64,000 nucleotides of DNA, from contig JAUXPJ010000002.1 in the NCBI GenBank assembly GCA_030683815.1, positions 1 to 64,000 on the forward strand, written 5' to 3'. The DNA comes from Flavobacteriaceae bacterium. GTDB taxonomy: Bacteria; Bacteroidota; Bacteroidia; Flavobacteriales; Flavobacteriaceae. Within the stretch, counting starts at the first letter, position 1; each line of letters begins with the position of its first letter. The notes beneath the pieces are model-generated. The model was not told the origin of the DNA and made no database searches. It saw nothing but the letters and a program-made list of their open reading frames with translations. Shown in pieces: positions 1 through 64,000 of the stretch. The position numbers were made by a program, and so were the translations under genes.

Positions 1-1
1 G

Positions 2-112
2 CAAATTTTAAGCATATCTGCTTTTGACAAAACTCCGATAAGTCAATTATTGAACGACTTTCAAAACAATCAAAATGTCAATGAACATCAATATAATATT
101 TTTGATGATTAA
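2..112 (+). CDS. C-terminal fragment of an unidentified protein
   Basis: The window opens inside a reading frame that runs 36 codons to a TAA at 110-112. The visible tail is polar and Asn/Gln-rich and ends in Phe-Asp-Asp. No domain can be recognised in so short a piece, and the start lies outside the window. It is kept because the frame is open from the very edge and composition suits a Bacteroidota C-terminus. It could be a chance open frame, hence low confidence. The following 112-317 region holds only AT-rich sequence with a weak hairpin at 223-249 and no recognisable gene. Confidence 0.4.
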   Translation, partial: QILSISAFDKTPISQLLNDFQNNQNVNEHQYNIFDD

Positions 113-317
113 ACTATTTTTTTAACGCACCAGCACTAATTCCAAATTATAAATTCTTAACTAAACAATGACAACAAACAGAACTTTTACCATGTTAAAA
201 GCTAGTATCCCACAGAGTGTGTAAGTAAAAAACATGAGGGTTTTTACTTTCTAATTAATCATAAAATTACTATTGATTAAAGTTACGCTGAATTACAGGT
301 GTTGTTGATGGTTGGCT

Positions 318-1508
318 TTATTTTATTTTAAACATTTTCTTAGCAATCACACCTTTTATTCTCGATATTAAATTGAAATTCTCAAAAGTTAAATCTTCTA
401 TTTCATCAACACAGTTCGTTAATACTTCAAAACCATTTTTTGTTATCCGCACTGTATCTGAATGTCTAAATCCACCAATTCCTTCAATGTAAATTCCAGG
501 TTCAATGCTAACTACCATATTCTCTTTTAAAATAGTTTTATCTCCTTCGGCAAGGAATGGTTCCTCATGATTCCCAAGTCCTATTCCATGACCTGTTCTA
601 TGCATAATATTGTTTCCTAATCCTTCTTTTTCTAAAAAATGTTTAGAAGCTAAGTCCACTTCTTCTGAAGGAATTCCTTCCCGAAGAATTTTATAACTTT
701 TCTTTCGAGCTTCCAACATTATGCGAAAAATATTTTTTTGCTCATTTGTTGGTTTTTTAGTGAAAAATGTTCGTTCCAGTTCCGCTGCATATCCGTTGAC
801 CCTTAAAAAAGCTAAACTTATATGTGAACCTTCTATTAGTTTATCATCAACCTTAGGAATTCCATGTGGTTGGAAAGATATTCTGCTCGGCCAAGCTGCA
901 ACTAATATGCTTGAAGCTAAATAATCAAAATCAGTTTCGGCAATAATGCTTCTTTGAATATTTTTTCCAATTCCTAATATCTCTAATTCTGTCATTCCGT
1001 AGTAGCAATTAGCGTTTAATTGATGAATTGCGGTTTCACAGTATTTAGAAGCAATTTTGATCAGTTCAATTTCATTTGAACTCTTTATCCAACGTTGTTG
1101 ATTTAGCAGACTACATTCTTGAATCTGAAAAGTTACAGATTTAAGGAGAGCATAGATTTCAAAAGGGGTTTTATTTTCTACCCCAATTGTTTTACATTTC
1201 TTTATTTCGTCTATTAAAATATCTTCCCATCGTTCTCCCTCTTTAGCAGGATATTCCCAGTAATATTTTAACTCATCAACATTTTTTACATGTTTTAGAT
1301 GAGCCAATTCCATTTTAGGCACAATGAAAGTTACTTTATCTGATTTGACAACTAAAACAAATAATCTTTCAAGACTTTTGTAAGTGAGTCCTGTTAAATA
1401 ATAAATGCTTTCTTCTTCAGATACAACGAATGCATCTAATTTATGCTTCATCACATTTTGCTGAAGTGTCTCCATTCGCTGTTTAAATTCTGATTTTGGT
1501 ATATTCAT
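318..1508 (-). CDS. M24 family (aminopeptidase P/creatinase fold) hydrolase with altered metal site
   Basis: This is a 396-aa protein with a creatinase-like N-terminal domain (about 8-135) and a pita-bread M24 domain (about 145-375). The signature HRTGHGIG (303-310) and IEPG (335-338) are clear, and His215 fits the first catalytic His. The usual di-metal ligands are not conserved. Where prolidases have Asp-Asp-His-Glu-Glu, this protein has Ala233, Glu243, His307, Glu336 and Ser350. Metal-independent members such as creatinase show similar losses, so a C-N hydrolase that is not a classical Xaa-Pro peptidase is plausible. The substrate is unknown. It stands alone on the minus strand and its ATG is at 1506-1508. 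Confidence 0.8.
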   Translation of the reverse strand: MNIPKSEFKQRMETLQQNVMKHKLDAFVVSEEESIYYLTGLTYKSLERLFVLVVKSDKVTFIVPKMELAHLKHVKNVDELKYYWEYPAKEGERWEDILIDEIKKCKTIGVENKTPFEIYALLKSVTFQIQECSLLNQQRWIKSSNEIELIKIASKYCETAIHQLNANCYYGMTELEILGIGKNIQRSIIAETDFDYLASSILVAAWPSRISFQPHGIPKVDDKLIEGSHISLAFLRVNGYAAELERTFFTKKPTNEQKNIFRIMLEARKKSYKILREGIPSEEVDLASKHFLEKEGLGNNIMHRTGHGIGLGNHEEPFLAEGDKTILKENMVVSIEPGIYIEGIGGFRHSDTVRITKNGFEVLTNCVDEIEDLTFENFNLISRIKGVIAKKMFKIK

Positions 1509-1652
1509 TTGTTCTTGCTTGCCGCTAACTTGCTTATAACTGCTATGAATTACGTTTTAACCTGCTGGCATAGAAATCTTTTCCGTGCCTTCAAAACAAA
1601 ATTATCTCTTTTTACTGCACTCATGCAGACCACAGTAATTGAAAGAAAAACT

Positions 1653-2660
1653 TTATTCCTCAATCGGAATATAAATCTCTTTAATCCATTTGGCCGGATT
1701 GGGAACTTCTTTCGGATTGGTAACAAAAACCTCAAATGGTTCACCAGTTAGTTTAGTAACAAATCCCTGTACTGCTAAATTTTTATAAGCCGTTTCCCAA
1801 GCTTCTGTAGAATTATTGTAGTTTCCTCTTAGAATAGTTTTAAAAGTGCGTTGCGGATTCATCATTCCAACCATCACCGTTTTATCTGTAGTTATCAACT
1901 TTTCTTTGATGGGAATACAAGTAGAAAACATAGCCGTTTGCATAACATCATCCCATTTGTGATTGATATTAAAGGGTTTCCCTGCCGACTCAATATGATT
2001 AGCTTTCATAAAAGTATCGAGATTAGCAAAAATTTCGTTCATTTTATTTTCAACTTCATCAAACCTACAAGAAGTCGTTTGATATAGATAATATCCTCCG
2101 CCATAATCAACCAAACCAACAGATTCTACACTAAACACTTTCATTTCTTTCTGCAGATATTCATCTAATAATTCCAAACCGCGTTCCAACATCTGGCCTA
2201 TTTCAGGATCCATTTTGGCAGCCATAAATCTTGCTAAAAAAGGCAATTCACCGTTCATTTTCCAAGTAATTTCAACACCTTCGGCTACTTTTTTAAATTG
2301 CCAGGTTCCGTTAACCACTCCTTTTCCTTCAAAATGGGTAATATCCTGAATCTTTTCATTTGGGATCGATGCCAAATTTTCCATATTTCCGTTACCGGAA
2401 TCTGCTTTCCAAGTGAAAGTTGCTCCAAAACCGATAGTTTTTTCAGGAAATGTATATACAATAGTAGAATCTGTTTCGTTCCAAGGATCCCAATGTTCCC
2501 AAGTTTTGTAATCATTTACAGCATCAAAAGCAACTTCAATTGGAACCTGGATAATTCGAGTTCTTTTTACCTCATAATGTCCATTTAAAGTGGCCAAATA
2601 AAGTGAGCTACCAACAAAAGCCATTAACAACAAAAAAAGAATGTATTTTAAAATTTTCAT
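1653..2660 (-). CDS. Membrane-anchored SRPBCC plus GyrI-like effector-binding protein
   Basis: A 335-aa protein with one N-terminal hydrophobic segment (about 4-23) that is probably a signal anchor. Residues about 30-175 have the features of an SRPBCC/polyketide-cyclase-like ligand-binding domain, including the early WEHWDPW motif. Residues about 185-335 resemble the GyrI-like/AraC effector-binding domain. No DNA-binding domain is present, so it is unlikely to be a transcription factor. Such two-domain proteins occur widely in Bacteroidota without an assigned function; binding of a small hydrophobic ligand at the membrane is inference. It diverges from the dipeptidyl peptidase III gene. Confidence 0.7.
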   Translation of the reverse strand: MKILKYILFLLLMAFVGSSLYLATLNGHYEVKRTRIIQVPIEVAFDAVNDYKTWEHWDPWNETDSTIVYTFPEKTIGFGATFTWKADSGNGNMENLASIPNEKIQDITHFEGKGVVNGTWQFKKVAEGVEITWKMNGELPFLARFMAAKMDPEIGQMLERGLELLDEYLQKEMKVFSVESVGLVDYGGGYYLYQTTSCRFDEVENKMNEIFANLDTFMKANHIESAGKPFNINHKWDDVMQTAMFSTCIPIKEKLITTDKTVMVGMMNPQRTFKTILRGNYNNSTEAWETAYKNLAVQGFVTKLTGEPFEVFVTNPKEVPNPAKWIKEIYIPIEE

Positions 2661-2749
2661 ATCAGATCATTTAGAATTGGGAAACTAAATTACGAATAAG
2701 TTTACCTTTTTTAAGTAAATTTGACCTTTATCAATTAAATCTACATAAA

Positions 2750-4780
2750 ATGTTTAAAATTTATAAATTATTTTTATTTCTTTTTTTAACATTGACGCTA
2801 CTATCATCTTGTAAAAAAGAAACAACCTCAATAAATCAAACTTCTGCTGATCATTTTAATTATAATGCCGAACAATTTGCCGATGTACAGGTTCTTCGTT
2901 ATCAAATCCCGGATTTCGATAAATTAACGCCAAAACAAAAAGAATTGGTGTATTATTTAACGCAAGCAGGTTTAGCAGGAAGAGATATTATATACGATCA
3001 AAACTATCGTTATAATTTAAAAATCCGTCGAACTTTTGAACATATTTACACTACATATCAAGGAGATAAAACTACCGAAAATTGGAAAAATTTTGAATTG
3101 TATTTAAAGCGTATTTGGTTTTCTAACGGAATTCATCATCACTATTCTAACGATAAATTTATTCCGGTATTTTCTAAAGAATATTTTGAAGGTCTTTTAA
3201 AAGAAACCAATACAACACTATCTGCCGAAGTACTTGAAGTAATTTTTAATGATAAGGATGCTAAAAAAGTAAACTTAGATCCAACTAAAGAGTTGGTTTT
3301 AGGTTCTGCTGTTAATTTTTACGGAGCGGATATTACAGAAAAAGATGTGGATCAATTCTACTCCAAAATCATTGATAAAAACGATCCAATGCCTATCGAA
3401 TATGGGTTGAATTCTAAATTAGTGAAAGAGAATGGAGTTCTAAAAGAAAAAGTCTGGAAAGTTGGTGGCATGTATTCGGCGGCCATTGAAAAAATAGTTT
3501 TTTGGCTTGAAAAAGCCAAATCAGTAGCTGAAAATAAGGCACAGGGAAAAGCTTTAGGATTGTTAATTGAGTATTACAAAACGGGTGATTTAAAAACTTG
3601 GGATGCTTATAATATTGCATGGGCAACTGCCACTGAAGGCAATATTGATTATATCAGCGGATTTGTAGAAGTTTACAATGACCCAAAAGGATTTAGAGGT
3701 TCCTACGAAACAGTTGTTCAAATTAAAGATTTTGATATGTCGGCCAAGATGGAGGTTTTAGCTAAAAACGCTCAATGGTTTGAAGACAATTCAACCTTAT
3801 TGGAAAATCATAAAAAGAAGAATGTAGTGGGTGTTTCCTATAAAACCGTTAATGTTGCGGGTGAAGCCGGTGATTCTTCGCCAACAACAGCGATTGGAGT
3901 TAATCTTCCAAACAACAATTGGATTCGTGAAAAACACGGTTCTAAATCAGTTTCACTAGGAAATATTATCCACGCATATAACAATGCCGGTGGTGGTGAA
4001 AAAATTAAAGAGTTTGCTTTTTCAAATGAAGAGATTGAATTAGAAGAAAATTATGGACAAATAGCAGATAAATTACACACCTCACTCCATGAAGTAATTG
4101 GCCACGCTAGCGGACAAATCAACAAAGGGATTGGAATGCCAAAAGAAACACTTAAAAATTATGCCTCTACTTTAGAAGAAGCAAGAGCAGATTTAGTGGG
4201 ACTTTATTATTTATCCGATAAAAAATTAGAAGAATTGAAGTTAACAGATGATGCTACTAAACTCGGAAAAACTGCTTATAATAATTATATCAGAAATGGT
4301 TTGATAACACAATTAATTCGTGTAAAATTAGGTGATGATATTGAAGAAGCTCATATGAGAAATCGTCAGTTAGTAGCTGCTTGGGTTTATGAAAAAGGTG
4401 CTGCTGATAAAGTAATTGAAAAAGTGACTAAAAATGGAAAAACCTATTTTGTCATTAATGATTACACTAAATTGAGGAAACTATTTGGTAATTTATTATG
4501 TGAAATTCAACGCATCAAATCGGAAGGTGATTATGAAAGCGGTAAATATTTAGTAGAGAAATACGGTGTAAAAGTAAATCAAAAAATTCATAAAGAAGTA
4601 CTAGAAAGAAGTAAACATTTCAAATCAGCTCCATATAACGGATTCATCAACCCTGTATTAACACCGGTTACAAACAAAAATGGAAAAATTACTGATGTAA
4701 AAGTTGAATATCCAACAAACTTTACCGATCAAATGTTGTATTACGCCAAAACGTATACCACTTTACCTGATGAAAATTAA
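2750..4780 (+). CDS. Dipeptidyl peptidase III (M49) lipoprotein
   Basis: This 676-aa zinc peptidase of family M49 would release dipeptides from peptide N-termini. The zinc motif is HEVIGH at 447-452 (family form HExxxH) and the third ligand lies in EEARAD (from 476). The N-terminus has a hydrophobic signal followed by a lipobox, Leu-Ser-Ser-Cys (Cys21), so it is exported and lipid-anchored, unlike cytosolic eukaryotic DPP III. Residues after the Cys (Lys-Lys-Glu) only weakly resemble a surface-export signal. A clear rho-independent terminator follows at 4800-4830. The length suits bacterial M49 proteins. A role in scavenging peptides in the envelope is inferred. Confidence 0.92.
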   Translation: MFKIYKLFLFLFLTLTLLSSCKKETTSINQTSADHFNYNAEQFADVQVLRYQIPDFDKLTPKQKELVYYLTQAGLAGRDIIYDQNYRYNLKIRRTFEHIYTTYQGDKTTENWKNFELYLKRIWFSNGIHHHYSNDKFIPVFSKEYFEGLLKETNTTLSAEVLEVIFNDKDAKKVNLDPTKELVLGSAVNFYGADITEKDVDQFYSKIIDKNDPMPIEYGLNSKLVKENGVLKEKVWKVGGMYSAAIEKIVFWLEKAKSVAENKAQGKALGLLIEYYKTGDLKTWDAYNIAWATATEGNIDYISGFVEVYNDPKGFRGSYETVVQIKDFDMSAKMEVLAKNAQWFEDNSTLLENHKKKNVVGVSYKTVNVAGEAGDSSPTTAIGVNLPNNNWIREKHGSKSVSLGNIIHAYNNAGGGEKIKEFAFSNEEIELEENYGQIADKLHTSLHEVIGHASGQINKGIGMPKETLKNYASTLEEARADLVGLYYLSDKKLEELKLTDDATKLGKTAYNNYIRNGLITQLIRVKLGDDIEEAHMRNRQLVAAWVYEKGAADKVIEKVTKNGKTYFVINDYTKLRKLFGNLLCEIQRIKSEGDYESGKYLVEKYGVKVNQKIHKEVLERSKHFKSAPYNGFINPVLTPVTNKNGKITDVKVEYPTNFTDQMLYYAKTYTTLPDEN

Positions 4781-4799
4781 TTGAATTACAAATTCTTAT

Positions 4800-4830
4800 A
4801 AAATCCGTTCAAAAATGAATGGATTTTTTT
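4800..4830 (+). terminator. Rho-independent terminator after the DPP III gene
   Basis: Arms AAAATCCGTTC (4800-4810) and GAATGGATTTT (4817-4827) pair with one G-T wobble around a 6-nt loop, followed by T residues. An ATG at 4815 that opens a longer SDR frame sits inside this hairpin, which argues against its use as a start. Confidence 0.85.
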
Positions 4831-4856
4831 ATATTCATCATCTAAATATACTTTTT

Positions 4857-5573
4857 ATGAAAAATGCCATTATCATTGGAGCAAGCTCCGGAATCGGAAA
4901 AGAATTAGCCCTTATTTTAGTCGAAAATGGTTATCAAGTTGCCATTACCGGTAGAAGATCGGATGAATTGGAAAAAATAAAATCGACCAAGTCATCACAA
5001 TTTATTATAAAACAACATGATATTACCAACCAAGCGCAAACAACTCAGGTTTTTTCTGAACTCATTCAAGAAATGGGAACTGTTGATCTTATTATTCACA
5101 GTTCCGGAATAGGAGATCCCAATTATCAGTTGGATTTTGAAGTTGATTTGCCAACGATAAGAACCAATGTTTTAGGTGCCACGCAACTCTACGGATTAGC
5201 CTATAATTTATTTAAAAAACAAGGATTTGGTCATTTAGTTGGAATTACATCTGTGGCTTCAATCAGAGGAAATAGACATGTTCCTGCTTATTTTGCCTCG
5301 AAAGCTTACCAAGCCAGTTATTTGGAATCACTTTGGTTCAAAGCTCAAAAAAGTAAATTACCAATTTTTATTACCGATATTCAGCCTGGTTTTGTAGATA
5401 CTCCTATGGCGCTAGGAAAAACCTTTTGGATGGCTACCAGTCAAAAAGCGGCGAAACAAATTTTTACAGCCATTGTAGCAAAGAAGAAAAAAGCATATAT
5501 CACCAAACGATGGGCTCTGGTTGCTTTTGTCATGAAATTAACTCCATCAAAGTTATACGCCAAACTATTTTAA
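4857..5573 (+). CDS. Short-chain dehydrogenase/reductase (SDR)
   Basis: A classical SDR of 238 aa from the preferred ATG at 4857. The nucleotide-binding GASSGIG is at 8-14, and the catalytic Ser132, Tyr145 and Lys149 (YFASK) are in place. An in-frame ATG 42 nt upstream was rejected because it lies in the loop of the preceding gene's terminator and adds residues not typical of the fold. An NAD(P)-dependent oxidoreductase is certain at family level; the substrate cannot be read from the sequence. A bidirectional terminator separates it from the convergent ilvE gene. Confidence 0.88.
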   Translation: MKNAIIIGASSGIGKELALILVENGYQVAITGRRSDELEKIKSTKSSQFIIKQHDITNQAQTTQVFSELIQEMGTVDLIIHSSGIGDPNYQLDFEVDLPTIRTNVLGATQLYGLAYNLFKKQGFGHLVGITSVASIRGNRHVPAYFASKAYQASYLESLWFKAQKSKLPIFITDIQPGFVDTPMALGKTFWMATSQKAAKQIFTAIVAKKKKAYITKRWALVAFVMKLTPSKLYAKLF

Positions 5574-5575
5574 AC

Positions 5576-5607
5576 AAAAATGAGAGCGAAATGCTCTCAT
5601 TTTTTTG
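5576..5607. terminator. Bidirectional terminator between SDR gene and ilvE
   Basis: Perfect arms TGAGAGC (5581-5587) and GCTCTCA (5593-5599) with a 5-nt loop are flanked by A5 on the left and T7-8 on the right. The hairpin can therefore end both convergent transcripts. Confidence 0.9.
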
Positions 5608-5611
5608 TTTA

Positions 5612-6685
5612 TTATAACTTCACTTCCACCCTCCATCCATACGGATCTTCCGAACGGTTGTACTGAATATCGGTAACCCGTTTTTTTAATTGTTGAGCGT
5701 AACTATTTTCTAATCTTGGTAAATCATACTCTTTCTCATCGTAAGCAAAACTTACAATAGGACTGATGACCGCTGCGGTTCCGGCACCAAAAATTTCTTT
5801 TAACGTACCGTTATTGGATGCTTCCAAAATTTCTTTTACAGCTACCGGACGAACTTCTACCGAAATTCCCATGTCTTGTGCTAACTGAATCAAACTCTTG
5901 CGAGTAACACCATCTAAAATACGATCACTTGTTGGCGCAGTTAGCAAAGTATCATTAACACGGAAAAACACATTCATCGTTCCGGCTTCTTCTAAATATT
6001 GATGGGTATTAGAATCAGTCCAAATTACTTGCTGATAACCTTTTTCAATCGCTAATTTAGTGGGATAAAATTGCGCTCCATAATTTCCGGCAGCTTTTGC
6101 AAAACCTACACCACCATCAGCAGCTCTACTGTATTTTTGAGCTATTTCTACCCTAACTTCTCCTTTGTAATAAGGTTTTACCGGAGAACAGATAATCATA
6201 AATTTATAATTATTAGATCTACTTGCCACAACACCCGGCTCAGTAGCCATTACAAATGGACGGATGTATAAGGAGTTTCCTTCTCCGGGTTTAATCCATT
6301 CGTGATCCATTTTCATCAAAGTAATTAATCCATCCATAAAATACTCTTCAGGAAATTCAGGAATAGCCATCCGCTTTGCTGAAATATTGATGCGTTTTTG
6401 ATTTTGTTCCGGGCGAAAAAGCCATACTCGACCATCATCATCTTTATATGCTTTCATTCCTTCAAAAACTGCCTGTCCGTAATGAAAAACTTTTGCAGAT
6501 GGTTCCAACATTAAAGCTTGATAAGGTCTGATTTTTGGCGTTTGCCATTCTCCATCAACAAAATCACATTCAAACATATGATCTGTAAAAGTTGAACCAA
6601 ATACCAAATTTTCAAAATCAACTTCAGAAATGCGAGAATTCACTATTTTTTCTATATCGATTTTTGTTGATATGTTTGTATTCAT
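5612..6685 (-). CDS. ilvE: Branched-chain amino-acid aminotransferase
   Basis: A 357-aa class IV PLP aminotransferase that interconverts Leu/Ile/Val and their 2-oxo acids with glutamate/2-oxoglutarate. The PLP lysine is Lys197 within GFAKAAGNYG, and the downstream EEAGTMNVFF segment is typical of IlvE. The length matches the long bacterial form. It is transcribed alone toward a shared terminator. A -7 element TATATTTG lies at 6708-6715, with a perfect 12-nt palindrome just upstream, so repression or activation at this promoter is plausible. No leader peptide or attenuator was seen here. Confidence 0.95.
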   Translation of the reverse strand: MNTNISTKIDIEKIVNSRISEVDFENLVFGSTFTDHMFECDFVDGEWQTPKIRPYQALMLEPSAKVFHYGQAVFEGMKAYKDDDGRVWLFRPEQNQKRINISAKRMAIPEFPEEYFMDGLITLMKMDHEWIKPGEGNSLYIRPFVMATEPGVVASRSNNYKFMIICSPVKPYYKGEVRVEIAQKYSRAADGGVGFAKAAGNYGAQFYPTKLAIEKGYQQVIWTDSNTHQYLEEAGTMNVFFRVNDTLLTAPTSDRILDGVTRKSLIQLAQDMGISVEVRPVAVKEILEASNNGTLKEIFGAGTAAVISPIVSFAYDEKEYDLPRLENSYAQQLKKRVTDIQYNRSEDPYGWRVEVKL

Positions 6686-6707
6686 AAGTATAGATTAATT
6701 GTGGGTA

Positions 6708-6734
6708 CAAATATACAAAAAAGAAAACGTTTTC
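6708..6734 (-). promoter_or_regulatory. ilvE promoter -7 element with adjacent palindromic operator candidate
   Basis: On the minus strand TATATTTG (6715 to 6708) matches the Bacteroidota TAnnTTTG element, 22 nt before the ATG. Immediately upstream is the perfect palindrome GAAAACGTTTTC (6723-6734), of the type bound by LacI/GalR-class regulators. No TTG is seen at -33. A second palindrome CCACTaaattaAGTGG is at 6759-6774. The binding protein is unknown. Confidence 0.45.
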
Positions 6735-6863
6735 GTGTGCTGTAATTTCTACTAAAATCCACTAAATTAAGTGGTTACGACATTGTTTTAAAATATTTTA
6801 ATCTATTAAGAATGTGGTAATTACAATTATAATTATTTGTATATTTAGCAATGATACTAAAAA

Positions 6864-7538
6864 ATGATTAGAAATATCATAAAGACATCTGATGGTTCAT
6901 CAACGATATTTTTACCGGAATGGCAAGAAACTTATCATTCTAGACATGGTGCAATTCAAGAAGCTTATCATGTTTTTATAAATAATGGTTTGTATTATTA
7001 TTTAGAACATCAAAAAACAAACTCAATTCAACTAATGGAAATTGGTTTTGGAACCGGATTAAATTGTTATATCACGTATCTTGAAAGCGAAAAATCAATT
7101 ATTCATATTGACTATGTCGGAATTGAAGCTTTTCCGGTGACAGAAGCTGAATTTCAACAATTAAATTATGTTACTGCGTTAAAATCAATTGAAAAAAAAT
7201 CAGTTTTTGATACAATTCACCAATCAATCTGGAATCAAAAAACGACCATTTCACCGCAATTCAATCTTACAAAACGTTTGGAAAAAATTGAAAATATTAC
7301 CGATGAAAATAGCTTTGACTTGATTTATTTTGATGCCTTTGGTGCACAAGTTCAACCAGAACTTTGGACAGAAATTATTTTTAAAAAGATGTATAAAGCA
7401 ATGAAAACTAACGGAATTTTGGTAACTTACGCGGCAAAAGGAAGTGTGAGAAGATCTATGCAGGCAGTTGGATTTCAGGTTGAACGACTGCCGGGACCTC
7501 CAGGAAAAAGAGAAATGTTAAGAGCACAAAAACTTTAA
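6864..7538 (+). CDS. mnmD: tRNA 5-methylaminomethyl-2-thiouridine methyltransferase MnmD
   Basis: A 224-aa Rossmann-fold methyltransferase matching the stand-alone MnmC1-type domain (MnmD). It would methylate aminomethyl-uridine at the tRNA wobble position using S-adenosylmethionine. The SAM-binding stretch MEIGFGTGLNCY is at about 59-70 and the family motif YFDAFGAQVQPELW at about 154-167. The FAD-dependent MnmC2 half of the enterobacterial fusion is absent, as in other Bacteroidota. It is divergent from ilvE and is followed after 11 nt by a small membrane protein gene, probably co-transcribed. Confidence 0.9.
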   Translation: MIRNIIKTSDGSSTIFLPEWQETYHSRHGAIQEAYHVFINNGLYYYLEHQKTNSIQLMEIGFGTGLNCYITYLESEKSIIHIDYVGIEAFPVTEAEFQQLNYVTALKSIEKKSVFDTIHQSIWNQKTTISPQFNLTKRLEKIENITDENSFDLIYFDAFGAQVQPELWTEIIFKKMYKAMKTNGILVTYAAKGSVRRSMQAVGFQVERLPGPPGKREMLRAQKL

Positions 7539-7549
7539 AAAAGACGCTT

Positions 7550-7690
7550 ATGCAATTCAATCGATTTAGACAACAAAAGAAACCAAATTACAGACGTTTT
7601 ATTATTTTGGTTTTAATTTTATTATTAGTGATTTTACTTTGGAAAAATGCGGAGACTTTATTGGATGGGCTTTTTACACCTTCACCTTAA
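7550..7690 (+). CDS. Small single-pass membrane protein (46 aa), unidentified
   Basis: An ATG frame of 46 codons starts 11 nt after mnmD on the same strand and ends in TAA. It has a basic N-terminus (several Arg/Lys/Gln in residues 5-16), one very hydrophobic helix (about 17-31, Leu/Ile/Val-rich) and a short polar tail ending Thr-Pro-Ser-Pro. This is the layout of a genuine small inner-membrane protein with N-in topology. Its end overlaps the convergent glycosyltransferase gene by 9 nt. I do not recognise a family. Tight coupling to mnmD supports expression, but function is unknown. Confidence 0.6.
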   Translation: MQFNRFRQQKKPNYRRFIILVLILLLVILLWKNAETLLDGLFTPSP

Positions 7691-8821
7691 AAAACGTCTG
7701 CCTTTCCATTCGTATCCTTTTCCAAAGGATAAAACACCTACAATCACCGTATAAAATGGGTAAATAAAACTAAATAGGAAATATTTCGCAATTGATATTT
7801 TGGTGTGATAAAACTGTGAAATAACAAATAATAAAAGGTAATCAACTCCCATTTTCAACATCCAAATTAAAAAGATTTTTGGAAATGAAATCCACTTTAA
7901 GCTAAGTAATAAAAAGGATAAAAACAACCATAAATTCATACTTAAAACAATAATTCCGACTAATTTACCTGCTTTATTTTCATAAGCGACGGTTTTTGCA
8001 GCCCAACGAATTCGCTGATTTATAAATCCTCTCAACGTATTTTGAGGTTGCGTTTGCACAATAACATCTCGGTTTTTCAGATATTTTACACTACTCTTAT
8101 TTCGTTTCAAAAATTTCTCCATCAAAAAAATATCATCACCGCTGGCTATATTTTTATTTCCTTCAAAACCATGAACTTCAATAAAAACAGCTTTTCGGTA
8201 ACACAAATTGGCGCCGTTGCATAAAAAAGGAAATCCAAAACCAAATCCGCCCTGAGTTGCACCCATCAAACTTAAAAAATCGAGTTGTTGAAAATCCTGA
8301 AAAAAGGTTCTATCAGAAGTAAAAATAACAGGTGCAACAACCATATCACAATTGGATGATTGAATAAAATTGTCATATGTTTTAAGCCAGTTTTTAGGCA
8401 CAATGCAATCGGCATCAATAGTGATAATCCACTCATATTGAGATACTTTCAAGGCATTTTCAAGTGCTGTTTTTTTGGGTGATATTGTTTGGATGTTATG
8501 CTGAATTAATCGGATTTGAATAGTCGGATACAATTCCATAAACTGCTGTACAATCTGAAATGAATTATCTGTAGATGTATCATTTACAAGAATTATCTCA
8601 AAATTTTCAAGCGGATAATTCAAGTTTTTAAAACTGTTTAATAAGGCTTTTAAATGAATTTGCTCATTTCTAAACGGAACAATAATAGAAAATGAATTTT
8701 GACAATTCGTTTCAGATGGATTAAAAACTTTTAAATTCCCAATTCCAATGGTTAAAAACAGCATTAACATCAGATATAATAAAATGATAAAACAGCTGAT
8801 TATAAGTACCATCTCATTCAT
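7682..8821 (-). CDS. Membrane-bound family 2 glycosyltransferase
   Basis: A 379-aa GT2 protein with an N-terminal membrane segment (about 4-26), a GT-A catalytic domain and two or three C-terminal membrane helices (about 285-365). It shows the Val-Asn-Asp-Thr-Ser nucleotide-binding start, the Asp-Ala-Asp metal motif (TIDADC), and a QRIRW motif (Q/RxxRW type) typical of processive or membrane-embedded GT2 enzymes. It probably makes a cell-surface glycan or glycolipid; donor and acceptor are unknown. It overlaps the upstream 8814-9755 gene by 8 nt, so the two are translationally coupled. Confidence 0.85.
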   Translation of the reverse strand: MNEMVLIISCFIILLYLMLMLFLTIGIGNLKVFNPSETNCQNSFSIIVPFRNEQIHLKALLNSFKNLNYPLENFEIILVNDTSTDNSFQIVQQFMELYPTIQIRLIQHNIQTISPKKTALENALKVSQYEWIITIDADCIVPKNWLKTYDNFIQSSNCDMVVAPVIFTSDRTFFQDFQQLDFLSLMGATQGGFGFGFPFLCNGANLCYRKAVFIEVHGFEGNKNIASGDDIFLMEKFLKRNKSSVKYLKNRDVIVQTQPQNTLRGFINQRIRWAAKTVAYENKAGKLVGIIVLSMNLWLFLSFLLLSLKWISFPKIFLIWMLKMGVDYLLLFVISQFYHTKISIAKYFLFSFIYPFYTVIVGVLSFGKGYEWKGRRFLR

Positions 8822-9755
8822 TTATCAAAATTTTATTTTGAGTAAAAGTGAACATAAAATAACTTCCCGACAAGGCAGGCAAAGCAAAATTAAAAATCCA
8901 CATCAGTAAAGAAATCAGCAATATTTCTTGGGCTTGAAATCCTAATATTCCCAATAAAAAAATGGCGATCGATCCTTTTATAGCCCAGTCTAAAATAGCA
9001 AAAGTCGGGATGAGTGCAGCCAAAAAATACATGCTAAAAATGGCAGAAATAGTATTAAAATAATCTAAATCCGGATTTATTAAATACAATAAAAATAAAA
9101 ACTGATGAGAGAAAATAAGGAATCTTAACAAAGCCAATCCAATATTTTTAAAGTGAACTGAAACGGGAATATTTTTCCAAAAAACGAATCTGTTTCTAAT
9201 CAATCCAAAACCAAAAATTAATATTATCACTGTCAAAAACATCATTATAAATTGATCTTTAGAATTGTAAGAATTGCCTGCAATAGATTGCAACGAATTT
9301 GGATAAAAATACCATCCTAAAAAACCAAAAATAATGGTTGTCAATAACTGACTTCCATTTCCCAAAAAATTCAAATACAATATTTTCGACAGATTTTTGG
9401 GCTCATAGAACATCGCTTTAAATCCAAATTCGCCCATTTTAAACGGTGTTATTAATGCAGCGGTATGAGCCGTTAAACATTGTTGCATCGAGTCAAAAAA
9501 TGATATTTGATCAATTGAAGATACTAATACTTTCCATTTATAAAATTCTAATAACCAATTTAATGTACTCAATATCAACATCAATAATACAATTAATGAT
9601 AATTGTGAAGTTGTAAAATTATCAATCAGATTAAAAGAAATGCTGTTTTGAGCAACAAAAACTTTATTGTAAATAGTATAAAAAGCAGCTAAAATCAATG
9701 CTATTTTGAATAGCAAAAAGATAGATTTAGCATATTTATTTAACAATTGAAACAT
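8814..9755 (-). CDS. Polytopic membrane protein of the lysylphosphatidylglycerol synthase TM/UPF0104 type
   Basis: A 313-aa protein with about eight hydrophobic helices and little soluble sequence. The pattern, including a [12 protein letters not shown] segment near residue 107, fits the UPF0104/AglD-like family whose members act as lipid flippases or accessory proteins for glycolipid synthesis. Its stop overlaps the start of the downstream GT2 gene, suggesting the pair works on one lipid-linked glycan. The assignment to the superfamily is moderately sure; the transported lipid is not known. Its start is 46 nt from the divergent ruvC. Confidence 0.7.
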
Positions 9756-9801
9756 TTATGCAAATAAAAGCAATAGGTTTATATTTGCAAAAAATACTTA
9801 T

Positions 9802-10356
9802 ATGAAGTCAGAGCGAATTATTTTAGGAATTGACCCCGGAACCACCATTATGGGTTTTGGCATTATTAAAGTTGTGGGTAATTCTATGGAATTAGTGGTT
9901 TTGACGGAGTTGATGCTCAACAAAACCGATGATCATTTCTTAAAACTCAAAAAAATTTTTGAAAGAACACTTCAACTTATTGATACTTATCATCCTGATG
10001 AAATTGCTATAGAGGCTCCTTTTTTTGGAAAAAATGTTCAGTCGATGTTAAAATTGGGCCGCGCTCAAGGAGTTGCCATGGCTGCAGGATTGTATCGCGA
10101 AATTCCGATTATTGAGTATTCTCCCAAAAAAATAAAAATGTCAATTACCGGAAACGGCAATGCCAGTAAAGAACAAGTGGCAAAAATGCTGCAGCAATTA
10201 TTGAATTTAAAAGAATTACCGATTCAATTAGACGCCACCGACGGATTGGCGGCGGCCGTTTGTCATTTCTATAACTCAGGAAAAATATCAACCGATAAAA
10301 ATTACACCGGATGGAAAGCATTTGTGAACCAAAATCCTGATAAAATTTCTAAATAA
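9802..10356 (+). CDS. ruvC: Holliday junction resolvase RuvC
   Basis: A 184-aa crossover-junction endonuclease that cleaves four-way DNA junctions as a dimer with RuvAB. The four catalytic acids are visible: Asp11 (GIDPGT), Glu71 ([10 protein letters not shown]), Asp144 and Asp147 (DATDGLAAA). The length is the family norm. It is followed after 10 nt by hemW, so the two are likely co-transcribed. No SOS-like operator was recognised upstream. Confidence 0.96.
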
Positions 10357-10366
10357 AATCAAAAAA

Positions 10367-11494
10367 TTGGCCGGAATTTATCTCCATATTCCTTTTTGTA
10401 AACAAGCGTGTTTTTACTGCGATTTTCACTTTGCTGTTTCATTGAAAAATAAAGATGATTTGTTAAAATCGATGGCTAAAGAATTGATTTTGCGCAAAGA
10501 TTATTTAGAAAATCAACCCATAGAAACTATTTACTTTGGTGGCGGAACGCCTTCTTTATTGAGTACTGATGAAATTTTGAGATTATTTGATACCCTTTCC
10601 AAAAACTACAATTTAAGTGCTGATATAGAATTTACACTTGAAGCCAATCCTGATGATTTAACAACTCAAAAAGTAAAAGAATTTTCTAATACACCTATCA
10701 ACAGATTCAGTATCGGCATTCAATCTTTTTTTGATGATGATCTAAAATTTATGAATCGGGCACATACAGCTTCAGAGGCAGATACATCCGTAAAAAGAGT
10801 ACAAGATGCCGGATTTGATAATATTACCATCGATCTTATTTATGGGATTCCAAAAATGAGCACTGCTCAATGGAAAGAAAATTTACATAAATCATTTGAA
10901 CTAAGTGTGCCGCATTTATCTTGTTATGCTTTAACGGTGGAAGAAAAAACGGCTTTACATCACCTGATTAAAACCAAAAAATATCCAGCTGTTTCAGATG
11001 AAATGGCTTATAAACATTTTCAAATTTTAGCAGCAGAAACGGCTCAACACAATTTTGTTCAATATGAACTTTCTAATTTCGGTAAAGAAGGATATTTTTC
11101 AAAACATAATAGGTCGTATTGGATGGGTAAATCTTATTTGGGTGTTGGCCCATCTGCCCATTCTTTTAACGGATTTAGCAGAAGTTGGAATATGGCTAAT
11201 AATCCAAAATATATCAAATCAATTGAGCAAAATGTACTTCCTTTAACAACCGAAATGCTGACTGTAACCAATCAATTTAATGAATATTTGATGACGGGTT
11301 TGCGGACTATTTTCGGGGTTTCACCTGATATAATTAAAAATCGATTTGGGGTGGTTTATAAAAATCATCTGTTAAAACAATTAGAAAAACACCTTCAATT
11401 ACAACATGCAGAAATAAAAGAAGATACTGTTTTTATCACTTCAAAAGGACGTTTTTTGACTGATACTATTTTATCCGATTTGTTTTTTGATTAA
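10367..11494 (+). CDS. hemW: Radical SAM heme chaperone HemW
   Basis: A 375-aa radical SAM protein of the HemN-like group, now regarded as a heme chaperone rather than a coproporphyrinogen oxidase. The cluster motif is Cys11-x3-Cys15-x2-Cys18 (CKQACFYC), followed by GGGTPS. The usual HemN N-terminal extension and its fourth cysteine are lacking, which favours HemW. It starts at TTG (10367); the Met-Ala-Gly-Ile-Tyr N-terminus is the family standard, so this rare start is believable. It lies directly downstream of ruvC. Confidence 0.93.
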   Translation: MAGIYLHIPFCKQACFYCDFHFAVSLKNKDDLLKSMAKELILRKDYLENQPIETIYFGGGTPSLLSTDEILRLFDTLSKNYNLSADIEFTLEANPDDLTTQKVKEFSNTPINRFSIGIQSFFDDDLKFMNRAHTASEADTSVKRVQDAGFDNITIDLIYGIPKMSTAQWKENLHKSFELSVPHLSCYALTVEEKTALHHLIKTKKYPAVSDEMAYKHFQILAAETAQHNFVQYELSNFGKEGYFSKHNRSYWMGKSYLGVGPSAHSFNGFSRSWNMANNPKYIKSIEQNVLPLTTEMLTVTNQFNEYLMTGLRTIFGVSPDIIKNRFGVVYKNHLLKQLEKHLQLQHAEIKEDTVFITSKGRFLTDTILSDLFFD

Positions 11495-11564
11495 TTTGTA
11501 ACTTATGTTACAATATTCTCATTATCAAACACCTAATTTTGTGCCGTTAATTTATTTATTGAAA

Positions 11565-11927
11565 ATGGATATAGTAGTAAAGTTTAATCAGTTTGGAGGA
11601 ATTGTTCCAAGTATTAATGGAAATGAAATCACGATGAATGAATCACCGTATCTCATTTTTTTAGCAACCGCCGGAATGTGTTCTGCCGTATACGTGAGAG
11701 CGTTTTTACAACAACGTGATATGTCTTTAGAGGGAGTTTCGTTAACACAACAAATGAAATACAATCAGCAAACTAATATGGTTGAGGGAATTACTATTCT
11801 AGTTAATTTACCGAAGTCTTTTCCCGAAAAATACAACAGCGCCATCAAAAATGTGGTAGCACAATGTCCGGTAAAAAAACACTTTGAAACGCCACCAACA
11901 ATGGAGGTCATTACCAATCTAGATTAA
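11565..11927 (+). CDS. OsmC/Ohr family protein
   Basis: From the ATG at 11565 this is a 120-aa OsmC-like protein with the two redox cysteines of the family, Cys39 (GMCSA) and Cys101 (AQCPV). Members reduce organic or inorganic peroxides using thiols. An upstream ATG at 11505 was rejected because its 20 extra residues do not fit the domain start. The fold is that of the shorter OsmC subgroup, so the substrate is uncertain. A terminator follows at 11977-12000. Confidence 0.85.
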   Translation: MDIVVKFNQFGGIVPSINGNEITMNESPYLIFLATAGMCSAVYVRAFLQQRDMSLEGVSLTQQMKYNQQTNMVEGITILVNLPKSFPEKYNSAIKNVVAQCPVKKHFETPPTMEVITNLD

Positions 11928-11976
11928 TTTCAATAATTCATAAAGTCAAACAATTTTCTAATTTTTAAGTAGAAAG

Positions 11977-12000
11977 ACCACGTCAAAAGCGTGGTTTTTT
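11977..12000 (+). terminator. Terminator after the OsmC gene
   Basis: Arms ACCACG (11977-11982) and CGTGGT (11990-11995) with a 7-nt loop are followed by TTTTT. A near-identical stem serves the M20 peptidase gene at 16701-16723. Confidence 0.85.
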
Positions 12001-12006
12001 ATTTTC

Positions 12007-12702
12007 TTATCCTTTTTTAGAAATTTCTTCTAATCGTTCTTTATTTAAAATTACAATTTCATCTTTTAAAAATCTGATTATTTTCTCTTTGTGAAATTTT
12101 GAAAGGGTTCGCACCACATTATCTTTGGCAACGCCACTCATCTCAGAAATTAATTTTGAAGTGACAAAATTTTCTAATATCAAATTTTGAAAAACACTCT
12201 CTGATAAATATAAAAGTATATCTGCAATTTTGCCATTCATTTGTTTGTGTGCTAAACTTAAAATACGGTTCCATAAAATGATATTTGATTCACCCCAAGA
12301 ATTAGCATATAGTTCACCAAATTTTTTATTGGTAAAAAGTACTTTTTTAAAAGCTTCCGCATCGATAAAACAAACATCTACATCCGTTAAAGCCGCAACA
12401 GAATAATGATGTCTTTTGTCTAAAAATATACTGGTTTTTCCAATTAATTCATCAACACTCGAAATTTTAACTGTAAAATATCTTCCACTTTCATCTTCCA
12501 AATAAATTTTTACAAAACCGCTTCTAATGGAAAGTATGTTATGACAAGAAGCACCTTGCTTGAAAATAACTTCACCAGGTTTAAAATGCACTTTATAGCG
12601 CACTTCTCCTAAAACAAGAAGTTCTTGTTCTGTTAAAACAGAAAACATTGGAGAACGATTATTACACGCTAAACACTGTTTGCAATCTGATGTTAAAGTC
12701 AT
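12007..12702 (-). CDS. FNR-type Crp/Fnr transcription regulator
   Basis: A 231-aa Crp/Fnr protein with a cyclic-nucleotide-fold sensor domain (about 25-140), a dimer helix and a C-terminal winged helix-turn-helix (about 175-215). Cys7, Cys10 and Cys13 cluster at the N-terminus, and Cys111 (VDVCFID) aligns with E. coli FNR Cys122, so it has four candidate ligands for an oxygen-sensing Fe-S cluster. In the recognition helix (AKDNVVRTL) the FNR Glu-x2-Ser-Arg reads Asp-x2-Val-Arg. A candidate FNR box lies at 12854-12865 between this gene and the divergent octaheme cytochrome. Autoregulation is inferred from that geometry. Confidence 0.88.
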   Translation of the reverse strand: MTLTSDCKQCLACNNRSPMFSVLTEQELLVLGEVRYKVHFKPGEVIFKQGASCHNILSIRSGFVKIYLEDESGRYFTVKISSVDELIGKTSIFLDKRHHYSVAALTDVDVCFIDAEAFKKVLFTNKKFGELYANSWGESNIILWNRILSLAHKQMNGKIADILLYLSESVFQNLILENFVTSKLISEMSGVAKDNVVRTLSKFHKEKIIRFLKDEIVILNKERLEEISKKG

Positions 12703-12822
12703 TTTTTAAAATATTAAATAAATTTTATTTTCTCAAAAATCTATACTTAATTTTAACAAAGTGATAAAAACCGAACATTTCACGATCTCTATCGCAATAA
12801 ATCCGATAAATCTCTACTACAA

Positions 12823-12896
12823 CAAAGATATAGATACGGCTTCAATCATTAGATGATATTTATCAGTTTTTAAAGAATAAAATCTTCTGAAATTTG
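12823..12896. promoter_or_regulatory. Divergent promoter pair with central FNR-like box
   Basis: TGATATTTATCA (12854-12865) fits the FNR core TGAT-N4-ATCA. On the minus strand TATCTTTG (12830 to 12823) is a perfect TAnnTTTG element for the regulator gene. On the plus strand GAAATTTG (12889-12896) is a near match for the cytochrome gene. Both element centres are 33 nt from the box centre, which would place the box near -41.5 of both transcripts, the class II activator position. The sequence shows the geometry; binding and activation are inferred. Confidence 0.6.
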
Positions 12897-12926
12897 AATA
12901 TTAAAAAATCAAAAACCTATTTAAAG

Positions 12927-14120
12927 ATGAAAAATATTCTAAAAAACCTACTTAAATTAAGCTTAATGCTTCTTTTTGTGTTTGCAGTATCTTGTAAGGA
13001 TGATGATCCAATTATTGATCCTATCGTTGATGTAATTGTTCCTACAACTTTAGACTTTGTCGGATCACAAAAATGTAGCCAGTGTCACCAAGATCATTAC
13101 AATCGTTTTATTGAAAGTGGTCACCCTTACAAAGTGGTTAAAATAAATGGTAAAAAACCTGACATGCCCTATTTTGACAATTTTACCGAACCTAAACTTC
13201 CTTTAGTTGGTGGAAAACAATATACGTGGGCTGACATCTCTTATACTATAGGTGGCTACGGATGGAAAATGCGATTTATTGATAAAGATGGTTACACTAT
13301 AACCGGAAGTACAGCCCAATGGAATCCTGGTAATAACACACTGACGGCTTACAATTCAACAAAACCTGTTGGAACTGAAAAATACGATTGTGGTGCTTGT
13401 CATACAACTGGTTGGGTAAGCAAAGCAAATGGAGGTATTCCACAAGACAACTTACCTGGGATGGATGGTCAATTTAAATATGGCGGAGTTCATTGCGAAG
13501 CTTGCCACGGTATGGGTAATAAACATGCGGTGACTAAAAGCAAACAAGATATTTCAATTAAAAAAGGAACTACGTCTTGTAACCCTTGTCACTGGAGAAG
13601 AAATGCAGCTACTGTCGATAATATGAAACAACAAACCTCTGGAGGTTGGGAAATGCACCGTAACCAATACGAGCAAATTAATACCAACAAACACGCTTCA
13701 TTATCTTGTAATGGTTGCCACGATGCACATTCATCTACCAGACATGATGCAAAAGCTAAAGGTATGGGCGTTAAGAAAGATTGTAAATCATGTCATACCG
13801 GTCCAAAATATGCAGACAGAATGCATTACTCTGCAACATGTATAGATTGCCATATGCCAAAAACAGTTAAAAATGGTATTGAGTATAACAAATACAGAGG
13901 TGATGCTCCAAACCATAATTTTAAAATTAACATAGACCCCGCCGCAACATACTTTACAAAAGATGCAGCCGGAACAACTTGGGCTAACCAAGATAAAAAA
14001 GGATCTACATTAGATTTTGCCTGCTACAGTTGTCATAAAGACGTAAATAATGTTGGAGGAACAAATTCATGGAGAACTATGACTGAACTTAATGTAAAAG
14101 CTGCAACTTTCCATAAATAA
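12927..14120 (+). CDS. Octaheme c-type cytochrome lipoprotein
   Basis: From the ATG at 12927 this is a 397-aa lipoprotein with eight CxxCH heme motifs, their first Cys at residues 50, 155, 190, 218, 261, 286, 305 and 366. A signal peptide ends in Ala-Val-Ser-Cys (Cys23). The mature N-terminus Cys-Lys-Asp-Asp-Asp resembles the Bacteroidota surface lipoprotein export signal (Lys followed by acidic residues), so it may face outward. Heme spacing and the long heme 1-2 insert recall cytochrome c554-like multiheme proteins. The longer frame begins at a TTG (12894) inside the promoter element and is not used. It probably carries electrons under low oxygen; partner and substrate are unknown. Confidence 0.88.
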   Translation: MKNILKNLLKLSLMLLFVFAVSCKDDDPIIDPIVDVIVPTTLDFVGSQKCSQCHQDHYNRFIESGHPYKVVKINGKKPDMPYFDNFTEPKLPLVGGKQYTWADISYTIGGYGWKMRFIDKDGYTITGSTAQWNPGNNTLTAYNSTKPVGTEKYDCGACHTTGWVSKANGGIPQDNLPGMDGQFKYGGVHCEACHGMGNKHAVTKSKQDISIKKGTTSCNPCHWRRNAATVDNMKQQTSGGWEMHRNQYEQINTNKHASLSCNGCHDAHSSTRHDAKAKGMGVKKDCKSCHTGPKYADRMHYSATCIDCHMPKTVKNGIEYNKYRGDAPNHNFKINIDPAATYFTKDAAGTTWANQDKKGSTLDFACYSCHKDVNNVGGTNSWRTMTELNVKAATFHK

Positions 14121-14143
14121 ATTTTAACCAAACTATAGGGTGA

Positions 14144-14167
14144 AAAGAGGGTAATTGCCCTCTTTTT
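14144..14167 (+). terminator. Terminator after the octaheme cytochrome gene
   Basis: AAAGAGGG (14144-14151) pairs perfectly with CCCTCTTT (14158-14165) around a 6-nt loop, with further T residues following. Confidence 0.88.
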
Positions 14168-14232
14168 GCTTTTATATAATTCCTGTTTACTTTTTAATTT
14201 GAGATGCTTAAATTTGTTAAATTAAATTTGAA

Positions 14233-14574
14233 ATGATGAACATCGAAGAATTTAGAGAATTTTGTATGGCAAAAAAAGCCGTGACAGAAAGTTTTCCGTT
14301 TGATCAAACCACTTTAGTGTTTAAAGTTGCCGGAAAAATGTTTGCCTTAACCGATTTAAATCCGCCTTTCAGCATCAATTTAAAATGCAATCCGGAGCGG
14401 GCATTAGAACTCCGAGAATCCCATTCTTGTATCATTCCGGGCTATCATATGAATAAAAAGCACTGGAATACTATCCATATTGATGGCTCTCTTGCCGATG
14501 AATTTTTAAAAGAACTCATCCAACATTCGTATGATTTAGTTGTAGAAAGTTTACCTAAAAAATTAAAACCTTAA
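14233..14574 (+). CDS. MmcQ/YjbR family protein
   Basis: A 113-aa protein of the MmcQ/YjbR (CyaY-like fold) family. The N-terminal helix with Phe-Pro-Phe-Asp, the FKVAGKMFAL strand and the C-terminal His-Trp-Asn-Thr-Ile segment are typical. Family members are described as DNA-binding-like, but no biochemical role is established. Two adjacent ATG codons (14233 and 14236) could serve as start. It ends 2 nt before the aldehyde dehydrogenase gene, indicating one transcript. Confidence 0.82.
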   Translation: MMNIEEFREFCMAKKAVTESFPFDQTTLVFKVAGKMFALTDLNPPFSINLKCNPERALELRESHSCIIPGYHMNKKHWNTIHIDGSLADEFLKELIQHSYDLVVESLPKKLKP

Positions 14575-14576
14575 AG

Positions 14577-16151
14577 ATGTTAACCGGAAAAAATTATATC
14601 GGATGCGCTCTTTCTGCGGATGGAAATAAAACTTTTACCACTTTTAATCCGAGGGAAAATAAGGAAAATCAACAAGTGTTTTTTGAAGCTTCTACCGATG
14701 AAATCAATCAAGCGGTTGAGCTTGCGCATCTTGCCTTTCAAACATTTCGCAGTATTGATTCCCATCAAAAAAGTAATTTTTTAAAAGCCATAGCCACAGA
14801 AATACTGGCTTTAGATAATTCTTTAATTTATTTGGTGATGCAAGAATCCGGCTTATCTTATGAACGCGTCATCAATGAAAGAGCGCGCACTTTATGGCAA
14901 CTTCAAATGTTTGCCGATTTATTAACCGAAGGTTCTTGGGTTGAGGCCACCATTGATACCGCTCAACCACAAAGAACACCAAATCCGAAACCTGATTTGC
15001 GAAAAATGCTCATTCCGGTTGGATCTGTAGTGGTTTTTGGCGCCAGTAATTTTCCGTTGGCCTACTCTACTGCCGGTGGAGATACTGTTTCTGCATTGGC
15101 TGCCGGTTGTCCGGTTATTGTGAAATCACATCCCATGCACGCCGGTGTGAGTGAGTTAGTGGCTTCAGCCATCATCAAAGCGGCACAAAAAACCGGAATG
15201 CCCAATGGCGTATTTTCTCATTTAAATAGTAGCGGAATTGGTGTTGGGGTTCAGTTAGTAAAACATCCACTTGTAAAAGCAGTTGGTTTTACCGGAAGTA
15301 TTTCAGGCGGAAGAGCATTATTTGATTTAGCCAATCAACGACCGGAACCCATTCCCGTTTTTGCAGAAATGGGCAGTATCAATCCGGTGGTTTTAATGCC
15401 TGATGCACTTCAAAAAAGAAGTCGGGAAATGGCTAAAATCTACGCACAATCGATTACTTTAGGAAGTGGTCAATTTTGCACCAATCCAGGTCTTATTTTA
15501 GGAATCAAAAGCGCAGATCTGAATGCTTTTACACAACATTTAGCTGATGAAATTCTTTTAACCGATGCGTGTTGTATGCTGCATCCGACCATTGTCAATA
15601 ATTTTGAAACCAACAAGGAAAAAATGAGACAACAAAAAAATGTTGATACCATTGTTTCTTACGAGCGAGCGGTGAAAAAAAATGATGGCAGCGCACTGAT
15701 TTTAACGGTGGATGGAGCTACTTTTTTAAAAAACCCTCAGTTACATCAAGAAGTTTTTGGACCATTTTCGATGGTGGTACAATGCGATTCATCCGAAGAA
15801 TTGGAAACTATTTTAAATCAACTGGAAGGGCAATTAACCGGAACCATCATGGCTGAAGAAACGGAACTTTCTAGTTATCAAAACACAGTGGAAGCACTTC
15901 AAAATCGTGTTGGTCGAATAATATTCAACGGCGTTCCTACCGGAGTAGAAGTTTGTCCATCGATGCAGCACGGAGGTCCTTATCCATCTTCAACTGACAG
16001 CCGATTTACAGCAGTCGGAATTCATTCCATCAAACGCTGGGTTCGTCCGTTTACTTATCAAAATTGGCCTAATGAATTGTTGCCAAAAGCGCTTCAAAAT
16101 GAAAATCCGCTCCAAATAAATCGATTGGTCAACAATGTATTTATTAAATAA
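14577..16151 (+). CDS. Aldehyde dehydrogenase, 2,5-dioxovalerate (alpha-ketoglutaric semialdehyde) type
   Basis: A 524-aa aldehyde dehydrogenase with the general base in PVFAEMGSINP and the nucleophile in SGQFCTNPG. The length, and the layout with Lys-Ser-His-Pro in place of the usual Lys-Pro-Ser, point to the NADP-linked alpha-ketoglutaric semialdehyde dehydrogenase group, which finishes hydroxyproline or pentose breakdown by making 2-oxoglutarate. No other gene of those pathways is nearby, so the substrate is an inference from family. It is translationally close to the MmcQ-like gene. A long gene-free, hairpin-rich region follows. Confidence 0.82.
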   Translation: MLTGKNYIGCALSADGNKTFTTFNPRENKENQQVFFEASTDEINQAVELAHLAFQTFRSIDSHQKSNFLKAIATEILALDNSLIYLVMQESGLSYERVINERARTLWQLQMFADLLTEGSWVEATIDTAQPQRTPNPKPDLRKMLIPVGSVVVFGASNFPLAYSTAGGDTVSALAAGCPVIVKSHPMHAGVSELVASAIIKAAQKTGMPNGVFSHLNSSGIGVGVQLVKHPLVKAVGFTGSISGGRALFDLANQRPEPIPVFAEMGSINPVVLMPDALQKRSREMAKIYAQSITLGSGQFCTNPGLILGIKSADLNAFTQHLADEILLTDACCMLHPTIVNNFETNKEKMRQQKNVDTIVSYERAVKKNDGSALILTVDGATFLKNPQLHQEVFGPFSMVVQCDSSEELETILNQLEGQLTGTIMAEETELSSYQNTVEALQNRVGRIIFNGVPTGVEVCPSMQHGGPYPSSTDSRFTAVGIHSIKRWVRPFTYQNWPNELLPKALQNENPLQINRLVNNVFIK

Positions 16152-16239
16152 AAAAAAGAAAATAGACAATAGACTATTATTTTAATAATCAACTATTTTA
16201 GACCACATTACCTAATAAAAAAAGTCTTGTTTAACTACT

Positions 16240-16315
16240 TTTGTCACATCGAGCGCAGTCGAGATGTAATGTAAATCAGCTGATTAAATTTCTCGACTGT
16301 GCTCGAAAAGACAAA
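16240..16315. repeat. REP-like inverted repeat, 76 nt
   Basis: Outer arms TTTGTC and GACAAA enclose CGAGCGCAGTCGAGA (16250-16264) and its near-complement TCTCGACTGTGCTCG (16291-16305, one G-T pair), with a central ATCAGCTGAT. Such CGAG-core palindromes resemble dispersed extragenic repeats of flavobacteria. It is the first of several hairpins filling the 16152-16742 interval, which has no gene I can recognise. Confidence 0.65.
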
Positions 16316-16374
16316 TGAAGTGGTCTAATAAACAAGTTTTGATTAACTTATTTTTTATTCAACTCCCTAACGCT

Positions 16375-16397
16375 GGCGCGATCATCTTGCTCGTGCC
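16375..16397. repeat. Short palindromic element GGCGCGA...TCGTGCC
   Basis: GGCGCGA (16375-16381) and TCGTGCC (16391-16397) pair except for one G-T wobble across a 9-nt loop. It is much more G+C-rich than its surroundings and probably a degenerate copy of the next element. Confidence 0.45.
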
Positions 16398-16427
16398 TTT
16401 CCAAAAAAACTTTGAAATATTTATAAT

Positions 16428-16452
16428 TAGTACGAGCGTGACGCTCGCACTA
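16428..16452. repeat. REP-like palindrome with CGAGCG core
   Basis: TAGTACGAGCG (16428-16438) and CGCTCGCACTA (16442-16452) pair with a single A-C mismatch around a 3-nt loop. It is compact and G+C-rich in an AT-rich interval, the look of a mobile REP-type element. No associated transposase gene is in the window. Confidence 0.6.
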
Positions 16453-16480
16453 GCGGAGATAATTTATCGTCGGTTCGAGT

Positions 16481-16498
16481 GATTTTCTACAGAAAATC
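16481..16498. repeat. Hairpin GATTTTC/GAAAATC
   Basis: Perfect 7-bp arms (16481-16487 and 16492-16498) around a 4-nt loop are flanked by TTCGAG on the left and TCGAGAA on the right. This links it to the CGAG-type elements around it. Confidence 0.45.
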
Positions 16499-16559
16499 TT
16501 ATCGAGAACAAGAAAAATTTCATTAAAAACGATTCTCGATACATTTTTTGTTTCTTGTC

Positions 16560-16605
16560 ACTTCGAGTTTTTCAAAATTTTTAATTTTGAAAAGTATCGA
16601 GAAGT
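16560..16605. repeat. Inverted repeat with ACTTCGAG/CGAGAAGT ends
   Basis: The core TTTTCAAAAT (16569-16578) pairs perfectly with ATTTTGAAAA (16584-16593). Outside it, ACTTCGAG and CGAGAAGT complete an imperfect longer stem. It is one of the CGAG-bearing hairpins that share this interval. Confidence 0.5.
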
Positions 16606-16695
16606 ACTACACAAAAAACACTACCATTGACGTTTTTAATAATTACACCCAAAAGGTTATTTTTATATCAAACTGATTTTATCTAATAAATCAGC

Positions 16696-16723
16696 ATAAA
16701 AAACCACGCAAAAAGCGTGGTTT
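16696..16723 (-). terminator. Terminator of the M20 peptidase gene
   Basis: AAACCACGC (16701-16709) and GCGTGGTTT (16715-16723) form a perfect 9-bp stem with a 5-nt loop. Read on the minus strand it is followed by a run of T. A further hairpin, CTGATTT/AAATCAG, is at 16673-16694. Confidence 0.88.
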
Positions 16724-16742
16724 ATCTTCTCAAAATACCTGA

Positions 16743-18134
16743 TTATTTTTTATTCAATTCGACAAAATACTTGAAGAACAACGGAATGGTTTCAATTCCT
16801 TTCAAGAAATTAAAGATACCGAAATGCTCATTGGGCGAGTGAATAGCATCTGAATTCAATCCAAATCCGATTAAAATAGACTTGCTTTTCAACTCTTTTT
16901 CAAACAGTGCCACAATTGGAATACTTCCGCCGGAACGTACCGGAATTGGATCAATACCAAAAGTATCTTTCAATGCCATTTTGGCCGCTTGATAACCGAT
17001 ACTGGTAGTTGGTGTTACATATCCTTGTCCGCCATGATGTGGTTTTACCACTACTTTTACACCATTCGGAGCGATACTTTCAAAATGATTTTTAAATAAG
17101 TCGGTGATTTCTTGCCAATCTTGGTTGGGCACTAATCGCATAGAAATTTTGGCAAATGCTTTAGAGGCAATCACAGTTTTTGCACCTTCGCCTGTGTAAC
17201 CGCCCCAAATTCCGTTGACATCCAAGGTTGGTCTGATAGAAGTGCGTTCGTTGGTTACATATCCTTTTTCACCATAAATATCATTCAAATCCAAGGCATT
17301 TTTATAATCATCCAAAGAAAATGGTGCTTTTGCCATTTCTGCGCGTTCCTCAATAGATAATTCTTCAACTTTATCATAAAAACCGGGAATGGTAATTCTA
17401 TTATTTTCATCGTGTAAAGAAGCAATCATTTTAGTCAATACATTGATAGGATTTGCTACTGCTCCGCCATACAATCCGGAATGTAAATCACGATTTGGAC
17501 CTGTAACTTCCACTTCAACATAACTCAATCCACGTAAACCGGTAGTGATTGAAGGTTGTTGATGTGAAATCATTCCGGTATCAGAAATCAAAATAACATC
17601 ATTGGCTAGTTTTTCATGATTGCGTTCTACAAACCAACCCAAACTTTTAGATCCAACTTCTTCTTCGCCTTCAATCATAAATTTGATGTTACACGGCAGC
17701 GCATTGTTTTGTGTCATATATTCCAACGCTTTCACGTGCATATACATCTGACCTTTATCATCACTGGAACCGCGGGCAAAAATAGCACCTTCCGGATGAA
17801 TGGCCGTTTTTTTAATAATAGGATCAAACGGATCACTTTCCCATAATTCCAGCGGATCGGCCGGTTGCACATCGTAATGTCCGTACACCAATACGGTTGG
17901 TAATTTTGGGTCGATGATTTTTTCGCCGTAAACAATCGGATAACCCGGAGTTTCGCAAATTTCGGCAAAATCGCAACCGGCTTTTAATAAACTCTCTTTT
18001 ACCGCATCGGCTGTATTCAACACATCCTGTTTATAAGCAGGATCAGCACTAATGGACGGCATTTTTAAAAGCGTCATCAATTCATTGATAAAACGCTCTT
18101 TATGTTGTGTAACATAGGTTCTAATTTGTTCCAT
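16743..18134 (-). CDS. M20 family dipeptidase
   Basis: From the ATG at 18132-18134 this is a 463-aa M20 metallopeptidase. Metal-site motifs include GHYDVQPAD, ARGSSDDKGQ and the EGEEEVGS pair of glutamates, followed by the dimerisation domain and a C-terminal Pro-Asn-Glu-His-Phe ligand segment. It would hydrolyse dipeptides in the cytoplasm; related enzymes include carnosinase-like dipeptidases. A longer frame starting at TTG (18158) was set aside because the family starts at the ATG chosen here. It has its own terminator. Confidence 0.9.
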   Translation of the reverse strand: MEQIRTYVTQHKERFINELMTLLKMPSISADPAYKQDVLNTADAVKESLLKAGCDFAEICETPGYPIVYGEKIIDPKLPTVLVYGHYDVQPADPLELWESDPFDPIIKKTAIHPEGAIFARGSSDDKGQMYMHVKALEYMTQNNALPCNIKFMIEGEEEVGSKSLGWFVERNHEKLANDVILISDTGMISHQQPSITTGLRGLSYVEVEVTGPNRDLHSGLYGGAVANPINVLTKMIASLHDENNRITIPGFYDKVEELSIEERAEMAKAPFSLDDYKNALDLNDIYGEKGYVTNERTSIRPTLDVNGIWGGYTGEGAKTVIASKAFAKISMRLVPNQDWQEITDLFKNHFESIAPNGVKVVVKPHHGGQGYVTPTTSIGYQAAKMALKDTFGIDPIPVRSGGSIPIVALFEKELKSKSILIGFGLNSDAIHSPNEHFGIFNFLKGIETIPLFFKYFVELNKK

Positions 18135-18186
18135 TTTTAAAGTATTTAATTTGCTCAAAAATACGAAAAAATTAGCATGTAAGTTG

Positions 18187-18216
18187 TTTGAAGTTTATAA
18201 CTATTGTTTATATTTG
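18187..18216 (+). promoter_or_regulatory. Promoter of tRNA-Leu
   Basis: TTTG (18187-18190), an 18-nt spacer and TATATTTG (18209-18216) match the Bacteroidota promoter closely. Transcription would begin near 18221, just before the mature tRNA. Confidence 0.75.
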
Positions 18217-18227
18217 CAGCCACAATT

Positions 18228-18309
18228 GCGGGCGTGGTGGAATTGGTAGACACGCTAGACTTAGGATCTAGTGCCGCGAGGTGTGAGAGTTCGAGTCTCT
18301 CCGCCCGTA
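18228..18309 (+). tRNA. tRNA-Leu (anticodon TAG)
   Basis: An 82-nt class II tRNA. The acceptor arm is GCGGGCG (18228-18234) with CGCCCGT (18302-18308), allowing one G-T pair. The D-loop contains GGTAGA. The anticodon stem CTAGA/TCTAG encloses CTTAGGA with anticodon TAG. A long variable arm, the TTCGAGT T-loop with GAGAG/CTCTC stem and discriminator A follow. CCA is not encoded. Confidence 0.97.
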
Positions 18310-18319
18310 CACTTTATAA

Positions 18320-18355
18320 GGCTTAAAAATAGTAATTATTTTTAAGTCTTTTTTT
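18320..18355 (+). terminator. Terminator after tRNA-Leu
   Basis: GGCTTAAAAATA (18320-18331) pairs with TATTTTTAAGTC (18337-18348) with one G-T wobble and a 5-nt loop, followed by T7. Confidence 0.88.
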
Positions 18356-18386
18356 ATAATGTCAATTTCATTTAAATTCTAGTTCT

Positions 18387-18394
18387 TACCTTTG
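18387..18394 (+). promoter_or_regulatory. -7 promoter element of moaD
   Basis: TACCTTTG is a perfect TAnnTTTG match 18 nt before the moaD ATG. A TTG codon opening a longer frame (18392) overlaps this element and so cannot be the start. Confidence 0.6.
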
Positions 18395-18412
18395 CCAAAC
18401 AAGAAATCAATT

Positions 18413-18655
18413 ATGACAATAAAACTGCTCTTTTTTGGCATCACTCAAGACTTGGTTGGTACTCATGTATTGGAAATGAATTTTGAAACAGCTGTTTCTG
18501 TTGCTGAATTAAAGAAAAAATTATTTCAACAGTTTAATAGTTTACATAAATTTCCAAATTTTGCCATAGCTGTCAATGAGTACTATGCCGATGAAGAAAC
18601 CTTGATAGAGGATAAAGATATTGTGGCAATTATACCTCCGGTAAGTGGCGGGTGA
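18413..18655 (+). CDS. moaD: Molybdopterin synthase small subunit MoaD
   Basis: From the ATG at 18413 this is an 80-aa ubiquitin-fold sulfur carrier ending in the required Gly-Gly. Thiocarboxylated MoaD would donate sulfur to MoaE during conversion of precursor Z to molybdopterin. The frame is intact. Its TGA overlaps a GTG that opens moaE (4-nt overlap GTGA), the usual coupling of the pair. Because the adjacent moaE is broken, this gene may be without a partner. A ThiS-like role is less likely given the moaE neighbour. Confidence 0.85.
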   Translation: MTIKLLFFGITQDLVGTHVLEMNFETAVSVAELKKKLFQQFNSLHKFPNFAIAVNEYYADEETLIEDKDIVAIIPPVSGG

Positions 18656-19091
18656 ATTTCAAGAAAATAAATAAAAATATCGATATTAAATTAACCTCGG
18701 AAAAACTGAATCTACAAATCTGTTATAATCTTGTTCAAGACCCAAGTTGTGGAGGAATTGCTGTTTTTGTTGGGACTGTTTGAAATACAACTCAGGAAAA
18801 AAGTGTTGAAAAATTAGACTTTTCTTCCTATTCACCTATGGAAATTAAAGAAATGACCAAAATTGCAGAAACAGCTTTAGAGCAATTTAACATTAAAAAA
18901 GTTGCGATTCATCACGCAGAAGGTTTGTTGGCAATTGGCGACATTCCCGTCATAATTGCCGTATCTTCTCCGCATAAAATACTGCTTTTAAGGCCTGTCT
19001 GTTTGCGATTGACACGTTAAAAGAAAGTGTGCCCATTTGGAAAAAAGAATATTTTGAAGATGGAGAAGTGTGGCTCAATTCACATCCCTGA
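18652..19091 (+). pseudogene. moaE: Broken molybdopterin synthase large subunit moaE
   Basis: Reading from GTG 18652, the MoaE sequence is clear (GGIAVFVGTV, then IHHAEGLLAIGDIPVIIAVSSPH, then VPIWKKEYFEDGEVW). Two lesions interrupt it. The first is an in-frame TGA at 18781-18783, where the family normally has Arg (VGTVRN). The second is a 1-nt deletion in the A-run at 18976-18979, after which the frame must shift to continue to the true end at 19089-19091. The rest is well preserved, so decay looks recent. Two independent sequencing errors are possible but less likely. No active molybdopterin synthase could be made from this copy. Confidence 0.88.
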
Positions 19092-19096
19092 TTATT

Positions 19097-19822
19097 TTAC
19101 CAAGCTTCTACTACCAAAGCCGGACTATTGAAATCAAAAGGTTGCTGGAGGAAATTTCCGTAGAAATGCTGATTTTTAAAATCGGTTTCTGTTAATAATT
19201 GTTGTAATTCTTCTTGAAGAATCGGCAATAAAACCAACCTGTTTTCTATTTTCTGATGCGTTGATTTCACAGTCAATATCGTATTAAAATCGATTAATTT
19301 AGCCGATGAATGAAAAGCATAATTTCGTTCAAATTTAATTTCATCATTCTCAATCAGCGGTAATTCCTTAATTTGTTGTGCTAAAATTCGGTCGTAATTT
19401 ACTATTTGCAGCAATAATTTTCCGTCTGATTTTAAAATTGATTTGGCTTGAAGTAGAAAATCACTCACTTGTTCTAAAGAACTCAAATGAACGAGTGTAT
19501 TTCCAAAACAAATAATTCCATCTAAAGAATTTTTATCAAAATTTGCATCCAAATACAGCATATTCATCTGCGAAAACTGCGTTTTGGCGGTATTATTTTT
19601 TGAATTTGACCTTGCCATAACAATCATTTCCGCATCGAAATCAATACTGATTACTTGTTGATAAATGGACGCCAGCTCAAACGAAAGTGTTCCAATTCCG
19701 CAACCTATTTCTAAAATTGTTTTTTCATTTTCCGGAATTGCAGCTTTTATAAAATCAATTTGTGGTTGACTAATTTTAAAAATATGGTGATAATACGGCG
19801 CGATACTTTGGTAAAAATCCAT
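19097..19822 (-). CDS. Class I SAM-dependent methyltransferase
   Basis: A 241-aa Rossmann methyltransferase with SAM motif ILEIGCGIGTLSFE at about 36-49 and acidic motif II (ISIDFD). It is a stand-alone small-molecule-type methyltransferase; no substrate-specific motif is recognised. It converges on the broken moaE. A perfect minus-strand -7 element TATCTTTG is at 19918-19925, which would give a leader of about 90 nt. Confidence 0.82.
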   Translation of the reverse strand: MDFYQSIAPYYHHIFKISQPQIDFIKAAIPENEKTILEIGCGIGTLSFELASIYQQVISIDFDAEMIVMARSNSKNNTAKTQFSQMNMLYLDANFDKNSLDGIICFGNTLVHLSSLEQVSDFLLQAKSILKSDGKLLLQIVNYDRILAQQIKELPLIENDEIKFERNYAFHSSAKLIDFNTILTVKSTHQKIENRLVLLPILQEELQQLLTETDFKNQHFYGNFLQQPFDFNSPALVVEAW

Positions 19823-19892
19823 ATCAGCTAATTAATTATAGGATGAAGAATATTATTTATTAGAATTGAATTCTTAATTATTGTAAATAATG

Positions 19893-19983
19893 TATTTTTG
19901 ATTCAAAGTGCAAAATACAAAGATAAACACACTTTTTTCTCAAAAAAGTTACAATTAGTATTAGAAGAGTCATTTTTAGACTC
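19893..19983 (+). promoter_or_regulatory. Candidate promoter and hairpin leader of the GT2 gene
   Basis: TATTTTTG (19893-19900) fits TAnnTTTG. Downstream, ACTTTTTT/AAAAAAGT (19931-19938 with 19942-19949) and GAGTC/GACTC (19967-19971 with 19979-19983) could fold in the roughly 100-nt leader. The role of these hairpins is unknown. Confidence 0.3.
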
Positions 19984-20000
19984 ATTTAAAAAAATTAAAA

Positions 20001-20744
20001 ATGATCAATAATAAAAAGATAATTGTGATTCTTCCCGCATATAATGCAGAAAAAACATTAGAAAAAACTTATAATGAAATCCCATTTGATATCGTTGATG
20101 AAGTAATTTTAGTAGATGATAACAGTACAGATCAAACTATTGAGATTGCCAAAAGAATAGGCATTAAAAACATTATCAAACATGAAAAAAATTTAGGCTA
20201 TGGAGCAAATCAAAAAACTTGCTATAATGAAGCATTGACACAAAATGCAGATATTGTAGTAATGTTACATCCTGACTACCAATACACTCCTAAGTTAATT
20301 CACTCCATGTGTTATCTAATTGCAAATGATGTATATAAAGTGGTGTTGGGCTCAAGAATTCTTGGTATGGGAGCTATAAAAGGCGGAATGCCTTATTATA
20401 AATATTTCTTTAATAGAATATTGACGTTTTCTCAAAATATTTTAATGAACCAAAAATTATCTGAATATCACACTGGCTTTCGTACCTATTCATCGGAAGT
20501 TCTTAAAAGCATTAACTATTTAAACAACTCCGATAACTTTGTGTTTGATAACCAGGTAATTGCGCAAATTTGCTATAATGGATTTGACATTGCTGAAATT
20601 AGTTGTCCGACAAAGTATTTTAAAGAGGCATCTTCAATAAATTTTAAGAGAAGTGTAATTTATGGCTTAGGTGTTCTATTAACTTCATTACAGTATTTTC
20701 TTTCAAAAAAACTAAACATCCATTCGAAAATATTTGACAGTTAA
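20001..20744 (+). CDS. Family 2 glycosyltransferase, dolichyl-phosphate sugar synthase-like
   Basis: A 247-aa soluble GT2 with the fold start ILPAYNAEKTL, VDDNSTDQT nucleotide-binding motif and HPDYQY in the metal-site position. It lacks the C-terminal membrane helices of polyprenyl-phosphate glucosyl/mannosyl transferases but has their overall layout (EYHTGFRTY). It may make a lipid-linked sugar for the downstream membrane glycosyltransferase, 33 nt away. This gene and its neighbour are visibly more AT-rich than the flanks, which suggests acquisition. Confidence 0.82.
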   Translation: MINNKKIIVILPAYNAEKTLEKTYNEIPFDIVDEVILVDDNSTDQTIEIAKRIGIKNIIKHEKNLGYGANQKTCYNEALTQNADIVVMLHPDYQYTPKLIHSMCYLIANDVYKVVLGSRILGMGAIKGGMPYYKYFFNRILTFSQNILMNQKLSEYHTGFRTYSSEVLKSINYLNNSDNFVFDNQVIAQICYNGFDIAEISCPTKYFKEASSINFKRSVIYGLGVLLTSLQYFLSKKLNIHSKIFDS

Positions 20745-20777
20745 AAAAATAATTTCAAATAATCAACGATTTTAACT

Positions 20778-22466
20778 ATGGATACAAACCATAAAAACAA
20801 CTTAATCCTAATTTTTAGTTTAATTTTCATAAGTGCATTAATATTGATTAACAGTCAAAACGCCTTTTTTTGGGACACTGTTCAGTTAGGATCATTACAT
20901 TCAAATTTCTACTTTTCATCAAATTTTTCCAACATATTATTACCTGATCATATTGATAGTGGTCATATTCCTGCTTTTGGTATGTACATCGCCTTAATGT
21001 GGAAAATTTTTGAAAGGAGTTTATTGGTGAGTCATTTAGCAATGTTCCCTTTTGCAATCGGGATTGTATTCCAATTATATAAATTGGCACAAAAATTCAC
21101 TCCTAAAAAATATTGGGGATATGCTATGGTTTTAATCTTAATAGATCCTTCGCTTTTAAGTCAAATGATATTAGTCTCACCAGATGTTCCATTAATATTT
21201 TTCTTTTTATTAGCTGTAAACTCTGTTTTGTATAATAAACGATCTTTAATAATGCTTTCTGTCATCTTTCTTTTTCTAATTAGCATGAGAGGCATGATGT
21301 TGTCATTTTGTATTTTATTATTTGATCTATATTTAAATTTGCATTACAAAAACTACAAAGAAACAGCTTTAGATTTATTAAAAAGAAGTTTAATTTATCT
21401 TCCTGCCTTTTTGATATTTGTTTCGTTTAGCATCTTTCATTATAACACAAAAGGTTGGATTGGATTTCACCCAAATTCACCATGGGCTGAAAGTTTTGAA
21501 AGTGTCGGAACAATTGGTTTTATTTATAATATAGCCGTTTTAGGCTGGATGATTCTTGATTTTGGCAAGATAGGAATATGGATAGTATTTACAATATTAT
21601 TAATAATTTATAGAAATAAAATCCTAAAAGACCCTAAAAGTCAAATCCTGCTTTTCTTATTTATCTGCATTGTTCTTTTATTGCCTGCAAATATGTTATG
21701 GGCTAAAGGCTTGCTGGGGCATCGTTATTTAATACCTATATATTTAATTTTTGCGCTCTTAGGTGTTAACATCCTTTTTTCAGCTTACATTAAAAATAAA
21801 TTAAGATATGTGATGATAATTATTTGGAGTTCATTTATCATTTCTGGCAATTTTTGGATTTACCCACCTAAAATTGCACAAGGTTGGGACTCAACCTTAG
21901 CACATATTCCATATTATAATCTTAGAATCAATGCAATCAAATACCTGGATAAAGAAAAAATAGAAATTTCAAAAGTTGCATCATTTTTCCCAAATACTGC
22001 CTCATTTGACGCAATTGATTTAAATAATGATCAAAGACGATTTTCTAAATTTAACGAACATAATAAATACCTTTTTTACTCAAATATATTTAATATTAGT
22101 GATCAAGAATATAATAGAATAATAAATGATTATATCCCTATTAAGAGTTTCAAGAAAAATGGAATTTTTGTATGGATTTGTAAGAAAAAGGAGCGGCAAT
22201 TGTTTATATTTGAGAAATTAGATTTAATTATGACTCATAATACCAACTATAATCCAATGCAAATTGTTTTAATTTCGAGTTTTATTCATGAAATTCAAAT
22301 TGCGCAACTCAAATTGGAGCATCATGGTATTCCGAGCATTATTGTTGATGAAAACTTAAATTCTATTATCGGAACTTCGTTTGTTGAAGGCTATAAATTA
22401 AAAGTTTTTGTAACCGATTTTGAAGAAGCAAAATCCATCATTCATCTGAATAAATCTGATGAATAA
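20778..22466 (+). CDS. Polytopic GT-C glycosyltransferase fused to a DUF2007 domain
   Basis: The first about 470 residues form a membrane protein with about ten helices and an early periplasmic FWDTVQ acid, as in GT39/ArnT-like enzymes that use lipid-linked sugars. Residues 485-562, starting at an internal Met, look like a complete DUF2007 domain (putative signal-transducing, normally a separate gene). The linker is encoded by DNA containing TATATTTG (22205-22212), a promoter-like element 18 nt before that Met (ATG 22230). The fusion therefore looks secondary, formed by loss of the glycosyltransferase stop codon or by recombination. The DUF2007 part may still be expressed on its own. Confidence 0.75.
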   Translation: MDTNHKNNLILIFSLIFISALILINSQNAFFWDTVQLGSLHSNFYFSSNFSNILLPDHIDSGHIPAFGMYIALMWKIFERSLLVSHLAMFPFAIGIVFQLYKLAQKFTPKKYWGYAMVLILIDPSLLSQMILVSPDVPLIFFFLLAVNSVLYNKRSLIMLSVIFLFLISMRGMMLSFCILLFDLYLNLHYKNYKETALDLLKRSLIYLPAFLIFVSFSIFHYNTKGWIGFHPNSPWAESFESVGTIGFIYNIAVLGWMILDFGKIGIWIVFTILLIIYRNKILKDPKSQILLFLFICIVLLLPANMLWAKGLLGHRYLIPIYLIFALLGVNILFSAYIKNKLRYVMIIIWSSFIISGNFWIYPPKIAQGWDSTLAHIPYYNLRINAIKYLDKEKIEISKVASFFPNTASFDAIDLNNDQRRFSKFNEHNKYLFYSNIFNISDQEYNRIINDYIPIKSFKKNGIFVWICKKKERQLFIFEKLDLIMTHNTNYNPMQIVLISSFIHEIQIAQLKLEHHGIPSIIVDENLNSIIGTSFVEGYKLKVFVTDFEEAKSIIHLNKSDE

Positions 22467-22527
22467 TTGAGTGCTTCTCAATTGTAATTTGTATTTTCGT
22501 TCCTACAACTTTTATCATTACAATTCA

Positions 22528-23892
22528 ATGAAAACGATACTCATTATAGGTGCAGGGAAATCATCCTCATCACTAATCTCCTATTTACTTAACAAATCTA
22601 CCGAAGAACAATTACATATCATTGTAGCCGATTTATCACTAAAAAATGCTCAAGAAAAAATCAACAATCACCCCAACGGAAGTGCCATTGCTTTAGATAT
22701 TCACAATGCTGATGATCGGAAAAACGCCATTAAAAAATCCTCTATTGTTATTTCTATGCTACCTGCAAGTCTTCATTTAGAAGTGGCTAAAGATTGTATT
22801 TTCTTCGGAAAACATTTAGTTACGGCTTCTTATATTTCTCCTGGGATGCAGGCGCTGAATGATGAAGTGGTGGCTAAAGGATTGGTTTTTATGAATGAGA
22901 TTGGATTGGATCCCGGAATTGATCATATGAGTGCGATGCAAATCATCGATCAAATTAGAGAAAAAGGTGGTAAAATGTTGCTGTTTGAATCGTTTACCGG
23001 CGGACTTATAGCTCCGGAAAGTGATACCAATTCATGGAATTATAAATTTACCTGGAACCCAAGAAATGTAGTTGTAGCCGGACAAGGCGGAGCCGCAAAA
23101 TTTATCCAAGAAGGACAATATAAATACATCCCCTATCATAAATTATTTAGAAGAACTGAAATTTTAAATGTCGAGGGTTTTGGAAAATTTGAAGGATTGG
23201 CCAATCGCGATTCACTCAATTACCGAAGTATTTACGGTTTGGACGATATTTTAACGCTGTATCGCGGAACTATCCGTAAAGTTGGATTTTCACGCGCCTG
23301 GAATGTTTTTGTACAATTGGGAATGACCGATGATTCTTATATCATGGAAAACTCTGAAAACATGAGTTACCGCGATTTTACCAATGCATTTTTGGCGTAT
23401 CATCCAACCGATTCGGTAGAAATCAAGTTGCGTTCGTATTTAAAAATTGAACAAGATGATACGATGTGGGAAAAATTGGAAGAACTTGATTTGTTCAATC
23501 CGAATAAAAAAGTAGCACTTAAAAATGCGACTCCGGCGCAAATCCTTGAAAAAATATTAAAAGACAGTTGGACTTTACAGCCCGATGATAAAGATATGAT
23601 AGTGATGTTGCACAAATTTGGCTACGAACTCAATGGTAAAAAAGAACAAATTGAATCGAGCATGGGAATTATTGGCGATGACCAAATTTTTACGGCTATG
23701 GCAAAAACAGTGGGATTGCCGGTTGCTATTGCAACGCTTAAAATTTTAAAAGGCGAAATCAAAACGCCAGGAGTACAACTGCCCATTACCAAAGAAATTT
23801 ATACACCTATTTTAAAAGAATTGGAACAATACGGCGTGGTTTTTCACGAGAAAAAAGTTCCTTATTTAGGTTACAATCCAGATAGAATTTAA
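22528..23892 (+). CDS. Saccharopine dehydrogenase family protein
   Basis: From the ATG at 22528 this is a 454-aa protein with N-terminal NAD(P)-binding GAGKSSSSL and a C-terminal saccharopine dehydrogenase domain (EIGLDPGIDHMSA, SFTGGLIAPES). It matches the glutamate-forming saccharopine dehydrogenases of lysine breakdown (the dehydrogenase half of AASS). The upstream start at 22471 adds residues unlike the family and was rejected. No lysine-ketoglutarate reductase gene is adjacent, so the pathway is inferred from family alone. Confidence 0.85.
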   Translation: MKTILIIGAGKSSSSLISYLLNKSTEEQLHIIVADLSLKNAQEKINNHPNGSAIALDIHNADDRKNAIKKSSIVISMLPASLHLEVAKDCIFFGKHLVTASYISPGMQALNDEVVAKGLVFMNEIGLDPGIDHMSAMQIIDQIREKGGKMLLFESFTGGLIAPESDTNSWNYKFTWNPRNVVVAGQGGAAKFIQEGQYKYIPYHKLFRRTEILNVEGFGKFEGLANRDSLNYRSIYGLDDILTLYRGTIRKVGFSRAWNVFVQLGMTDDSYIMENSENMSYRDFTNAFLAYHPTDSVEIKLRSYLKIEQDDTMWEKLEELDLFNPNKKVALKNATPAQILEKILKDSWTLQPDDKDMIVMLHKFGYELNGKKEQIESSMGIIGDDQIFTAMAKTVGLPVAIATLKILKGEIKTPGVQLPITKEIYTPILKELEQYGVVFHEKKVPYLGYNPDRI

Positions 23893-23904
23893 AAAAACTA
23901 CACA

Positions 23905-24426
23905 ATGAAATTATTTTATTTATTATTTATCGGATTTATCTTTTCCTCTTTGGATATGCAAAGTCAAGACAAATGGACAAAATTTGAATCCATCATCGGT
24001 CAATGGAACGGAAGCGGAATGGGCAATGCCGGGGCGACCTCAACAGTTAAAACTTCTTTCGAATTGGTGATGAACGGTCAGTTTATAGAAGTAAAAAACG
24101 AATCGGTTTTTAAGCCCACAGAAAAAAATCAGAAGGGTGAAATACACACCGACTGGGACTTGATTAGCTTTGACAAACAACGAAAAGTGTTTGTTTTTAG
24201 ACAATTTCATCTTGAGGGATTTGTCAATCAATATGTATTAAATGAAACGGAATCTACCCCCACAAAATTGGTTTTTGAAACAGGAATCATCGAAAATTTT
24301 ATTCCGGGAGGAAAAGCGCGCTGGACAATCATCATGAACGAAGGAAATTTGGTTGAAACTATTTTTGATTTGCAAATGCCCGGGAAAGAGTTTGTGCGTT
24401 ACGGAACGAATACCTATAAAAAGTAA
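23905..24426 (+). CDS. Exported beta-barrel protein, DUF1579/nitrobindin-like
   Basis: A 173-aa protein with a signal peptide (hydrophobic 3-15, cleavage probably near Ser-Gln-Asp at 19-22). The mature part begins with IIGQWNGSGMG, the Gly-x-Trp-x-Gly pattern that opens lipocalin-like small barrels such as DUF1579 and nitrobindin proteins. A heme ligand is not evident. It is 12 nt after the saccharopine dehydrogenase-like gene and probably co-transcribed. The function is unknown; a periplasmic ligand-binding role is inference. Confidence 0.6.
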   Translation: MKLFYLLFIGFIFSSLDMQSQDKWTKFESIIGQWNGSGMGNAGATSTVKTSFELVMNGQFIEVKNESVFKPTEKNQKGEIHTDWDLISFDKQRKVFVFRQFHLEGFVNQYVLNETESTPTKLVFETGIIENFIPGGKARWTIIMNEGNLVETIFDLQMPGKEFVRYGTNTYKK

Positions 24427-24432
24427 AAATAC

Positions 24433-25143
24433 TTATAGTTTCAAGTAAAAATCTTTTACCAATGCTGTAAATTCAGGGGTATATTGATGACGCTCCATTT
24501 CCAACACTAATTCATCTATTTTAGGCATTTTTTCTGCTGATGAAAATAGAATCAAACTGCGTTTGATTTCTGATTGAAAAGTACCGCGAACTCTGGTTAT
24601 TTTCTTCGGATAAAATTTATTTTCCTGAGCTATTGCTACTACTTTTGCTTCTTCTTTATAAGGAATTATCAGCGCCAAATGGCCATTATCTGATAATAAT
24701 TGCGTGCTGTATTTGATTAAATCATCAAATGGTAAAGCGTTTTCAAAGCGTGCTTGTGAACGTTTTTCATCTTCCGACTTATAAGCATCGGTGTAAAATG
24801 GCGGATTGGAAACAATTAAATCATATTGCTCATCTATTTCATCGGCAAAATCTTTCAGAGAAGCGTGGTAACAAAACAATCGGTCTGACCAATCACTTTC
24901 CTCAAAATTATCAACGGCTTGTTCATAAGCATCGTCGTCAATTTCAAGGGCATCAATTTGTTCGGCATCAGAGCGTTGCGCCAACATCAAAGCGATGAGT
25001 CCGGTTCCGGTTCCAATATCTAAGATGCTGCATTCATTTTCAATTGGAATCCAAGCGCCCAGCAATACGCCGTCGGTGCCCACTTTCATAGCGGTTTTTT
25101 CTTGATGAATGGTAAATTGCTTGAAATGAAAAGGAATCGACAT
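24433..25143 (-). CDS. trmN6: tRNA1(Val) adenine-37 N6-methyltransferase
   Basis: A 236-aa methyltransferase with SAM motif ILDIGTGTGLIALMLAQR and catalytic NPPF (SNPPFYTDA), matching E. coli YfiC/TrmN6, which methylates A37 of tRNA-Val. It lies 35 nt downstream of rimM on the same strand, so it seems part of a ribosome/tRNA maturation operon with rpsP and rimM. Confidence 0.88.
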   Translation of the reverse strand: MSIPFHFKQFTIHQEKTAMKVGTDGVLLGAWIPIENECSILDIGTGTGLIALMLAQRSDAEQIDALEIDDDAYEQAVDNFEESDWSDRLFCYHASLKDFADEIDEQYDLIVSNPPFYTDAYKSEDEKRSQARFENALPFDDLIKYSTQLLSDNGHLALIIPYKEEAKVVAIAQENKFYPKKITRVRGTFQSEIKRSLILFSSAEKMPKIDELVLEMERHQYTPEFTALVKDFYLKL

Positions 25144-25178
25144 AAGACGATAAATTAACTATTTTGAAGAGAATTCAA

Positions 25179-25697
25179 TTATAAATCAATCAACCCAGCT
25201 GGCGTTTCTACGACAATTTTTTGATTTGTTCGATCTATTTTTTTGATAAAAATATCAATGGCTGGTATAAATATGATGCGTTCTCCACGTTTTATTTCGA
25301 ACAAGGGTTGTGCCGTTGAGTCATTAACATGTTCTATAGTCCCGACAGTACCAAAGTTGATATCTTCCACTTGCCATCCAACAACTTCATGAAAGTAAAA
25401 CTGATTGCCTTTTAATTGAGGTAAGAAAGAAATGGGTAAATAAACTTCACATCCAACAATATCATCTGCTTCCACTTCAGAATTGACATCGTCAAATTTA
25501 ACTCTTAGATATTTTCCTTTTTGAAGAGATGATTTTTCAATAAAAAATGGAACCAGTTCTGCTCCGAAAGCTAGAAAAACTGATTCCAAATTTGTGTAAA
25601 GTTCAGGTTCATCAGTGTCTAAATACAACACCACTTCTCCTTTAAAACTGTGTTTTCGGGCGATTTTACCTAAATAAAAACTATCTTCTTTACGCAT
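25179..25697 (-). CDS. rimM: Ribosome maturation factor RimM
   Basis: A 172-aa protein with the N-terminal RimM beta-barrel (YLGKIARKHSFKGEV) and a C-terminal PRC-barrel (residues about 95-170). It assists 30S subunit assembly through contact with uS19. It begins 15 nt after rpsP, the usual order in bacteria. Confidence 0.95.
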   Translation of the reverse strand: MRKEDSFYLGKIARKHSFKGEVVLYLDTDEPELYTNLESVFLAFGAELVPFFIEKSSLQKGKYLRVKFDDVNSEVEADDIVGCEVYLPISFLPQLKGNQFYFHEVVGWQVEDINFGTVGTIEHVNDSTAQPLFEIKRGERIIFIPAIDIFIKKIDRTNQKIVVETPAGLIDL

Positions 25698-25712
25698 TCG
25701 CCAAAATGTAAA

Positions 25713-26276
25713 TTACTCTGCTGCTGGTTCTTCAGAGGTAGTATCTTCAACTGCTGGTTCTTCAGCAACTTCTTCTGTAACCTCTTCTGTAACTTCTTCT
25801 ACAACTTCCTCAACTACAGGTGCATTTTTTTCAGCAATGGCAGCAACGCGTTTTTCGTTGGCTTCTTTTTCTGCTTTAAAGGCAGCAGATTTTTGATCAG
25901 AGGCAGATTTTACTAATCCGTCTTTTTTTGCCTGAACAGCATTTACTTTTTCATCTAGCCAAGCTTGAAATTTAGCTTCTGCTTGTTCTTCAGTTAAAGC
26001 ACCTTTTTTAACACCTTCTAACAAGTGTTTTTTTAACAATGCTCCTTTGTACGATAAAATAGCTTTCACAGTGTCAGTTGGCTGAGCACCATTTTGCAAC
26101 CATTTTACAGCACCATCAATATCTAATTCGATAACAGCAGGATTAGCAGTAGGATTATAAGTTCCTACTTTTTCCAAATACTTACCATCTCTTTTTGATC
26201 TTGCATCGGCAGCAACAATCCAGTAAAAAGGTTTTCCTTTTTTACCGTGTCTTTGTAATCTTAATTTAACTGGCAT
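25713..26276 (-). CDS. rpsP: 30S ribosomal protein bS16 with acidic C-terminal extension
   Basis: The first about 80 residues are canonical bS16 (VKLRLQRHGKKGKPFYWIV). The protein continues to 187 aa with a Lys/Ala-rich helix and a Glu/Val/Ala-rich tail of repeated EEV-type units (about 155-187). Bacteroidota bS16 proteins are commonly extended, so this is not a fusion artefact. It heads the rpsP-rimM-trmN6 operon. Confidence 0.96.
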   Translation of the reverse strand: MPVKLRLQRHGKKGKPFYWIVAADARSKRDGKYLEKVGTYNPTANPAVIELDIDGAVKWLQNGAQPTDTVKAILSYKGALLKKHLLEGVKKGALTEEQAEAKFQAWLDEKVNAVQAKKDGLVKSASDQKSAAFKAEKEANEKRVAAIAEKNAPVVEEVVEEVTEEVTEEVAEEPAVEDTTSEEPAAE

Positions 26277-26290
26277 AATTGTTAATTTTT

Positions 26291-26331
26291 AAGGTTCGAA
26301 ACCTTGGTTATTAATTAGGGTGGCAAAGATA
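26291..26331 (-). promoter_or_regulatory. rpsP promoter element and 5-prime leader hairpin
   Basis: TATCTTTG on the minus strand (26331 to 26324) is a perfect TAnnTTTG, 48 nt before the start. The leader contains a 6-bp hairpin AAGGTT-CGA-AACCTT (26291-26305), ending 15 nt before the ATG. Whether the hairpin is regulatory is unknown. Confidence 0.5.
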
Positions 26332-26371
26332 GTAAGTTAATTTAAAATAACATACGCTCTTTCCGTATATT

Positions 26372-26947
26372 TTATACTAAACCGGTAAATCCTAAAAAAG
26401 CAAGTGATAAAAGTCCGGCTATTAATAAATTAATAGGCACTCCTTTCATCCCTTTCGGAATATTGGCGAGCTCTAACTGCTCACGAATACTGGCAAAAAC
26501 AATGAGAGCTAAGGCAAATCCTATCGAATTGGCAACTGCAAAAAATACCGCTTTTAACAAACTGCCATTTTCCAATCCCAAGGCCAAAATAGCGACTCCT
26601 AAAACCGCGCAATTGGTGGTAATCAAAGGCAAAAAAACTCCTAAGGCCTGATATAAAGACGGACTTACTTTTTTCAAGATGATTTCAACCATTTGAACCA
26701 AAGCTGCAATGACTAAGATAAAAGCAATCGTTCTTAAATAATTTAATCCGGCCGGAATTAATATAAATTGATACAATAAATAGGTTACCAAAGTTGCCAG
26801 TGTCATCACAAACAATACAGCACCTGACATCCCAATGGATGTGGAAACTTTGTTTGAAACTCCTAAAAATGGGCAGATTCCTAAAAATTGCGAAAGCACA
26901 ATATTGTTGACAAATACGGCTGCTATTAAAATGATGATATAATCCAT
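26372..26947 (-). CDS. rnfA: Rnf complex subunit RnfA
   Basis: A 191-aa membrane protein with six predicted helices, homologous to RnfA/RsxA and NqrE. The pair RnfA/RnfE holds an intramembrane Fe-S centre through conserved Cys residues, here in FLGICPF and TTNCAVLG. It is the last gene of the rseC-rnfBCDGEA operon and begins 2 nt after rnfE. Confidence 0.94.
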   Translation of the reverse strand: MDYIIILIAAVFVNNIVLSQFLGICPFLGVSNKVSTSIGMSGAVLFVMTLATLVTYLLYQFILIPAGLNYLRTIAFILVIAALVQMVEIILKKVSPSLYQALGVFLPLITTNCAVLGVAILALGLENGSLLKAVFFAVANSIGFALALIVFASIREQLELANIPKGMKGVPINLLIAGLLSLAFLGFTGLV

Positions 26948-26949
26948 TT

Positions 26950-27555
26950 TTAAGAAGTTTTAATTGAAATTTTATTGAATAAAACTGCTAAATAAGCCAA
27001 GGCAATAAAAGCGCCCGGCGGTAAAATAAAGAGGATAAAAGTATTGGCATTTTCTGCCACCAATTTGATGTCAAAAATACTTCCACTACCTAATAATTCA
27101 CGAACTGCACCTAAAAGTGTAAGTGCTATTATAAATCCGATGCCCATTCCCAATGCATCTAAAACGGATGAAAATAAGGTGTTTTTGGATGCAAATGCTT
27201 CGGCTCTACCGAGTATTAAACAATTCACCACAATGAGCGGAATAAAAATCCCCAATTGTTCGTATAAAAACGGCATAAAGGCCTCTAAAACCATCTCAAC
27301 GATTGTTACAAATGAAGCGATGACAATGATAAAAGCCGGAATTCTAACCTTGCTAGGTATTTGATTTTTAATGAGTGATACAACGATATTCGACATCAAT
27401 AATACAAACAAAGTAGCAACGCCCATTCCCAATCCGTTAAAGCCGGAAGAAGTTACTCCCAAGGTTGGACACATCCCCAATAACATCACAAAAACAGGAT
27501 TTTCTTTGACAATCCCTTTGAAAAAATTTTCTTTTTGATTGATGATTGCTGCCAT
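26950..27555 (-). CDS. rnfE: Rnf complex subunit RnfE
   Basis: From the ATG at 27553-27555 this is a 201-aa six-helix subunit homologous to RnfE/NqrD. Paired cysteines of the membrane Fe-S centre lie in LLGMCPTLGVT and VVNCLILG. A longer frame reaching 27630 overlaps rnfG and was rejected. The start sits 4 nt after the rnfG stop. Confidence 0.94.
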   Translation of the reverse strand: MAAIINQKENFFKGIVKENPVFVMLLGMCPTLGVTSSGFNGLGMGVATLFVLLMSNIVVSLIKNQIPSKVRIPAFIIVIASFVTIVEMVLEAFMPFLYEQLGIFIPLIVVNCLILGRAEAFASKNTLFSSVLDALGMGIGFIIALTLLGAVRELLGSGSIFDIKLVAENANTFILFILPPGAFIALAYLAVLFNKISIKTS

Positions 27556-27559
27556 TGTT

Positions 27560-28159
27560 TTAATTTTTAGATTTACTGATAAACGCTGTATCTTTGATAA
27601 ATTCATCATACGCCATTTGAGTTGCCTCACTGAACGCTCTGGTGGTAATGGTTGCTCCGGTTAAGCCGTCAATTTCACCTCCATCTTTTTTCACTTTTGC
27701 ATTAAATATAGCGAGATTTTTATCTCTATATTGATTGATAAAAGCAGCGTCCTTTATTTTAGTACCTAAACCGGGCGTTTCTTTTTGCTCTAAAACCGCT
27801 ATATTTTGGATGGTTCCATCGGGTTTAAATCCAATCATCAATTTAATCAATCCGCTAAATCCTTTTTCTGATGTACCAATTACAGCCGCTCCAACAAACG
27901 CATCATTTAAAAAAGCAGGATACACCTCTACGCTGTCTTTTACATTTTCAACTTTTAATAAAATCATTGCTGCAACCGGATTGTTGTCAAAAACGGGCAA
28001 GACTAATTTTAACGCATTTACTTTTTGGTCTAATTTTGATTTTGCTATGGGTTCTAAGGTCAGTTCGTTGACAAATCCTAAAGAGAAACCGGCAATTAAC
28101 GTAATCAGCAACATCGCTGCAACCATATTGATTAAAGTGGATTCTTTTTTCTTCATCAT
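27560..28159 (-). CDS. rnfG: Rnf complex subunit RnfG, FMN-binding
   Basis: A 199-aa protein with one N-terminal membrane helix and a periplasmic FMN-binding domain. The covalent flavin motif reads DGLTGATITTRAF, with the acceptor Thr in the (S/T)GATxxT pattern. It relays electrons between RnfD and the rest of the complex. It overlaps rnfD by 4 nt. Confidence 0.94.
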   Translation of the reverse strand: MMKKKESTLINMVAAMLLITLIAGFSLGFVNELTLEPIAKSKLDQKVNALKLVLPVFDNNPVAAMILLKVENVKDSVEVYPAFLNDAFVGAAVIGTSEKGFSGLIKLMIGFKPDGTIQNIAVLEQKETPGLGTKIKDAAFINQYRDKNLAIFNAKVKKDGGEIDGLTGATITTRAFSEATQMAYDEFIKDTAFISKSKN

Positions 28160-29169
28160 TTTATGATTTTAGATTTAATGGGTGCGCCAAACCTTCTCGG
28201 TTTAAAATTACTGTTGATGAGTGGCACAAATGCATTCATGATCAAAATAGCAAATGAAACGCCTTCGGGATATGCGCCAAACAAACGGATGACGACTGTT
28301 ATAACGCCAATTCCGACTGCAAAAACAACCATTCCTTTTTTGGTCATCGGGCTGGTAACCAAATCGGTTGCCATAAAAAAAGCGCCTAAAATTGCTCCTC
28401 CTGTTAAAATATGAAATAACGGATTGACGTATTGTTCCGGATTTATCAACCAAAAAATTCCTGTCATTGCAGCCATCGTTCCTAACATGGTGACCGGAAT
28501 ATGCCATGAAATCACTTTTCTTATCAGTAAGTATAAACCGCCGAGAATAAGTGCTAAAGCAGACATTTCTCCTAAAGATCCGCCGGTCATTCCCAAAAAC
28601 ATTTCCATTTGTGACGGAAGTTTACTGCTTAAATCGGTCATTGTTTCGCCCATCATTAAGCCGTCTTTGATAATTCCGAGTGGTGTGGCGCCTGTTACGG
28701 CATCAGCAAAAACGGTGTTATTTTCAAGGACAGTTGGCCAAGAGGTCATTTGCACCGGAAAAGAAATCAGCAAAAAAACACGACCCACCAATGCAGGATT
28801 GAAAATGTTAAATCCGAGTCCGCCAAATGACATTTTTGCAATTCCAATAGCCACCAAACTTCCTACTATCACCATCCAAAGTGGCAAATTGGATGGCAGG
28901 TTAAAAGCCAATAAAATTCCGGTAATCAGCGCAGAACCATCGCCTATGGAAATCGTTGTTTTTAGTAAATATTTTTGGATTAAATACTCGAACAGCAAAC
29001 ACGAAATAATCGCCACCGAAGTAACGATGAGCGCTCCAAATCCGAAGATATAAATGGAAATCAAAAACGCGGGAATGAGTGCTATGACTACATCGTACAT
29101 GATTTTTTTTGATGTTCTGTCTGCATGAATATGTGGCGATGCCGAAACTATGATGCTTGATGTACTCAT
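28156..29169 (-). CDS. rnfD: Rnf complex subunit RnfD
   Basis: A 337-aa polytopic subunit homologous to RnfD/NqrB. A second covalent FMN site is indicated by TGATPLG in the large loop. The N-terminal SASPHIHA segment is the family hallmark. Ion translocation in Rnf is thought to involve this subunit; whether Na+ or H+ is used cannot be read here. Confidence 0.95.
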   Translation of the reverse strand: MSTSSIIVSASPHIHADRTSKKIMYDVVIALIPAFLISIYIFGFGALIVTSVAIISCLLFEYLIQKYLLKTTISIGDGSALITGILLAFNLPSNLPLWMVIVGSLVAIGIAKMSFGGLGFNIFNPALVGRVFLLISFPVQMTSWPTVLENNTVFADAVTGATPLGIIKDGLMMGETMTDLSSKLPSQMEMFLGMTGGSLGEMSALALILGGLYLLIRKVISWHIPVTMLGTMAAMTGIFWLINPEQYVNPLFHILTGGAILGAFFMATDLVTSPMTKKGMVVFAVGIGVITVVIRLFGAYPEGVSFAILIMNAFVPLINSNFKPRRFGAPIKSKIIK

Positions 29170-29170
29170 G

Positions 29171-30499
29171 CTAATTCTGAATTAAAGTTAAATTTTTAAC
29201 ACTGTTTTTCCCAAATCGGATATAGTCTAACAAAGGTCTGTTAGACGGACAAACATAACTGCAAGAACCACATTGGATACAAGAATTGACATCTTCAGCC
29301 AATGCCCGCTCAAATAATCCCCGCTCAGCTAAACTCATCAACAAATGGGGTTCTAATCCCATAGGACATACAAAAACGCACTCACCGCAACGAATACAAT
29401 TTTCGGTCTTTTTTCTACTCGCTTCCTCTTCGGCAATGACCAAAATTCCGGAAGTTCCTTTGGTAATAGGCACATCGGTATTTTTAATCGCTTTCCCCAT
29501 CATCGGTCCGCCATTGATTATTTTTCGTGTTCCTTCGGGCAATCCGCCAACTTCTTTAATTAAATCGCTGATGGGCGTTCCTATTTTTACCCAAAAATTC
29601 GCAGGGTTTTTAAGATTTTTTCCGGTTACTGTAACCACACGTTCTGTTAAGGGTTTGTTGTGCTGAACGGCTTCATAAATAGCAAAAATAGTTCCGACAT
29701 TGTGTACAATGACGCCTATATCAGGTGGCAATCCGTTTTTCGGAACTTCTCTTTTTAACAAAGCGCTGATCAATTGTTTTTCACTTCCTTGCGGATATTT
29801 TACTTTCAGCGATGCAACCTGTATTTTTGACTCGTTTTGGGTCAGATTTTTGAAAAGTGCAATCGCATCTTTTTTGTTATTCTCTATTCCGATGATGGCC
29901 TTTTTGAGTTGCAAAGCCGACATCAGAATTTTTATTCCGACGATAATTTCTGCCGATTTTTCTAACATCAATCGATGGTCTGCGGTAAGATAGGGCTCAC
30001 ATTCTACCCCATTGATGATGAGGTATTCTATCTTTTTATCTGGGTTGATATGAAGTTTTACATGCGAAGGAAAAGTAGCGCCACCCAATCCGACGATGCC
30101 AAAATCAGCAATGCGCTGTAAAATTTCTGTGGATGATAACTCGATATTGGTTTTTAACGGATAAATAATTTTTTCAAAATTGGATAGATTTTTTTCATCG
30201 GTTCTGATAACAATACACTGTTTTTTGTAACCGCTGGTATCCACAATTTTATCCAATTTAGTAACGATACCGGCTACCGGAGAATGTATATTGGAAGATA
30301 CAAATCCACCCGATTTTGCAATAAGCTGACCAATTTCAACTGTGTCTTTAACTGCCACAATAATTTCTGACGGAATCCCGATATTCTGTGCAATCGGTAC
30401 ATAAACTACCTTTGGTATAGCCATTTTTTGAATGGATTTTTCAGCGGTTAATTTATTTTCAGGGGGATGAATTCCGCCAAGTTGAAATGTTTTAAGCAT
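29171..30499 (-). CDS. rnfC: Rnf complex subunit RnfC
   Basis: A 442-aa peripheral subunit with an N-terminal barrel, an NADH/FMN-binding Rossmann-like region (GLGGATFPSHVK) and two C-terminal 4Fe-4S motifs, CIRCGECVFVCP and CIQCGSCSYVCP. It lacks the long Ala/Lys-rich tail of the E. coli homologue. It is the likely NAD(H) entry or exit site and overlaps rnfB by 8 nt. Confidence 0.95.
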   Translation of the reverse strand: MLKTFQLGGIHPPENKLTAEKSIQKMAIPKVVYVPIAQNIGIPSEIIVAVKDTVEIGQLIAKSGGFVSSNIHSPVAGIVTKLDKIVDTSGYKKQCIVIRTDEKNLSNFEKIIYPLKTNIELSSTEILQRIADFGIVGLGGATFPSHVKLHINPDKKIEYLIINGVECEPYLTADHRLMLEKSAEIIVGIKILMSALQLKKAIIGIENNKKDAIALFKNLTQNESKIQVASLKVKYPQGSEKQLISALLKREVPKNGLPPDIGVIVHNVGTIFAIYEAVQHNKPLTERVVTVTGKNLKNPANFWVKIGTPISDLIKEVGGLPEGTRKIINGGPMMGKAIKNTDVPITKGTSGILVIAEEEASRKKTENCIRCGECVFVCPMGLEPHLLMSLAERGLFERALAEDVNSCIQCGSCSYVCPSNRPLLDYIRFGKNSVKNLTLIQN

Positions 30500-31439
30500 C
30501 AGTTTTTAATTTTTTAACAGTTTCATTAATCGCTTTTATATTTTTCTCTAGCTGATTCTTTTGAAGTTGAGGATAAACTCCCTTCCCTTCGGGTAGGGTT
30601 GGGGTGGGGATTTCTTTCTTTACAGGAAAATTGGTTTCGACTATGGAATTGGTTGGACAAACCGGCACACATTTTCTGCATAAAGTACAGAGAACCGGAT
30701 CTATATAAGCCAAATTATTAAACATAATAATGGCATCTTTAGGGCAAACCTCCACACATTTATCGCATCCAATACAAGCCAATGCGCACGCTTTTTTGGC
30801 GATTCCTCCTTTATCTTCATTTAAACAGCCCACAAATATTTTTAAATCTTTTTTATTTCGAGGGCGCATTTCGATGATATTGCGCGGACAAGCACTTACA
30901 CACAATCCGCAGGAAGTGCATTTTTGGGTAATAACAACCGGCAAACCGGTGATTTCATCCATATACATCGCATCAAACAAACAAACTTTGACACAATCGC
31001 CTTCACTTAAACAACCGTATTGACAATCGGTTTCACCACTGTATATAAGAGCCGAAATCGCACAAGAATCAGGTCCTTGATAAATGGTTGTCTTGGGTCT
31101 GACCTCACAACTTCCCTGACAACGGACTACAGCAACCGTCGGGTCTTTTTCCGCAACGGTTTTGCCTAATTTTTCAGCTATTAATTGCATTACTTTATTG
31201 CCACCAACAGGACAAAATAACGCTGAAATATCCTCTGTGTTCACTAACTTTTCCGCGAACGCTTTACAACCCGGAGAACCGCATCCGGCACAATTGGCGG
31301 CAGGCAATAATTCATCTATTTCAGCTATCAACGGATTTTCATACACATAAAATTTTTTAGAAACGATATACAATACTACTGCGGCAAAAATCCCCAAAGA
31401 AGTCAACAACAAAACACTGTTTAAAATCGAATCTGTCAT
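30492..31439 (-). CDS. rnfB: Rnf complex subunit RnfB with repeat-derived C-terminal insert
   Basis: A 315-aa ferredoxin-like subunit. It has an N-terminal membrane anchor (about 8-26), a 4Fe-4S domain (CAGCGSPGC), and several further cluster motifs, including CTSCGLCVSACP, CIGCDKCVEVCP and CTLCRKCVPVCP. It would exchange electrons with soluble ferredoxin. Near the C-terminus, a Pro/Thr/Gly-rich stretch (TPTLPEGKG) is encoded by a palindromic G/C-rich repeat and looks like a repeat insertion tolerated in frame. The start overlaps the upstream RseC-like gene by 4 nt. Confidence 0.94.
   Translation of the reverse strand: MTDSILNSVLLLTSLGIFAAVVLYIVSKKFYVYENPLIAEIDELLPAANCAGCGSPGCKAFAEKLVNTEDISALFCPVGGNKVMQLIAEKLGKTVAEKDPTVAVVRCQGSCEVRPKTTIYQGPDSCAISALIYSGETDCQYGCLSEGDCVKVCLFDAMYMDEITGLPVVITQKCTSCGLCVSACPRNIIEMRPRNKKDLKIFVGCLNEDKGGIAKKACALACIGCDKCVEVCPKDAIIMFNNLAYIDPVLCTLCRKCVPVCPTNSIVETNFPVKKEIPTPTLPEGKGVYPQLQKNQLEKNIKAINETVKKLKTDA
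30578..30610. repeat. Palindromic repeat embedded in rnfB
   Basis: The element reads on the minus strand as CCCCACCCCAACC followed by the hairpin CCCTACCC-GAA-GGGAAGGG. It is far more G+C-rich than the gene around it. Similar sequences are common extragenic repeats in flavobacteria (family knowledge). Here it is translated within the RnfB tail. Confidence 0.6.
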
Positions 31440-31891
31440 GCTTGATGATATTTTAATATAGAAAAATTATACACTTTTTTAAATGAATTTTTTAATATAT
31501 GAAGTATTAGATAATAAGGGATTAGAATCAATAATGAAACTAAACCGGCAATCCATTCTTTAAAGAAAATAGAAGTGATAATCAACGTTGATATCATTAC
31601 AATAAACGGAACCAAATAGGCCCAAAAAACGGCTTTCAATCCTAAATCCTTTTGCAAAACAAGTTCAACTGTTTCATTGAGTTCATACAATTGAGAAGCA
31701 TCATAAACTTCGATTTCTTTAACATCTGATTCGGAAATACCACAGGATGATTTTGCATTGCACGCTTCACAATGAACATTGCCCAATAAAGAAACAGTAA
31801 CTACTCCATTGGTAATTTTAGAAATTATTCCACGATGTTTGATCAAATTCCTATTCGATTTAATTTCGCTATTTAAATCAAATTTTTGCAT
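31436..31891 (-). CDS. RseC/MucC-like (SoxR-reducing system) membrane protein
   Basis: A 151-aa protein with an N-terminal beta domain bearing clustered cysteines (HCEACNAKSSCG) and two C-terminal membrane helices. This is the layout of RseC, which with Rsx/Rnf reduces SoxR in E. coli. It heads the rnf operon (4-nt overlap with rnfB), so a role in Rnf function or assembly is likely. A -7 element TAACTTTG lies on the minus strand at 31921-31928, 29 nt before the start. Confidence 0.85.
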   Translation of the reverse strand: MQKFDLNSEIKSNRNLIKHRGIISKITNGVVTVSLLGNVHCEACNAKSSCGISESDVKEIEVYDASQLYELNETVELVLQKDLGLKAVFWAYLVPFIVMISTLIITSIFFKEWIAGLVSLLILIPYYLILHILKNSFKKVYNFSILKYHQA

Positions 31892-31920
31892 ACTTCAAAT
31901 TTTTGCTAACTACTTCACTA

Positions 31921-31928
31921 CAAAGTTA
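31921..31928 (-). promoter_or_regulatory. -7 promoter element of the rseC-rnf operon
   Basis: TAACTTTG on the minus strand matches TAnnTTTG and is well placed to start the seven-gene transcript. The -33 TTG is not evident. Confidence 0.5.
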
Positions 31929-32161
31929 ATGCTAAAAAAAAAGATAAAATATGATAATAATTAGGTTTTACGCCTTCTTGTTATTTTTATGATTTTGACA
32001 TCATTTAAATCATTTCCATATAAAGAGTTTTAGCATTTCAAACTTCTATTCGATTATTGAAAATAATTTAGGATTGTTAATAAAAAAACAGCACTAAAGA
32101 TTTATAAAATTGGTTAATTGGTTACATTTAAAAACTCATTTTTTATGAAAAAACCAATCGC

Positions 32162-35100
32162 ATGTATTTAATTTTTGACACAGAAACTACCGGATTACCA
32201 CAGAATTGGAACGCACCAATTTCTGATACTCAAAATTGGCCACGTTGCATTCAAATTGCCTGGCAATTGCATGATATTTCCGGAAAATTATTAGAACATG
32301 CCGATTTTATCATCAAACCAGAGGGCTTTACCATTCCGTTGAATTCTGAAAATATCCATGGAATTTCAACAGATTTAGCTTTAAAAGAAGGAATCCCTTT
32401 GGATGAAGTCTTGGTTAAATTCAATGAAACCATTGCTAAAACAACTTTTATCGTTGGCCATAATGTAGGTTTTGACCTGAATGTGATGGGATGCGAATTT
32501 CATCGATTACAAATTCCGACTCCGCTTAACCAATTACCCATATTGGATACTTGTACCGAAAGTACCGCTACTTTATGTCAATTATCCGGAGGCAGAGGTG
32601 GCCGATATAAACTCCCAACACTTACCGAGTTATATTCATTTATTTTTAAAGAAGCTTTAGAAGATGCACACAATGCAACTGCAGATGTGGAAGCTACTTC
32701 GCGCTGTTTTCTTGAATTAATCCGACAAGAACATTTTAGTGCCGCTGAATTAAAACAAAGCAGTGACTATCTTTATGAGTTTATTGAACAACACCCAACT
32801 CCATTTCAACTCATTGGATTAAAACATCAAAATTTAAAAAACGCCAGTAAGAATTTAAAAGATATCAACAACATTAACGATGCCCCAACCATCGTACATC
32901 AACAACAAACAGTTGATTTAGAACTCGCTAAATTTGCGCATTTACATAATCATACGCAATTTTCTATTTTACAATCTACGACTTCGGTAAAAGAATTGGT
33001 TAAAAATGCGGCGAAATTAAAAATGCAGGCAGTTGCCATTACTGATACCGCCAATATGATGGGCGTTTTTAGCTTTGTAAAAGAAGTGTTGACTTATAAT
33101 AAATCCGCAAAAACTTACAATGAAAATCTTGGAGAAAATGAATTGCCCAAACAAATAATGACTCCAATTGTTGGCTGTGAATTCAATGTTTGCGAAAATC
33201 ACCTCGACAAGAACAATAAAGACAATGGGTATCAAATCGTGTTTTTGGCCAAGAATAAAAACGGCTATCATCATCTGGTAAAAATGGCTTCTTTGGCTTA
33301 TACGCAAGGTTTTTATTATGTACCTCGAATTGATAAATCAATTATCGCACAATATAAAGATGATTTAATTGTACTTTCCGGAAATCTTTATGGAGAAATT
33401 CCTTCGAAAGTTTTAAATATTGGCGAAACCCAAGCCAAAGAAGCGCTGCTTTGGTGGAAAGAACAATTTGGTTCCGATTTTTATTTGGAAGTGATGCGCC
33501 ATCAGCAAGCAGATGAAAATCACGTCAACACTGTTTTACAAGCATTTTCTAAGCAATACAATATCAAGCTCATCGCTACCAATAACACCTATTATATTCA
33601 TGAAAATGATGCCGAAACCCATGATATTTTGCTGTGTGTAAAAGACGGTGAAAAGGCCTCAACACCTATCGGTAGAGGTCGTGGATTTCGTTACGGACTT
33701 TCCAATAACGAGTATTATTTCAAGTCGCAAGAGCAGATGAAAAGTTTGTTTGCAGATATGCCCGAAGCAATTCTCAACATTCAAGAAATCATCGATAAAA
33801 TTGAAATTTATTCTTTAGAACGGGAAGTTATCTTACCTAAATTTGATATTCCATCTGAATTTATTGATGATTTAGACAAAACTGATGGTGGAAAAAGAGG
33901 TGAAAACGCCTATTTAAAATATCTCACTTATAAAGGTGCCAAACTTCGATATCCGACATTGACTTCAGCAATTATAGAACGACTTGATTTTGAATTAGAA
34001 GTTATTGAAAAAACAGGATATCCCGGATATTTTTTAATTGTACAAGATTTTATTGCCGAAGCCCGAAAAATGGGTGTTTCGGTTGGACCCGGACGCGGTT
34101 CGGCTGGAGGTTCAGCAGTAGCTTACTGCCTTAAAATTACCAATATAGATCCCATCAAATACGACTTACTTTTTGAGCGTTTCCTCAATCCGGATCGCGT
34201 TTCCTTACCCGATATTGATATCGATTTTGATGATGAAGGCCGCCAAAAAGTAATTGATTATGTTATTCAAAAATACGGAGCCAATCAAGTGGCGCAGATC
34301 ATAACTTACGGAACGATGGCGGCTAAATCTGCCATTAGAGATACTGCCAGAGTGTTGGATTTACCGCTTCCGGATACTGATCGTTTGGCAAAATTGGTTC
34401 CCGATCTCAAATTAGAAGATATTTTTGGCGATAATGAAAAGAGCAAAAATAAAATAGCTAATTTATCATCTGAAAATACACTTAGAGTAAATGAACTCCT
34501 CAATATTTATGAGGGTGATGATTTAGAATCCAGAACTTTAAATCAGGCCAAAAAATTAGAAGGTACCCTGCGAAATATAGGTACACACGCTTGCGGTGTA
34601 ATTATTACACCCGATGATATTACCAATCTAATCCCTATCGCCACTGCAAAAGATTCTGATAATATGTTCGTAACGCAGTTTGATAACAGCGTAGTAGAAA
34701 GCGCCGGATTGTTGAAAATGGATTTCTTAGGATTAAAAACGCTGACTTTAATTAAAGATACCATCAAAATTATCAAGGGTATTCATAAAATTGAATTGGA
34801 TCCGGATGAATTTCCTTTGGATGATGAAAAAACCTATCAACTTTTTCAAAGAGCCGATACCATTGGAATATTTCAGTACGAATCTGCCGGAATGCAAAAA
34901 CACCTCAAAGCTTTAAAACCAACAGTGTTTGCAGATTTAATTGCCATGAATGCTTTGTATAGACCAGGGCCAATGGAGTATATTCCGCAATTTATCAGAC
35001 GTAAACACGGCGATGAACCAATTACTTATGATGTGCCGGAAATGGAAGAATATCTGCAGGAAACCTACGGCGTTACTGTTTACCAAGAGCAAGTGATGTT

Positions 35101-36535
35101 ATTATCACAAAAACTTGCCGGATTTACACGTGGTCAAGCTGATGGATTGCGAAAAGCAATGGGGAAAAAAATCATTGAAGATCTTCAGAAACTAAAACCA
35201 GTATTTTTTGCAGGCGGCATAGAACGAAATCACCCAGAAATCATTTTAGAAAAAATTTGGAAAGATTGGGAAGCTTTCGCTGAGTACGCTTTCAACAAAT
35301 CGCATTCTACTTGTTACGCTTACATCGCTTATCAAACGGCTTATTTAAAAGCCAACTATCCTGCAGAATATATGGCAGCTGTTTTATCCAACAATATGAG
35401 CGATTTGAAACAAGTAGCTATTTTTATGGAAGAGTGTAAGCATCTTAATATTCCTGTTTTAGGTCCCGATATTAACGAATCTTATTATAAATTCTCGGTG
35501 AATAAAAAAGGTGCTATCCGATTTGGAATGGGCGCCATTAAAGGTGTTGGAGAAGGAGCTGTCGAAGCCATTGTTGAAGAACGTAAAAAAAATGGCCCTT
35601 ATTCCTCTGTATTCAATTTGAGCAAACGGGTTGAAACAAGAGCAGTCAACAAGAAAGTTTATGACGGATTGGTATTAGCTGGGGCTTTTGATTCCTTTCC
35701 GGGAACGCATCGGGCGCAATATTTTATTGCTGATGAAAAAGGACTAACTACCATTGAAAAGATTCTTCGATTTGGAAATCGATATCAAGAAAATGAAAAT
35801 TCTGCTCAAGTATCTTTATTTGGAGACATGGCTGAAGTACAATTACCCGAACCCGAAATTCCAAATTGCGAACCGTGGAATACTATGGTGCTATTAGCTA
35901 AAGAGAAGGAAGTGGTTGGAATGTACACTTCTGCGCATCCATTGGATGATTTTACACATGAAATAAAATTTGCCAATACAACCATCGCCTTATTTAAAAA
36001 ACCCATTGAACAATATATGAATCAAAATGTGTCTTTTGGCGGAATGGTAACACAAGTACAGCATAGAATTACTAAAGAAAGAAAAGGTTGGGCTACTTTT
36101 GTGATGGAAGATTATGACGATCAACACGAATTCAAAATCTTCAATGAAGATTATTTAAAGTTCAGTCATTTTCTGAAAGAGAATCAGTTTTTATTTATCC
36201 GACTTTCCATTCAAGAGGGCTATAGAAACAAAGATGGATTACAGGGTTTCCCTCGTATTAAATATACTGATGTAAAATTGTTGCATGATGTTATTGAATC
36301 CATCAGTGAGAAAATTACCTTATATCTTGATATTACTGCCATCAACAAAAAGGAAATTGATCAATTAGAAAACATTATCAGTAGTTTTAAGGGAAATAAA
36401 AATCTATATTTTACCATTGAAGATCTTCAAGAAAAAATCAATTTAACAATGCCTAGCAGAAATTATAAAGTGATTATTAACAAAGAATTATTGCAAGAAT
36501 TTGATCGAAATAAATGGGCTTATCGCATTAATTAG
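32162..36535 (+). CDS. dnaE: DNA polymerase III alpha subunit with fused proofreading exonuclease
   Basis: A 1457-aa replicative polymerase. Residues 1-185 are a DEDDh exonuclease (FDTETTG, HNVGFD, DAHNATAD), a DnaQ-like proofreader fused at the N-terminus. A PHP domain follows (AHLHNHTQFS, about 262). The palm catalytic acids are in DIDIDFDDE (about 684-692). A clamp-binding motif QVSLFG lies at 1216-1221, followed by an OB-fold and C-terminal tail. Fusion of exonuclease and polymerase is common in Bacteroidota. The end overlaps convergent gldA by 8 nt. An 8-codon ORF (32145-32171) overlaps the start in another frame. Confidence 0.96.
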   Translation: MYLIFDTETTGLPQNWNAPISDTQNWPRCIQIAWQLHDISGKLLEHADFIIKPEGFTIPLNSENIHGISTDLALKEGIPLDEVLVKFNETIAKTTFIVGHNVGFDLNVMGCEFHRLQIPTPLNQLPILDTCTESTATLCQLSGGRGGRYKLPTLTELYSFIFKEALEDAHNATADVEATSRCFLELIRQEHFSAAELKQSSDYLYEFIEQHPTPFQLIGLKHQNLKNASKNLKDINNINDAPTIVHQQQTVDLELAKFAHLHNHTQFSILQSTTSVKELVKNAAKLKMQAVAITDTANMMGVFSFVKEVLTYNKSAKTYNENLGENELPKQIMTPIVGCEFNVCENHLDKNNKDNGYQIVFLAKNKNGYHHLVKMASLAYTQGFYYVPRIDKSIIAQYKDDLIVLSGNLYGEIPSKVLNIGETQAKEALLWWKEQFGSDFYLEVMRHQQADENHVNTVLQAFSKQYNIKLIATNNTYYIHENDAETHDILLCVKDGEKASTPIGRGRGFRYGLSNNEYYFKSQEQMKSLFADMPEAILNIQEIIDKIEIYSLEREVILPKFDIPSEFIDDLDKTDGGKRGENAYLKYLTYKGAKLRYPTLTSAIIERLDFELEVIEKTGYPGYFLIVQDFIAEARKMGVSVGPGRGSAGGSAVAYCLKITNIDPIKYDLLFERFLNPDRVSLPDIDIDFDDEGRQKVIDYVIQKYGANQVAQIITYGTMAAKSAIRDTARVLDLPLPDTDRLAKLVPDLKLEDIFGDNEKSKNKIANLSSENTLRVNELLNIYEGDDLESRTLNQAKKLEGTLRNIGTHACGVIITPDDITNLIPIATAKDSDNMFVTQFDNSVVESAGLLKMDFLGLKTLTLIKDTIKIIKGIHKIELDPDEFPLDDEKTYQLFQRADTIGIFQYESAGMQKHLKALKPTVFADLIAMNALYRPGPMEYIPQFIRRKHGDEPITYDVPEMEEYLQETYGVTVYQEQVMLLSQKLAGFTRGQADGLRKAMGKKIIEDLQKLKPVFFAGGIERNHPEIILEKIWKDWEAFAEYAFNKSHSTCYAYIAYQTAYLKANYPAEYMAAVLSNNMSDLKQVAIFMEECKHLNIPVLGPDINESYYKFSVNKKGAIRFGMGAIKGVGEGAVEAIVEERKKNGPYSSVFNLSKRVETRAVNKKVYDGLVLAGAFDSFPGTHRAQYFIADEKGLTTIEKILRFGNRYQENENSAQVSLFGDMAEVQLPEPEIPNCEPWNTMVLLAKEKEVVGMYTSAHPLDDFTHEIKFANTTIALFKKPIEQYMNQNVSFGGMVTQVQHRITKERKGWATFVMEDYDDQHEFKIFNEDYLKFSHFLKENQFLFIRLSIQEGYRNKDGLQGFPRIKYTDVKLLHDVIESISEKITLYLDITAINKKEIDQLENIISSFKGNKNLYFTIEDLQEKINLTMPSRNYKVIINKELLQEFDRNKWAYRIN

Positions 36536-37424
36536 CCGTTAATTCTTTGAATAAAACTGCCAAATTTTTGTTTTTACGAATTATTTTCAGAGCACGCAAA
36601 CCATTTTGTTGCGCAAAATCAAACAATACCGGTCGCATATCTTCTGTGGAATTAAAAGTCAATTCCCAAGTGGCATCAAAAATATTTTCCACTTTTATAA
36701 GATGAGGAAGCCCTTTTAAAAATGGCGCATCTATGTGTAAATCAAACTCTACTTCTATCATTTGCTGATCATTTAAACGCAACTGATTTAAAGGGAAATC
36801 TTGTAATATTTCTCCTTTATGAAGAATGATTACGCGGTCACAAACAGCTTCTACTTCTTGCAAAATATGAGAAGAGAACAAAACAATTCTATCCTTTCCC
36901 AACTCTTTAATTAATTGTCTAATTTCTTCAATTTGATTTGGGTCTAATCCCGTTGTTGGTTCGTCTAAAATTAAAATAGACGGATTGTGTAAAACAGCAG
37001 CCGCTAAGCCAACTCGTTGTCGATATCCTTTAGATAATTGATGAATTTTTTTATGAATTTCGGGGATTAACCCTACTTTTTTAATTACCTTTTCAATTTC
37101 AGTTGCATCAACTTGATGAATTGCTGCATGAAATTGCAAATACTCACGCACATACATTTCTGTATAAAGCGGATTATGCTCCGGTAAATAACCAATTTGT
37201 TGCTGGATGGCGGCAATATTTTCTGAAAGCGGTAAATCGTTGACAAAAATACTGCCGGAAGTGGGGTTTAAATAAGCCGTAAGCAGTTTCATCAAGGTAG
37301 ATTTACCCGCTCCATTCGGACCTAACAACCCAACAATTTCACCGGCTTTCAACTCAAAAGAAACATTGTTTAATGAAAACTGATTTCCGTATTTTTTAGA
37401 AAGATTTTCAACTTTAATGTTCAT
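36528..37424 (-). CDS. gldA: Gliding-motility ABC transporter ATP-binding protein GldA
   Basis: A 298-aa ABC ATPase with Walker A GPNGAGKST, a LSKGYRQR signature, Walker B ILILDEPTTGLDP and the H-loop FSSHIL. Overall length, the C-terminal 80-residue extension and best family recall fit GldA of Flavobacterium, which with GldF and GldG is needed for gliding. A general ABC-2 exporter ATPase is the alternative. It is the last gene of a ktrB-ktrA-gldA cluster, 14 nt after ktrA. Confidence 0.82.
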   Translation of the reverse strand: MNIKVENLSKKYGNQFSLNNVSFELKAGEIVGLLGPNGAGKSTLMKLLTAYLNPTSGSIFVNDLPLSENIAAIQQQIGYLPEHNPLYTEMYVREYLQFHAAIHQVDATEIEKVIKKVGLIPEIHKKIHQLSKGYRQRVGLAAAVLHNPSILILDEPTTGLDPNQIEEIRQLIKELGKDRIVLFSSHILQEVEAVCDRVIILHKGEILQDFPLNQLRLNDQQMIEVEFDLHIDAPFLKGLPHLIKVENIFDATWELTFNSTEDMRPVLFDFAQQNGLRALKIIRKNKNLAVLFKELTAN

Positions 37425-37438
37425 TTCTTTTTATACTT

Positions 37439-38086
37439 TCAATTAAATAGTTTATTAATATCTTTTTCTTCTCCTGCCACAAAAATCTCATCCCCTTCAT
37501 TTAAAATAAATTTCGCATTATTGATGACAACTGATTTTCCTTCGTGTTTCCTGATGAGGACCGTAATATTGTATTTATTGCGCAAATCTAACTCTTGTAG
37601 GGTTTTATTGTCAAATTTAGGAGGAACCTTTACATTCATTAACAAGATATTATTATCCAATACAAACTTGTCTAAAAAGTTTGGGTTGTTGAGTTTTTCG
37701 GCGAGTTTAAAGGCAACTTCTTTTTCGGGTAAAATTACTTCATCGGCGCCTATTTTGAGCAATACTTGTTTCTGAAGTTCTGTATTGGCCTTGGAAATAA
37801 TATATTTAGCACCTTTATTTTTTAGATAGGCAATGGTTAAAATCAGCGCTTCTAAATTACTTCCCAATCCTAAAATTATTTTATTATAGTTATAGAGTTC
37901 CAACTCGTCAATCACCGCTGTATCAGAAATATCGGTATTAATCGCAATCGTAACATAATCTTGAATATTGTGAATGGTAATGGCATTTTTATCAATGGCC
38001 ATTACATTATGCCCTTGTTTAAACAATTGTTTGGCTACTTCATAACCAAACGTTCCTAAACCAATTACTACAAAATCTTTAGCCAT
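37439..38086 (-). CDS. Potassium uptake regulator KtrA/TrkA
   Basis: A 215-aa cytosolic RCK protein with an N-terminal nucleotide-binding domain (GLGTFGYEVA, then Asp32 in MAIDKN) and a C-terminal TrkA-C domain from about 135. It would gate the adjacent TrkH/KtrB-type channel subunit in response to nucleotides. It lies 17 nt after the channel gene. One RCK pair per protein favours the Ktr type over the duplicated TrkA. Confidence 0.92.
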   Translation of the reverse strand: MAKDFVVIGLGTFGYEVAKQLFKQGHNVMAIDKNAITIHNIQDYVTIAINTDISDTAVIDELELYNYNKIILGLGSNLEALILTIAYLKNKGAKYIISKANTELQKQVLLKIGADEVILPEKEVAFKLAEKLNNPNFLDKFVLDNNILLMNVKVPPKFDNKTLQELDLRNKYNITVLIRKHEGKSVVINNAKFILNEGDEIFVAGEEKDINKLFN

Positions 38087-38103
38087 TATTAACAGTTTTT
38101 AAG

Positions 38104-39396
38104 TTATCCTAAATTTATTTTTTCTTGTGGATAGTATATCTTAGGTTGATATTCTTTATTTGTTTTGATCATTGCCAAGGAAGCTGGTCCAATTCTTCCT
38201 AAATACATACATAAAATTAAGACTATTTTTCCAAAAGTAGCTATTTCGGCAGAAACTCCGGTTGATAATCCTACCGTACCGGTTGCCGAAACAACTTCAA
38301 ACAGCGTTTCTAAAAATGTAAAATCTGGGTGTGCCAGTAACAAAGAAATAGTAGCAACAAAGATTAACAACATATACAAAGTTATAATAGCATATGCTTT
38401 TAGAATAACAGAGTGCGCTATATGTTTTTGGTTTAATACCACCGTTTTATCACCTCTTAATATTTTAAAAACCGGAATCATGGCTACAAAAAAAGTAGTT
38501 GTTTTGACCCCTCCGGCAGTAGAGCCCGGTGATCCGCCAATAAACATTAATACAATTACAATCATCAAGGTAACGGTGTGTAAACTAGCCGTATCTATAC
38601 TGTTAAAACCGGCAGTTCGGGCGGTAACCGACTGAAATAAACTATCGGTAAATGAGCTTAAATCGGTTTCCGTAAAATATAAAAATAGGGCAGGAAAAAT
38701 AATGAGTATTATAGAGGTAAATATCACAATTTTAGAATGAAATCCTAGGCGTATTTTGTGTTTAAATTTTCTATATATTTCAAAAACAACCACATAACCA
38801 ATGCCTCCAACAATTATAAGTGCCATAACCGTGTATTTAATTATGGGATTCATTCCAATTAAACTGCTGTCAAAAGTTGAAAATCCGGCATTACAAAAAG
38901 CCGATATCGAATGAAATACAGCTTGGTACATCGCTTCATTTAACTCAAGTCCTTGGTTTACAAATCCGATGGTGAGCAATACAGCTCCTATAAATTCTGT
39001 TATAAAAGTGATTTTAAGAATAAACTGCAAAATTCCGGTAGAGCTTTTCATCGAAATACTGTCTTGAAGCTTTGAAAACGAAACTTGTTGCTTTAAATCA
39101 ATATTTCCGGAAATCAATAAAATTAATGATGCATTTAAGGTCATAATTCCAATGGCTCCCAATTGCATTAATAACATTAATACCATTTGACCATATAAAT
39201 TAAATCCGGAAGTGTTAACTACCGTTAAGCCGGTAACACAAACTGCAGAAGTGGATGTAAATAAAGCATCGACAAAACTTAAACCATCTTGATGCTGTAC
39301 AAAAGGCATTTTAAAGAGTGTAGTTCCCAGTAAAATCAAAATAATAAAAGAAAGCAATAAGTAATGCCAAGGATTAAGTTGCAGTTTTTTTAACAT
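38104..39396 (-). CDS. Potassium transporter membrane subunit KtrB/TrkH
   Basis: A 430-aa membrane protein with four repeated membrane-pore-membrane units. The selectivity-filter loops are visible as SAVCVTGLT, AFCNAGFS, ARTAGFNS and SATGTVGLS, each with the filter Gly. Length and four-fold pattern fit KtrB. It forms an operon with the RCK subunit downstream and is divergent from lipB. Confidence 0.93.
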   Translation of the reverse strand: MLKKLQLNPWHYLLLSFIILILLGTTLFKMPFVQHQDGLSFVDALFTSTSAVCVTGLTVVNTSGFNLYGQMVLMLLMQLGAIGIMTLNASLILLISGNIDLKQQVSFSKLQDSISMKSSTGILQFILKITFITEFIGAVLLTIGFVNQGLELNEAMYQAVFHSISAFCNAGFSTFDSSLIGMNPIIKYTVMALIIVGGIGYVVVFEIYRKFKHKIRLGFHSKIVIFTSIILIIFPALFLYFTETDLSSFTDSLFQSVTARTAGFNSIDTASLHTVTLMIVIVLMFIGGSPGSTAGGVKTTTFFVAMIPVFKILRGDKTVVLNQKHIAHSVILKAYAIITLYMLLIFVATISLLLAHPDFTFLETLFEVVSATGTVGLSTGVSAEIATFGKIVLILCMYLGRIGPASLAMIKTNKEYQPKIYYPQEKINLG

Positions 39397-39522
39397 ACAA
39401 TTACCAAAAATTTAATCAAAGATACTTGTTTTGAAAAATTTGAGCTTAGAAAAAAGAAATTATTCAACATCTTGCATTCTAATTTTTAATTTTTAGACCT
39501 TTGCCAAAAATGATATCGATTT

Positions 39523-40221
39523 ATGAACAGAAATGTAAGTATTAAAGAACTCGGATTGTTAGACTATGCAAATGCGTTTGATTATCAAACCGTTTTATTT
39601 AATGAAATCCTCACCATAAAATCAAATAATCAAAAAGAAAATAACACAAATCAAACACCCAACTACTTTTTGTTTCTAGAACATCCGCATGTTTACACGC
39701 TTGGAAAAAGTGGTGACATCAACAATTTATTACTAACTCAAGAACAACTAGAACAGCGCGGAATTGCTTTTCACCAAAGCAACCGCGGTGGCGATATTAC
39801 CTATCACGGACCAGGGCAAATAGTGGGATATCCTATTCTAGACTTAGATAATTTCTTTTCTGATATCCATGAATATATGCGTGTTTTAGAAGATGTAATT
39901 ATTGCTACTATTGCTGATTACGGTTTAAAAGGTGAACGAAGCGAAGGTGAAACTGGTGTTTGGTTGGATGTCGGAACGCCTTTTGCCCGTAAAATTTGTG
40001 CTTTGGGAGTAAAAACAAGTCGCTGGGTAACGATGCACGGATTTGCCTTAAATATCAGTACTGATTTAGGTTATTTTGATCACATTATTCCGTGTGGGAT
40101 TCGCGGAAAATCGGTTACTTCTTTGGAAGCTGAACTGGGAAAAACCGTTTCATCCGAAGAAGTAAAAGCTAAAATTCTGATTCATTTTAGCCGATTATTC
40201 AAGGCGAATTTGGAAGTTTAA
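39523..40221 (+). CDS. lipB: Octanoyltransferase LipB
   Basis: A 232-aa enzyme that moves octanoate from acyl carrier protein to lipoyl domains. Family motifs RGGDITYHGPGQ, the Lys in ARKICALGVK and the nucleophile Cys in HIIPCGIRGK are present. Its stop overlaps the convergent rnhB stop by 4 nt. Confidence 0.95.
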   Translation: MNRNVSIKELGLLDYANAFDYQTVLFNEILTIKSNNQKENNTNQTPNYFLFLEHPHVYTLGKSGDINNLLLTQEQLEQRGIAFHQSNRGGDITYHGPGQIVGYPILDLDNFFSDIHEYMRVLEDVIIATIADYGLKGERSEGETGVWLDVGTPFARKICALGVKTSRWVTMHGFALNISTDLGYFDHIIPCGIRGKSVTSLEAELGKTVSSEEVKAKILIHFSRLFKANLEV

Positions 40222-40817
40222 AACGCTATTTTAAGTTGTTCCGGAAGTAAACGAAAGGACATTCTGTGGTGAATTGTGCTGCCGAATTGTTGTAACGCTT
40301 TTCGATGTGAAAGCGTTGGATAACCCTTGTTTTTATGCCAATCATAATGAGGAAACTCGAGATGTAATTGTTTCATCAATTCATCTCGATAGGTTTTTGC
40401 CAGCACAGAAGCCGCTGCAATACTCATAAATTTAGCATCTCCTTTTACAATTGTTTGATGTGGAATTTGTTGATAGGGTTTAAATTTATTTCCATCGACT
40501 ATGATAAATTTGGGCGTCACATTTAAATCAGCAATCGCTTGATGCATCGCCAAAATAGACGCTTGCAAAATGTTGATTTCATCAATTTTTTGAGGAGAAA
40601 CAAAGGAGACTGCATATGCAACAGCTTGCTGTTCAATCACAACTTTCAACTCATTCCTATTTCGCTCACTCAACTGTTTAGAATCATTCAATAATGGATG
40701 TGAAAACTGTGGCGGCAAAATAACTGCTGCGGCAACAACGGGTCCGCATAAACAACCTCTGCCGGCTTCATCAGTTCCGCACTCCAATGCAGGTTCTTTA
40801 AAAAATGCTTGTAACAT
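40218..40817 (-). CDS. rnhB: Ribonuclease HII
   Basis: A 199-aa RNase H2 that removes ribonucleotides from DNA. The catalytic Asp-Glu pair is in GTDEAGRG, and later acids are in VDGNKF and near KTYRDEL. It is a single gene convergent with lipB and divergent from the putative porin. Confidence 0.95.
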   Translation of the reverse strand: MLQAFFKEPALECGTDEAGRGCLCGPVVAAAVILPPQFSHPLLNDSKQLSERNRNELKVVIEQQAVAYAVSFVSPQKIDEINILQASILAMHQAIADLNVTPKFIIVDGNKFKPYQQIPHQTIVKGDAKFMSIAAASVLAKTYRDELMKQLHLEFPHYDWHKNKGYPTLSHRKALQQFGSTIHHRMSFRLLPEQLKIAF

Positions 40818-40893
40818 TGATATAATTCTCTAAATACAAATTAAACATTTTTTTTCCAAAGCGGTAAGTTTTATATTTATCGATGAAATCAAT

Positions 40894-40901
40894 TACCTTT
40901 G
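40894..40901 (+). promoter_or_regulatory. -7 promoter element of the putative porin gene
   Basis: TACCTTTG is a perfect TAnnTTTG. The 60-nt leader contains the palindrome GATGAA-T-TTCATC (40925-40937), which could be an operator or an RNA hairpin. Confidence 0.45.
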
Positions 40902-40966
40902 TCATTCATTTTTTAATAAGTTAGGATGAATTTCATCTAATTTAAAAAACAACTGAAAATATAGAG

Positions 40967-42928
40967 ATGAAAAAAATAATGCTATTCTTCATTTTAATCA
41001 GTATTCCGCTTACATCAATAGCCCAAGAAAAACGACCTGTTATTGATAAAAATAAGGCACCTCTTCAAAAAGCAGTTAACAGAGTTTCGGATACGCTTCA
41101 AAAAAGAATGGCAAAATCTGATCCTTTGGTTGATAAAACACATTATACCGATTTTAAAATATACAATTTTGAGCGCGATTCTACCATCATCGATACTACG
41201 CTGACGATTTTAAAAGATTACAAATTCAACTACCTTCGAAAAGATGATTTTGAATTACTTCCTTTTCACAATCAAGGACAAACTTTTAACCGATTGGCTT
41301 ATACTTTTGATCAAAACAATTTAAATCCGTCAATCGGAGCCAAAGCCAAACACTTTAATTATTATGAAATTAAAGATATTACCTACTACAGAGTCCCTAC
41401 TCCTTCAAGTGAATTAATGTATAGAACAGGAATGGAGCAAGGTCAGGTTTTAGATGCTTTACTGACGATGAATACCTCTCCTCAGTTTAATTTTTCTGTG
41501 GCTTATAAAGGATTGCGTTCTTTAGGAGTCTATAGAAATTCATTGAGTAGTCAGGGAAATTTTAGAGCTACTTTTAATTATCAAAGTAACAATAAACACT
41601 ATGACTTTCGCGGACATTTTACTTCCCAAGATTTGATGAATCAGGAAAACGGCGGATTGACTGGGCTATCATTAACACAATTTCTGAGTGGTGATGCCAA
41701 CTATGACCAACGCGGAAGGTTGGATGTAAATCTATTAGAAGCTAAAAGTATGTTGAGAGGAAAACGCTATTTTATAGAACAACGTTACCGACTTTTACGT
41801 GTAAAATCGGATTCTCTTCAAAAATCACAAATTACTTTAGGACAAACTTATTCCTATGAAACCAAGCATTTTGAATTTACACAATCAAATATTTCCTCCC
41901 TTTTTGGAGATGCTTTAACCTCAACTATTGATGATCATGCTTATCATCAACAACACAACGCTTCGGTATTTGTGACATTCAAATCACCTTTATTGTTAGG
42001 AAACATCAAAATAGCAGCTACTTTTCATCAATTTGAATACGGATTTAAAAATCCTTCTGATAGTATTTTTGCATCACTCCCGTCATATTTAAAAGATAAT
42101 AAACTTTCTATGGATGCGGAATGGAATGCTTCTATCCAAAAAATTCATTTAAAAGCGATGCTGAATAGGCAAATTGTTGGGGATGATATCACAAAATCAA
42201 TGCGTATTTCTGCCATCTATCAAAAAGACAGCGCAAATTGGGTCAAAGGATTTTTAAATGTTTACACTAAATCTCCCGAATTAAACTATCAATTATACCG
42301 AAGTAATTATGAAAACTACAATTGGTACAACCATTTTTCAAATGAAGAAATTTGGAATGTGGGTTTCGAATTAAAATCAAGCAAATGGTTCAACACACAA
42401 ATCAGCTATACCAAAATAGACCATTTATTGTATTTTGATGAAAATAATGCCGCTCCACTTCAAACAAATGAAACGGGAAATTACCTCAAAGCAACTGTAA
42501 ATCGGGGATTTACCTTTTATAAATTTGGTTTAGAAAATACCCTGATGTATCAAAAAGTGACGAATGAAAATTCAATATTAAGCGTACCTGAGTTCACCAC
42601 CAGAAATACATTGTACTATTCCGTACATCTATTTAAAGGAAATCCGTTATACATTCAAACAGGTGTAACCCTTAAATATTTTACCCAGTTTTATGCACCG
42701 AGTTTCAATCCGCTTATAGGTGAATTTATGCAGCAAAATACTATCGAAATTGGCAATTATCCAACCATTGATGTTTTTATAAATGGCCAAATCCAACGAA
42801 CCCGCCTCTATTTAAAGATAGAAAATACTACTTCAAAGATGACTGGACGCAACTATTTTTCAGCACCCAATTATCCTAATAGAGACTTTACAATTCGCTT
42901 CGGATTGGTGTGGAACTTTTTTATTTAG
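40967..42928 (+). CDS. Putative outer-membrane porin (Porin_10 type)
   Basis: A 653-aa exported protein with a signal peptide ending near SIAQEK (about 19-22). Most of the remainder has the alternating Tyr/Phe-rich beta pattern of a large outer-membrane barrel and ends in FGLVWNFFI, with the terminal aromatic residues that barrel assembly recognises. It resembles the Bacteroidota putative porin family. The substrate is unknown. The downstream oxidoreductase starts 3 nt later. Confidence 0.82.
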   Translation: MKKIMLFFILISIPLTSIAQEKRPVIDKNKAPLQKAVNRVSDTLQKRMAKSDPLVDKTHYTDFKIYNFERDSTIIDTTLTILKDYKFNYLRKDDFELLPFHNQGQTFNRLAYTFDQNNLNPSIGAKAKHFNYYEIKDITYYRVPTPSSELMYRTGMEQGQVLDALLTMNTSPQFNFSVAYKGLRSLGVYRNSLSSQGNFRATFNYQSNNKHYDFRGHFTSQDLMNQENGGLTGLSLTQFLSGDANYDQRGRLDVNLLEAKSMLRGKRYFIEQRYRLLRVKSDSLQKSQITLGQTYSYETKHFEFTQSNISSLFGDALTSTIDDHAYHQQHNASVFVTFKSPLLLGNIKIAATFHQFEYGFKNPSDSIFASLPSYLKDNKLSMDAEWNASIQKIHLKAMLNRQIVGDDITKSMRISAIYQKDSANWVKGFLNVYTKSPELNYQLYRSNYENYNWYNHFSNEEIWNVGFELKSSKWFNTQISYTKIDHLLYFDENNAAPLQTNETGNYLKATVNRGFTFYKFGLENTLMYQKVTNENSILSVPEFTTRNTLYYSVHLFKGNPLYIQTGVTLKYFTQFYAPSFNPLIGEFMQQNTIEIGNYPTIDVFINGQIQRTRLYLKIENTTSKMTGRNYFSAPNYPNRDFTIRFGLVWNFFI

Positions 42929-42931
42929 CCG

Positions 42932-44494
42932 ATGATTTTTGAACGCAACATACAAGTATTGCCAGAAATTGCAGCCAATCAACTGTTGCTGAAAGAATGG
43001 ATTGCTGTTCAAGAAGGAATCTCAGAAGAAACTATTTCTCATATTGAAATTCTCAAACGCTCTATCGATGCGCGTCAACGACAGGTAAAAATCAATTTAA
43101 AAATTCAGATCTTTGTAAATGAACCTTTTGAACCCGTTACTTTTAAGCTTCCAAACTATCAAGATGTTTCAAAGGCAACTCCTGTAATCATCATTGGTTC
43201 AGGACCCGCCGGATTGTTTGCCGCTTTAAAACTGATTGAAAAAGGGGTGAAACCGATTATTCTGGAACGCGGAAAAGATATCAAATCACGGCGTCGTGAT
43301 TTGGCAGCCATTAATAAAGAACATATTGTTAACGAAGATTCTAATTATTGCTTTGGTGAAGGTGGTGCCGGAACCTATTCGGATGGGAAATTATATACCC
43401 GTTCCAAAAAACGAGGAGATGTTCAACAGATTTTAGAATTATTAGTATTACATGGCGCGTCTCCTTCTATTTTAGTGGATGCTCATCCGCATATTGGTAC
43501 CAACAAACTCCCCCGCATTATTGAAAATATCAGAAATACTATTTTAAATCACGGAGGAGAAATTCATTTTCAAACCCGCGTAACTGATATTTTGATCAAG
43601 AATCAAAAAGTGGTTGGCGTTGAAACACTTGATGGAAATAGATGGGAAACCTCAAAAATTATTTTAGCAACAGGTCATTCAGCCAGAGATATTTTCGAAT
43701 TATTACACCAAAAAGGAATTCATATTGAAGCCAAACCTTTTGCCTTAGGCGTTCGGGTAGAACATCAACAACAACTCATTGATAAAATACAATACAGTTG
43801 TGAAGTGCGAAGTCCGTACTTACCTCCTGCTCCATACAGCATCGTAAAACAAGTTCAGAACCGTGGTGTTTATTCGTTTTGTATGTGTCCGGGCGGTATC
43901 ATCGCTCCTTGCGCTACCAGTCCGGGAGAAGTAGTAACCAACGGATGGTCTCCCTCTAAACGCAATCAAGCAACTTCCAATTCCGGAATTGTGGTTGAAT
44001 TAAAAATGGAAGATTTTAAAGCTTTTGAGCATCGCGGACCATTGGCAGCCATGGCTTTTCAGCAACATATTGAACAAACTGCCTGGGTCGCTGGCGGAAA
44101 AACACAAGGTGTTCCGGCTCAATTATTGGTCGATTTTACCAAAGGAAAACAATCTGCCCATATTCACAAAACTTCTTACCAACCAGGAACCACTTCAGTA
44201 GAATTAGGAAATGTACTTCCAAAATTTATTTACAAATCACTCCAAAAAGGATTTGTACAATTTGGAAACGCTATGAAAGGATATTTAACCAATGAAGCAG
44301 TTGTACACGCACCGGAATCAAGAACATCCTCGCCAGTTCGTATCCCAAGAGATTATCATACGTTAGAACATATAGAAATTGCCGGACTTTACCCATGTGG
44401 TGAGGGAGCTGGTTACGCCGGAGGTATTATCTCAGCAGCCATTGACGGTGAGAAATGTGCCGAACAATGTGCTATTTCTCTGAGAGAATTCTGA
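42932..44494 (+). CDS. FAD-dependent oxidoreductase (COG2509 type)
   Basis: A 520-aa protein with a small N-terminal domain (about 1-85) and an FAD-binding GSGPAGLFAALKLIEKG at about 90. It has the family features CFGEGGAGTYSDGKL and a late GEGAGYAGGI near the C-terminus. It belongs to a widespread group of uncharacterised FAD dehydrogenases. It follows the porin gene by 3 nt, so they are co-transcribed, though no shared function is evident. Confidence 0.85.
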   Translation: MIFERNIQVLPEIAANQLLLKEWIAVQEGISEETISHIEILKRSIDARQRQVKINLKIQIFVNEPFEPVTFKLPNYQDVSKATPVIIIGSGPAGLFAALKLIEKGVKPIILERGKDIKSRRRDLAAINKEHIVNEDSNYCFGEGGAGTYSDGKLYTRSKKRGDVQQILELLVLHGASPSILVDAHPHIGTNKLPRIIENIRNTILNHGGEIHFQTRVTDILIKNQKVVGVETLDGNRWETSKIILATGHSARDIFELLHQKGIHIEAKPFALGVRVEHQQQLIDKIQYSCEVRSPYLPPAPYSIVKQVQNRGVYSFCMCPGGIIAPCATSPGEVVTNGWSPSKRNQATSNSGIVVELKMEDFKAFEHRGPLAAMAFQQHIEQTAWVAGGKTQGVPAQLLVDFTKGKQSAHIHKTSYQPGTTSVELGNVLPKFIYKSLQKGFVQFGNAMKGYLTNEAVVHAPESRTSSPVRIPRDYHTLEHIEIAGLYPCGEGAGYAGGIISAAIDGEKCAEQCAISLREF

Positions 44495-44652
44495 ATAGAT
44501 TACTGAAATTACCCTGAATTGATTACGCTGCAAAATCTCCTGAATTTTGGGAGTTGGATGTTAACTGCAATAGATTTTGAAAATATTTTCTATTTTGTGC
44601 AATTCTTTAAGAAGGATTACATGAGCGCTCCATAGCAATTTTAAAAAAAATA

Positions 44653-44666
44653 GTATAATTTTATAC
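44653..44666 (+). promoter_or_regulatory. Palindrome upstream of the SOD gene
   Basis: GTATAA-TT-TTATAC is a perfect inverted repeat 24 nt before the ATG. It could be an operator. AT-rich palindromes arise easily by chance here, so support is weak. Confidence 0.3.
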
Positions 44667-44689
44667 AATACTAATTAAAAATTGAAGTC

Positions 44690-45379
44690 ATGAAAAAATA
44701 CAGCATTTTAAGATTGTTCTTTTTATTGTTTAACGTGGTGGCTTTTGCCCAATTTACTCAAAATCCATTGCCTTATAGTTTCAATGCTTTAGAGCCCTAT
44801 ATTGATGCTCAAACCATGGAAATTCATTATAGTAAACATCACTCCGGTTATATAAAAAATTTGAATGCAGCGATAACAGGAACTCCCGCAGCAAAAATGA
44901 CTGTCAATGAAATTTTTGCAACGGTTTCAAATTTAAGTCCTGCCATTAGAAACAATGCCGGCGGACATTATAACCATGAATTATTTTGGTCCGTTTTAAC
45001 ACCGGAAAAGAACACAAAACCATCAAAAGAATTAGAAAAAGCAATCCAAGAAAGTTTTACAAATCTGGATTCCTTAAAAGTAAAAATGAATAAAGCCGGG
45101 GCTGCTCGTTTTGGTTCTGGATGGGCTTGGTTGTATATTACTCAAGCTGGAAAATTAGCTGTTTGTTCAACTCCAAATCAAGACAATCCTTTAATGGATC
45201 TTGCAGAAAATAAAGGTATTCCAATTTTAGGGGTTGATGTTTGGGAACATGCTTATTATTTAAAATATCAAAATAAAAGAGCTGATTATCTGGGTGCTAT
45301 TTGGAATGTTATCAATTGGAACGAAGTTAGCAAGCGCTATTCAGATGCCATTCAGAAATCGCAAAAATACAATCCTTGA
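44690..45379 (+). CDS. Exported superoxide dismutase, Mn-type residues
   Basis: A 229-aa Fe/Mn superoxide dismutase with a cleavable signal peptide (hydrophobic 8-19, Ala-Phe-Ala cleavage). It therefore acts in the periplasm or outside the cell. Metal ligands are visible in MEIHYSKHH, NHELFW and DVWEHAYY. GGHYNH together with a later NQDNPL Gln favours manganese or cambialistic use over iron. Cytosolic SODs lack the signal, so this is a second, envelope-protecting type. Confidence 0.92.
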   Translation: MKKYSILRLFFLLFNVVAFAQFTQNPLPYSFNALEPYIDAQTMEIHYSKHHSGYIKNLNAAITGTPAAKMTVNEIFATVSNLSPAIRNNAGGHYNHELFWSVLTPEKNTKPSKELEKAIQESFTNLDSLKVKMNKAGAARFGSGWAWLYITQAGKLAVCSTPNQDNPLMDLAENKGIPILGVDVWEHAYYLKYQNKRADYLGAIWNVINWNEVSKRYSDAIQKSQKYNP

Positions 45380-45455
45380 TATAAGTCTTTATTTAGATAT
45401 AATAGATTTTTGATTCGTGATTCAAAATAATTTTTGTTAGCTGTTTTTAGTTGAT

Positions 45456-46112
45456 TTAGTCGTTTTCACAAGAACAGTATTTGTTGCTTTTTGCCTTGTC
45501 AAAACATTCTCTTCCTTCTTTAAAAGCATAGAAAGAAAGTGCAAGGGTTCCGATGCTGTCAATGTATGCCATATTTGTGAGTTCATAAATTCCGCTGCTT
45601 ACCAACAATATAATAGACATATAAATACAAACTTTGGTACATGCTGCATCTGCAAGAATTGCGGCAGAATTAAGTTGTTTACCAACTTTTGTTTTCCAAA
45701 CAACCAATATCCACATAGTCGCAATTGAAATAACAGCAATTACAATTCCCCAAAAAGTTGTTTCAGGTTTGTGAGCTGTGTAGATATTGAAAATACTTGT
45801 AAATACCAATCCGAGAACCAAACCGTAAAAAGCAACACCTGTAATGCGTAAGGCGGTTCTTTCAAAGTTATCACGATTACTGTTTGGATTGCGTTGAATT
45901 CGTAAAACCATATGGGCAATTCCTATTCCTGAAATTACCTCAATAAAACTATCTATTCCAAAACCAAACAAGGCCAGGCTTTCATCTTCATAACCGAAAT
46001 AGGTTGCTATAATTCCTTCAGCAAAATTATAAATGATGGTGACAATCGCAAGTGCAAAAGCCAACTTATAAAGTCGTGACTGAGTAACTGTTAAGGAGGT
46101 TTCTTTTTCCAT
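45456..46112 (-). CDS. Cation efflux (CDF)-like transporter
   Basis: A 218-aa membrane protein with six helices. GFGIDSFIEV in helix 2 and ADAACTKVC in helix 5 sit where CDF proteins keep their metal-binding acids. Cysteines replace His at the second site, and the C-terminus has Cys-Ser-Cys (KYCSCEND). The long cytosolic domain of classical CDFs is missing. A heavy-metal substrate that prefers thiols is an inference. Confidence 0.75.
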   Translation of the reverse strand: MEKETSLTVTQSRLYKLAFALAIVTIIYNFAEGIIATYFGYEDESLALFGFGIDSFIEVISGIGIAHMVLRIQRNPNSNRDNFERTALRITGVAFYGLVLGLVFTSIFNIYTAHKPETTFWGIVIAVISIATMWILVVWKTKVGKQLNSAAILADAACTKVCIYMSIILLVSSGIYELTNMAYIDSIGTLALSFYAFKEGRECFDKAKSNKYCSCEND

Positions 46113-46185
46113 TTTTATTAAATTTCATTAAGGTCATCAAAAAAACAATTCAGTTAGGAATCCTTCTCTTAAAAAACAACCGGAA

Positions 46186-47649
46186 TTACAAGGTTTTATT
46201 ATTTTTATCCTTCAACATTCTAATTTTAATTCGGAAAGCTGCAAAAAATAAAGTCATAAACGGACTGATGATATTGAAAAAAGCATAAGGTATATAACTG
46301 GTTACTCCTACTTCACCCATCAATACTCTGGATTGATAAGCACCACAGGTATTCCATGGCACTAAAACAGAAGTTACCGTACCCGAATCTTCTAGGGTTC
46401 TACTCAAATTCTCTGGTGCCAATCCTTTTTCTTCATAAGCTTTTGCAAACATTTTTCCCGGAACAACTATCGCTAAATACTGATCAGAAGCGGTGAGGTT
46501 AAATCCGATACAAGCAGTAACTGTGCTGGCAAACAATCCGAAAATTCCTTTAGCAACCTTAAGTAGTGCATCGCTAATAGCTTTTAAAGCTCCTATTGCC
46601 TCCATAATTCCTCCAAAAACCATGGCACACATAATCAACCAAATAGTGCCTAACATTCCTTTCATCCCACCAGCAGTAAATAAATCATTGAGCGTTGCAT
46701 TGCCGGTTTCAACAGCGGTGTCAACGGTGATAGCATTCATCACCCCTTTATAGGCACTCACAAAATTGAGGGTTTCTGCACCGGCAACTTTCATTACAAT
46801 AGCAGGTTGAAAAATCAAGGCAAATACCCCTCCTAAAAGCGTACCAATTAATAATGCAATAATAGGTTGTGTTTTTCTTACAATCATCAATATCACAGTA
46901 AATGGAACTAAAAATAACCAAGGAGTAATGGTAAAAGTATCGGTAATGGCTTGCAACATGGATGAAGTATCTGCTTGTCCGCTCGTTGTTTGCGTAAATC
47001 CTAAAATCAAAAACAAGATAAGGGTAATGGTCATAGAAGGCACTGTGGTATAGGCCATATATTTGATATGTGTAAACAAATCGGTTCCTGCCATGGCGGG
47101 AGCTAAATTGGTAGTATCAGATAAGGGCGACATTTTATCGCCAAAATAAGCACCGGAAATAACTGCTCCGGCTACCATTCCTTCGGGTAAACCAATGGCT
47201 TTTCCAATTCCTACAAGAGCGATTCCTACAGTTGCCGAAGTGGTCCAACTACTACCGGTTGCTACAGAAATGATGGAAGCTATAATCACAGATGCCACCA
47301 AAAAAAATGTTGGGTTAAGCAGTTGCATTCCGTAATAAATCATTGCCGGTATGATCCCGGAGATTAACCAAGTTCCTGCCAAAGCTCCTACAAATAACAA
47401 TATCAATAAAGCCGTTGTGGTTGATTTAATGTTTTTAGCTACTTTCCGCATCATATCATCAAACAGCACTTTGTTTTTAAATCCGATAACAGCAGCAACA
47501 GCACCTGCCAATAACAGCGCAAACTGATTGGCGCCATCTAGAGCACCATCTCCGTAAACTTCTTGTACATTGAACCACAATAAAAAAACAAGAAATACAA
47601 TCGGAATTAATGCTTCAATTAGAGAAATTTTAGGTGTTTTCGTTGCCAT
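46186..47649 (-). CDS. nhaC: Na+/H+ antiporter, NhaC family
   Basis: From the ATG at 47647-47649 this is a 487-aa protein with about eleven helices and NhaC features such as ATGSSWTTSATVG, GAYFGDKMSPLSDTTNLAP and TLEDSGTVTSVLVPWNTCG. It exchanges Na+ for H+ across the inner membrane. A longer start at 47715 adds 22 residues not seen in the family. Na+ circulation may connect with the Rnf complex, but this is only a suggestion. Confidence 0.92.
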   Translation of the reverse strand: MATKTPKISLIEALIPIVFLVFLLWFNVQEVYGDGALDGANQFALLLAGAVAAVIGFKNKVLFDDMMRKVAKNIKSTTTALLILLFVGALAGTWLISGIIPAMIYYGMQLLNPTFFLVASVIIASIISVATGSSWTTSATVGIALVGIGKAIGLPEGMVAGAVISGAYFGDKMSPLSDTTNLAPAMAGTDLFTHIKYMAYTTVPSMTITLILFLILGFTQTTSGQADTSSMLQAITDTFTITPWLFLVPFTVILMIVRKTQPIIALLIGTLLGGVFALIFQPAIVMKVAGAETLNFVSAYKGVMNAITVDTAVETGNATLNDLFTAGGMKGMLGTIWLIMCAMVFGGIMEAIGALKAISDALLKVAKGIFGLFASTVTACIGFNLTASDQYLAIVVPGKMFAKAYEEKGLAPENLSRTLEDSGTVTSVLVPWNTCGAYQSRVLMGEVGVTSYIPYAFFNIISPFMTLFFAAFRIKIRMLKDKNNKTL

Positions 47650-47705
47650 AATTTTAATTTTAAAGATTGTAATGATACATAAATTTATGGGCTTATGCAA
47701 ATGAA

Positions 47706-47737
47706 AAATCCCCATTACTATTTAGCAATGGGGATTT
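47706..47737 (-). terminator. Terminator of the Cys/Met lyase gene
   Basis: AAATCCCCATT (47706-47716) and AATGGGGATTT (47727-47737) form a perfect 11-bp stem with a 10-nt loop. On the minus strand it is followed by T residues. Confidence 0.85.
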
Positions 47738-47756
47738 AAAATATATTTTTATTTTC

Positions 47757-48956
47757 TTACAAAATACCTGCCTCTTGCATACAAGCTTTCATACTTTTAT
47801 AAGTACGTACAATATCATCATCTAAACCTATAGAGAAACGAATCAATCCTTTAGATAATCCCATTTCTTTTTGCTCTTCTTCAGGGATTTCTGAGGATGT
47901 ACTCGCTCCGGAAGCGCTGAATAAGGTTTTGTAAAAACCTAGACTCACTGCCAAATAGCCAATATTCCTGTTCTGCATCAACTCCATTAATTCATTGGCT
48001 TTTTCTAAGGATTCCAATTCTAAAGTGAGTAAGCCACCAAATCCGTATGATTCATTTAACATCGATTTCAGCAATTCGTGACCTTTATGATTTTCTAATC
48101 CAGGATAAACCACACTTAATCCATCCTTTTGAAATTGTTCGGCTAAATACAAGGCATTATCACTGTGTTTACGCATACGAAGTGCTAACGAACGCATATT
48201 TTTCAAAATTTGAGCTGCTCTTAAACTGTCCATTACCGGACCTAACAACATGGCTGCGCCATCATTTACATTGCGTAGGCTATCAATAAATTCTTTCTTC
48301 CCACATACCACTCCGCCAATAGTATCATTGGTTCCGTTGATAAATTTGGTTAAACTGTGAATCGTAATTGTGGCACCTAAATGACTTGAAGATACCATCA
48401 ATGGAGAAAAAGTATTATCTACAACTAAAGGAATATTATATTTTTCAGCTAATTTGGATAAAGCCGGTAAATTAGCAACTTCCAATAAAGGGTTACTAAT
48501 AGTTTCGCAATAAATCATTTTGGTTTTGCTGTTAATAGCTGCCTCCACTTTTTCTAAAGAAGTGATATCAACAAAAGAAGTATTAATATCCAAGCGTGGT
48601 AAAAAATTCTTCATAAAAGCATAAGTTCCTCCATAAATGGTTCTACTGGAAACGATATGGTCATTTGCTTTACACAGTTGTAAAATAACGGAAGTAATAG
48701 CGCCCATACCTGAACCTGCCACTAAAGCACTTTCCGTTCCTTCCATTTTAGCTAAAGCATCACCCAAATATAAGGTACTTGGACTGGCATGACGGGAATA
48801 TAAATAACAACCTTCTGTATGACCTTCAAAGGTGTCTTGCATGGTTTTGGCAGCTAAAAAAGTATAGGTGGCTGAATCGGATATGGATGGATTAACCCCT
48901 CCAAATTCACCAAAATTTTGTATATCTTGAATAAAATCTGCTGGTTTAAATGACAT
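47757..48956 (-). CDS. Cys/Met-metabolism PLP enzyme (methionine gamma-lyase/cystathionine lyase type)
   Basis: A 399-aa PLP enzyme of the trans-sulfuration family. Features include YSRHASPS near the N-terminus, the GSGMGAI phosphate loop, VVDNTFSP and the PLP lysine in HSLTKFINGTND. The CYLYSRHASPST region differs from the classical YSRxxNPT, so the exact reaction (gamma-lyase, beta-lyase or synthase) cannot be assigned. It has its own terminator. Confidence 0.85.
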   Translation of the reverse strand: MSFKPADFIQDIQNFGEFGGVNPSISDSATYTFLAAKTMQDTFEGHTEGCYLYSRHASPSTLYLGDALAKMEGTESALVAGSGMGAITSVILQLCKANDHIVSSRTIYGGTYAFMKNFLPRLDINTSFVDITSLEKVEAAINSKTKMIYCETISNPLLEVANLPALSKLAEKYNIPLVVDNTFSPLMVSSSHLGATITIHSLTKFINGTNDTIGGVVCGKKEFIDSLRNVNDGAAMLLGPVMDSLRAAQILKNMRSLALRMRKHSDNALYLAEQFQKDGLSVVYPGLENHKGHELLKSMLNESYGFGGLLTLELESLEKANELMELMQNRNIGYLAVSLGFYKTLFSASGASTSSEIPEEEQKEMGLSKGLIRFSIGLDDDIVRTYKSMKACMQEAGIL

Positions 48957-49042
48957 GATATAGTACGTTAAAGTTTGTGATACAAAAGTACATATTTTAC
49001 TTGTTCAGATGAAAGAATATAGATGAAAGATAATTAACAATG

Positions 49043-49070
49043 AAAAATGAATAATTAAAAATGAATAATT
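49043..49070. repeat. Tandem 14-nt repeat, two copies
   Basis: AAAAATGAATAATT occurs twice back to back upstream of the Cys/Met lyase region. The next bases contain two copies of CTAAATTCT. This is low-complexity intergenic sequence with no evident function. Confidence 0.6.
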
Positions 49071-49103
49071 CTAAATTCTCACTTCTAAATTCTATAATCT
49101 CTC

Positions 49104-49556
49104 TCACTCTTTATTTTTAGAATCGATTAAAATAGTCACAGGACCGTCATTGATTAAAGCCACTTCCATATCTGCACCAAAAATACCGGATTGTACTTTT
49201 TGAGGTAATTGAAGTTCTAATTGTGCGATGAAATATTCGTAAAGCGGAATCGCTTGTTCTGGTCGAGCCGCCTTGATATACGAAGGTCGATTCCCTTTTT
49301 TGGTAGAAGCGTGCAAGGTAAACTGACTAATGATTAAAATCGCCCCTTTAACCTCCTGAATACTGCAATTCATCACGCCATTTTCATCAGGAAAAATACG
49401 AAGTGGCACTATTTTTTTAAGGAGCCAATCACCATCTTCTTGAGTATCTTCAACTTCAATTCCTAAAAAAATTAATAAACCATTCTCTATTTGTGCCTTT
49501 ATAACACCATCAATAGCAACAGAAGCTTCGGATACTCTTTGAATGACTACACGCAT
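49104..49556 (-). CDS. dtd: D-aminoacyl-tRNA deacylase
   Basis: A 150-aa DTD that removes D-amino acids and glycine from mischarged tRNAs. The catalytic SQFTLHA and the cis-proline loop NDGPVTILID are both present. It is 12 nt after rsgA and is the last gene of the aromatic operon. Confidence 0.96.
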   Translation of the reverse strand: MRVVIQRVSEASVAIDGVIKAQIENGLLIFLGIEVEDTQEDGDWLLKKIVPLRIFPDENGVMNCSIQEVKGAILIISQFTLHASTKKGNRPSYIKAARPEQAIPLYEYFIAQLELQLPQKVQSGIFGADMEVALINDGPVTILIDSKNKE

Positions 49557-49568
49557 CGCTATAAAAAA

Positions 49569-50504
49569 TTAAAAATCAGTATTACCTCTGTAAATATCGT
49601 CATTCTCCAACATTTGTACATAAGAGCGATAGCGCGAAAAAGCGATATCATCGTTTTCAACAGCTTCTAAAACTGCACAACCGGGTTCTTCCAAATGCAA
49701 ACAATTGTTAAACTTACAAAATTGTTTAAAGTGAAATATTTCAGGAAAATAATCTCCCACTTCCTGCTTTTCAAAATCTACCACACCAAATCCCTTGATT
49801 CCTGGAGTGTCAATGATAAATCCGCCAAAAGACAATTCAAACATCTCAGCAAAAGTAGTGGTGTGCTGACCTTGACCACTTTGCTCAGAAACAATAGTTG
49901 TTTTTAAATTTAAAGTGGGCTCAATCGAATTGATGAGGGTTGATTTTCCGACACCAGAATGACCGGAAAATAAACTCACCCGGTCTTGCATCAACTCCTT
50001 TACCAAGTCGACATTTCTGCCCGTAACAGCCGATACTTCTAAACATTCATAGCCAATTTCTTCGTAAACTGATTTTAAACCCTCCATTTGTTGCAGTTGC
50101 ATTTCGTCAAAAGCATCAACCTTGTTAAACAATAAAATTACCGGAATAGAGTAGGCTTCTGCAGTAGCAATAAACCGATCAATAAAACTAGTCATTGTTA
50201 CCGGGTTTGCAACGGTTATCAACAAAAAAGCCCGGTCAATATTGGAGGCAATAATATGGGTTTGTTTCGAAAGATTGACCGATTTTCGGATGATATAATT
50301 TTTTCGGGGATGAATATGATTGATTACACCTGTATCTTTTTGTGGTTCCAGTTCAAAATCAACTACATCGCCTACGGCAACCGGATTGGTACTTTTAATT
50401 CCTTCCATTCTGAATTTGCCACGAATGCGACACCGCGTATAAAGACCTGCCTCTGTGCGAACAACATACCAACTACCGGTTGATTTCGTAACAATTCCTT
50501 GCAT
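49569..50504 (-). CDS. rsgA: Ribosome small-subunit GTPase RsgA
   Basis: A 311-aa circularly permuted GTPase with an N-terminal OB domain. The order NKVD (G4), SGHSGVGKST (G1) and DTPG (G3) shows the permutation. A C-terminal zinc knuckle (CKFNNCLHLEEPGC) follows. It helps the last steps of 30S maturation. It lies 3 nt after the DAHP synthase gene. Confidence 0.96.
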   Translation of the reverse strand: MQGIVTKSTGSWYVVRTEAGLYTRCRIRGKFRMEGIKSTNPVAVGDVVDFELEPQKDTGVINHIHPRKNYIIRKSVNLSKQTHIIASNIDRAFLLITVANPVTMTSFIDRFIATAEAYSIPVILLFNKVDAFDEMQLQQMEGLKSVYEEIGYECLEVSAVTGRNVDLVKELMQDRVSLFSGHSGVGKSTLINSIEPTLNLKTTIVSEQSGQGQHTTTFAEMFELSFGGFIIDTPGIKGFGVVDFEKQEVGDYFPEIFHFKQFCKFNNCLHLEEPGCAVLEAVENDDIAFSRYRSYVQMLENDDIYRGNTDF

Positions 50505-50507
50505 TGA

Positions 50508-51587
50508 TTATTTATTTATTTTTTGTTGATGTTGAATAGATTCTAAGTGAATAGCTTTGAATAATTTATCAATAAACTCTTCACTCAAACCGCGTTTAGT
50601 TCCTGATTTCATCATCTTTTCCATCAATTCATTCCAGCGACTACTTTGTAAAATAGAAACATTCTTTTCTTGTTTAAGCTTACCTATTTGCTCCGCAATA
50701 TCCATTCTCGAAGAAAGTAATTCAATCAAATTTTGATCTAACTGATCTAATTCTTTTCTAAAAATAGTTAATCGATTGATATAATCTGTCTCCTCTAATA
50801 AAGGTTTTTTAACCTTCAATTGTTGCGTGATTTCATTTAAACGGTGCGGTGTTATTTGTTGTGCTGCATCGCTCCATGCTACATTCGGATCAATATGTGT
50901 TTCAATCATAAATCCGTCATAATTCAGATCTAGCCCGGTTTGACAAACATCGAACAACAATTCTCTGTTGCCGCAAATATGAGATGGATCTAATATCATA
51001 GGCAAATCCGGAAACTGTTTGCGTAATTCAATTGCCAAAGGCCATTTGGGTTTATTGCGATACACTTTTTCGTGGTAAGAGGAGAATCCGCGATGTATCA
51101 CTCCTAATTTCTCAATTCCTACCGAATGCAATCGTTCTACCGCTCCCAACCACAAAGGCAAATCGGGATTTACCGGATTTTTAACCAAAATAATTTTATC
51201 AGTCCCTCTAAGGGCTTCTGCTATTTCTTGGACAATAAACGGACTTACCGTTGAACGAGCACCAACCCACAACAAATCAATATCGTGTTGCAGGGCTTGC
51301 TCCACATGGCTGGCATTGGCCACCTCTGTCGCTGTTTTTAATCCGGTTTCTTCCTTCACCCGTTGTAACCACGGCAAACCGATAGCACCAACACCTTCAA
51401 ACTGACCTGGTCGTGTACGTGGTTTCCAAATACCGGCACGAAAAAAAGTAGTATCGGTATCTTTAATTAAATGAGCTGTAGACAGCATTTGCGTCTCGGT
51501 TTCGGCACTACACGGACCTGCAATCACTAACGGATGGGTGAGTTGCAAATCGAGGAGCCATTGTTTAAATAAAATATTGTTTTTCAT
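50508..51587 (-). CDS. Bifunctional DAHP synthase/chorismate mutase
   Basis: A 359-aa fusion. Residues about 1-255 are a KDO8P-synthase-like (type I-beta) DAHP synthase (IAGPCSAET, RAGIWKPRT, ILDPSH). Residues about 265-355 are an AroQ chorismate mutase helix bundle (FRKELDQLDQNLIELLSSRM, IGKLK). It would make the first shikimate intermediate and also prephenate, matching the Phe/Tyr genes upstream in the operon. The fused mutase may act as a feedback sensor, as in related enzymes. Confidence 0.94.
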   Translation of the reverse strand: MKNNILFKQWLLDLQLTHPLVIAGPCSAETETQMLSTAHLIKDTDTTFFRAGIWKPRTRPGQFEGVGAIGLPWLQRVKEETGLKTATEVANASHVEQALQHDIDLLWVGARSTVSPFIVQEIAEALRGTDKIILVKNPVNPDLPLWLGAVERLHSVGIEKLGVIHRGFSSYHEKVYRNKPKWPLAIELRKQFPDLPMILDPSHICGNRELLFDVCQTGLDLNYDGFMIETHIDPNVAWSDAAQQITPHRLNEITQQLKVKKPLLEETDYINRLTIFRKELDQLDQNLIELLSSRMDIAEQIGKLKQEKNVSILQSSRWNELMEKMMKSGTKRGLSEEFIDKLFKAIHLESIQHQQKINK

Positions 51588-51601
51588 ATAAGTTTACAAA
51601 T

Positions 51602-52471
51602 TTACGGTTCTTGATGGTTTTTTAAAGCAATGCCCGCTAAAATTTCTCCAACGTGATTGCATTGATGCATGATGGCTGTTAATTGCTGTTCATCTTGTTG
51701 CTGAATCAGATTTCTAAACTGTTGTAAGTTATCGATATATTCATCTAAAGATTGAAGTATATGTTGATGATTTTGTAAAAAAATAGGTGCCCAAGTAGGC
51801 GGTGCACTTTTAGCTAATCGAACGGTGGACTCAAAACCACTTCCCGCTAAATTGAAAATTTGTCGCTCATCATGTTCTATCTCCAACACTGTTTTACCCA
51901 ACATAAAACTGCTGATATGTGAAAGATGTGACACATAAGCCAAGTGTTTATCGTGCTCAACCGAGTCCATCAATTGAATTCTGGCACCCAAACTTTTCCA
52001 AAGTTGAATGGTTTTTTCTAATTTTTGCGGACAAGTTAAATGGGGTTCACAAATAATGGTCAATTTTCTTTTGAACAAGTTAGCAATAGCTGCAGTCGGT
52101 CCAGAATACTCAGTTCCCGCAATTGGATGTACTGCCACTAATTGAGTTCGTTTTGGATGATGTGCTATCGCTTTACATAAAGGGTGTTTTATCGATCCCA
52201 TATCAAAAACGATGGTGTTATCAGCTACTCTATTTAAAACTTCAACAGCCAAAGTGGGTAAATGGTTGACAGGTACTGCTAAAATCACCCAAGCTGCTTT
52301 GGAAACTTTTTCGATGGAAACAATCTCATCCAACCATCCCAATTTAAGAGCTTCTTGCTCGTGGCTTTTATCGTGGTCGATTCCCAAAATACGATAGTTT
52401 CCTGTATTTTTTAAATCTTTAGCGATGGATCCTCCCATCAATCCTAATCCTATAATTAAAACATTTTCCAT
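51602..52471 (-). CDS. tyrA: Prephenate dehydrogenase
   Basis: From the ATG at 52469-52471 this is a 289-aa NAD-dependent enzyme converting prephenate to 4-hydroxyphenylpyruvate for tyrosine. The nucleotide motif GLGLMGGS is at the N-terminus and the active-site signature is VAVHPIAGTEYSGP. A longer frame to 52531 overlaps the aminotransferase gene and was rejected. It is the third gene of the operon. Confidence 0.94.
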   Translation of the reverse strand: MENVLIIGLGLMGGSIAKDLKNTGNYRILGIDHDKSHEQEALKLGWLDEIVSIEKVSKAAWVILAVPVNHLPTLAVEVLNRVADNTIVFDMGSIKHPLCKAIAHHPKRTQLVAVHPIAGTEYSGPTAAIANLFKRKLTIICEPHLTCPQKLEKTIQLWKSLGARIQLMDSVEHDKHLAYVSHLSHISSFMLGKTVLEIEHDERQIFNLAGSGFESTVRLAKSAPPTWAPIFLQNHQHILQSLDEYIDNLQQFRNLIQQQDEQQLTAIMHQCNHVGEILAGIALKNHQEP

Positions 52472-52479
52472 ATACTTTT

Positions 52480-53628
52480 TTAAGTTGTTAAACGATGAAT
52501 GACCTCTTTTAAATCGTCTTGGTTGGCGCAAAGTGAAACTCTTATGTACTGTTGACCCGCATTTCCAAATACCATTCCCGGAGTGATAAATACACCAAAA
52601 CGATGCAACAATTCATCAGTAAATTGTTCTCCATCTCCTCCATTAGGGAGCTTTGCCCACACAAACAATCCTGCCGTATTTTTATGGTAACTACATTGTA
52701 GCACATCGAGTAATTTCCAGACCAACAATCGGCGTTCTTTATAAATTTTATTTAAGTTGATAAACCATGAGGTCTCTAACTGCAAAGCGGCAATGGCGCT
52801 GTGTTGAATTCCTAAAAACATGCCGGAATCCATCTGACTTTTCACTTGTAAAATAGCTTCTATATAAGATGCAGCACCCATGACCATTCCAACCCGCATT
52901 CCGGATATATTAAATGTTTTACTCAAAGAGTTTAACTCTAACGCCACTTCATGAGCGCCTGCTACTTGTAAGATACTGTTTGGAGTATCATTTAAAATAA
53001 AACTATACGGATTGTCATTCACAATTAAAATTTGATGTTTTCTGGCAAAATTGACCAATTGTTGCCATTGTAACCGGGTAACGGTAGCTCCCGTAGGCAT
53101 ATGCGGATAGTTTACCCACATCAGTTTTACTTTAGAAAGATCTTGTTGCGCCAAACTTTCCAAATCGGGGAACCATCCATTTGCTTCCGTAAGTTCATAC
53201 ATAGTTGGAATTGCCCCTATCAATTGAGTCACAGAGGTATAAGTTGGATATCCTGGATTTGGAATTAATACCTCATCTCCATCATTTAAAAAAGCCATAC
53301 TGATATGCATAATACCTTCTTTTGAACCCATCAAGGGCAATATTTCTGTCGATGGATTTAAGTCCACTTTAAAATGATGTTGATAAAATTGACTGATAGC
53401 GCTTCTTAATTCAGGGATGCCCTGATACGATTGATATTGTGTTGCATTGGGTAAAACGGTAGCTTTGGTAAGGGCTTTCAACACTTCAGGCGCAGCAGTT
53501 AAATCGGGACTGCCGATTCCTAAATTGATTATCAATTTCCCTGCTGCTTTTAACTGCTGAATTTCTCGTAATTTATGAGAGAAATAATACTCTTGTACGG
53601 ATTGTAATCGGTTGGCTTTTGGAATCAT
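52480..53628 (-). CDS. Aromatic/aspartate-type PLP aminotransferase
   Basis: A 382-aa fold-type I class I aminotransferase with GSPDL, NPGYPTY, the Asn/Asp pair in VNDNPY and the PLP lysine in NSLSKTFNISGMR. Its place between pheA and tyrA implies that it aminates phenylpyruvate and 4-hydroxyphenylpyruvate to Phe and Tyr. It resembles LL-diaminopimelate aminotransferases, so other 2-oxo acids cannot be excluded. Confidence 0.9.
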   Translation of the reverse strand: MIPKANRLQSVQEYYFSHKLREIQQLKAAGKLIINLGIGSPDLTAAPEVLKALTKATVLPNATQYQSYQGIPELRSAISQFYQHHFKVDLNPSTEILPLMGSKEGIMHISMAFLNDGDEVLIPNPGYPTYTSVTQLIGAIPTMYELTEANGWFPDLESLAQQDLSKVKLMWVNYPHMPTGATVTRLQWQQLVNFARKHQILIVNDNPYSFILNDTPNSILQVAGAHEVALELNSLSKTFNISGMRVGMVMGAASYIEAILQVKSQMDSGMFLGIQHSAIAALQLETSWFINLNKIYKERRLLVWKLLDVLQCSYHKNTAGLFVWAKLPNGGDGEQFTDELLHRFGVFITPGMVFGNAGQQYIRVSLCANQDDLKEVIHRLTT

Positions 53629-53741
53629 ATTAAGAAGATTTGAGTATTGAGAAGTTAGAAATTAGAATTTTTTATTATGTCTTTTATCTATTATCTTTAT
53701 TCTTTTGTCTTGTTCATAATTATCACGTATTTAGTTTAGTA

Positions 53742-54560
53742 TTATTGGCTTTTGATGTATTCACCTAAGATTTTTAGAGAAGTAGTTTGGGTTTTCATCA
53801 ATTTTAAACAGCTTTTATAAACTTCATAGTCATCAAATTCAACATCAATAAAAAAAGCATATCGAAATGTGGTATTTTTTATGGGCAATGATTGTATTTT
53901 GGTGAGGTTTATTTGATGTGCCGCAAATAACTCCAACACTTTTAACAAACTTCCAACTTCATGAGAAAGTGTCAATTTTAAGGATGCTTTATTGGGGATG
54001 ATAGGATGATTCGGATGATTTAACTGCACTATAAAAAATCGGGTAGTGTTATTTTTAAAAGTGTGGATATCCGAAGCAATCGTTTCCAATCCGTATAAAA
54101 TTCCGGCCATGGAACTGGCAATGGCTCCCACTTTAGATAGGTTTTCGCGGGATATTTTTAAAGCAGATTCAGCAGTATCTTTAGATTCTACCAAGGTGAT
54201 GTGCGGATATTGTTCAAAAAAATCTTCACATTGCTGTAAAGCCATCGGATGAGAATGTACTTCTTTGATATCGGCAATGGTCTGACCTTTAAGTGCTAAT
54301 AATTGGTGGCGGATTGGTAAAAAAACTTCGCCGACTATCTGTAAATGATGCTCATCTATTAATTTATAATTGGGTAATAACGAACCGGCAATGGAATTTT
54401 CAATAGCCATCACTGCCGATGTTACTTGTTTTTGTTTGAGTAAGTGAGGAATTTCAGCAAAGGTCAAACACTCTTCTAACAGTATGTTATTTCCATAGTA
54501 CTGATTGGCAACTTGGTGGTGAAAAGATCCTTTAATTCCTTGTATGGCGACTTTGTTCAT
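53742..54560 (-). CDS. pheA: Prephenate dehydratase
   Basis: A 272-aa monofunctional enzyme making phenylpyruvate. The catalytic domain covers about 1-180 and contains the Thr-Arg-Phe motif (NNTTRFFIV); an ACT domain follows (about 190-270). The usual Phe-binding ACT motifs (GALV and ESRP) read GSLL and QSLP here, so allosteric Phe inhibition may differ. It is the first gene of the Phe/Tyr operon and lies directly behind a leader-peptide attenuator with its own promoter. Confidence 0.94.
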   Translation of the reverse strand: MNKVAIQGIKGSFHHQVANQYYGNNILLEECLTFAEIPHLLKQKQVTSAVMAIENSIAGSLLPNYKLIDEHHLQIVGEVFLPIRHQLLALKGQTIADIKEVHSHPMALQQCEDFFEQYPHITLVESKDTAESALKISRENLSKVGAIASSMAGILYGLETIASDIHTFKNNTTRFFIVQLNHPNHPIIPNKASLKLTLSHEVGSLLKVLELFAAHQINLTKIQSLPIKNTTFRYAFFIDVEFDDYEVYKSCLKLMKTQTTSLKILGEYIKSQ

Positions 54561-54572
54561 AAAATATTACAT

Positions 54573-54598
54573 AAAAAAAAGTCCCGATTGCTCGAGAC
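54573..54598 (-). terminator. Conditional terminator of the pheA attenuator
   Basis: GTCTCGA/TCGGGAC pair with one G-T wobble around GCAA, followed by eight T on the minus strand. It lies 13 nt before the pheA start, so it must be bypassed for operon expression. Confidence 0.88.
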
Positions 54599-54649
54599 CT
54601 CATGGTTTATAAAACTTTTTTATCGTTTACAACAACCCATAACGTCTCG
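54573..54649 (-). promoter_or_regulatory. Phe/Tyr transcription attenuator: antiterminator and terminator upstream of pheA
   Basis: In minus-strand RNA order, arm 1 CGAGAC-GUU-AUGGGUU (54649 to 54634, inside the leader ORF) can pair with arm 2 AACCAU-GAG-GUCUCG (54607 to 54593). The GUCUCGA part of arm 2 can instead pair with UCGGGAC (54587 to 54581), forming a 7-bp terminator with loop GCAA and a U8 tail (54580 to 54573). The two folds exclude each other. A ribosome stalled on the upstream Phe/Tyr codons would leave arm 1 free for antitermination. One that reaches the stop codon would cover arm 1 and allow termination. The pairing is read directly; the control is inferred. Confidence 0.85.
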
Positions 54650-54707
54650 CTTTTATACTAAAATAAAAGTAAAAATAGAAACTGTTATAAGTGTTGATGT
54701 TGTTCAT
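54627..54707 (-). CDS. Phe/Tyr-rich attenuator leader peptide
   Basis: A 26-codon ORF on the minus strand, ATG at 54705-54707 and TAA at 54627-54629. Residues 10-16 read Phe-Tyr-Phe-Tyr-Phe-Tyr-Phe. Tyr also occurs at 7 and 23, making nine aromatic codons in 26. The 3-prime end of the ORF encodes arm 1 of the antiterminator. It starts about 13 nt after the predicted transcription start. The aromatic run, the position before a Phe/Tyr biosynthetic operon and the overlapping RNA switch together argue strongly for a regulatory leader peptide with no other function. Confidence 0.85.
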   Translation of the reverse strand: MNNINTYNSFYFYFYFSIKARRYGLL

Positions 54708-54725
54708 CTTGTTGTTCTTATTCCG

Positions 54726-54755
54726 CAAAACTAAACATTTATTTTTAATGTGCAA
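54726..54755 (-). promoter_or_regulatory. Consensus promoter of the pheA-tyrA operon
   Basis: On the minus strand TTG (54755 to 54753), exactly 19 nt, then TAGTTTTG (54733 to 54726) match the Bacteroidota TTG-N19-TAnnTTTG consensus. Transcription would begin near 54720, just before the leader ORF. Confidence 0.8.
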
Positions 54756-54843
54756 GTATCGGCGTTAAAAGTTTAATGTTTAAAGTTTAACGAATAACTA
54801 CACCACTTTACAAACTTTCAACTTTACAACTTTACAAACTAAT

Positions 54844-54870
54844 AATCTTTCAATCTTTCAATCTTTCAAT
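54844..54870. repeat. Tandem AATCTTTC repeat
   Basis: Three perfect copies of the 8-mer AATCTTTC plus a partial fourth. They lie in low-complexity DNA between the Phe/Tyr operon promoter and the CpsB-like gene, and they could vary in copy number between strains. Confidence 0.7.
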
Positions 54871-54918
54871 TATAAATATATATTCCTTAAATTAGCAAAC
54901 ACCAATCGCATTAACTTC

Positions 54919-55662
54919 ATGTTTTTCAATAAAAAGTTGCCTTTTACTGACTTGTTTTCAGAAGGATTTGTGGATATTCATTCTCATTTGTTACCGGGAA
55001 TTGATGATGGTTCACAAAATTTAGATCAGTCTATATTATTGATTGAAAAACTGCGCGCTACAGGTATTCAACATTTTATTACCACGCCTCATGTTTTAGG
55101 AGAAGTGTATCCAAACACTCCGGAAATCATCCAGAAAAAACTACAATCGGTAAAAAAGGAACTCTACAACAGAGGAATTACTAACGTCAGTCTGCGCGCT
55201 GCGGCAGAATATATGTTAGATGGCACTTTTCATCGATTGCTACAAGAAAGAAATTTATTGACTTTAAAAGACAACTATCTTTTGGTTGAACTCTCCTTTT
55301 TTAATCCATCTATTAATTTTAGAGATTTGCTTTTTGAAATTCAATTAGCCGGTTATCAACCTATTTTAGCACATCCGGAACGTTATGTCTTTTGGCATCA
55401 TCATTATAAAATTTTTGAAGATCTTAAAAATAGCGGCTGTTTATTTCAACTCAATTTACTCTCGCTCACTAAACATTACGGCAAAGAAGTTTATAAAACT
55501 TCTGAATATCTAATCAAAAATGGTCTGATTGATTTTCTGGGTACTGATACTCATCATTTGCACCACATCCATCTGTTGCAACAAGAAGGTGATGCTAAAA
55601 TCATTGAACTGTTAAAACCGATAGCTAAAAGAAATAGTTTGTTTTTAGAAGAACCAAACTAA
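54919..55662 (+). CDS. CpsB/CapC-type PHP tyrosine-protein phosphatase
   Basis: A 247-aa PHP-fold metal phosphatase. Metal-binding motifs are VDIHSHLLPGIDDG (18-31), TTPH, AHPERY and GTDTHH near the C-terminus. Relatives dephosphorylate the tyrosine kinase that controls capsule export. A Wzi-like capsule-assembly gene follows, which supports a polysaccharide role. The cognate kinase is not in the window. Confidence 0.88.
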   Translation: MFFNKKLPFTDLFSEGFVDIHSHLLPGIDDGSQNLDQSILLIEKLRATGIQHFITTPHVLGEVYPNTPEIIQKKLQSVKKELYNRGITNVSLRAAAEYMLDGTFHRLLQERNLLTLKDNYLLVELSFFNPSINFRDLLFEIQLAGYQPILAHPERYVFWHHHYKIFEDLKNSGCLFQLNLLSLTKHYGKEVYKTSEYLIKNGLIDFLGTDTHHLHHIHLLQQEGDAKIIELLKPIAKRNSLFLEEPN

Positions 55663-55792
55663 CTATATCGATTGATGCGATGCTGTAATCCTTAGGCAGC
55701 AAGCCAATAACTTCCAGATATTGTTGACTGTTTTAAATTATTCCCCATCCTGTTTTCAATATTAGTGAAGCTATGAAACATCCAAAATTGAT

Positions 55793-55800
55793 TATATTTG
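55793..55800 (+). promoter_or_regulatory. -7 promoter element of the Wzi-like gene
   Basis: TATATTTG is a perfect TAnnTTTG, 20 nt before the ATG at 55820. The longer frame that starts at TTG 55808 would begin at or before the transcription start. Confidence 0.55.
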
Positions 55801-55819
55801 TTAAAATTTGCTGTTACAA

Positions 55820-57238
55820 ATGACCAACAATCCCTTCAATATTTTAACAATGACCCTTTTAACAATGTTTGTTTTTAGTATAAGTCATGCTCAAAACAAA
55901 ACATTAGATTATTTAATTGAAGTAAACTCCGCCTTTTCTAACACTAAAACCTTACCTTTTTGGTTAACCGCTAATCGATTTGGATCAGTACCTAATTCTG
56001 ATAACATACAATTAAATACTACGCTATTTTCAGATTTTAACAACCAAAACAAATCATTTGATTTTTCTTATAAAGCTTCTTTTATCGGCTCTTTATCCAA
56101 TGAAAACAACATTTTTGTAAATGAACTTTACGGAAGTATCCGTTCCAGAAAAATTCAGTTAGATTTGGGCGTAAAACACGATGAGATTTTATGGGAAGGG
56201 CTATCAACTTCCAATGGAAATATCACAAAATCAATCAATGCCAGATCATATCCGGGCTACAACTTTCATTTAGTCAGTTATATCCAACTCCCATTCGCTA
56301 AAAAATGGTTAAGTATAAAAGGAAATTACGGAGATTACATCTTAAATGATCTGAATGCTGTTGAAAATACGCTGGTGCATTCAAAAAGTCTTTATTTTAA
56401 ATCAAAATTAAATTCAAAAACAGCACTCATTACAGGTTTAAACCACTATGCTCAATGGGGAGGCACGTCTTTAATTTACGGAAAACAACCTGCCGGTTTT
56501 AAAAATTATTTAAAAATAATAACCGGAAGCTCGGGTGGGGATGATGCGTTGGAAACAGATCAAATTAACGCTTTAGGAAATCATTTAGGAAGTTATTTAT
56601 TACAGCTCAATCATCAAGGAGAAAATACGGATTGGAGCTTTTATTGGTCGCATCCTTTTGAAGATCGATCGGGAAGAGAATTAATGAACTATCCGGATGG
56701 TATATATGGTTTGTTCATCGATTTCAAAAATCCTACCCGCTTAATTACCCATTTCAATACAGAGTTTTATTACACCGAACATATGAGCGGAAATTATCCT
56801 CATTATACTGATGAACAGGGAGTTAGTTATACTGCTAGCGGAATGGATGATTATTTTAATAACGGTGTCTATAGTTCTGGCTGGACATACTTTGGCAGAA
56901 CTATTGGTACACCTTTATTCATTGCCAAATTACCGGTTGATGGCATCACCAACGGAATTATTTCGGGTTATAACAGACTTATTTCTTACAACATCAGTTT
57001 TAAAGGTTTTTTAAGTCCTGCTATTCAATATAAAACGCATCTCAGCTACACTAAATATAGAGGATGGTTTAATGAACCTCCAAAAAATGATGAAGTATTG
57101 AGGTCTATCATTGAATTCTATTTTAACAAAACTCCATTACCTTTTGATATTACTATCGGAACTGCTGCTGATTTTGATAGCTTTTCGAAAAACAATATGG
57201 GTGCTTTTATCAGATTAACTGAAAAAGGGCGGTTTTAA
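55820..57238 (+). CDS. Capsule assembly protein, Wzi family
   Basis: From the ATG at 55820 this is a 472-aa exported outer-membrane barrel with a signal peptide ending in Ser-His-Ala-Gln (about 24-27). Wzi features include LPFWLTANRFGS near the start and alternating beta-strands throughout. Wzi proteins help attach or assemble capsular polysaccharide at the surface. The C-terminus ends Gly-Arg-Phe, with a terminal Phe as barrel proteins require. It follows the CpsB-like phosphatase gene, with its own promoter. Confidence 0.82.
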   Translation: MTNNPFNILTMTLLTMFVFSISHAQNKTLDYLIEVNSAFSNTKTLPFWLTANRFGSVPNSDNIQLNTTLFSDFNNQNKSFDFSYKASFIGSLSNENNIFVNELYGSIRSRKIQLDLGVKHDEILWEGLSTSNGNITKSINARSYPGYNFHLVSYIQLPFAKKWLSIKGNYGDYILNDLNAVENTLVHSKSLYFKSKLNSKTALITGLNHYAQWGGTSLIYGKQPAGFKNYLKIITGSSGGDDALETDQINALGNHLGSYLLQLNHQGENTDWSFYWSHPFEDRSGRELMNYPDGIYGLFIDFKNPTRLITHFNTEFYYTEHMSGNYPHYTDEQGVSYTASGMDDYFNNGVYSSGWTYFGRTIGTPLFIAKLPVDGITNGIISGYNRLISYNISFKGFLSPAIQYKTHLSYTKYRGWFNEPPKNDEVLRSIIEFYFNKTPLPFDITIGTAADFDSFSKNNMGAFIRLTEKGRF

Positions 57239-57268
57239 AAATTTATTATCCATTAAAGAAGGATTAGC

Positions 57269-57432
57269 CTAATAAAAAGAATACAATACTTTTTTTATAG
57301 TAGACTTACCCATAGTTTGGCAGGATCCAAGCAATGCTTCCAATTCATCCTCAGAAAATATTTTTTCAGTAGATGATGGAACAATAGTTTTAATCTCCGG
57401 ATGTTGACTTTCTTGTAGTTTTTCATTCGCAA
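57269..57432 (-). pseudogene. Fragment of an unidentified gene
   Basis: On the minus strand an open frame of about 54 codons ends at TAG 57269-57271. It reads as a plausible protein tail (FSEDELEALLGSC, then MGKSTIKKVLYSFY) but has no start codon, because it runs into transposase-derived sequence at about 57433. It looks like a C-terminal remnant cut by insertion or deletion. I do not recognise the family. Confidence 0.4.
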
Positions 57433-57731
57433 AAACAAGGAAAGATAGAACGCTATCAAAGGATCATGAAAAATGTAGTTAAACTTGATAATTACTTTTG
57501 TGTAAGCGAAATAAAAGGCACTTTAGAAAAATTCGTTTACACATACAACAATGAACGCTACCGTGAATCATTGCAAAATTTAATACCTATAGAGGTGTAT
57601 ATGGTTGTGGTAACCTTAATTTGAAAGAACGACCACGTATTAAACAAATAGCAATTAAAAACCGTATACAACAATATCAAAAAATGAAGAATAATTGGAT
57701 TATTAAAAGAAATAATTTAGCTTCGTTTTAA
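57433..57731 (+). pseudogene. Remnant of a DDE transposase (rve integrase core, IS3/IS481 type)
   Basis: The 3-prime part of an integrase-core transposase. GKIERYQRIMKNVVKLDNYF carries the final Glu of the DDE triad, followed by EKFVYTYNNERYRESL, NLIPIEVY and a Lys/Arg-rich tail. A 1-nt deletion near 57600 shifts the frame between VY and GCGNLNLKERPR. The 5-prime two thirds are missing. It is therefore inactive debris, and the right end of the element probably lies between 57731 and 57780. Confidence 0.78.
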
Positions 57732-57780
57732 AGAAAAATACCAGCTAAGAAAAAGGACACTTTAGTTTGTAGACATACAC

Positions 57781-58290
57781 ATGATTATTAAAGAATTAAA
57801 CGGGAAAAAACCTCAATTTGGATCGAATTGTTTTATCGCTGAAACCGCGGTAATTATTGGTGATGTAAATATGGGCGATGATTGCAGTATTTGGTATAAC
57901 GCCGTAATTCGAGGTGATGTACACTATATTAAAATGGGAAACAAAGTAAACGTTCAAGATGGTGCAATAATTCACGCTACTTATCAAAAACATCCCACAA
58001 ATATTGGCAATAATGTTTCAATTGCTCATAATGCTATTGTTCATGGCTGTACAATTCAGGACAATGTACTCGTTGGAATGGGAGCCATCATTATGGATGA
58101 TTGCACCATTGAAAGTAACTCTATTATTGCTGCCGGTGCTGTTTTATCTAAAGGAACAAGAGTTGAATCTGGAAGTGTTTATGCCGGAATTCCTGCGAAA
58201 AAAGTAAAAGATATTTCTGTTGATTTGTTAGAAGGTGAAATTGAAAGAATAGCTGAAAATTATGTTTTTTACGCCAAATGGTATCAATAA
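57781..58290 (+). CDS. Gamma-carbonic anhydrase family protein
   Basis: A 169-aa left-handed beta-helix trimer protein. The hexapeptide repeats and three candidate zinc histidines (one in AIIHATY, two in IAHNAIVHGC) fit the gamma-carbonic anhydrase/YrdA group. Many members show little CO2 hydration activity, so the function is uncertain. It starts directly after the transposase remnant. Confidence 0.88.
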   Translation: MIIKELNGKKPQFGSNCFIAETAVIIGDVNMGDDCSIWYNAVIRGDVHYIKMGNKVNVQDGAIIHATYQKHPTNIGNNVSIAHNAIVHGCTIQDNVLVGMGAIIMDDCTIESNSIIAAGAVLSKGTRVESGSVYAGIPAKKVKDISVDLLEGEIERIAENYVFYAKWYQ

Positions 58291-58291
58291 T

Positions 58292-59080
58292 TTAGAAATC
58301 GGCGAACTCAATTGTTGTATTTTCCGGTGTTTTTCCTAAAATATTTTTTAAAACTTCTAAATTTCCATTAGTATAAAATTGATGGAAATTTTTATTAAAA
58401 CTATTATTTAATAAATTGTTTTTGAGTAAAATAGCTTGAGTTTGTTTAGCAACAGCTTCGCCAGAATCTATAATCGAAACTTTATCGCCCACTATTTTTT
58501 TAATTTGAGGAATTAGATACGGATAATGGGTACAACCTAAAACGATATAATCTGTTTTAAGTGCTAACATCGGTTTTATATATTGCTGAAGAAGTTCTGT
58601 AGTTTTGGGTGAGTTAAGTTGTCCGCTTTCAATTAATTCAACTAAACCTTCACCAACCTGCTCAACAATGGTAATTTCTGATGCAAATTTTTCGGATGTT
58701 TTGGCAAATAATTCACTGCTTAAAGTTCCTTTTGTAGCCAAAATTCCAACTGCATTATTCTTTGATTGTAAAGCGGCGGGTTTAATGGCAGGTTCAATTC
58801 CGATAAAAGGAATATCGTACAAAGCGCGCAATTTTGAAATCGTATTGGTAGTAGCGGTATTACAGGCAACAACAATGAGTTTGCATCCTTTTTTAAGTAA
58901 AAAATCGGTGTTTTTGATACTGTAACTTAAAATGGTTTTTTTTGATTTTTCTCCGTAAGGCGCATTTTTACTATCAGCTAAATAAATGGTATTTTCATTA
59001 GGCAATAGTTGACGAACTTCTTTCCAAATAGAAGTTCCGCCCACTCCAGAATCAAAAAAACCAATCGGTTGGTTGCTCAT
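58292..59080 (-). CDS. murI: Glutamate racemase
   Basis: From the ATG at 59078-59080 this is a 262-aa enzyme supplying D-glutamate for peptidoglycan. The catalytic Cys pair is in VACNTATT and GCTHYP, with FFDSGVGGTS at the N-terminus. A longer frame to 59110 runs into the terminator hairpin of ompH and was rejected. It lies downstream of the bamA-ompH cluster. Confidence 0.95.
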   Translation of the reverse strand: MSNQPIGFFDSGVGGTSIWKEVRQLLPNENTIYLADSKNAPYGEKSKKTILSYSIKNTDFLLKKGCKLIVVACNTATTNTISKLRALYDIPFIGIEPAIKPAALQSKNNAVGILATKGTLSSELFAKTSEKFASEITIVEQVGEGLVELIESGQLNSPKTTELLQQYIKPMLALKTDYIVLGCTHYPYLIPQIKKIVGDKVSIIDSGEAVAKQTQAILLKNNLLNNSFNKNFHQFYTNGNLEVLKNILGKTPENTTIEFADF

Positions 59081-59096
59081 AAAAACAAAAGTAAAA

Positions 59097-59118
59097 AAAC
59101 CCCGATTCATCGGGGTTT
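59097..59118 (-). terminator. Terminator after the short ompH gene
   Basis: AAACCCCGA (59097-59105) and TCGGGGTTT (59110-59118) form a perfect 9-bp stem with a TTCA loop, followed by T7 on the minus strand. It separates ompH from murI. Confidence 0.88.
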
Positions 59119-59137
59119 GATATCGTGTTTAAGTGAA

Positions 59138-59641
59138 TTATTTAATACCTAACTTAGCTTTAGTGTCGGCCATTAAATCTGTTCCATCAGCAACTAAAAG
59201 GGTAGAAATATCTAAAACATAAGCAAATCCTTTTTCTTTGGCTACTGCAGTAACTGCTTTACGAGCTTCTTCAATAATTGGATTTAAACCTTCAGCTTTG
59301 CGTTGTTGCAAATCTTCGTTTGCAGCTTGGATAGAAGTATAAATTTTTTGCTCTTCAACTTGTACTTCTTGAGCTCTCTTCTGATTTTCTTGTTGCGTTT
59401 GAGATTTAGCTTCTTCGTTATACTTTTCTAACTTAGCTTTTAGCTTGGCATCAGCAGCTTTAATTTCATCATCATAATTCTTTTTAAGTTTCTCTAAAGT
59501 AGCCTCTAATGCTTTTGTTTTAGGCATTGATGAAATTAATTCATCGAAGTTTAAATGAGCAACTTTGGTTTGAGCTTGAGATAAGCTTATAAAACCAATT
59601 GTCAAAACTGCTACTAATAAAAGTGATTTTAAATTTTTCAT
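59138..59641 (-). CDS. OmpH/Skp family periplasmic chaperone
   Basis: A 167-aa exported protein with a signal peptide (cleavage near SQAQTK, about 20-24), a small head and a long charged coiled-coil arm (about 40-120), as in Skp. Skp trimers carry unfolded outer-membrane proteins to BamA. It is the third gene of the bamA-ompH-ompH cluster. Confidence 0.9.
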   Translation of the reverse strand: MKNLKSLLLVAVLTIGFISLSQAQTKVAHLNFDELISSMPKTKALEATLEKLKKNYDDEIKAADAKLKAKLEKYNEEAKSQTQQENQKRAQEVQVEEQKIYTSIQAANEDLQQRKAEGLNPIIEEARKAVTAVAKEKGFAYVLDISTLLVADGTDLMADTKAKLGIK

Positions 59642-59676
59642 TGTAAATTCCTTATTTTAAAATTAATGGTTTCTGT

Positions 59677-60774
59677 TTAATTATTATCTTTCTTTTTTTG
59701 TTCTTCTCGTTCTCTAATTGCTTTTTCTCTTTTTTCCTGTAATGCTTTTTGTTGGGCTTCTTTTTGTTTAATACTTTCTAATCGTCTTTCTTCAATCGCT
59801 TTTTGTTGGGCCTCTATCTTTTGTTTTCTGTCTAGTGCAATTCGTTCTTGAGGCGTTAAAGTGTCTTTTTCAACTTGAACTGAATCTTTAACTATATTTT
59901 TTATATCGATTAAAGAATCTTTTTTTACCGTTGAAGTTTCCTTTTTTTCTGTTGTTTTTGCAGATGAAACTCCCACCTCTTTTTTCTTTAAAGCCGCTTG
60001 TTTTGCTTCTTCACGTTTTTTGAGGTTTTCTTCTCGTTGCGCAATAACTTTTTGTTTTTGTTCTTCTCGTTGACGCATTTTTTCTGCAATAACAGCTTTT
60101 TGTTGTTCTTCTCTCGCCAATTTTGTTGCTTCCCTATCTTCTGCTAAAGTTGATTTTTGAACTTCAACAGCAACTTCTTCATTATCTAATTTTGTGTTGT
60201 TTATTTGATTGGCTGATACTCTTGAGCGTTTTACATCCATTTCATCTTTACGCTTGGTTTTGCTGATACTATTCAACACCAATTCACTGATATCAAATGC
60301 GTTGTTAGAATAGAGCATGATTAAATCACTGGTTTTATCAAATACAAAATCATATTTTTTTTGTTCAGCAATTTCCTTTACCGCATTGTACATTTGATCT
60401 TGAATTGGCTTAACCAACTGTTTGCGAAAGAAAAATATATCACCCGTTGGTCCGAAATAGAGTGTTTGTAAATTTCTAAATTCGATTTCTTTAATGGTAA
60501 TATCCTCTTCTTTATCTTGAATGAGTTCTTTGGTTAACAATGCTTTTTGATTGGTTAAATCAGCTTTCATCATCTCCAATTCACTTTTTTTAGCATCTAG
60601 TTGATGTTGCCATTTTTTAATTTTTTCATTCAATTTAGACTGTGCATCAACATATTCAGGCATATTCTCTAAAATATATTCAGAATCAATATAAGCAATT
60701 CGTTGCGCTTTTTGTGCCAATAGAAATCCAATTGTCAATGAACTAATGAGAACTGTAAGAATTATTTTTTTCAT
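59677..60774 (-). CDS. Long OmpH/Skp family protein with charged tail
   Basis: From the ATG at 60772-60774 this is a 365-aa protein with signal peptide MKKIILTVLISSLTIGFLLAQ. A Skp-like domain (about 22-185) is followed by a 180-residue tail dominated by Lys, Glu, Gln and Arg (repeated EERR/QKEAQQKALQ-type heptads), predicted as long helices or disorder. A longer frame starting at 60876 overlaps the bamA end and was rejected. It probably assists outer-membrane protein assembly; the role of the tail is unknown. Confidence 0.85.
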   Translation of the reverse strand: MKKIILTVLISSLTIGFLLAQKAQRIAYIDSEYILENMPEYVDAQSKLNEKIKKWQHQLDAKKSELEMMKADLTNQKALLTKELIQDKEEDITIKEIEFRNLQTLYFGPTGDIFFFRKQLVKPIQDQMYNAVKEIAEQKKYDFVFDKTSDLIMLYSNNAFDISELVLNSISKTKRKDEMDVKRSRVSANQINNTKLDNEEVAVEVQKSTLAEDREATKLAREEQQKAVIAEKMRQREEQKQKVIAQREENLKKREEAKQAALKKKEVGVSSAKTTEKKETSTVKKDSLIDIKNIVKDSVQVEKDTLTPQERIALDRKQKIEAQQKAIEERRLESIKQKEAQQKALQEKREKAIREREEQKKKDNN

Positions 60775-60839
60775 AACGCCTGTGTATTGATAGGAAAAAA
60801 TCGTGCCAAATTTTATATCATAACAAATATAACATTTTA

Positions 60840-63314
60840 TTAGAATTGTTGACCAATTATGAAATGTGTTTGCCAACCAGATTTTACATTGGTTCCAGGA
60901 AGCGGATCAATTCCATTTCCAAAATCGATTCCCAATACTCCAAATGCAGGCATAAATATTCTCATACCTAATCCTAATGAACGCTTCATCTCAAATGGAT
61001 TGTATTTTTTGAATCCATCATAAGAGTTTCCTCCTTCCATAAATCCTAACAAATAAATAGATGCACTTGGTTTAAGTGAAACCGGATATCTTAATTCCAT
61101 CGAGAATTTATTGTAAATAGTCCCACCTTCCAGTGAAGATAAACGAGAATTTTCATAACCTCTGAGTGCAATAGTTTCGCGACCGTCCAATTGGAAAGCT
61201 GCCATTCCATCTCCTCCTACAAAATAACGTTCAAATGGAGAAGTGCCTAAATCTGAATTATAGTTTCCTAGAAATCCGAACTCTAAATTAGACATCAACA
61301 CAAATTTAGCGGGTAAAGAAGTGTACCAACGTCCTTTAAAATTTAATTTGTAATATTCTAACCATTTATATTTTTCGCTATCTTCTAAAGTGGTATAATC
61401 TTTATTGTTTAATAAAGAATAAGGTACTGTAAATTTACCTCCAATACTAAACTCTGAGCCGTATTTAGGAAAAATTGGACTTGGCCCGGCTGAGTTTCTG
61501 CCCAGTGAAATACCGTATGATAAGTTGTTTGCTGTGCCGGTACTAAATGAGAATGTGGCGATTGGATAATCATTTAAATCATATTGTTGATAAGATACAT
61601 TTTGTGATAATGTAAAATAATCATCCGGCCAACTAAGACGTTGTCCTAATCCTAAAGACAAACCAATAATATTAATTCTTTGATTTTTATCAACTGAACC
61701 TGTATAATAATCATATCGATATTGACGGGAATTGTAAATAGAATACGACAATGATTTTGGTCTTTTACCGCCTAACCATGGTTCGGAAAATGAAAAGCTG
61801 TAAGTGCTGTAATATTTGCTGGTTTGAAGTCTGAGCGATAATTTTTGACCATCGCCCATTGGCAATGGTTTGTAGGCCTCTTTATCAAATAATCCTTTGA
61901 TAGAAAAGTTGTTAAATGATAAACCTAATGTCCCGATAAATGCTCCACCGCCATATCCTCCTTGTAATTCAATTTGACTGGATCCTTTTTCGGTAACAGA
62001 ATAATCGATATCAACCGTTTTATCTTGATAGTTCGGATTTACATCGGGTGAAATGGTTTCGGCATCAAAAAATCCTAATTGACCAATTTCACGAATGGAA
62101 CGGATGATATCATCTTTGCTGAATAAATTTCCGGGACGCGTTCTTAACTCACGATAAATAACTCTGTCATTGGTTTTGTCGTTTCCGGTTACCGTAACTT
62201 TGCGAATGGTGGCTTGTTCATCTTCATGAATTCGCACTTCAATTTCGATAACATCATCTTCAATTTTTGTTTCAACCGGATTTACTTGCGCAAATAAATA
62301 ACCCGTATTTAAGTAAAGTGTTTGAATATCGTCAGAATCCGGTTTGTTATTACCTTTAATTCGTTCTTTTAAAATTTTACCATTGTAAACATCTCCTTTT
62401 TCAATTTTAAGCAAAGATTGAAGTTGTTCATCAGTATATTTTTTGTTGCCAATAAATTTAATATCTCCGAAGAAATATTTTTTTCCTTCTTCTAAATTGA
62501 TATCAATATTAATGGTATTATCATCATTCCAAGAGATAGATTCGCTGATAATTCTAGCATCACGATGTCCTTTTTCAGAATATTTGGTAATGATATTATC
62601 TAAATCTTCTTTATAATCTGCCTCAATATATTTTGATGCTTTCCAGAAACGACCCAAAAATGATTCTTTGGTTTTTTTCATGGCTTTTTTAACTGCTTTA
62701 TCTTTAAAGGCGTCATTACCTACAATATTGACATTTTTAATTTTGATGCGCTCTCCTTTGTCAATCATCACCAACATATCAACAGAATTGGTGTCTGAAG
62801 TGTCTTTTTTGACGTCTAAAGTAACCTTTGTTTTTAGAAATCCTTTTTTGTGATATTTGTTTTTGATATAGTTTTCTGTAGTAATAAGCAAGTTGTCAGT
62901 TACCATCACACCTTTGTTGAGTTCTGTCTCTTTTTTAAGTTCTTTAGCTTTACTTTTTTTAATTCCTTTGAAAGTAACAGCATTAAGTTGGGGTAATTCT
63001 ACCACATTAAACTCTAAATAAACAACGTCTCCATCAATTTTAGTGATATACACATCAATTTCGCTAAATTGTTTAGAATCGTATAATTTTTTGATAGCGC
63101 TACTTAATTTATCGCCCGGAAGTTGAATTTCTTGGTCAGCTCTTAATCCTGTAAAAACCTTAACGGTTTGTTCGCTAAATTTTTGTAATCCGACAACGGT
63201 AAAATCACCTAAAGTATATTTTTTTTCTTTTTGGAAAGGGATGGTGTCTTGTGATTTTGCTGTAAAGCTTGTAACTAAAATAAGGAATAACAGCACTAAT
63301 CTATTTCTATTCAT
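60840..63314 (-). CDS. bamA: Outer-membrane protein assembly factor BamA
   Basis: An 824-aa Omp85 protein with a signal peptide (to about Ser-Gln-Asp at 21-23), five POTRA domains (about 30-430) and a 16-strand barrel. The conserved loop-6 motif appears as LRGYENSRLS, and the C-terminus ends in Phe. It is essential for inserting barrel proteins. It follows uppS with a 4-nt overlap and precedes the two OmpH genes, the standard Bacteroidota order. Confidence 0.95.
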   Translation of the reverse strand: MNRNRLVLLFLILVTSFTAKSQDTIPFQKEKKYTLGDFTVVGLQKFSEQTVKVFTGLRADQEIQLPGDKLSSAIKKLYDSKQFSEIDVYITKIDGDVVYLEFNVVELPQLNAVTFKGIKKSKAKELKKETELNKGVMVTDNLLITTENYIKNKYHKKGFLKTKVTLDVKKDTSDTNSVDMLVMIDKGERIKIKNVNIVGNDAFKDKAVKKAMKKTKESFLGRFWKASKYIEADYKEDLDNIITKYSEKGHRDARIISESISWNDDNTINIDINLEEGKKYFFGDIKFIGNKKYTDEQLQSLLKIEKGDVYNGKILKERIKGNNKPDSDDIQTLYLNTGYLFAQVNPVETKIEDDVIEIEVRIHEDEQATIRKVTVTGNDKTNDRVIYRELRTRPGNLFSKDDIIRSIREIGQLGFFDAETISPDVNPNYQDKTVDIDYSVTEKGSSQIELQGGYGGGAFIGTLGLSFNNFSIKGLFDKEAYKPLPMGDGQKLSLRLQTSKYYSTYSFSFSEPWLGGKRPKSLSYSIYNSRQYRYDYYTGSVDKNQRINIIGLSLGLGQRLSWPDDYFTLSQNVSYQQYDLNDYPIATFSFSTGTANNLSYGISLGRNSAGPSPIFPKYGSEFSIGGKFTVPYSLLNNKDYTTLEDSEKYKWLEYYKLNFKGRWYTSLPAKFVLMSNLEFGFLGNYNSDLGTSPFERYFVGGDGMAAFQLDGRETIALRGYENSRLSSLEGGTIYNKFSMELRYPVSLKPSASIYLLGFMEGGNSYDGFKKYNPFEMKRSLGLGMRIFMPAFGVLGIDFGNGIDPLPGTNVKSGWQTHFIIGQQF

Positions 63315-64000
63315 CTATCTATTGTTTTTATTTGTTCGCTGGTTTTTCCAAAACGACGTTCTCTTTTTTGATATTCAATTATGGCGCGGTAAAAATCATC
63401 TTTTTTAAAATCCGGCCAAAGCGTTTCTGTAAAATAAAATTCAGAATATGCTATTTGCCACAATAAAAAATTGCTGATCCGTTTTTCACCACTGGTTCGG
63501 ATTAATAAATCTACTTCCGGCAAAGAAAATGTATATAAATGATTATTAATAATATTTTCATCAATTTCTTCGATTTTCAATTCATTATTAACAACTTTTT
63601 TGGAAATATTTTGGACGGCTTTAACAATCTCTTCTCTACTTCCGTAACTAAGTGCCAAGGTTAAGGTAAATTGGTCATTATTTTTAGTTTTTTCAATAAC
63701 TTCATTTAGGTCTTGAAAAGCTTTTTCCGGAAGTGTTGACAGGTTTCCAATAGCATTTAATTTGATATTATTTTTTTGAAATGTTTTAAGTTCTTTTTTT
63801 AAGGCGGATGACAATAATTTCATCAAAGTATCAACTTCTGCTTTTGGTCGATTCCAATTTTCTGTTGAAAAAGCATAAAGTGTCAACGCTTTGATTCCTA
63901 ATTTTGAAGCTGCTTTAAGCGTTTCTCTTACAGCGTTTACACCGTTCTTATGACCAAAAACACGTGCTTTTCCTTGTGATTGAGCCCAGCGTCCATTGCC
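63311..64000 (-). CDS. uppS: Isoprenyl (undecaprenyl diphosphate) synthase, N-terminus outside the window
   Basis: 230 codon positions, including the stop, are visible on the minus strand, open to the window edge. The first visible residues (GNGRWA) belong to the catalytic DGNGRWA motif, whose Asp lies just beyond the edge. YAFSTENWNRP and the C-terminal DLLIRTSGEKRISNFLLWQ and SEFYF motifs confirm a cis-prenyltransferase. It makes the C55 carrier lipid for peptidoglycan. It overlaps bamA by 4 nt. Confidence 0.95.
   Translation of the reverse strand, partial: GNGRWAQSQGKARVFGHKNGVNAVRETLKAASKLGIKALTLYAFSTENWNRPKAEVDTLMKLLSSALKKELKTFQKNNIKLNAIGNLSTLPEKAFQDLNEVIEKTKNNDQFTLTLALSYGSREEIVKAVQNISKKVVNNELKIEEIDENIINNHLYTFSLPEVDLLIRTSGEKRISNFLLWQIAYSEFYFTETLWPDFKKDDFYRAIIEYQKRERRFGKTSEQIKTIDR

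Follow-up and report, generated by a model that had tools for sequence, protein, structure and literature searches.

Is the short aromatic open reading frame (ORF) that precedes pheA in a Flavobacteriaceae genome the sensor of a transcriptional attenuator, and if so, which amino acids does it read and how would a translating ribosome convey that reading to RNA polymerase? The locus lies in a 64,000-nt stretch of Flavobacteriaceae bacterium contig JAUXPJ010000002.1 (hereafter the window), where all features of the leader are on the minus strand. The promoter, which we take to be of the Bacteroidota primary-sigma type, occupies 54726–54755, with TTG at 54755–54753, a spacer of N19 and TAGTTTTG at 54733–54726. 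Downstream of it a 26-codon ORF without a Shine-Dalgarno (SD) sequence (54627–54707) encodes MNNINTYNSFYFYFYFSIKARRYGLL ahead of its stop codon, and the putative regulatory codons 10–16 (54660–54680) read Phe-Tyr-Phe-Tyr-Phe-Tyr-Phe (FYFYFYF). The 3′ end of the ORF contains arm 1 (segment 2; 54634–54649), composed of CGAGAC (54649–54644) and AUGGGUU (54640–54634), and is followed by arm 2 (segment 3; 54592–54607), composed of AACCAU (54607–54602) and GUCUCGA (54598–54592). Arm 2 has two alternative partners, since with arm 1 it forms an antiterminator and with arm 3 an intrinsic terminator (3:4; 54573–54598). The latter reads GUCUCGA-gcaa-UCGGGAC (54598–54581) followed by U8 (54580–54573), and its 7-bp stem pairs 54598–54592 with 54587–54581 around a GCAA loop; the minimum free energy (MFE) structure extends it by three pairs (54601–54599 with 54580–54578). 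A preliminary description of this DNA had placed the minus-strand promoter, the 26-codon ORF, the codon run, the arms and the terminator exactly where we find them, to the base. It had also set the terminator 13 nt before pheA; the terminator is where it was said to be, and the distance from the U run to the pheA ATG at 54560 is 12 nt. A fourth arm escaped that description: segment 1, codons 6–10 (54678–54692), which lies just 5′ of and at the beginning of the Phe/Tyr run, is by MFE predicted to pair with arm 1 as long as the RNA carries no ribosome (the anti-antiterminator, 1:2) and completes the 1:2, 2:3, 3:4 set.

The Pfam and NCBIfam domains of the downstream genes agree in gene content with the name pheA-tyrA operon that had been given to this locus. 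The presumed first gene, pheA (53742–54560, minus strand), encodes a prephenate dehydratase (Pfam PDT, E=1.9e-54) with an ACT domain that in the window's PheA falls slightly under the Pfam cut-off (25.8 vs 27 bits). Behind it on the same strand lie a class I/II aminotransferase gene (52480–53628; Pfam Aminotran_1_2, E=1.3e-56), the prephenate dehydrogenase gene tyrA (51602–52531; Pfam PDH_N and PDH_C, with NCBIfam PRK08507 above its cut-off) and a DAHP synthase-chorismate mutase fusion gene (50508–51587; Pfam DAHP_synth_1 and CM_2), after which rsgA comes next. The tyrA ORF as listed opens with TTG and overlaps the aminotransferase gene, and its true start is probably internal to the listed ORF.

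Searches with PheA gave a match in 43 of the 60 relatives' genomes and in 185 of 199 in the family, 199 loci together. We examined 117 of these 199 loci, drawn from those ranked highest by similarity (57 in one set and 60 fetched), of which 114 belong to the window's family and three to two other families of the order. A mixed Phe+Tyr leader ORF with a terminator stands at 116 of the 117 pheA loci. At 113 of them it starts with ATG, contains at least four Phe/Tyr codons in seven and lies no more than 350 nt upstream; at L075, where an ATG ORF was discounted by eye as a chance ORF, the leader counted is one that starts with GTG, and at L026 and L098 the leader is further upstream of pheA, with a hairpin and T run visible. 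No accepted leader was found at the one other locus of the 117, L021. Both Phe and Tyr occur within the densest seven codons of every one of the 113 leaders, and Trp occurs somewhere in 75 of the 113. At L026, and also at a locus from the named genomes described below (L309), hairpin-bearing repeat units of the CCCGCC-GGCGGG type, which share a GTTCGAAGAACGAAATAAAAT stretch, lie between the attenuator terminator and pheA and separate the attenuator from the gene by ~400–500 nt.

The pairing elements were compared across 114 leaders. All 114 have a perfect stem of at least 6 bp ahead of the T run, as judged by sequence with no separate chance control, and the T run itself reaches at least six in 111; on the same footing, an intrinsic terminator lies between the leader ORF and the first structural gene in all 114. 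The fitted arm 1 matches the 5′ arm of the terminator with at least 5 bp in 111 of the 114 leaders, and its pairing beats the leader's own shuffles at 0.05 in 90 and is not significant in 24. For the covariation test, arm 1 was taken from a fixed interval and the terminator arm 2 was located independently in 107 distinct leaders. Complementarity between arm 1 and arm 2 averaged 16.84 for true partners vs 13.74 (sd 0.243) for permuted ones, and 0 of 500 permutations were as high; because permutation leaves shared ancestry in, the effect size is more telling here than the permutation count. Examined by column, one antiterminator pair is A-U in 63 leaders, G-C in 46 and G-U in 5, with changes on both sides, and the terminator pair that uses the same arm 2 column is C-G in 46, U-G in 36 and U-A in 32. 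The duplex between segment 1 and arm 1 has a mean energy of -12.78 kcal/mol for true partners vs -9.16 kcal/mol (sd 0.24) for permuted ones, none of 200 permutations being as strong, and -7.56 kcal/mol with shuffled letters (114 leaders). On this comparative evidence, the leader has the full classical 1:2, 2:3, 3:4 design of three mutually exclusive pairings that covary.

The position of the aromatic codons relative to these arms is also constrained. From the first base of the last dense Phe/Tyr codon to the fitted arm 1 the distance is 12–15 nt in 104 of the 114 leaders, vs 8.6% in shuffled sequence, and in the window arm 1 begins 13 nt from the first base of codon 16. The leading edge of a ribosome reaches ~12–14 nt beyond the first base of its A-site codon. 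Stalled at the last aromatic codon, a ribosome would thus just expose arm 1, and with a footprint of this size one that had moved a step further would begin to cover it. Arm 1 begins from 28 nt before to 5 nt after the ORF end in all 114 leaders, and with the ORF end this close to the start of arm 1 (5 nt before to 28 nt after it) a terminating ribosome would cover the arm.

The leaders were also folded in each of the states that a ribosome could impose. The 148-nt leader RNA of the window has an energy of -34.9 kcal/mol (z = -4.33; 0 of 200 shuffles were as stable), and in its MFE structure codons 6–10 are paired with arm 1 and the terminator is formed. Across the 114 leaders folded at 37 °C, the structure without a ribosome contains the terminator in 113 and has arm 1 paired upstream (at least 4 nt) in 96. 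Because codons 6–10 pair with arm 1 in the ribosome's absence, the predicted default for an untranslated leader is termination, which is also the default of the E. coli trp leader without translation. With the ribosome at the stop codon, the terminator is formed in all 114 leaders. When the ribosome is stalled at the last aromatic codon and the whole leader has been made, 21 of the 114 fold to the antiterminator and 93 to the terminator, which at full length with the upstream RNA masked is favoured by a median of 3.1 kcal/mol; the window's own leader favours the antiterminator at full length (-21.6 vs -18.5). The apparent counter-evidence of this equilibrium fold is resolved by folding the stalled leader before arm 3 exists, as the transcript that ends ahead of arm 3 has the arm 1:arm 2 pairing in its best fold in 112 of the 114 leaders, and an antiterminator of 4 bp could not be found even at this stage in the other two (L004 and L103). 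Since 93 of the 114 leaders fold to the terminator despite a stalled ribosome, antitermination in most relatives must be kinetic, and under this folding model the choice must be made before arm 3 has cleared RNA polymerase.

We consider it highly probable, from the comparison of these leaders, that the element is a classical four-segment ribosome-mediated attenuator that senses how far tRNA-Phe and tRNA-Tyr are charged and governs the pheA-aminotransferase-tyrA-DAHP synthase/chorismate mutase operon. In the putative mechanism, codons 6–10 would mask arm 1 when no ribosome is present, the terminator would form and the operon would be off. Unhindered translation as far as the stop codon would place the ribosome over arm 1, so that the terminator would again form and expression would remain off. 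Were the ribosome slowed at a codon for Phe or Tyr, it would open segment 1 and leave arm 1 free, whereupon arm 1 would capture arm 2 ahead of the synthesis of arm 3 and RNA polymerase would read on. The preliminary description had already interpreted the leader as an attenuator and as an AND/OR sensor of the two amino acids. Its interpretation is supported by the comparison of relatives, in which the aromatic run recurs (116/117 pheA loci) and the alternative arm 1–arm 2 pairing covaries (no permutation of the 500 reached the observed mean); as for the sensing, a stall on either kind of codon would free arm 1, so a shortage of Phe or of Tyr should each give read-through and raise expression.

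Five Flavobacterium loci (L254, L264, L269, L287 and L298) have no tyrA between the aminotransferase and DAHP synthase genes, and their leaders keep their Tyr codons, with a mean of 3.2 vs 3.1 in 71 loci with tyrA; a tie between Tyr codons and tyrA is thus unsupported. PDH_C was not found in the five tyrA-less genomes (0/5, with completeness not given) and is present in the comparison genome. A match to a biopterin-dependent aromatic hydroxylase occurs in all five tyrA-less genomes and also in the tyrA-bearing comparison genome, and none occurs in the window's genome. Such a hydroxylase could make Tyr from Phe in the tyrA-less genomes, an observation made non-discriminating by its presence in the comparison genome, and RNA structure or descent may instead have kept the Tyr codons of these leaders. 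One column of the leader alignment holds Tyr in 59 leaders, Trp in 36 and Phe in 15. The Trp codons may be true sensors or may be held in place by RNA structure, since they lie in or near segment 1, the partner of arm 1.

Leaders with other amino acids occur in the same genome. In the window's genome the leader MNLTQLHHHLSHNCSQAIWK precedes hisG (L190, G000:C19 near 119321–119785, minus strand), and a His-rich leader ORF of the LHHHH type was present at 15 of the 18 hisG loci examined (among L188–L205), with a hairpin and T run visible and terminators unscored. Upstream of a trpE-like gene in the window's genome (L238, G000:C23) stands MRNFLQNNAWWWFTLSRKRFSK, a WWW leader. ORFs with WW or WWW were found at 6 of 25 chorismate-binding loci (L231, L238, L242, L243, L245 and L246), where terminators are likewise unscored and many of the 25 are probably not trpE. 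Leaders at ilvD, for example at L210 and L212, are candidates only, and the window's genome has no ilvD match. A search of the window's own genome for six Phe/Tyr codons in a row returned 41 matches vs 82 in the backward control, which is no excess.

Three other explanations of the locus have to be weighed against ribosome-mediated attenuation. AT-rich DNA easily reads as Phe and Tyr, and the run might be a chance stretch of this kind beside an ordinary terminator: an ORF with at least four of seven Phe/Tyr codons is present in 114 of the 117 upstream regions, and also in 10 of the 117 reverse complements and in 10.6% of shuffles. With the threshold at five of seven codons and both kinds required, such an ORF lies upstream of pheA at 109 of the 117 loci; one reverse complement of the 117 contains it, as do 2.0% of the 2340 dinucleotide shuffles. 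Given these controls, the recurrence of the leader at 116 of 117 loci, the covariation of the arms and their fixed spacing from the codons, we reject the chance ORF, which retains hardly any likelihood. The runs contain 685 TTN/TAN codons, and every one has T or C in third position, with no Leu or stop codons among them, a figure somewhat biased by the selection of the runs on Phe/Tyr content; because of this pyrimidine third base we conclude that, as far as codon usage can tell, the leader runs are coding and go beyond mere U-richness.

A coding run could still be incidental if a non-ribosomal cis-element, such as a T-box, a riboswitch or a protein-bound attenuator, governed the terminator, and a structured 5′ element with a terminator would exist whichever the sensor. 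Over the window's leader, however, no Rfam family reaches its gathering score, the best sub-threshold match being RF01859 Phe_leader at 25.9 bits vs a gathering score of 55, and among 20 relatives compared with Rfam at E 0.5 none had a match at gathering, with RF01859 scoring 31.4 and 35 bits in two of the 20. No T-box family was matched at E up to 10 in positions 54500–54850 of the window. The conserved ORF frame, start context, Phe/Tyr codons and codon-to-arm distance would moreover be needless for such an element, and we judge it very improbable. The remaining alternative keeps the ribosome and changes what it senses: the nascent aromatic peptide might itself arrest the ribosome in the manner of the arrest peptide TnaC, perhaps in response to a free aromatic amino acid and not to tRNA charging. 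A ribosome stalled in this way would work the identical RNA switch, and aromatic residues are indeed conserved in the leaders. Against this, Phe and Tyr exchange freely within the run (Y 69 and F 45 in one column, F 77 and Y 35 in another) and the run itself varies (FYFYFYF, FYFFF, FFFYFFF and others). The residues after the run track the sequence of the RNA arm, with GAGAC or GGGAC translated as -ETL or -TGL and no single peptide motif, and the His and Trp leaders each bear the amino acid of their own operon. An arrest peptide therefore seems to us very unlikely, and we retain attenuation by tRNA charging as the explanation of the locus.

A relaxed promoter, TTG-N17-21-TAnn(n)TTWG, lies ahead of the leader ORF in 83 of the 114 leaders, a motif count that has no chance control, and the TA box alone is found in 108 of the 114, mostly 18 or 24–27 nt 5′ of the start codon. 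Among the 114 leader starts, 79% have A at -3 and 61% have it at -6, each vs 37% background, with no enrichment at -13 (24% vs 37% background), and an SD-like motif is seen in 3. Part of a study of initiation in F. johnsoniae names A at -3, -6, -12 and -13 as positive determinants (PMC6847099). These sequence features assign the leader start to the SD-less type of Bacteroidota. If the attenuator operates as proposed, bacteria largely without SD initiation would depend on a fast first ribosome that paces RNA polymerase, and transcription-translation coupling in Bacteroidota could be probed at a conserved reporter provided by nature, in a species as amenable to laboratory work as F. johnsoniae.

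The distribution of the leader extends well outside the window's family. Elsewhere in the order, it is present in families f2 (2/2 loci), f3 (1/1), f9 (3/3) and f15 (3/3). No accepted leader was found at the 12 loci of family f5, where pheA is mostly divergent, at the single locus of f12, where none with a terminator lies within 6.5 kb upstream, or at the three loci of f16, which come from 0.6-Mb genomes and show loose ORFs. These f16 ORFs (L147, L148 and L149), together with those at L150 and L158 (f5) and L176 (f26), were discounted by eye as leaders, having no terminator after them or lying far off. The ATG ORF at L149 (MNRTPYYYYFF..., 6/7 Phe/Tyr) stands 100 nt upstream of pheA and has no T run; it may be what remains of a leader after genome reduction.

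In the class outside the order, 25 of 37 matches were examined, with terminators judged by eye, and 20 of the 25 loci have a leader, 18 directly upstream of pheA and two (L162 and L164) before the first gene of an operon ordered DAHP synthase-aroB-aroA-pheA, whose aroB and aroA labels were read from ORF starts. The other five (four in f26 and one in f36) showed no leader in the 6.5 kb scanned upstream. Among named genomes, which are partly the same as those of the 117 loci, the best 80 of 581 confirmed pheA loci all have a leader ORF, 77 of them directly upstream, one displaced and two at an operon head; at L309 the leader lies ~540 nt upstream of pheA. In Cyclobacteriaceae bacterium YHN15 (L278) and Cecembia rubra (L292) the leader heads a rearranged operon, and at L292 a nearer ORF was discounted by eye as a chance ORF, the true leader being the one at the operon head. 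At four loci of Cyclobacteriaceae and family f29 (L278, L292, L408 and L409) DAHP synthase comes first and pheA later, with the Phe/Tyr leader before the first gene. In other classes of the phylum, for which ~1.5 kb upstream was scanned, a leader is present at 4 of the 20 loci fetched (L358, L360, L362 and L364), and the pheA genes of exactly these four reach 341 bits or more against the Bacteroidia alignment, the next highest fetched being 270. Because among these 20 loci only Bacteroidia-like pheA carry the leader, the comparison suggests joint transfer or joint inheritance of the aromatic operon and its attenuator. A wider hypothesis is that the leader is a pan-aromatic sensor (of Phe, Tyr and in many lineages Trp) that goes with the operon and not with pheA as such, and is an old, transferable attenuator that shows ribosomes closely following RNA polymerase in SD-less Bacteroidota; we offer this only tentatively, as a possibility that we would sooner doubt than expect.

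In the classical attenuation scheme, as set out in part of one account (PMC1183508), a leader has a run of codons for its own amino acid, segments that pair as 1:2, 2:3 and 3:4, a terminator and a stop codon near segment 2. Like the E. coli pheA, trp and his leaders, the present one is a short ORF with codons for the operon's amino acids, has the three pairings and a terminator ahead of the first gene, and in the window has its stop codon close enough to segment 2 for a ribosome there to reach it. The leader sequences thus combine a cluster of product codons, a terminator, a covarying 2:3 pairing, a 1:2 hairpin and the spacing for stall and stop. The E. coli pheA leader codes for Phe alone, whereas every leader scored here mixes Phe and Tyr and many include Trp. 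Further differences from E. coli are that the leaders start mostly without an SD sequence and with A at -3, that the promoter is of a different type and that the operon comprises pheA, the aminotransferase gene, tyrA and DAHP synthase. Leaders of the E. coli ilvGMEDA type are multivalent, covering several amino acids of one pathway; the present leader resembles them in this respect and differs in that it is aromatic, not branched-chain, and belongs to another phylum.

The closest precedent that we found is in the 2021 transcriptome of F. psychrophilum, parts of which report a structured 5′ element at pheA that is kept in other Flavobacteriaceae and has no Rfam match, a structured 5′ element upstream of hisG, and strong indications that leader peptides attenuate amino-acid operons (PMC9723704). 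The pheA element is like ours in gene and family, and those parts of the account give no codon content, arms, spacing, covariation or range beyond Flavobacteriaceae (PMC9723704). Sections of a B. thetaiotaomicron map likewise describe small ORFs in long 5′ UTRs that are reminiscent of attenuation leaders (PMC7366714). No description of a mixed Phe/Tyr leader was found in the open literature searched. The kind of mechanism is old and classical, and the pheA leader here is a variant of it; what is new, by comparison of sequences, is the mixture of aromatic codons in one leader, a four-arm switch with covarying pairings, the occurrence over a wider range, and the presence of His and Trp leaders alongside it in the window's genome. 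Across the loci compared, the attenuator appears to be a real and widespread form of a classical bacterial switch. If so, it would propose a regulatory logic for Phe and Tyr synthesis in much of the class, with the sister leaders for His, Trp and perhaps Ile/Val available for comparison.

Two minor features of the window lie outside the leader. Upstream of the leader promoter is a short tandem repeat of TTGAAAGA units (~54869–54844, minus strand). An Rfam match to the S16-Flavobacteria ribosomal protein leader lies at 26281–26315 on the minus strand, with 36.5 bits vs a gathering score of 35.7.
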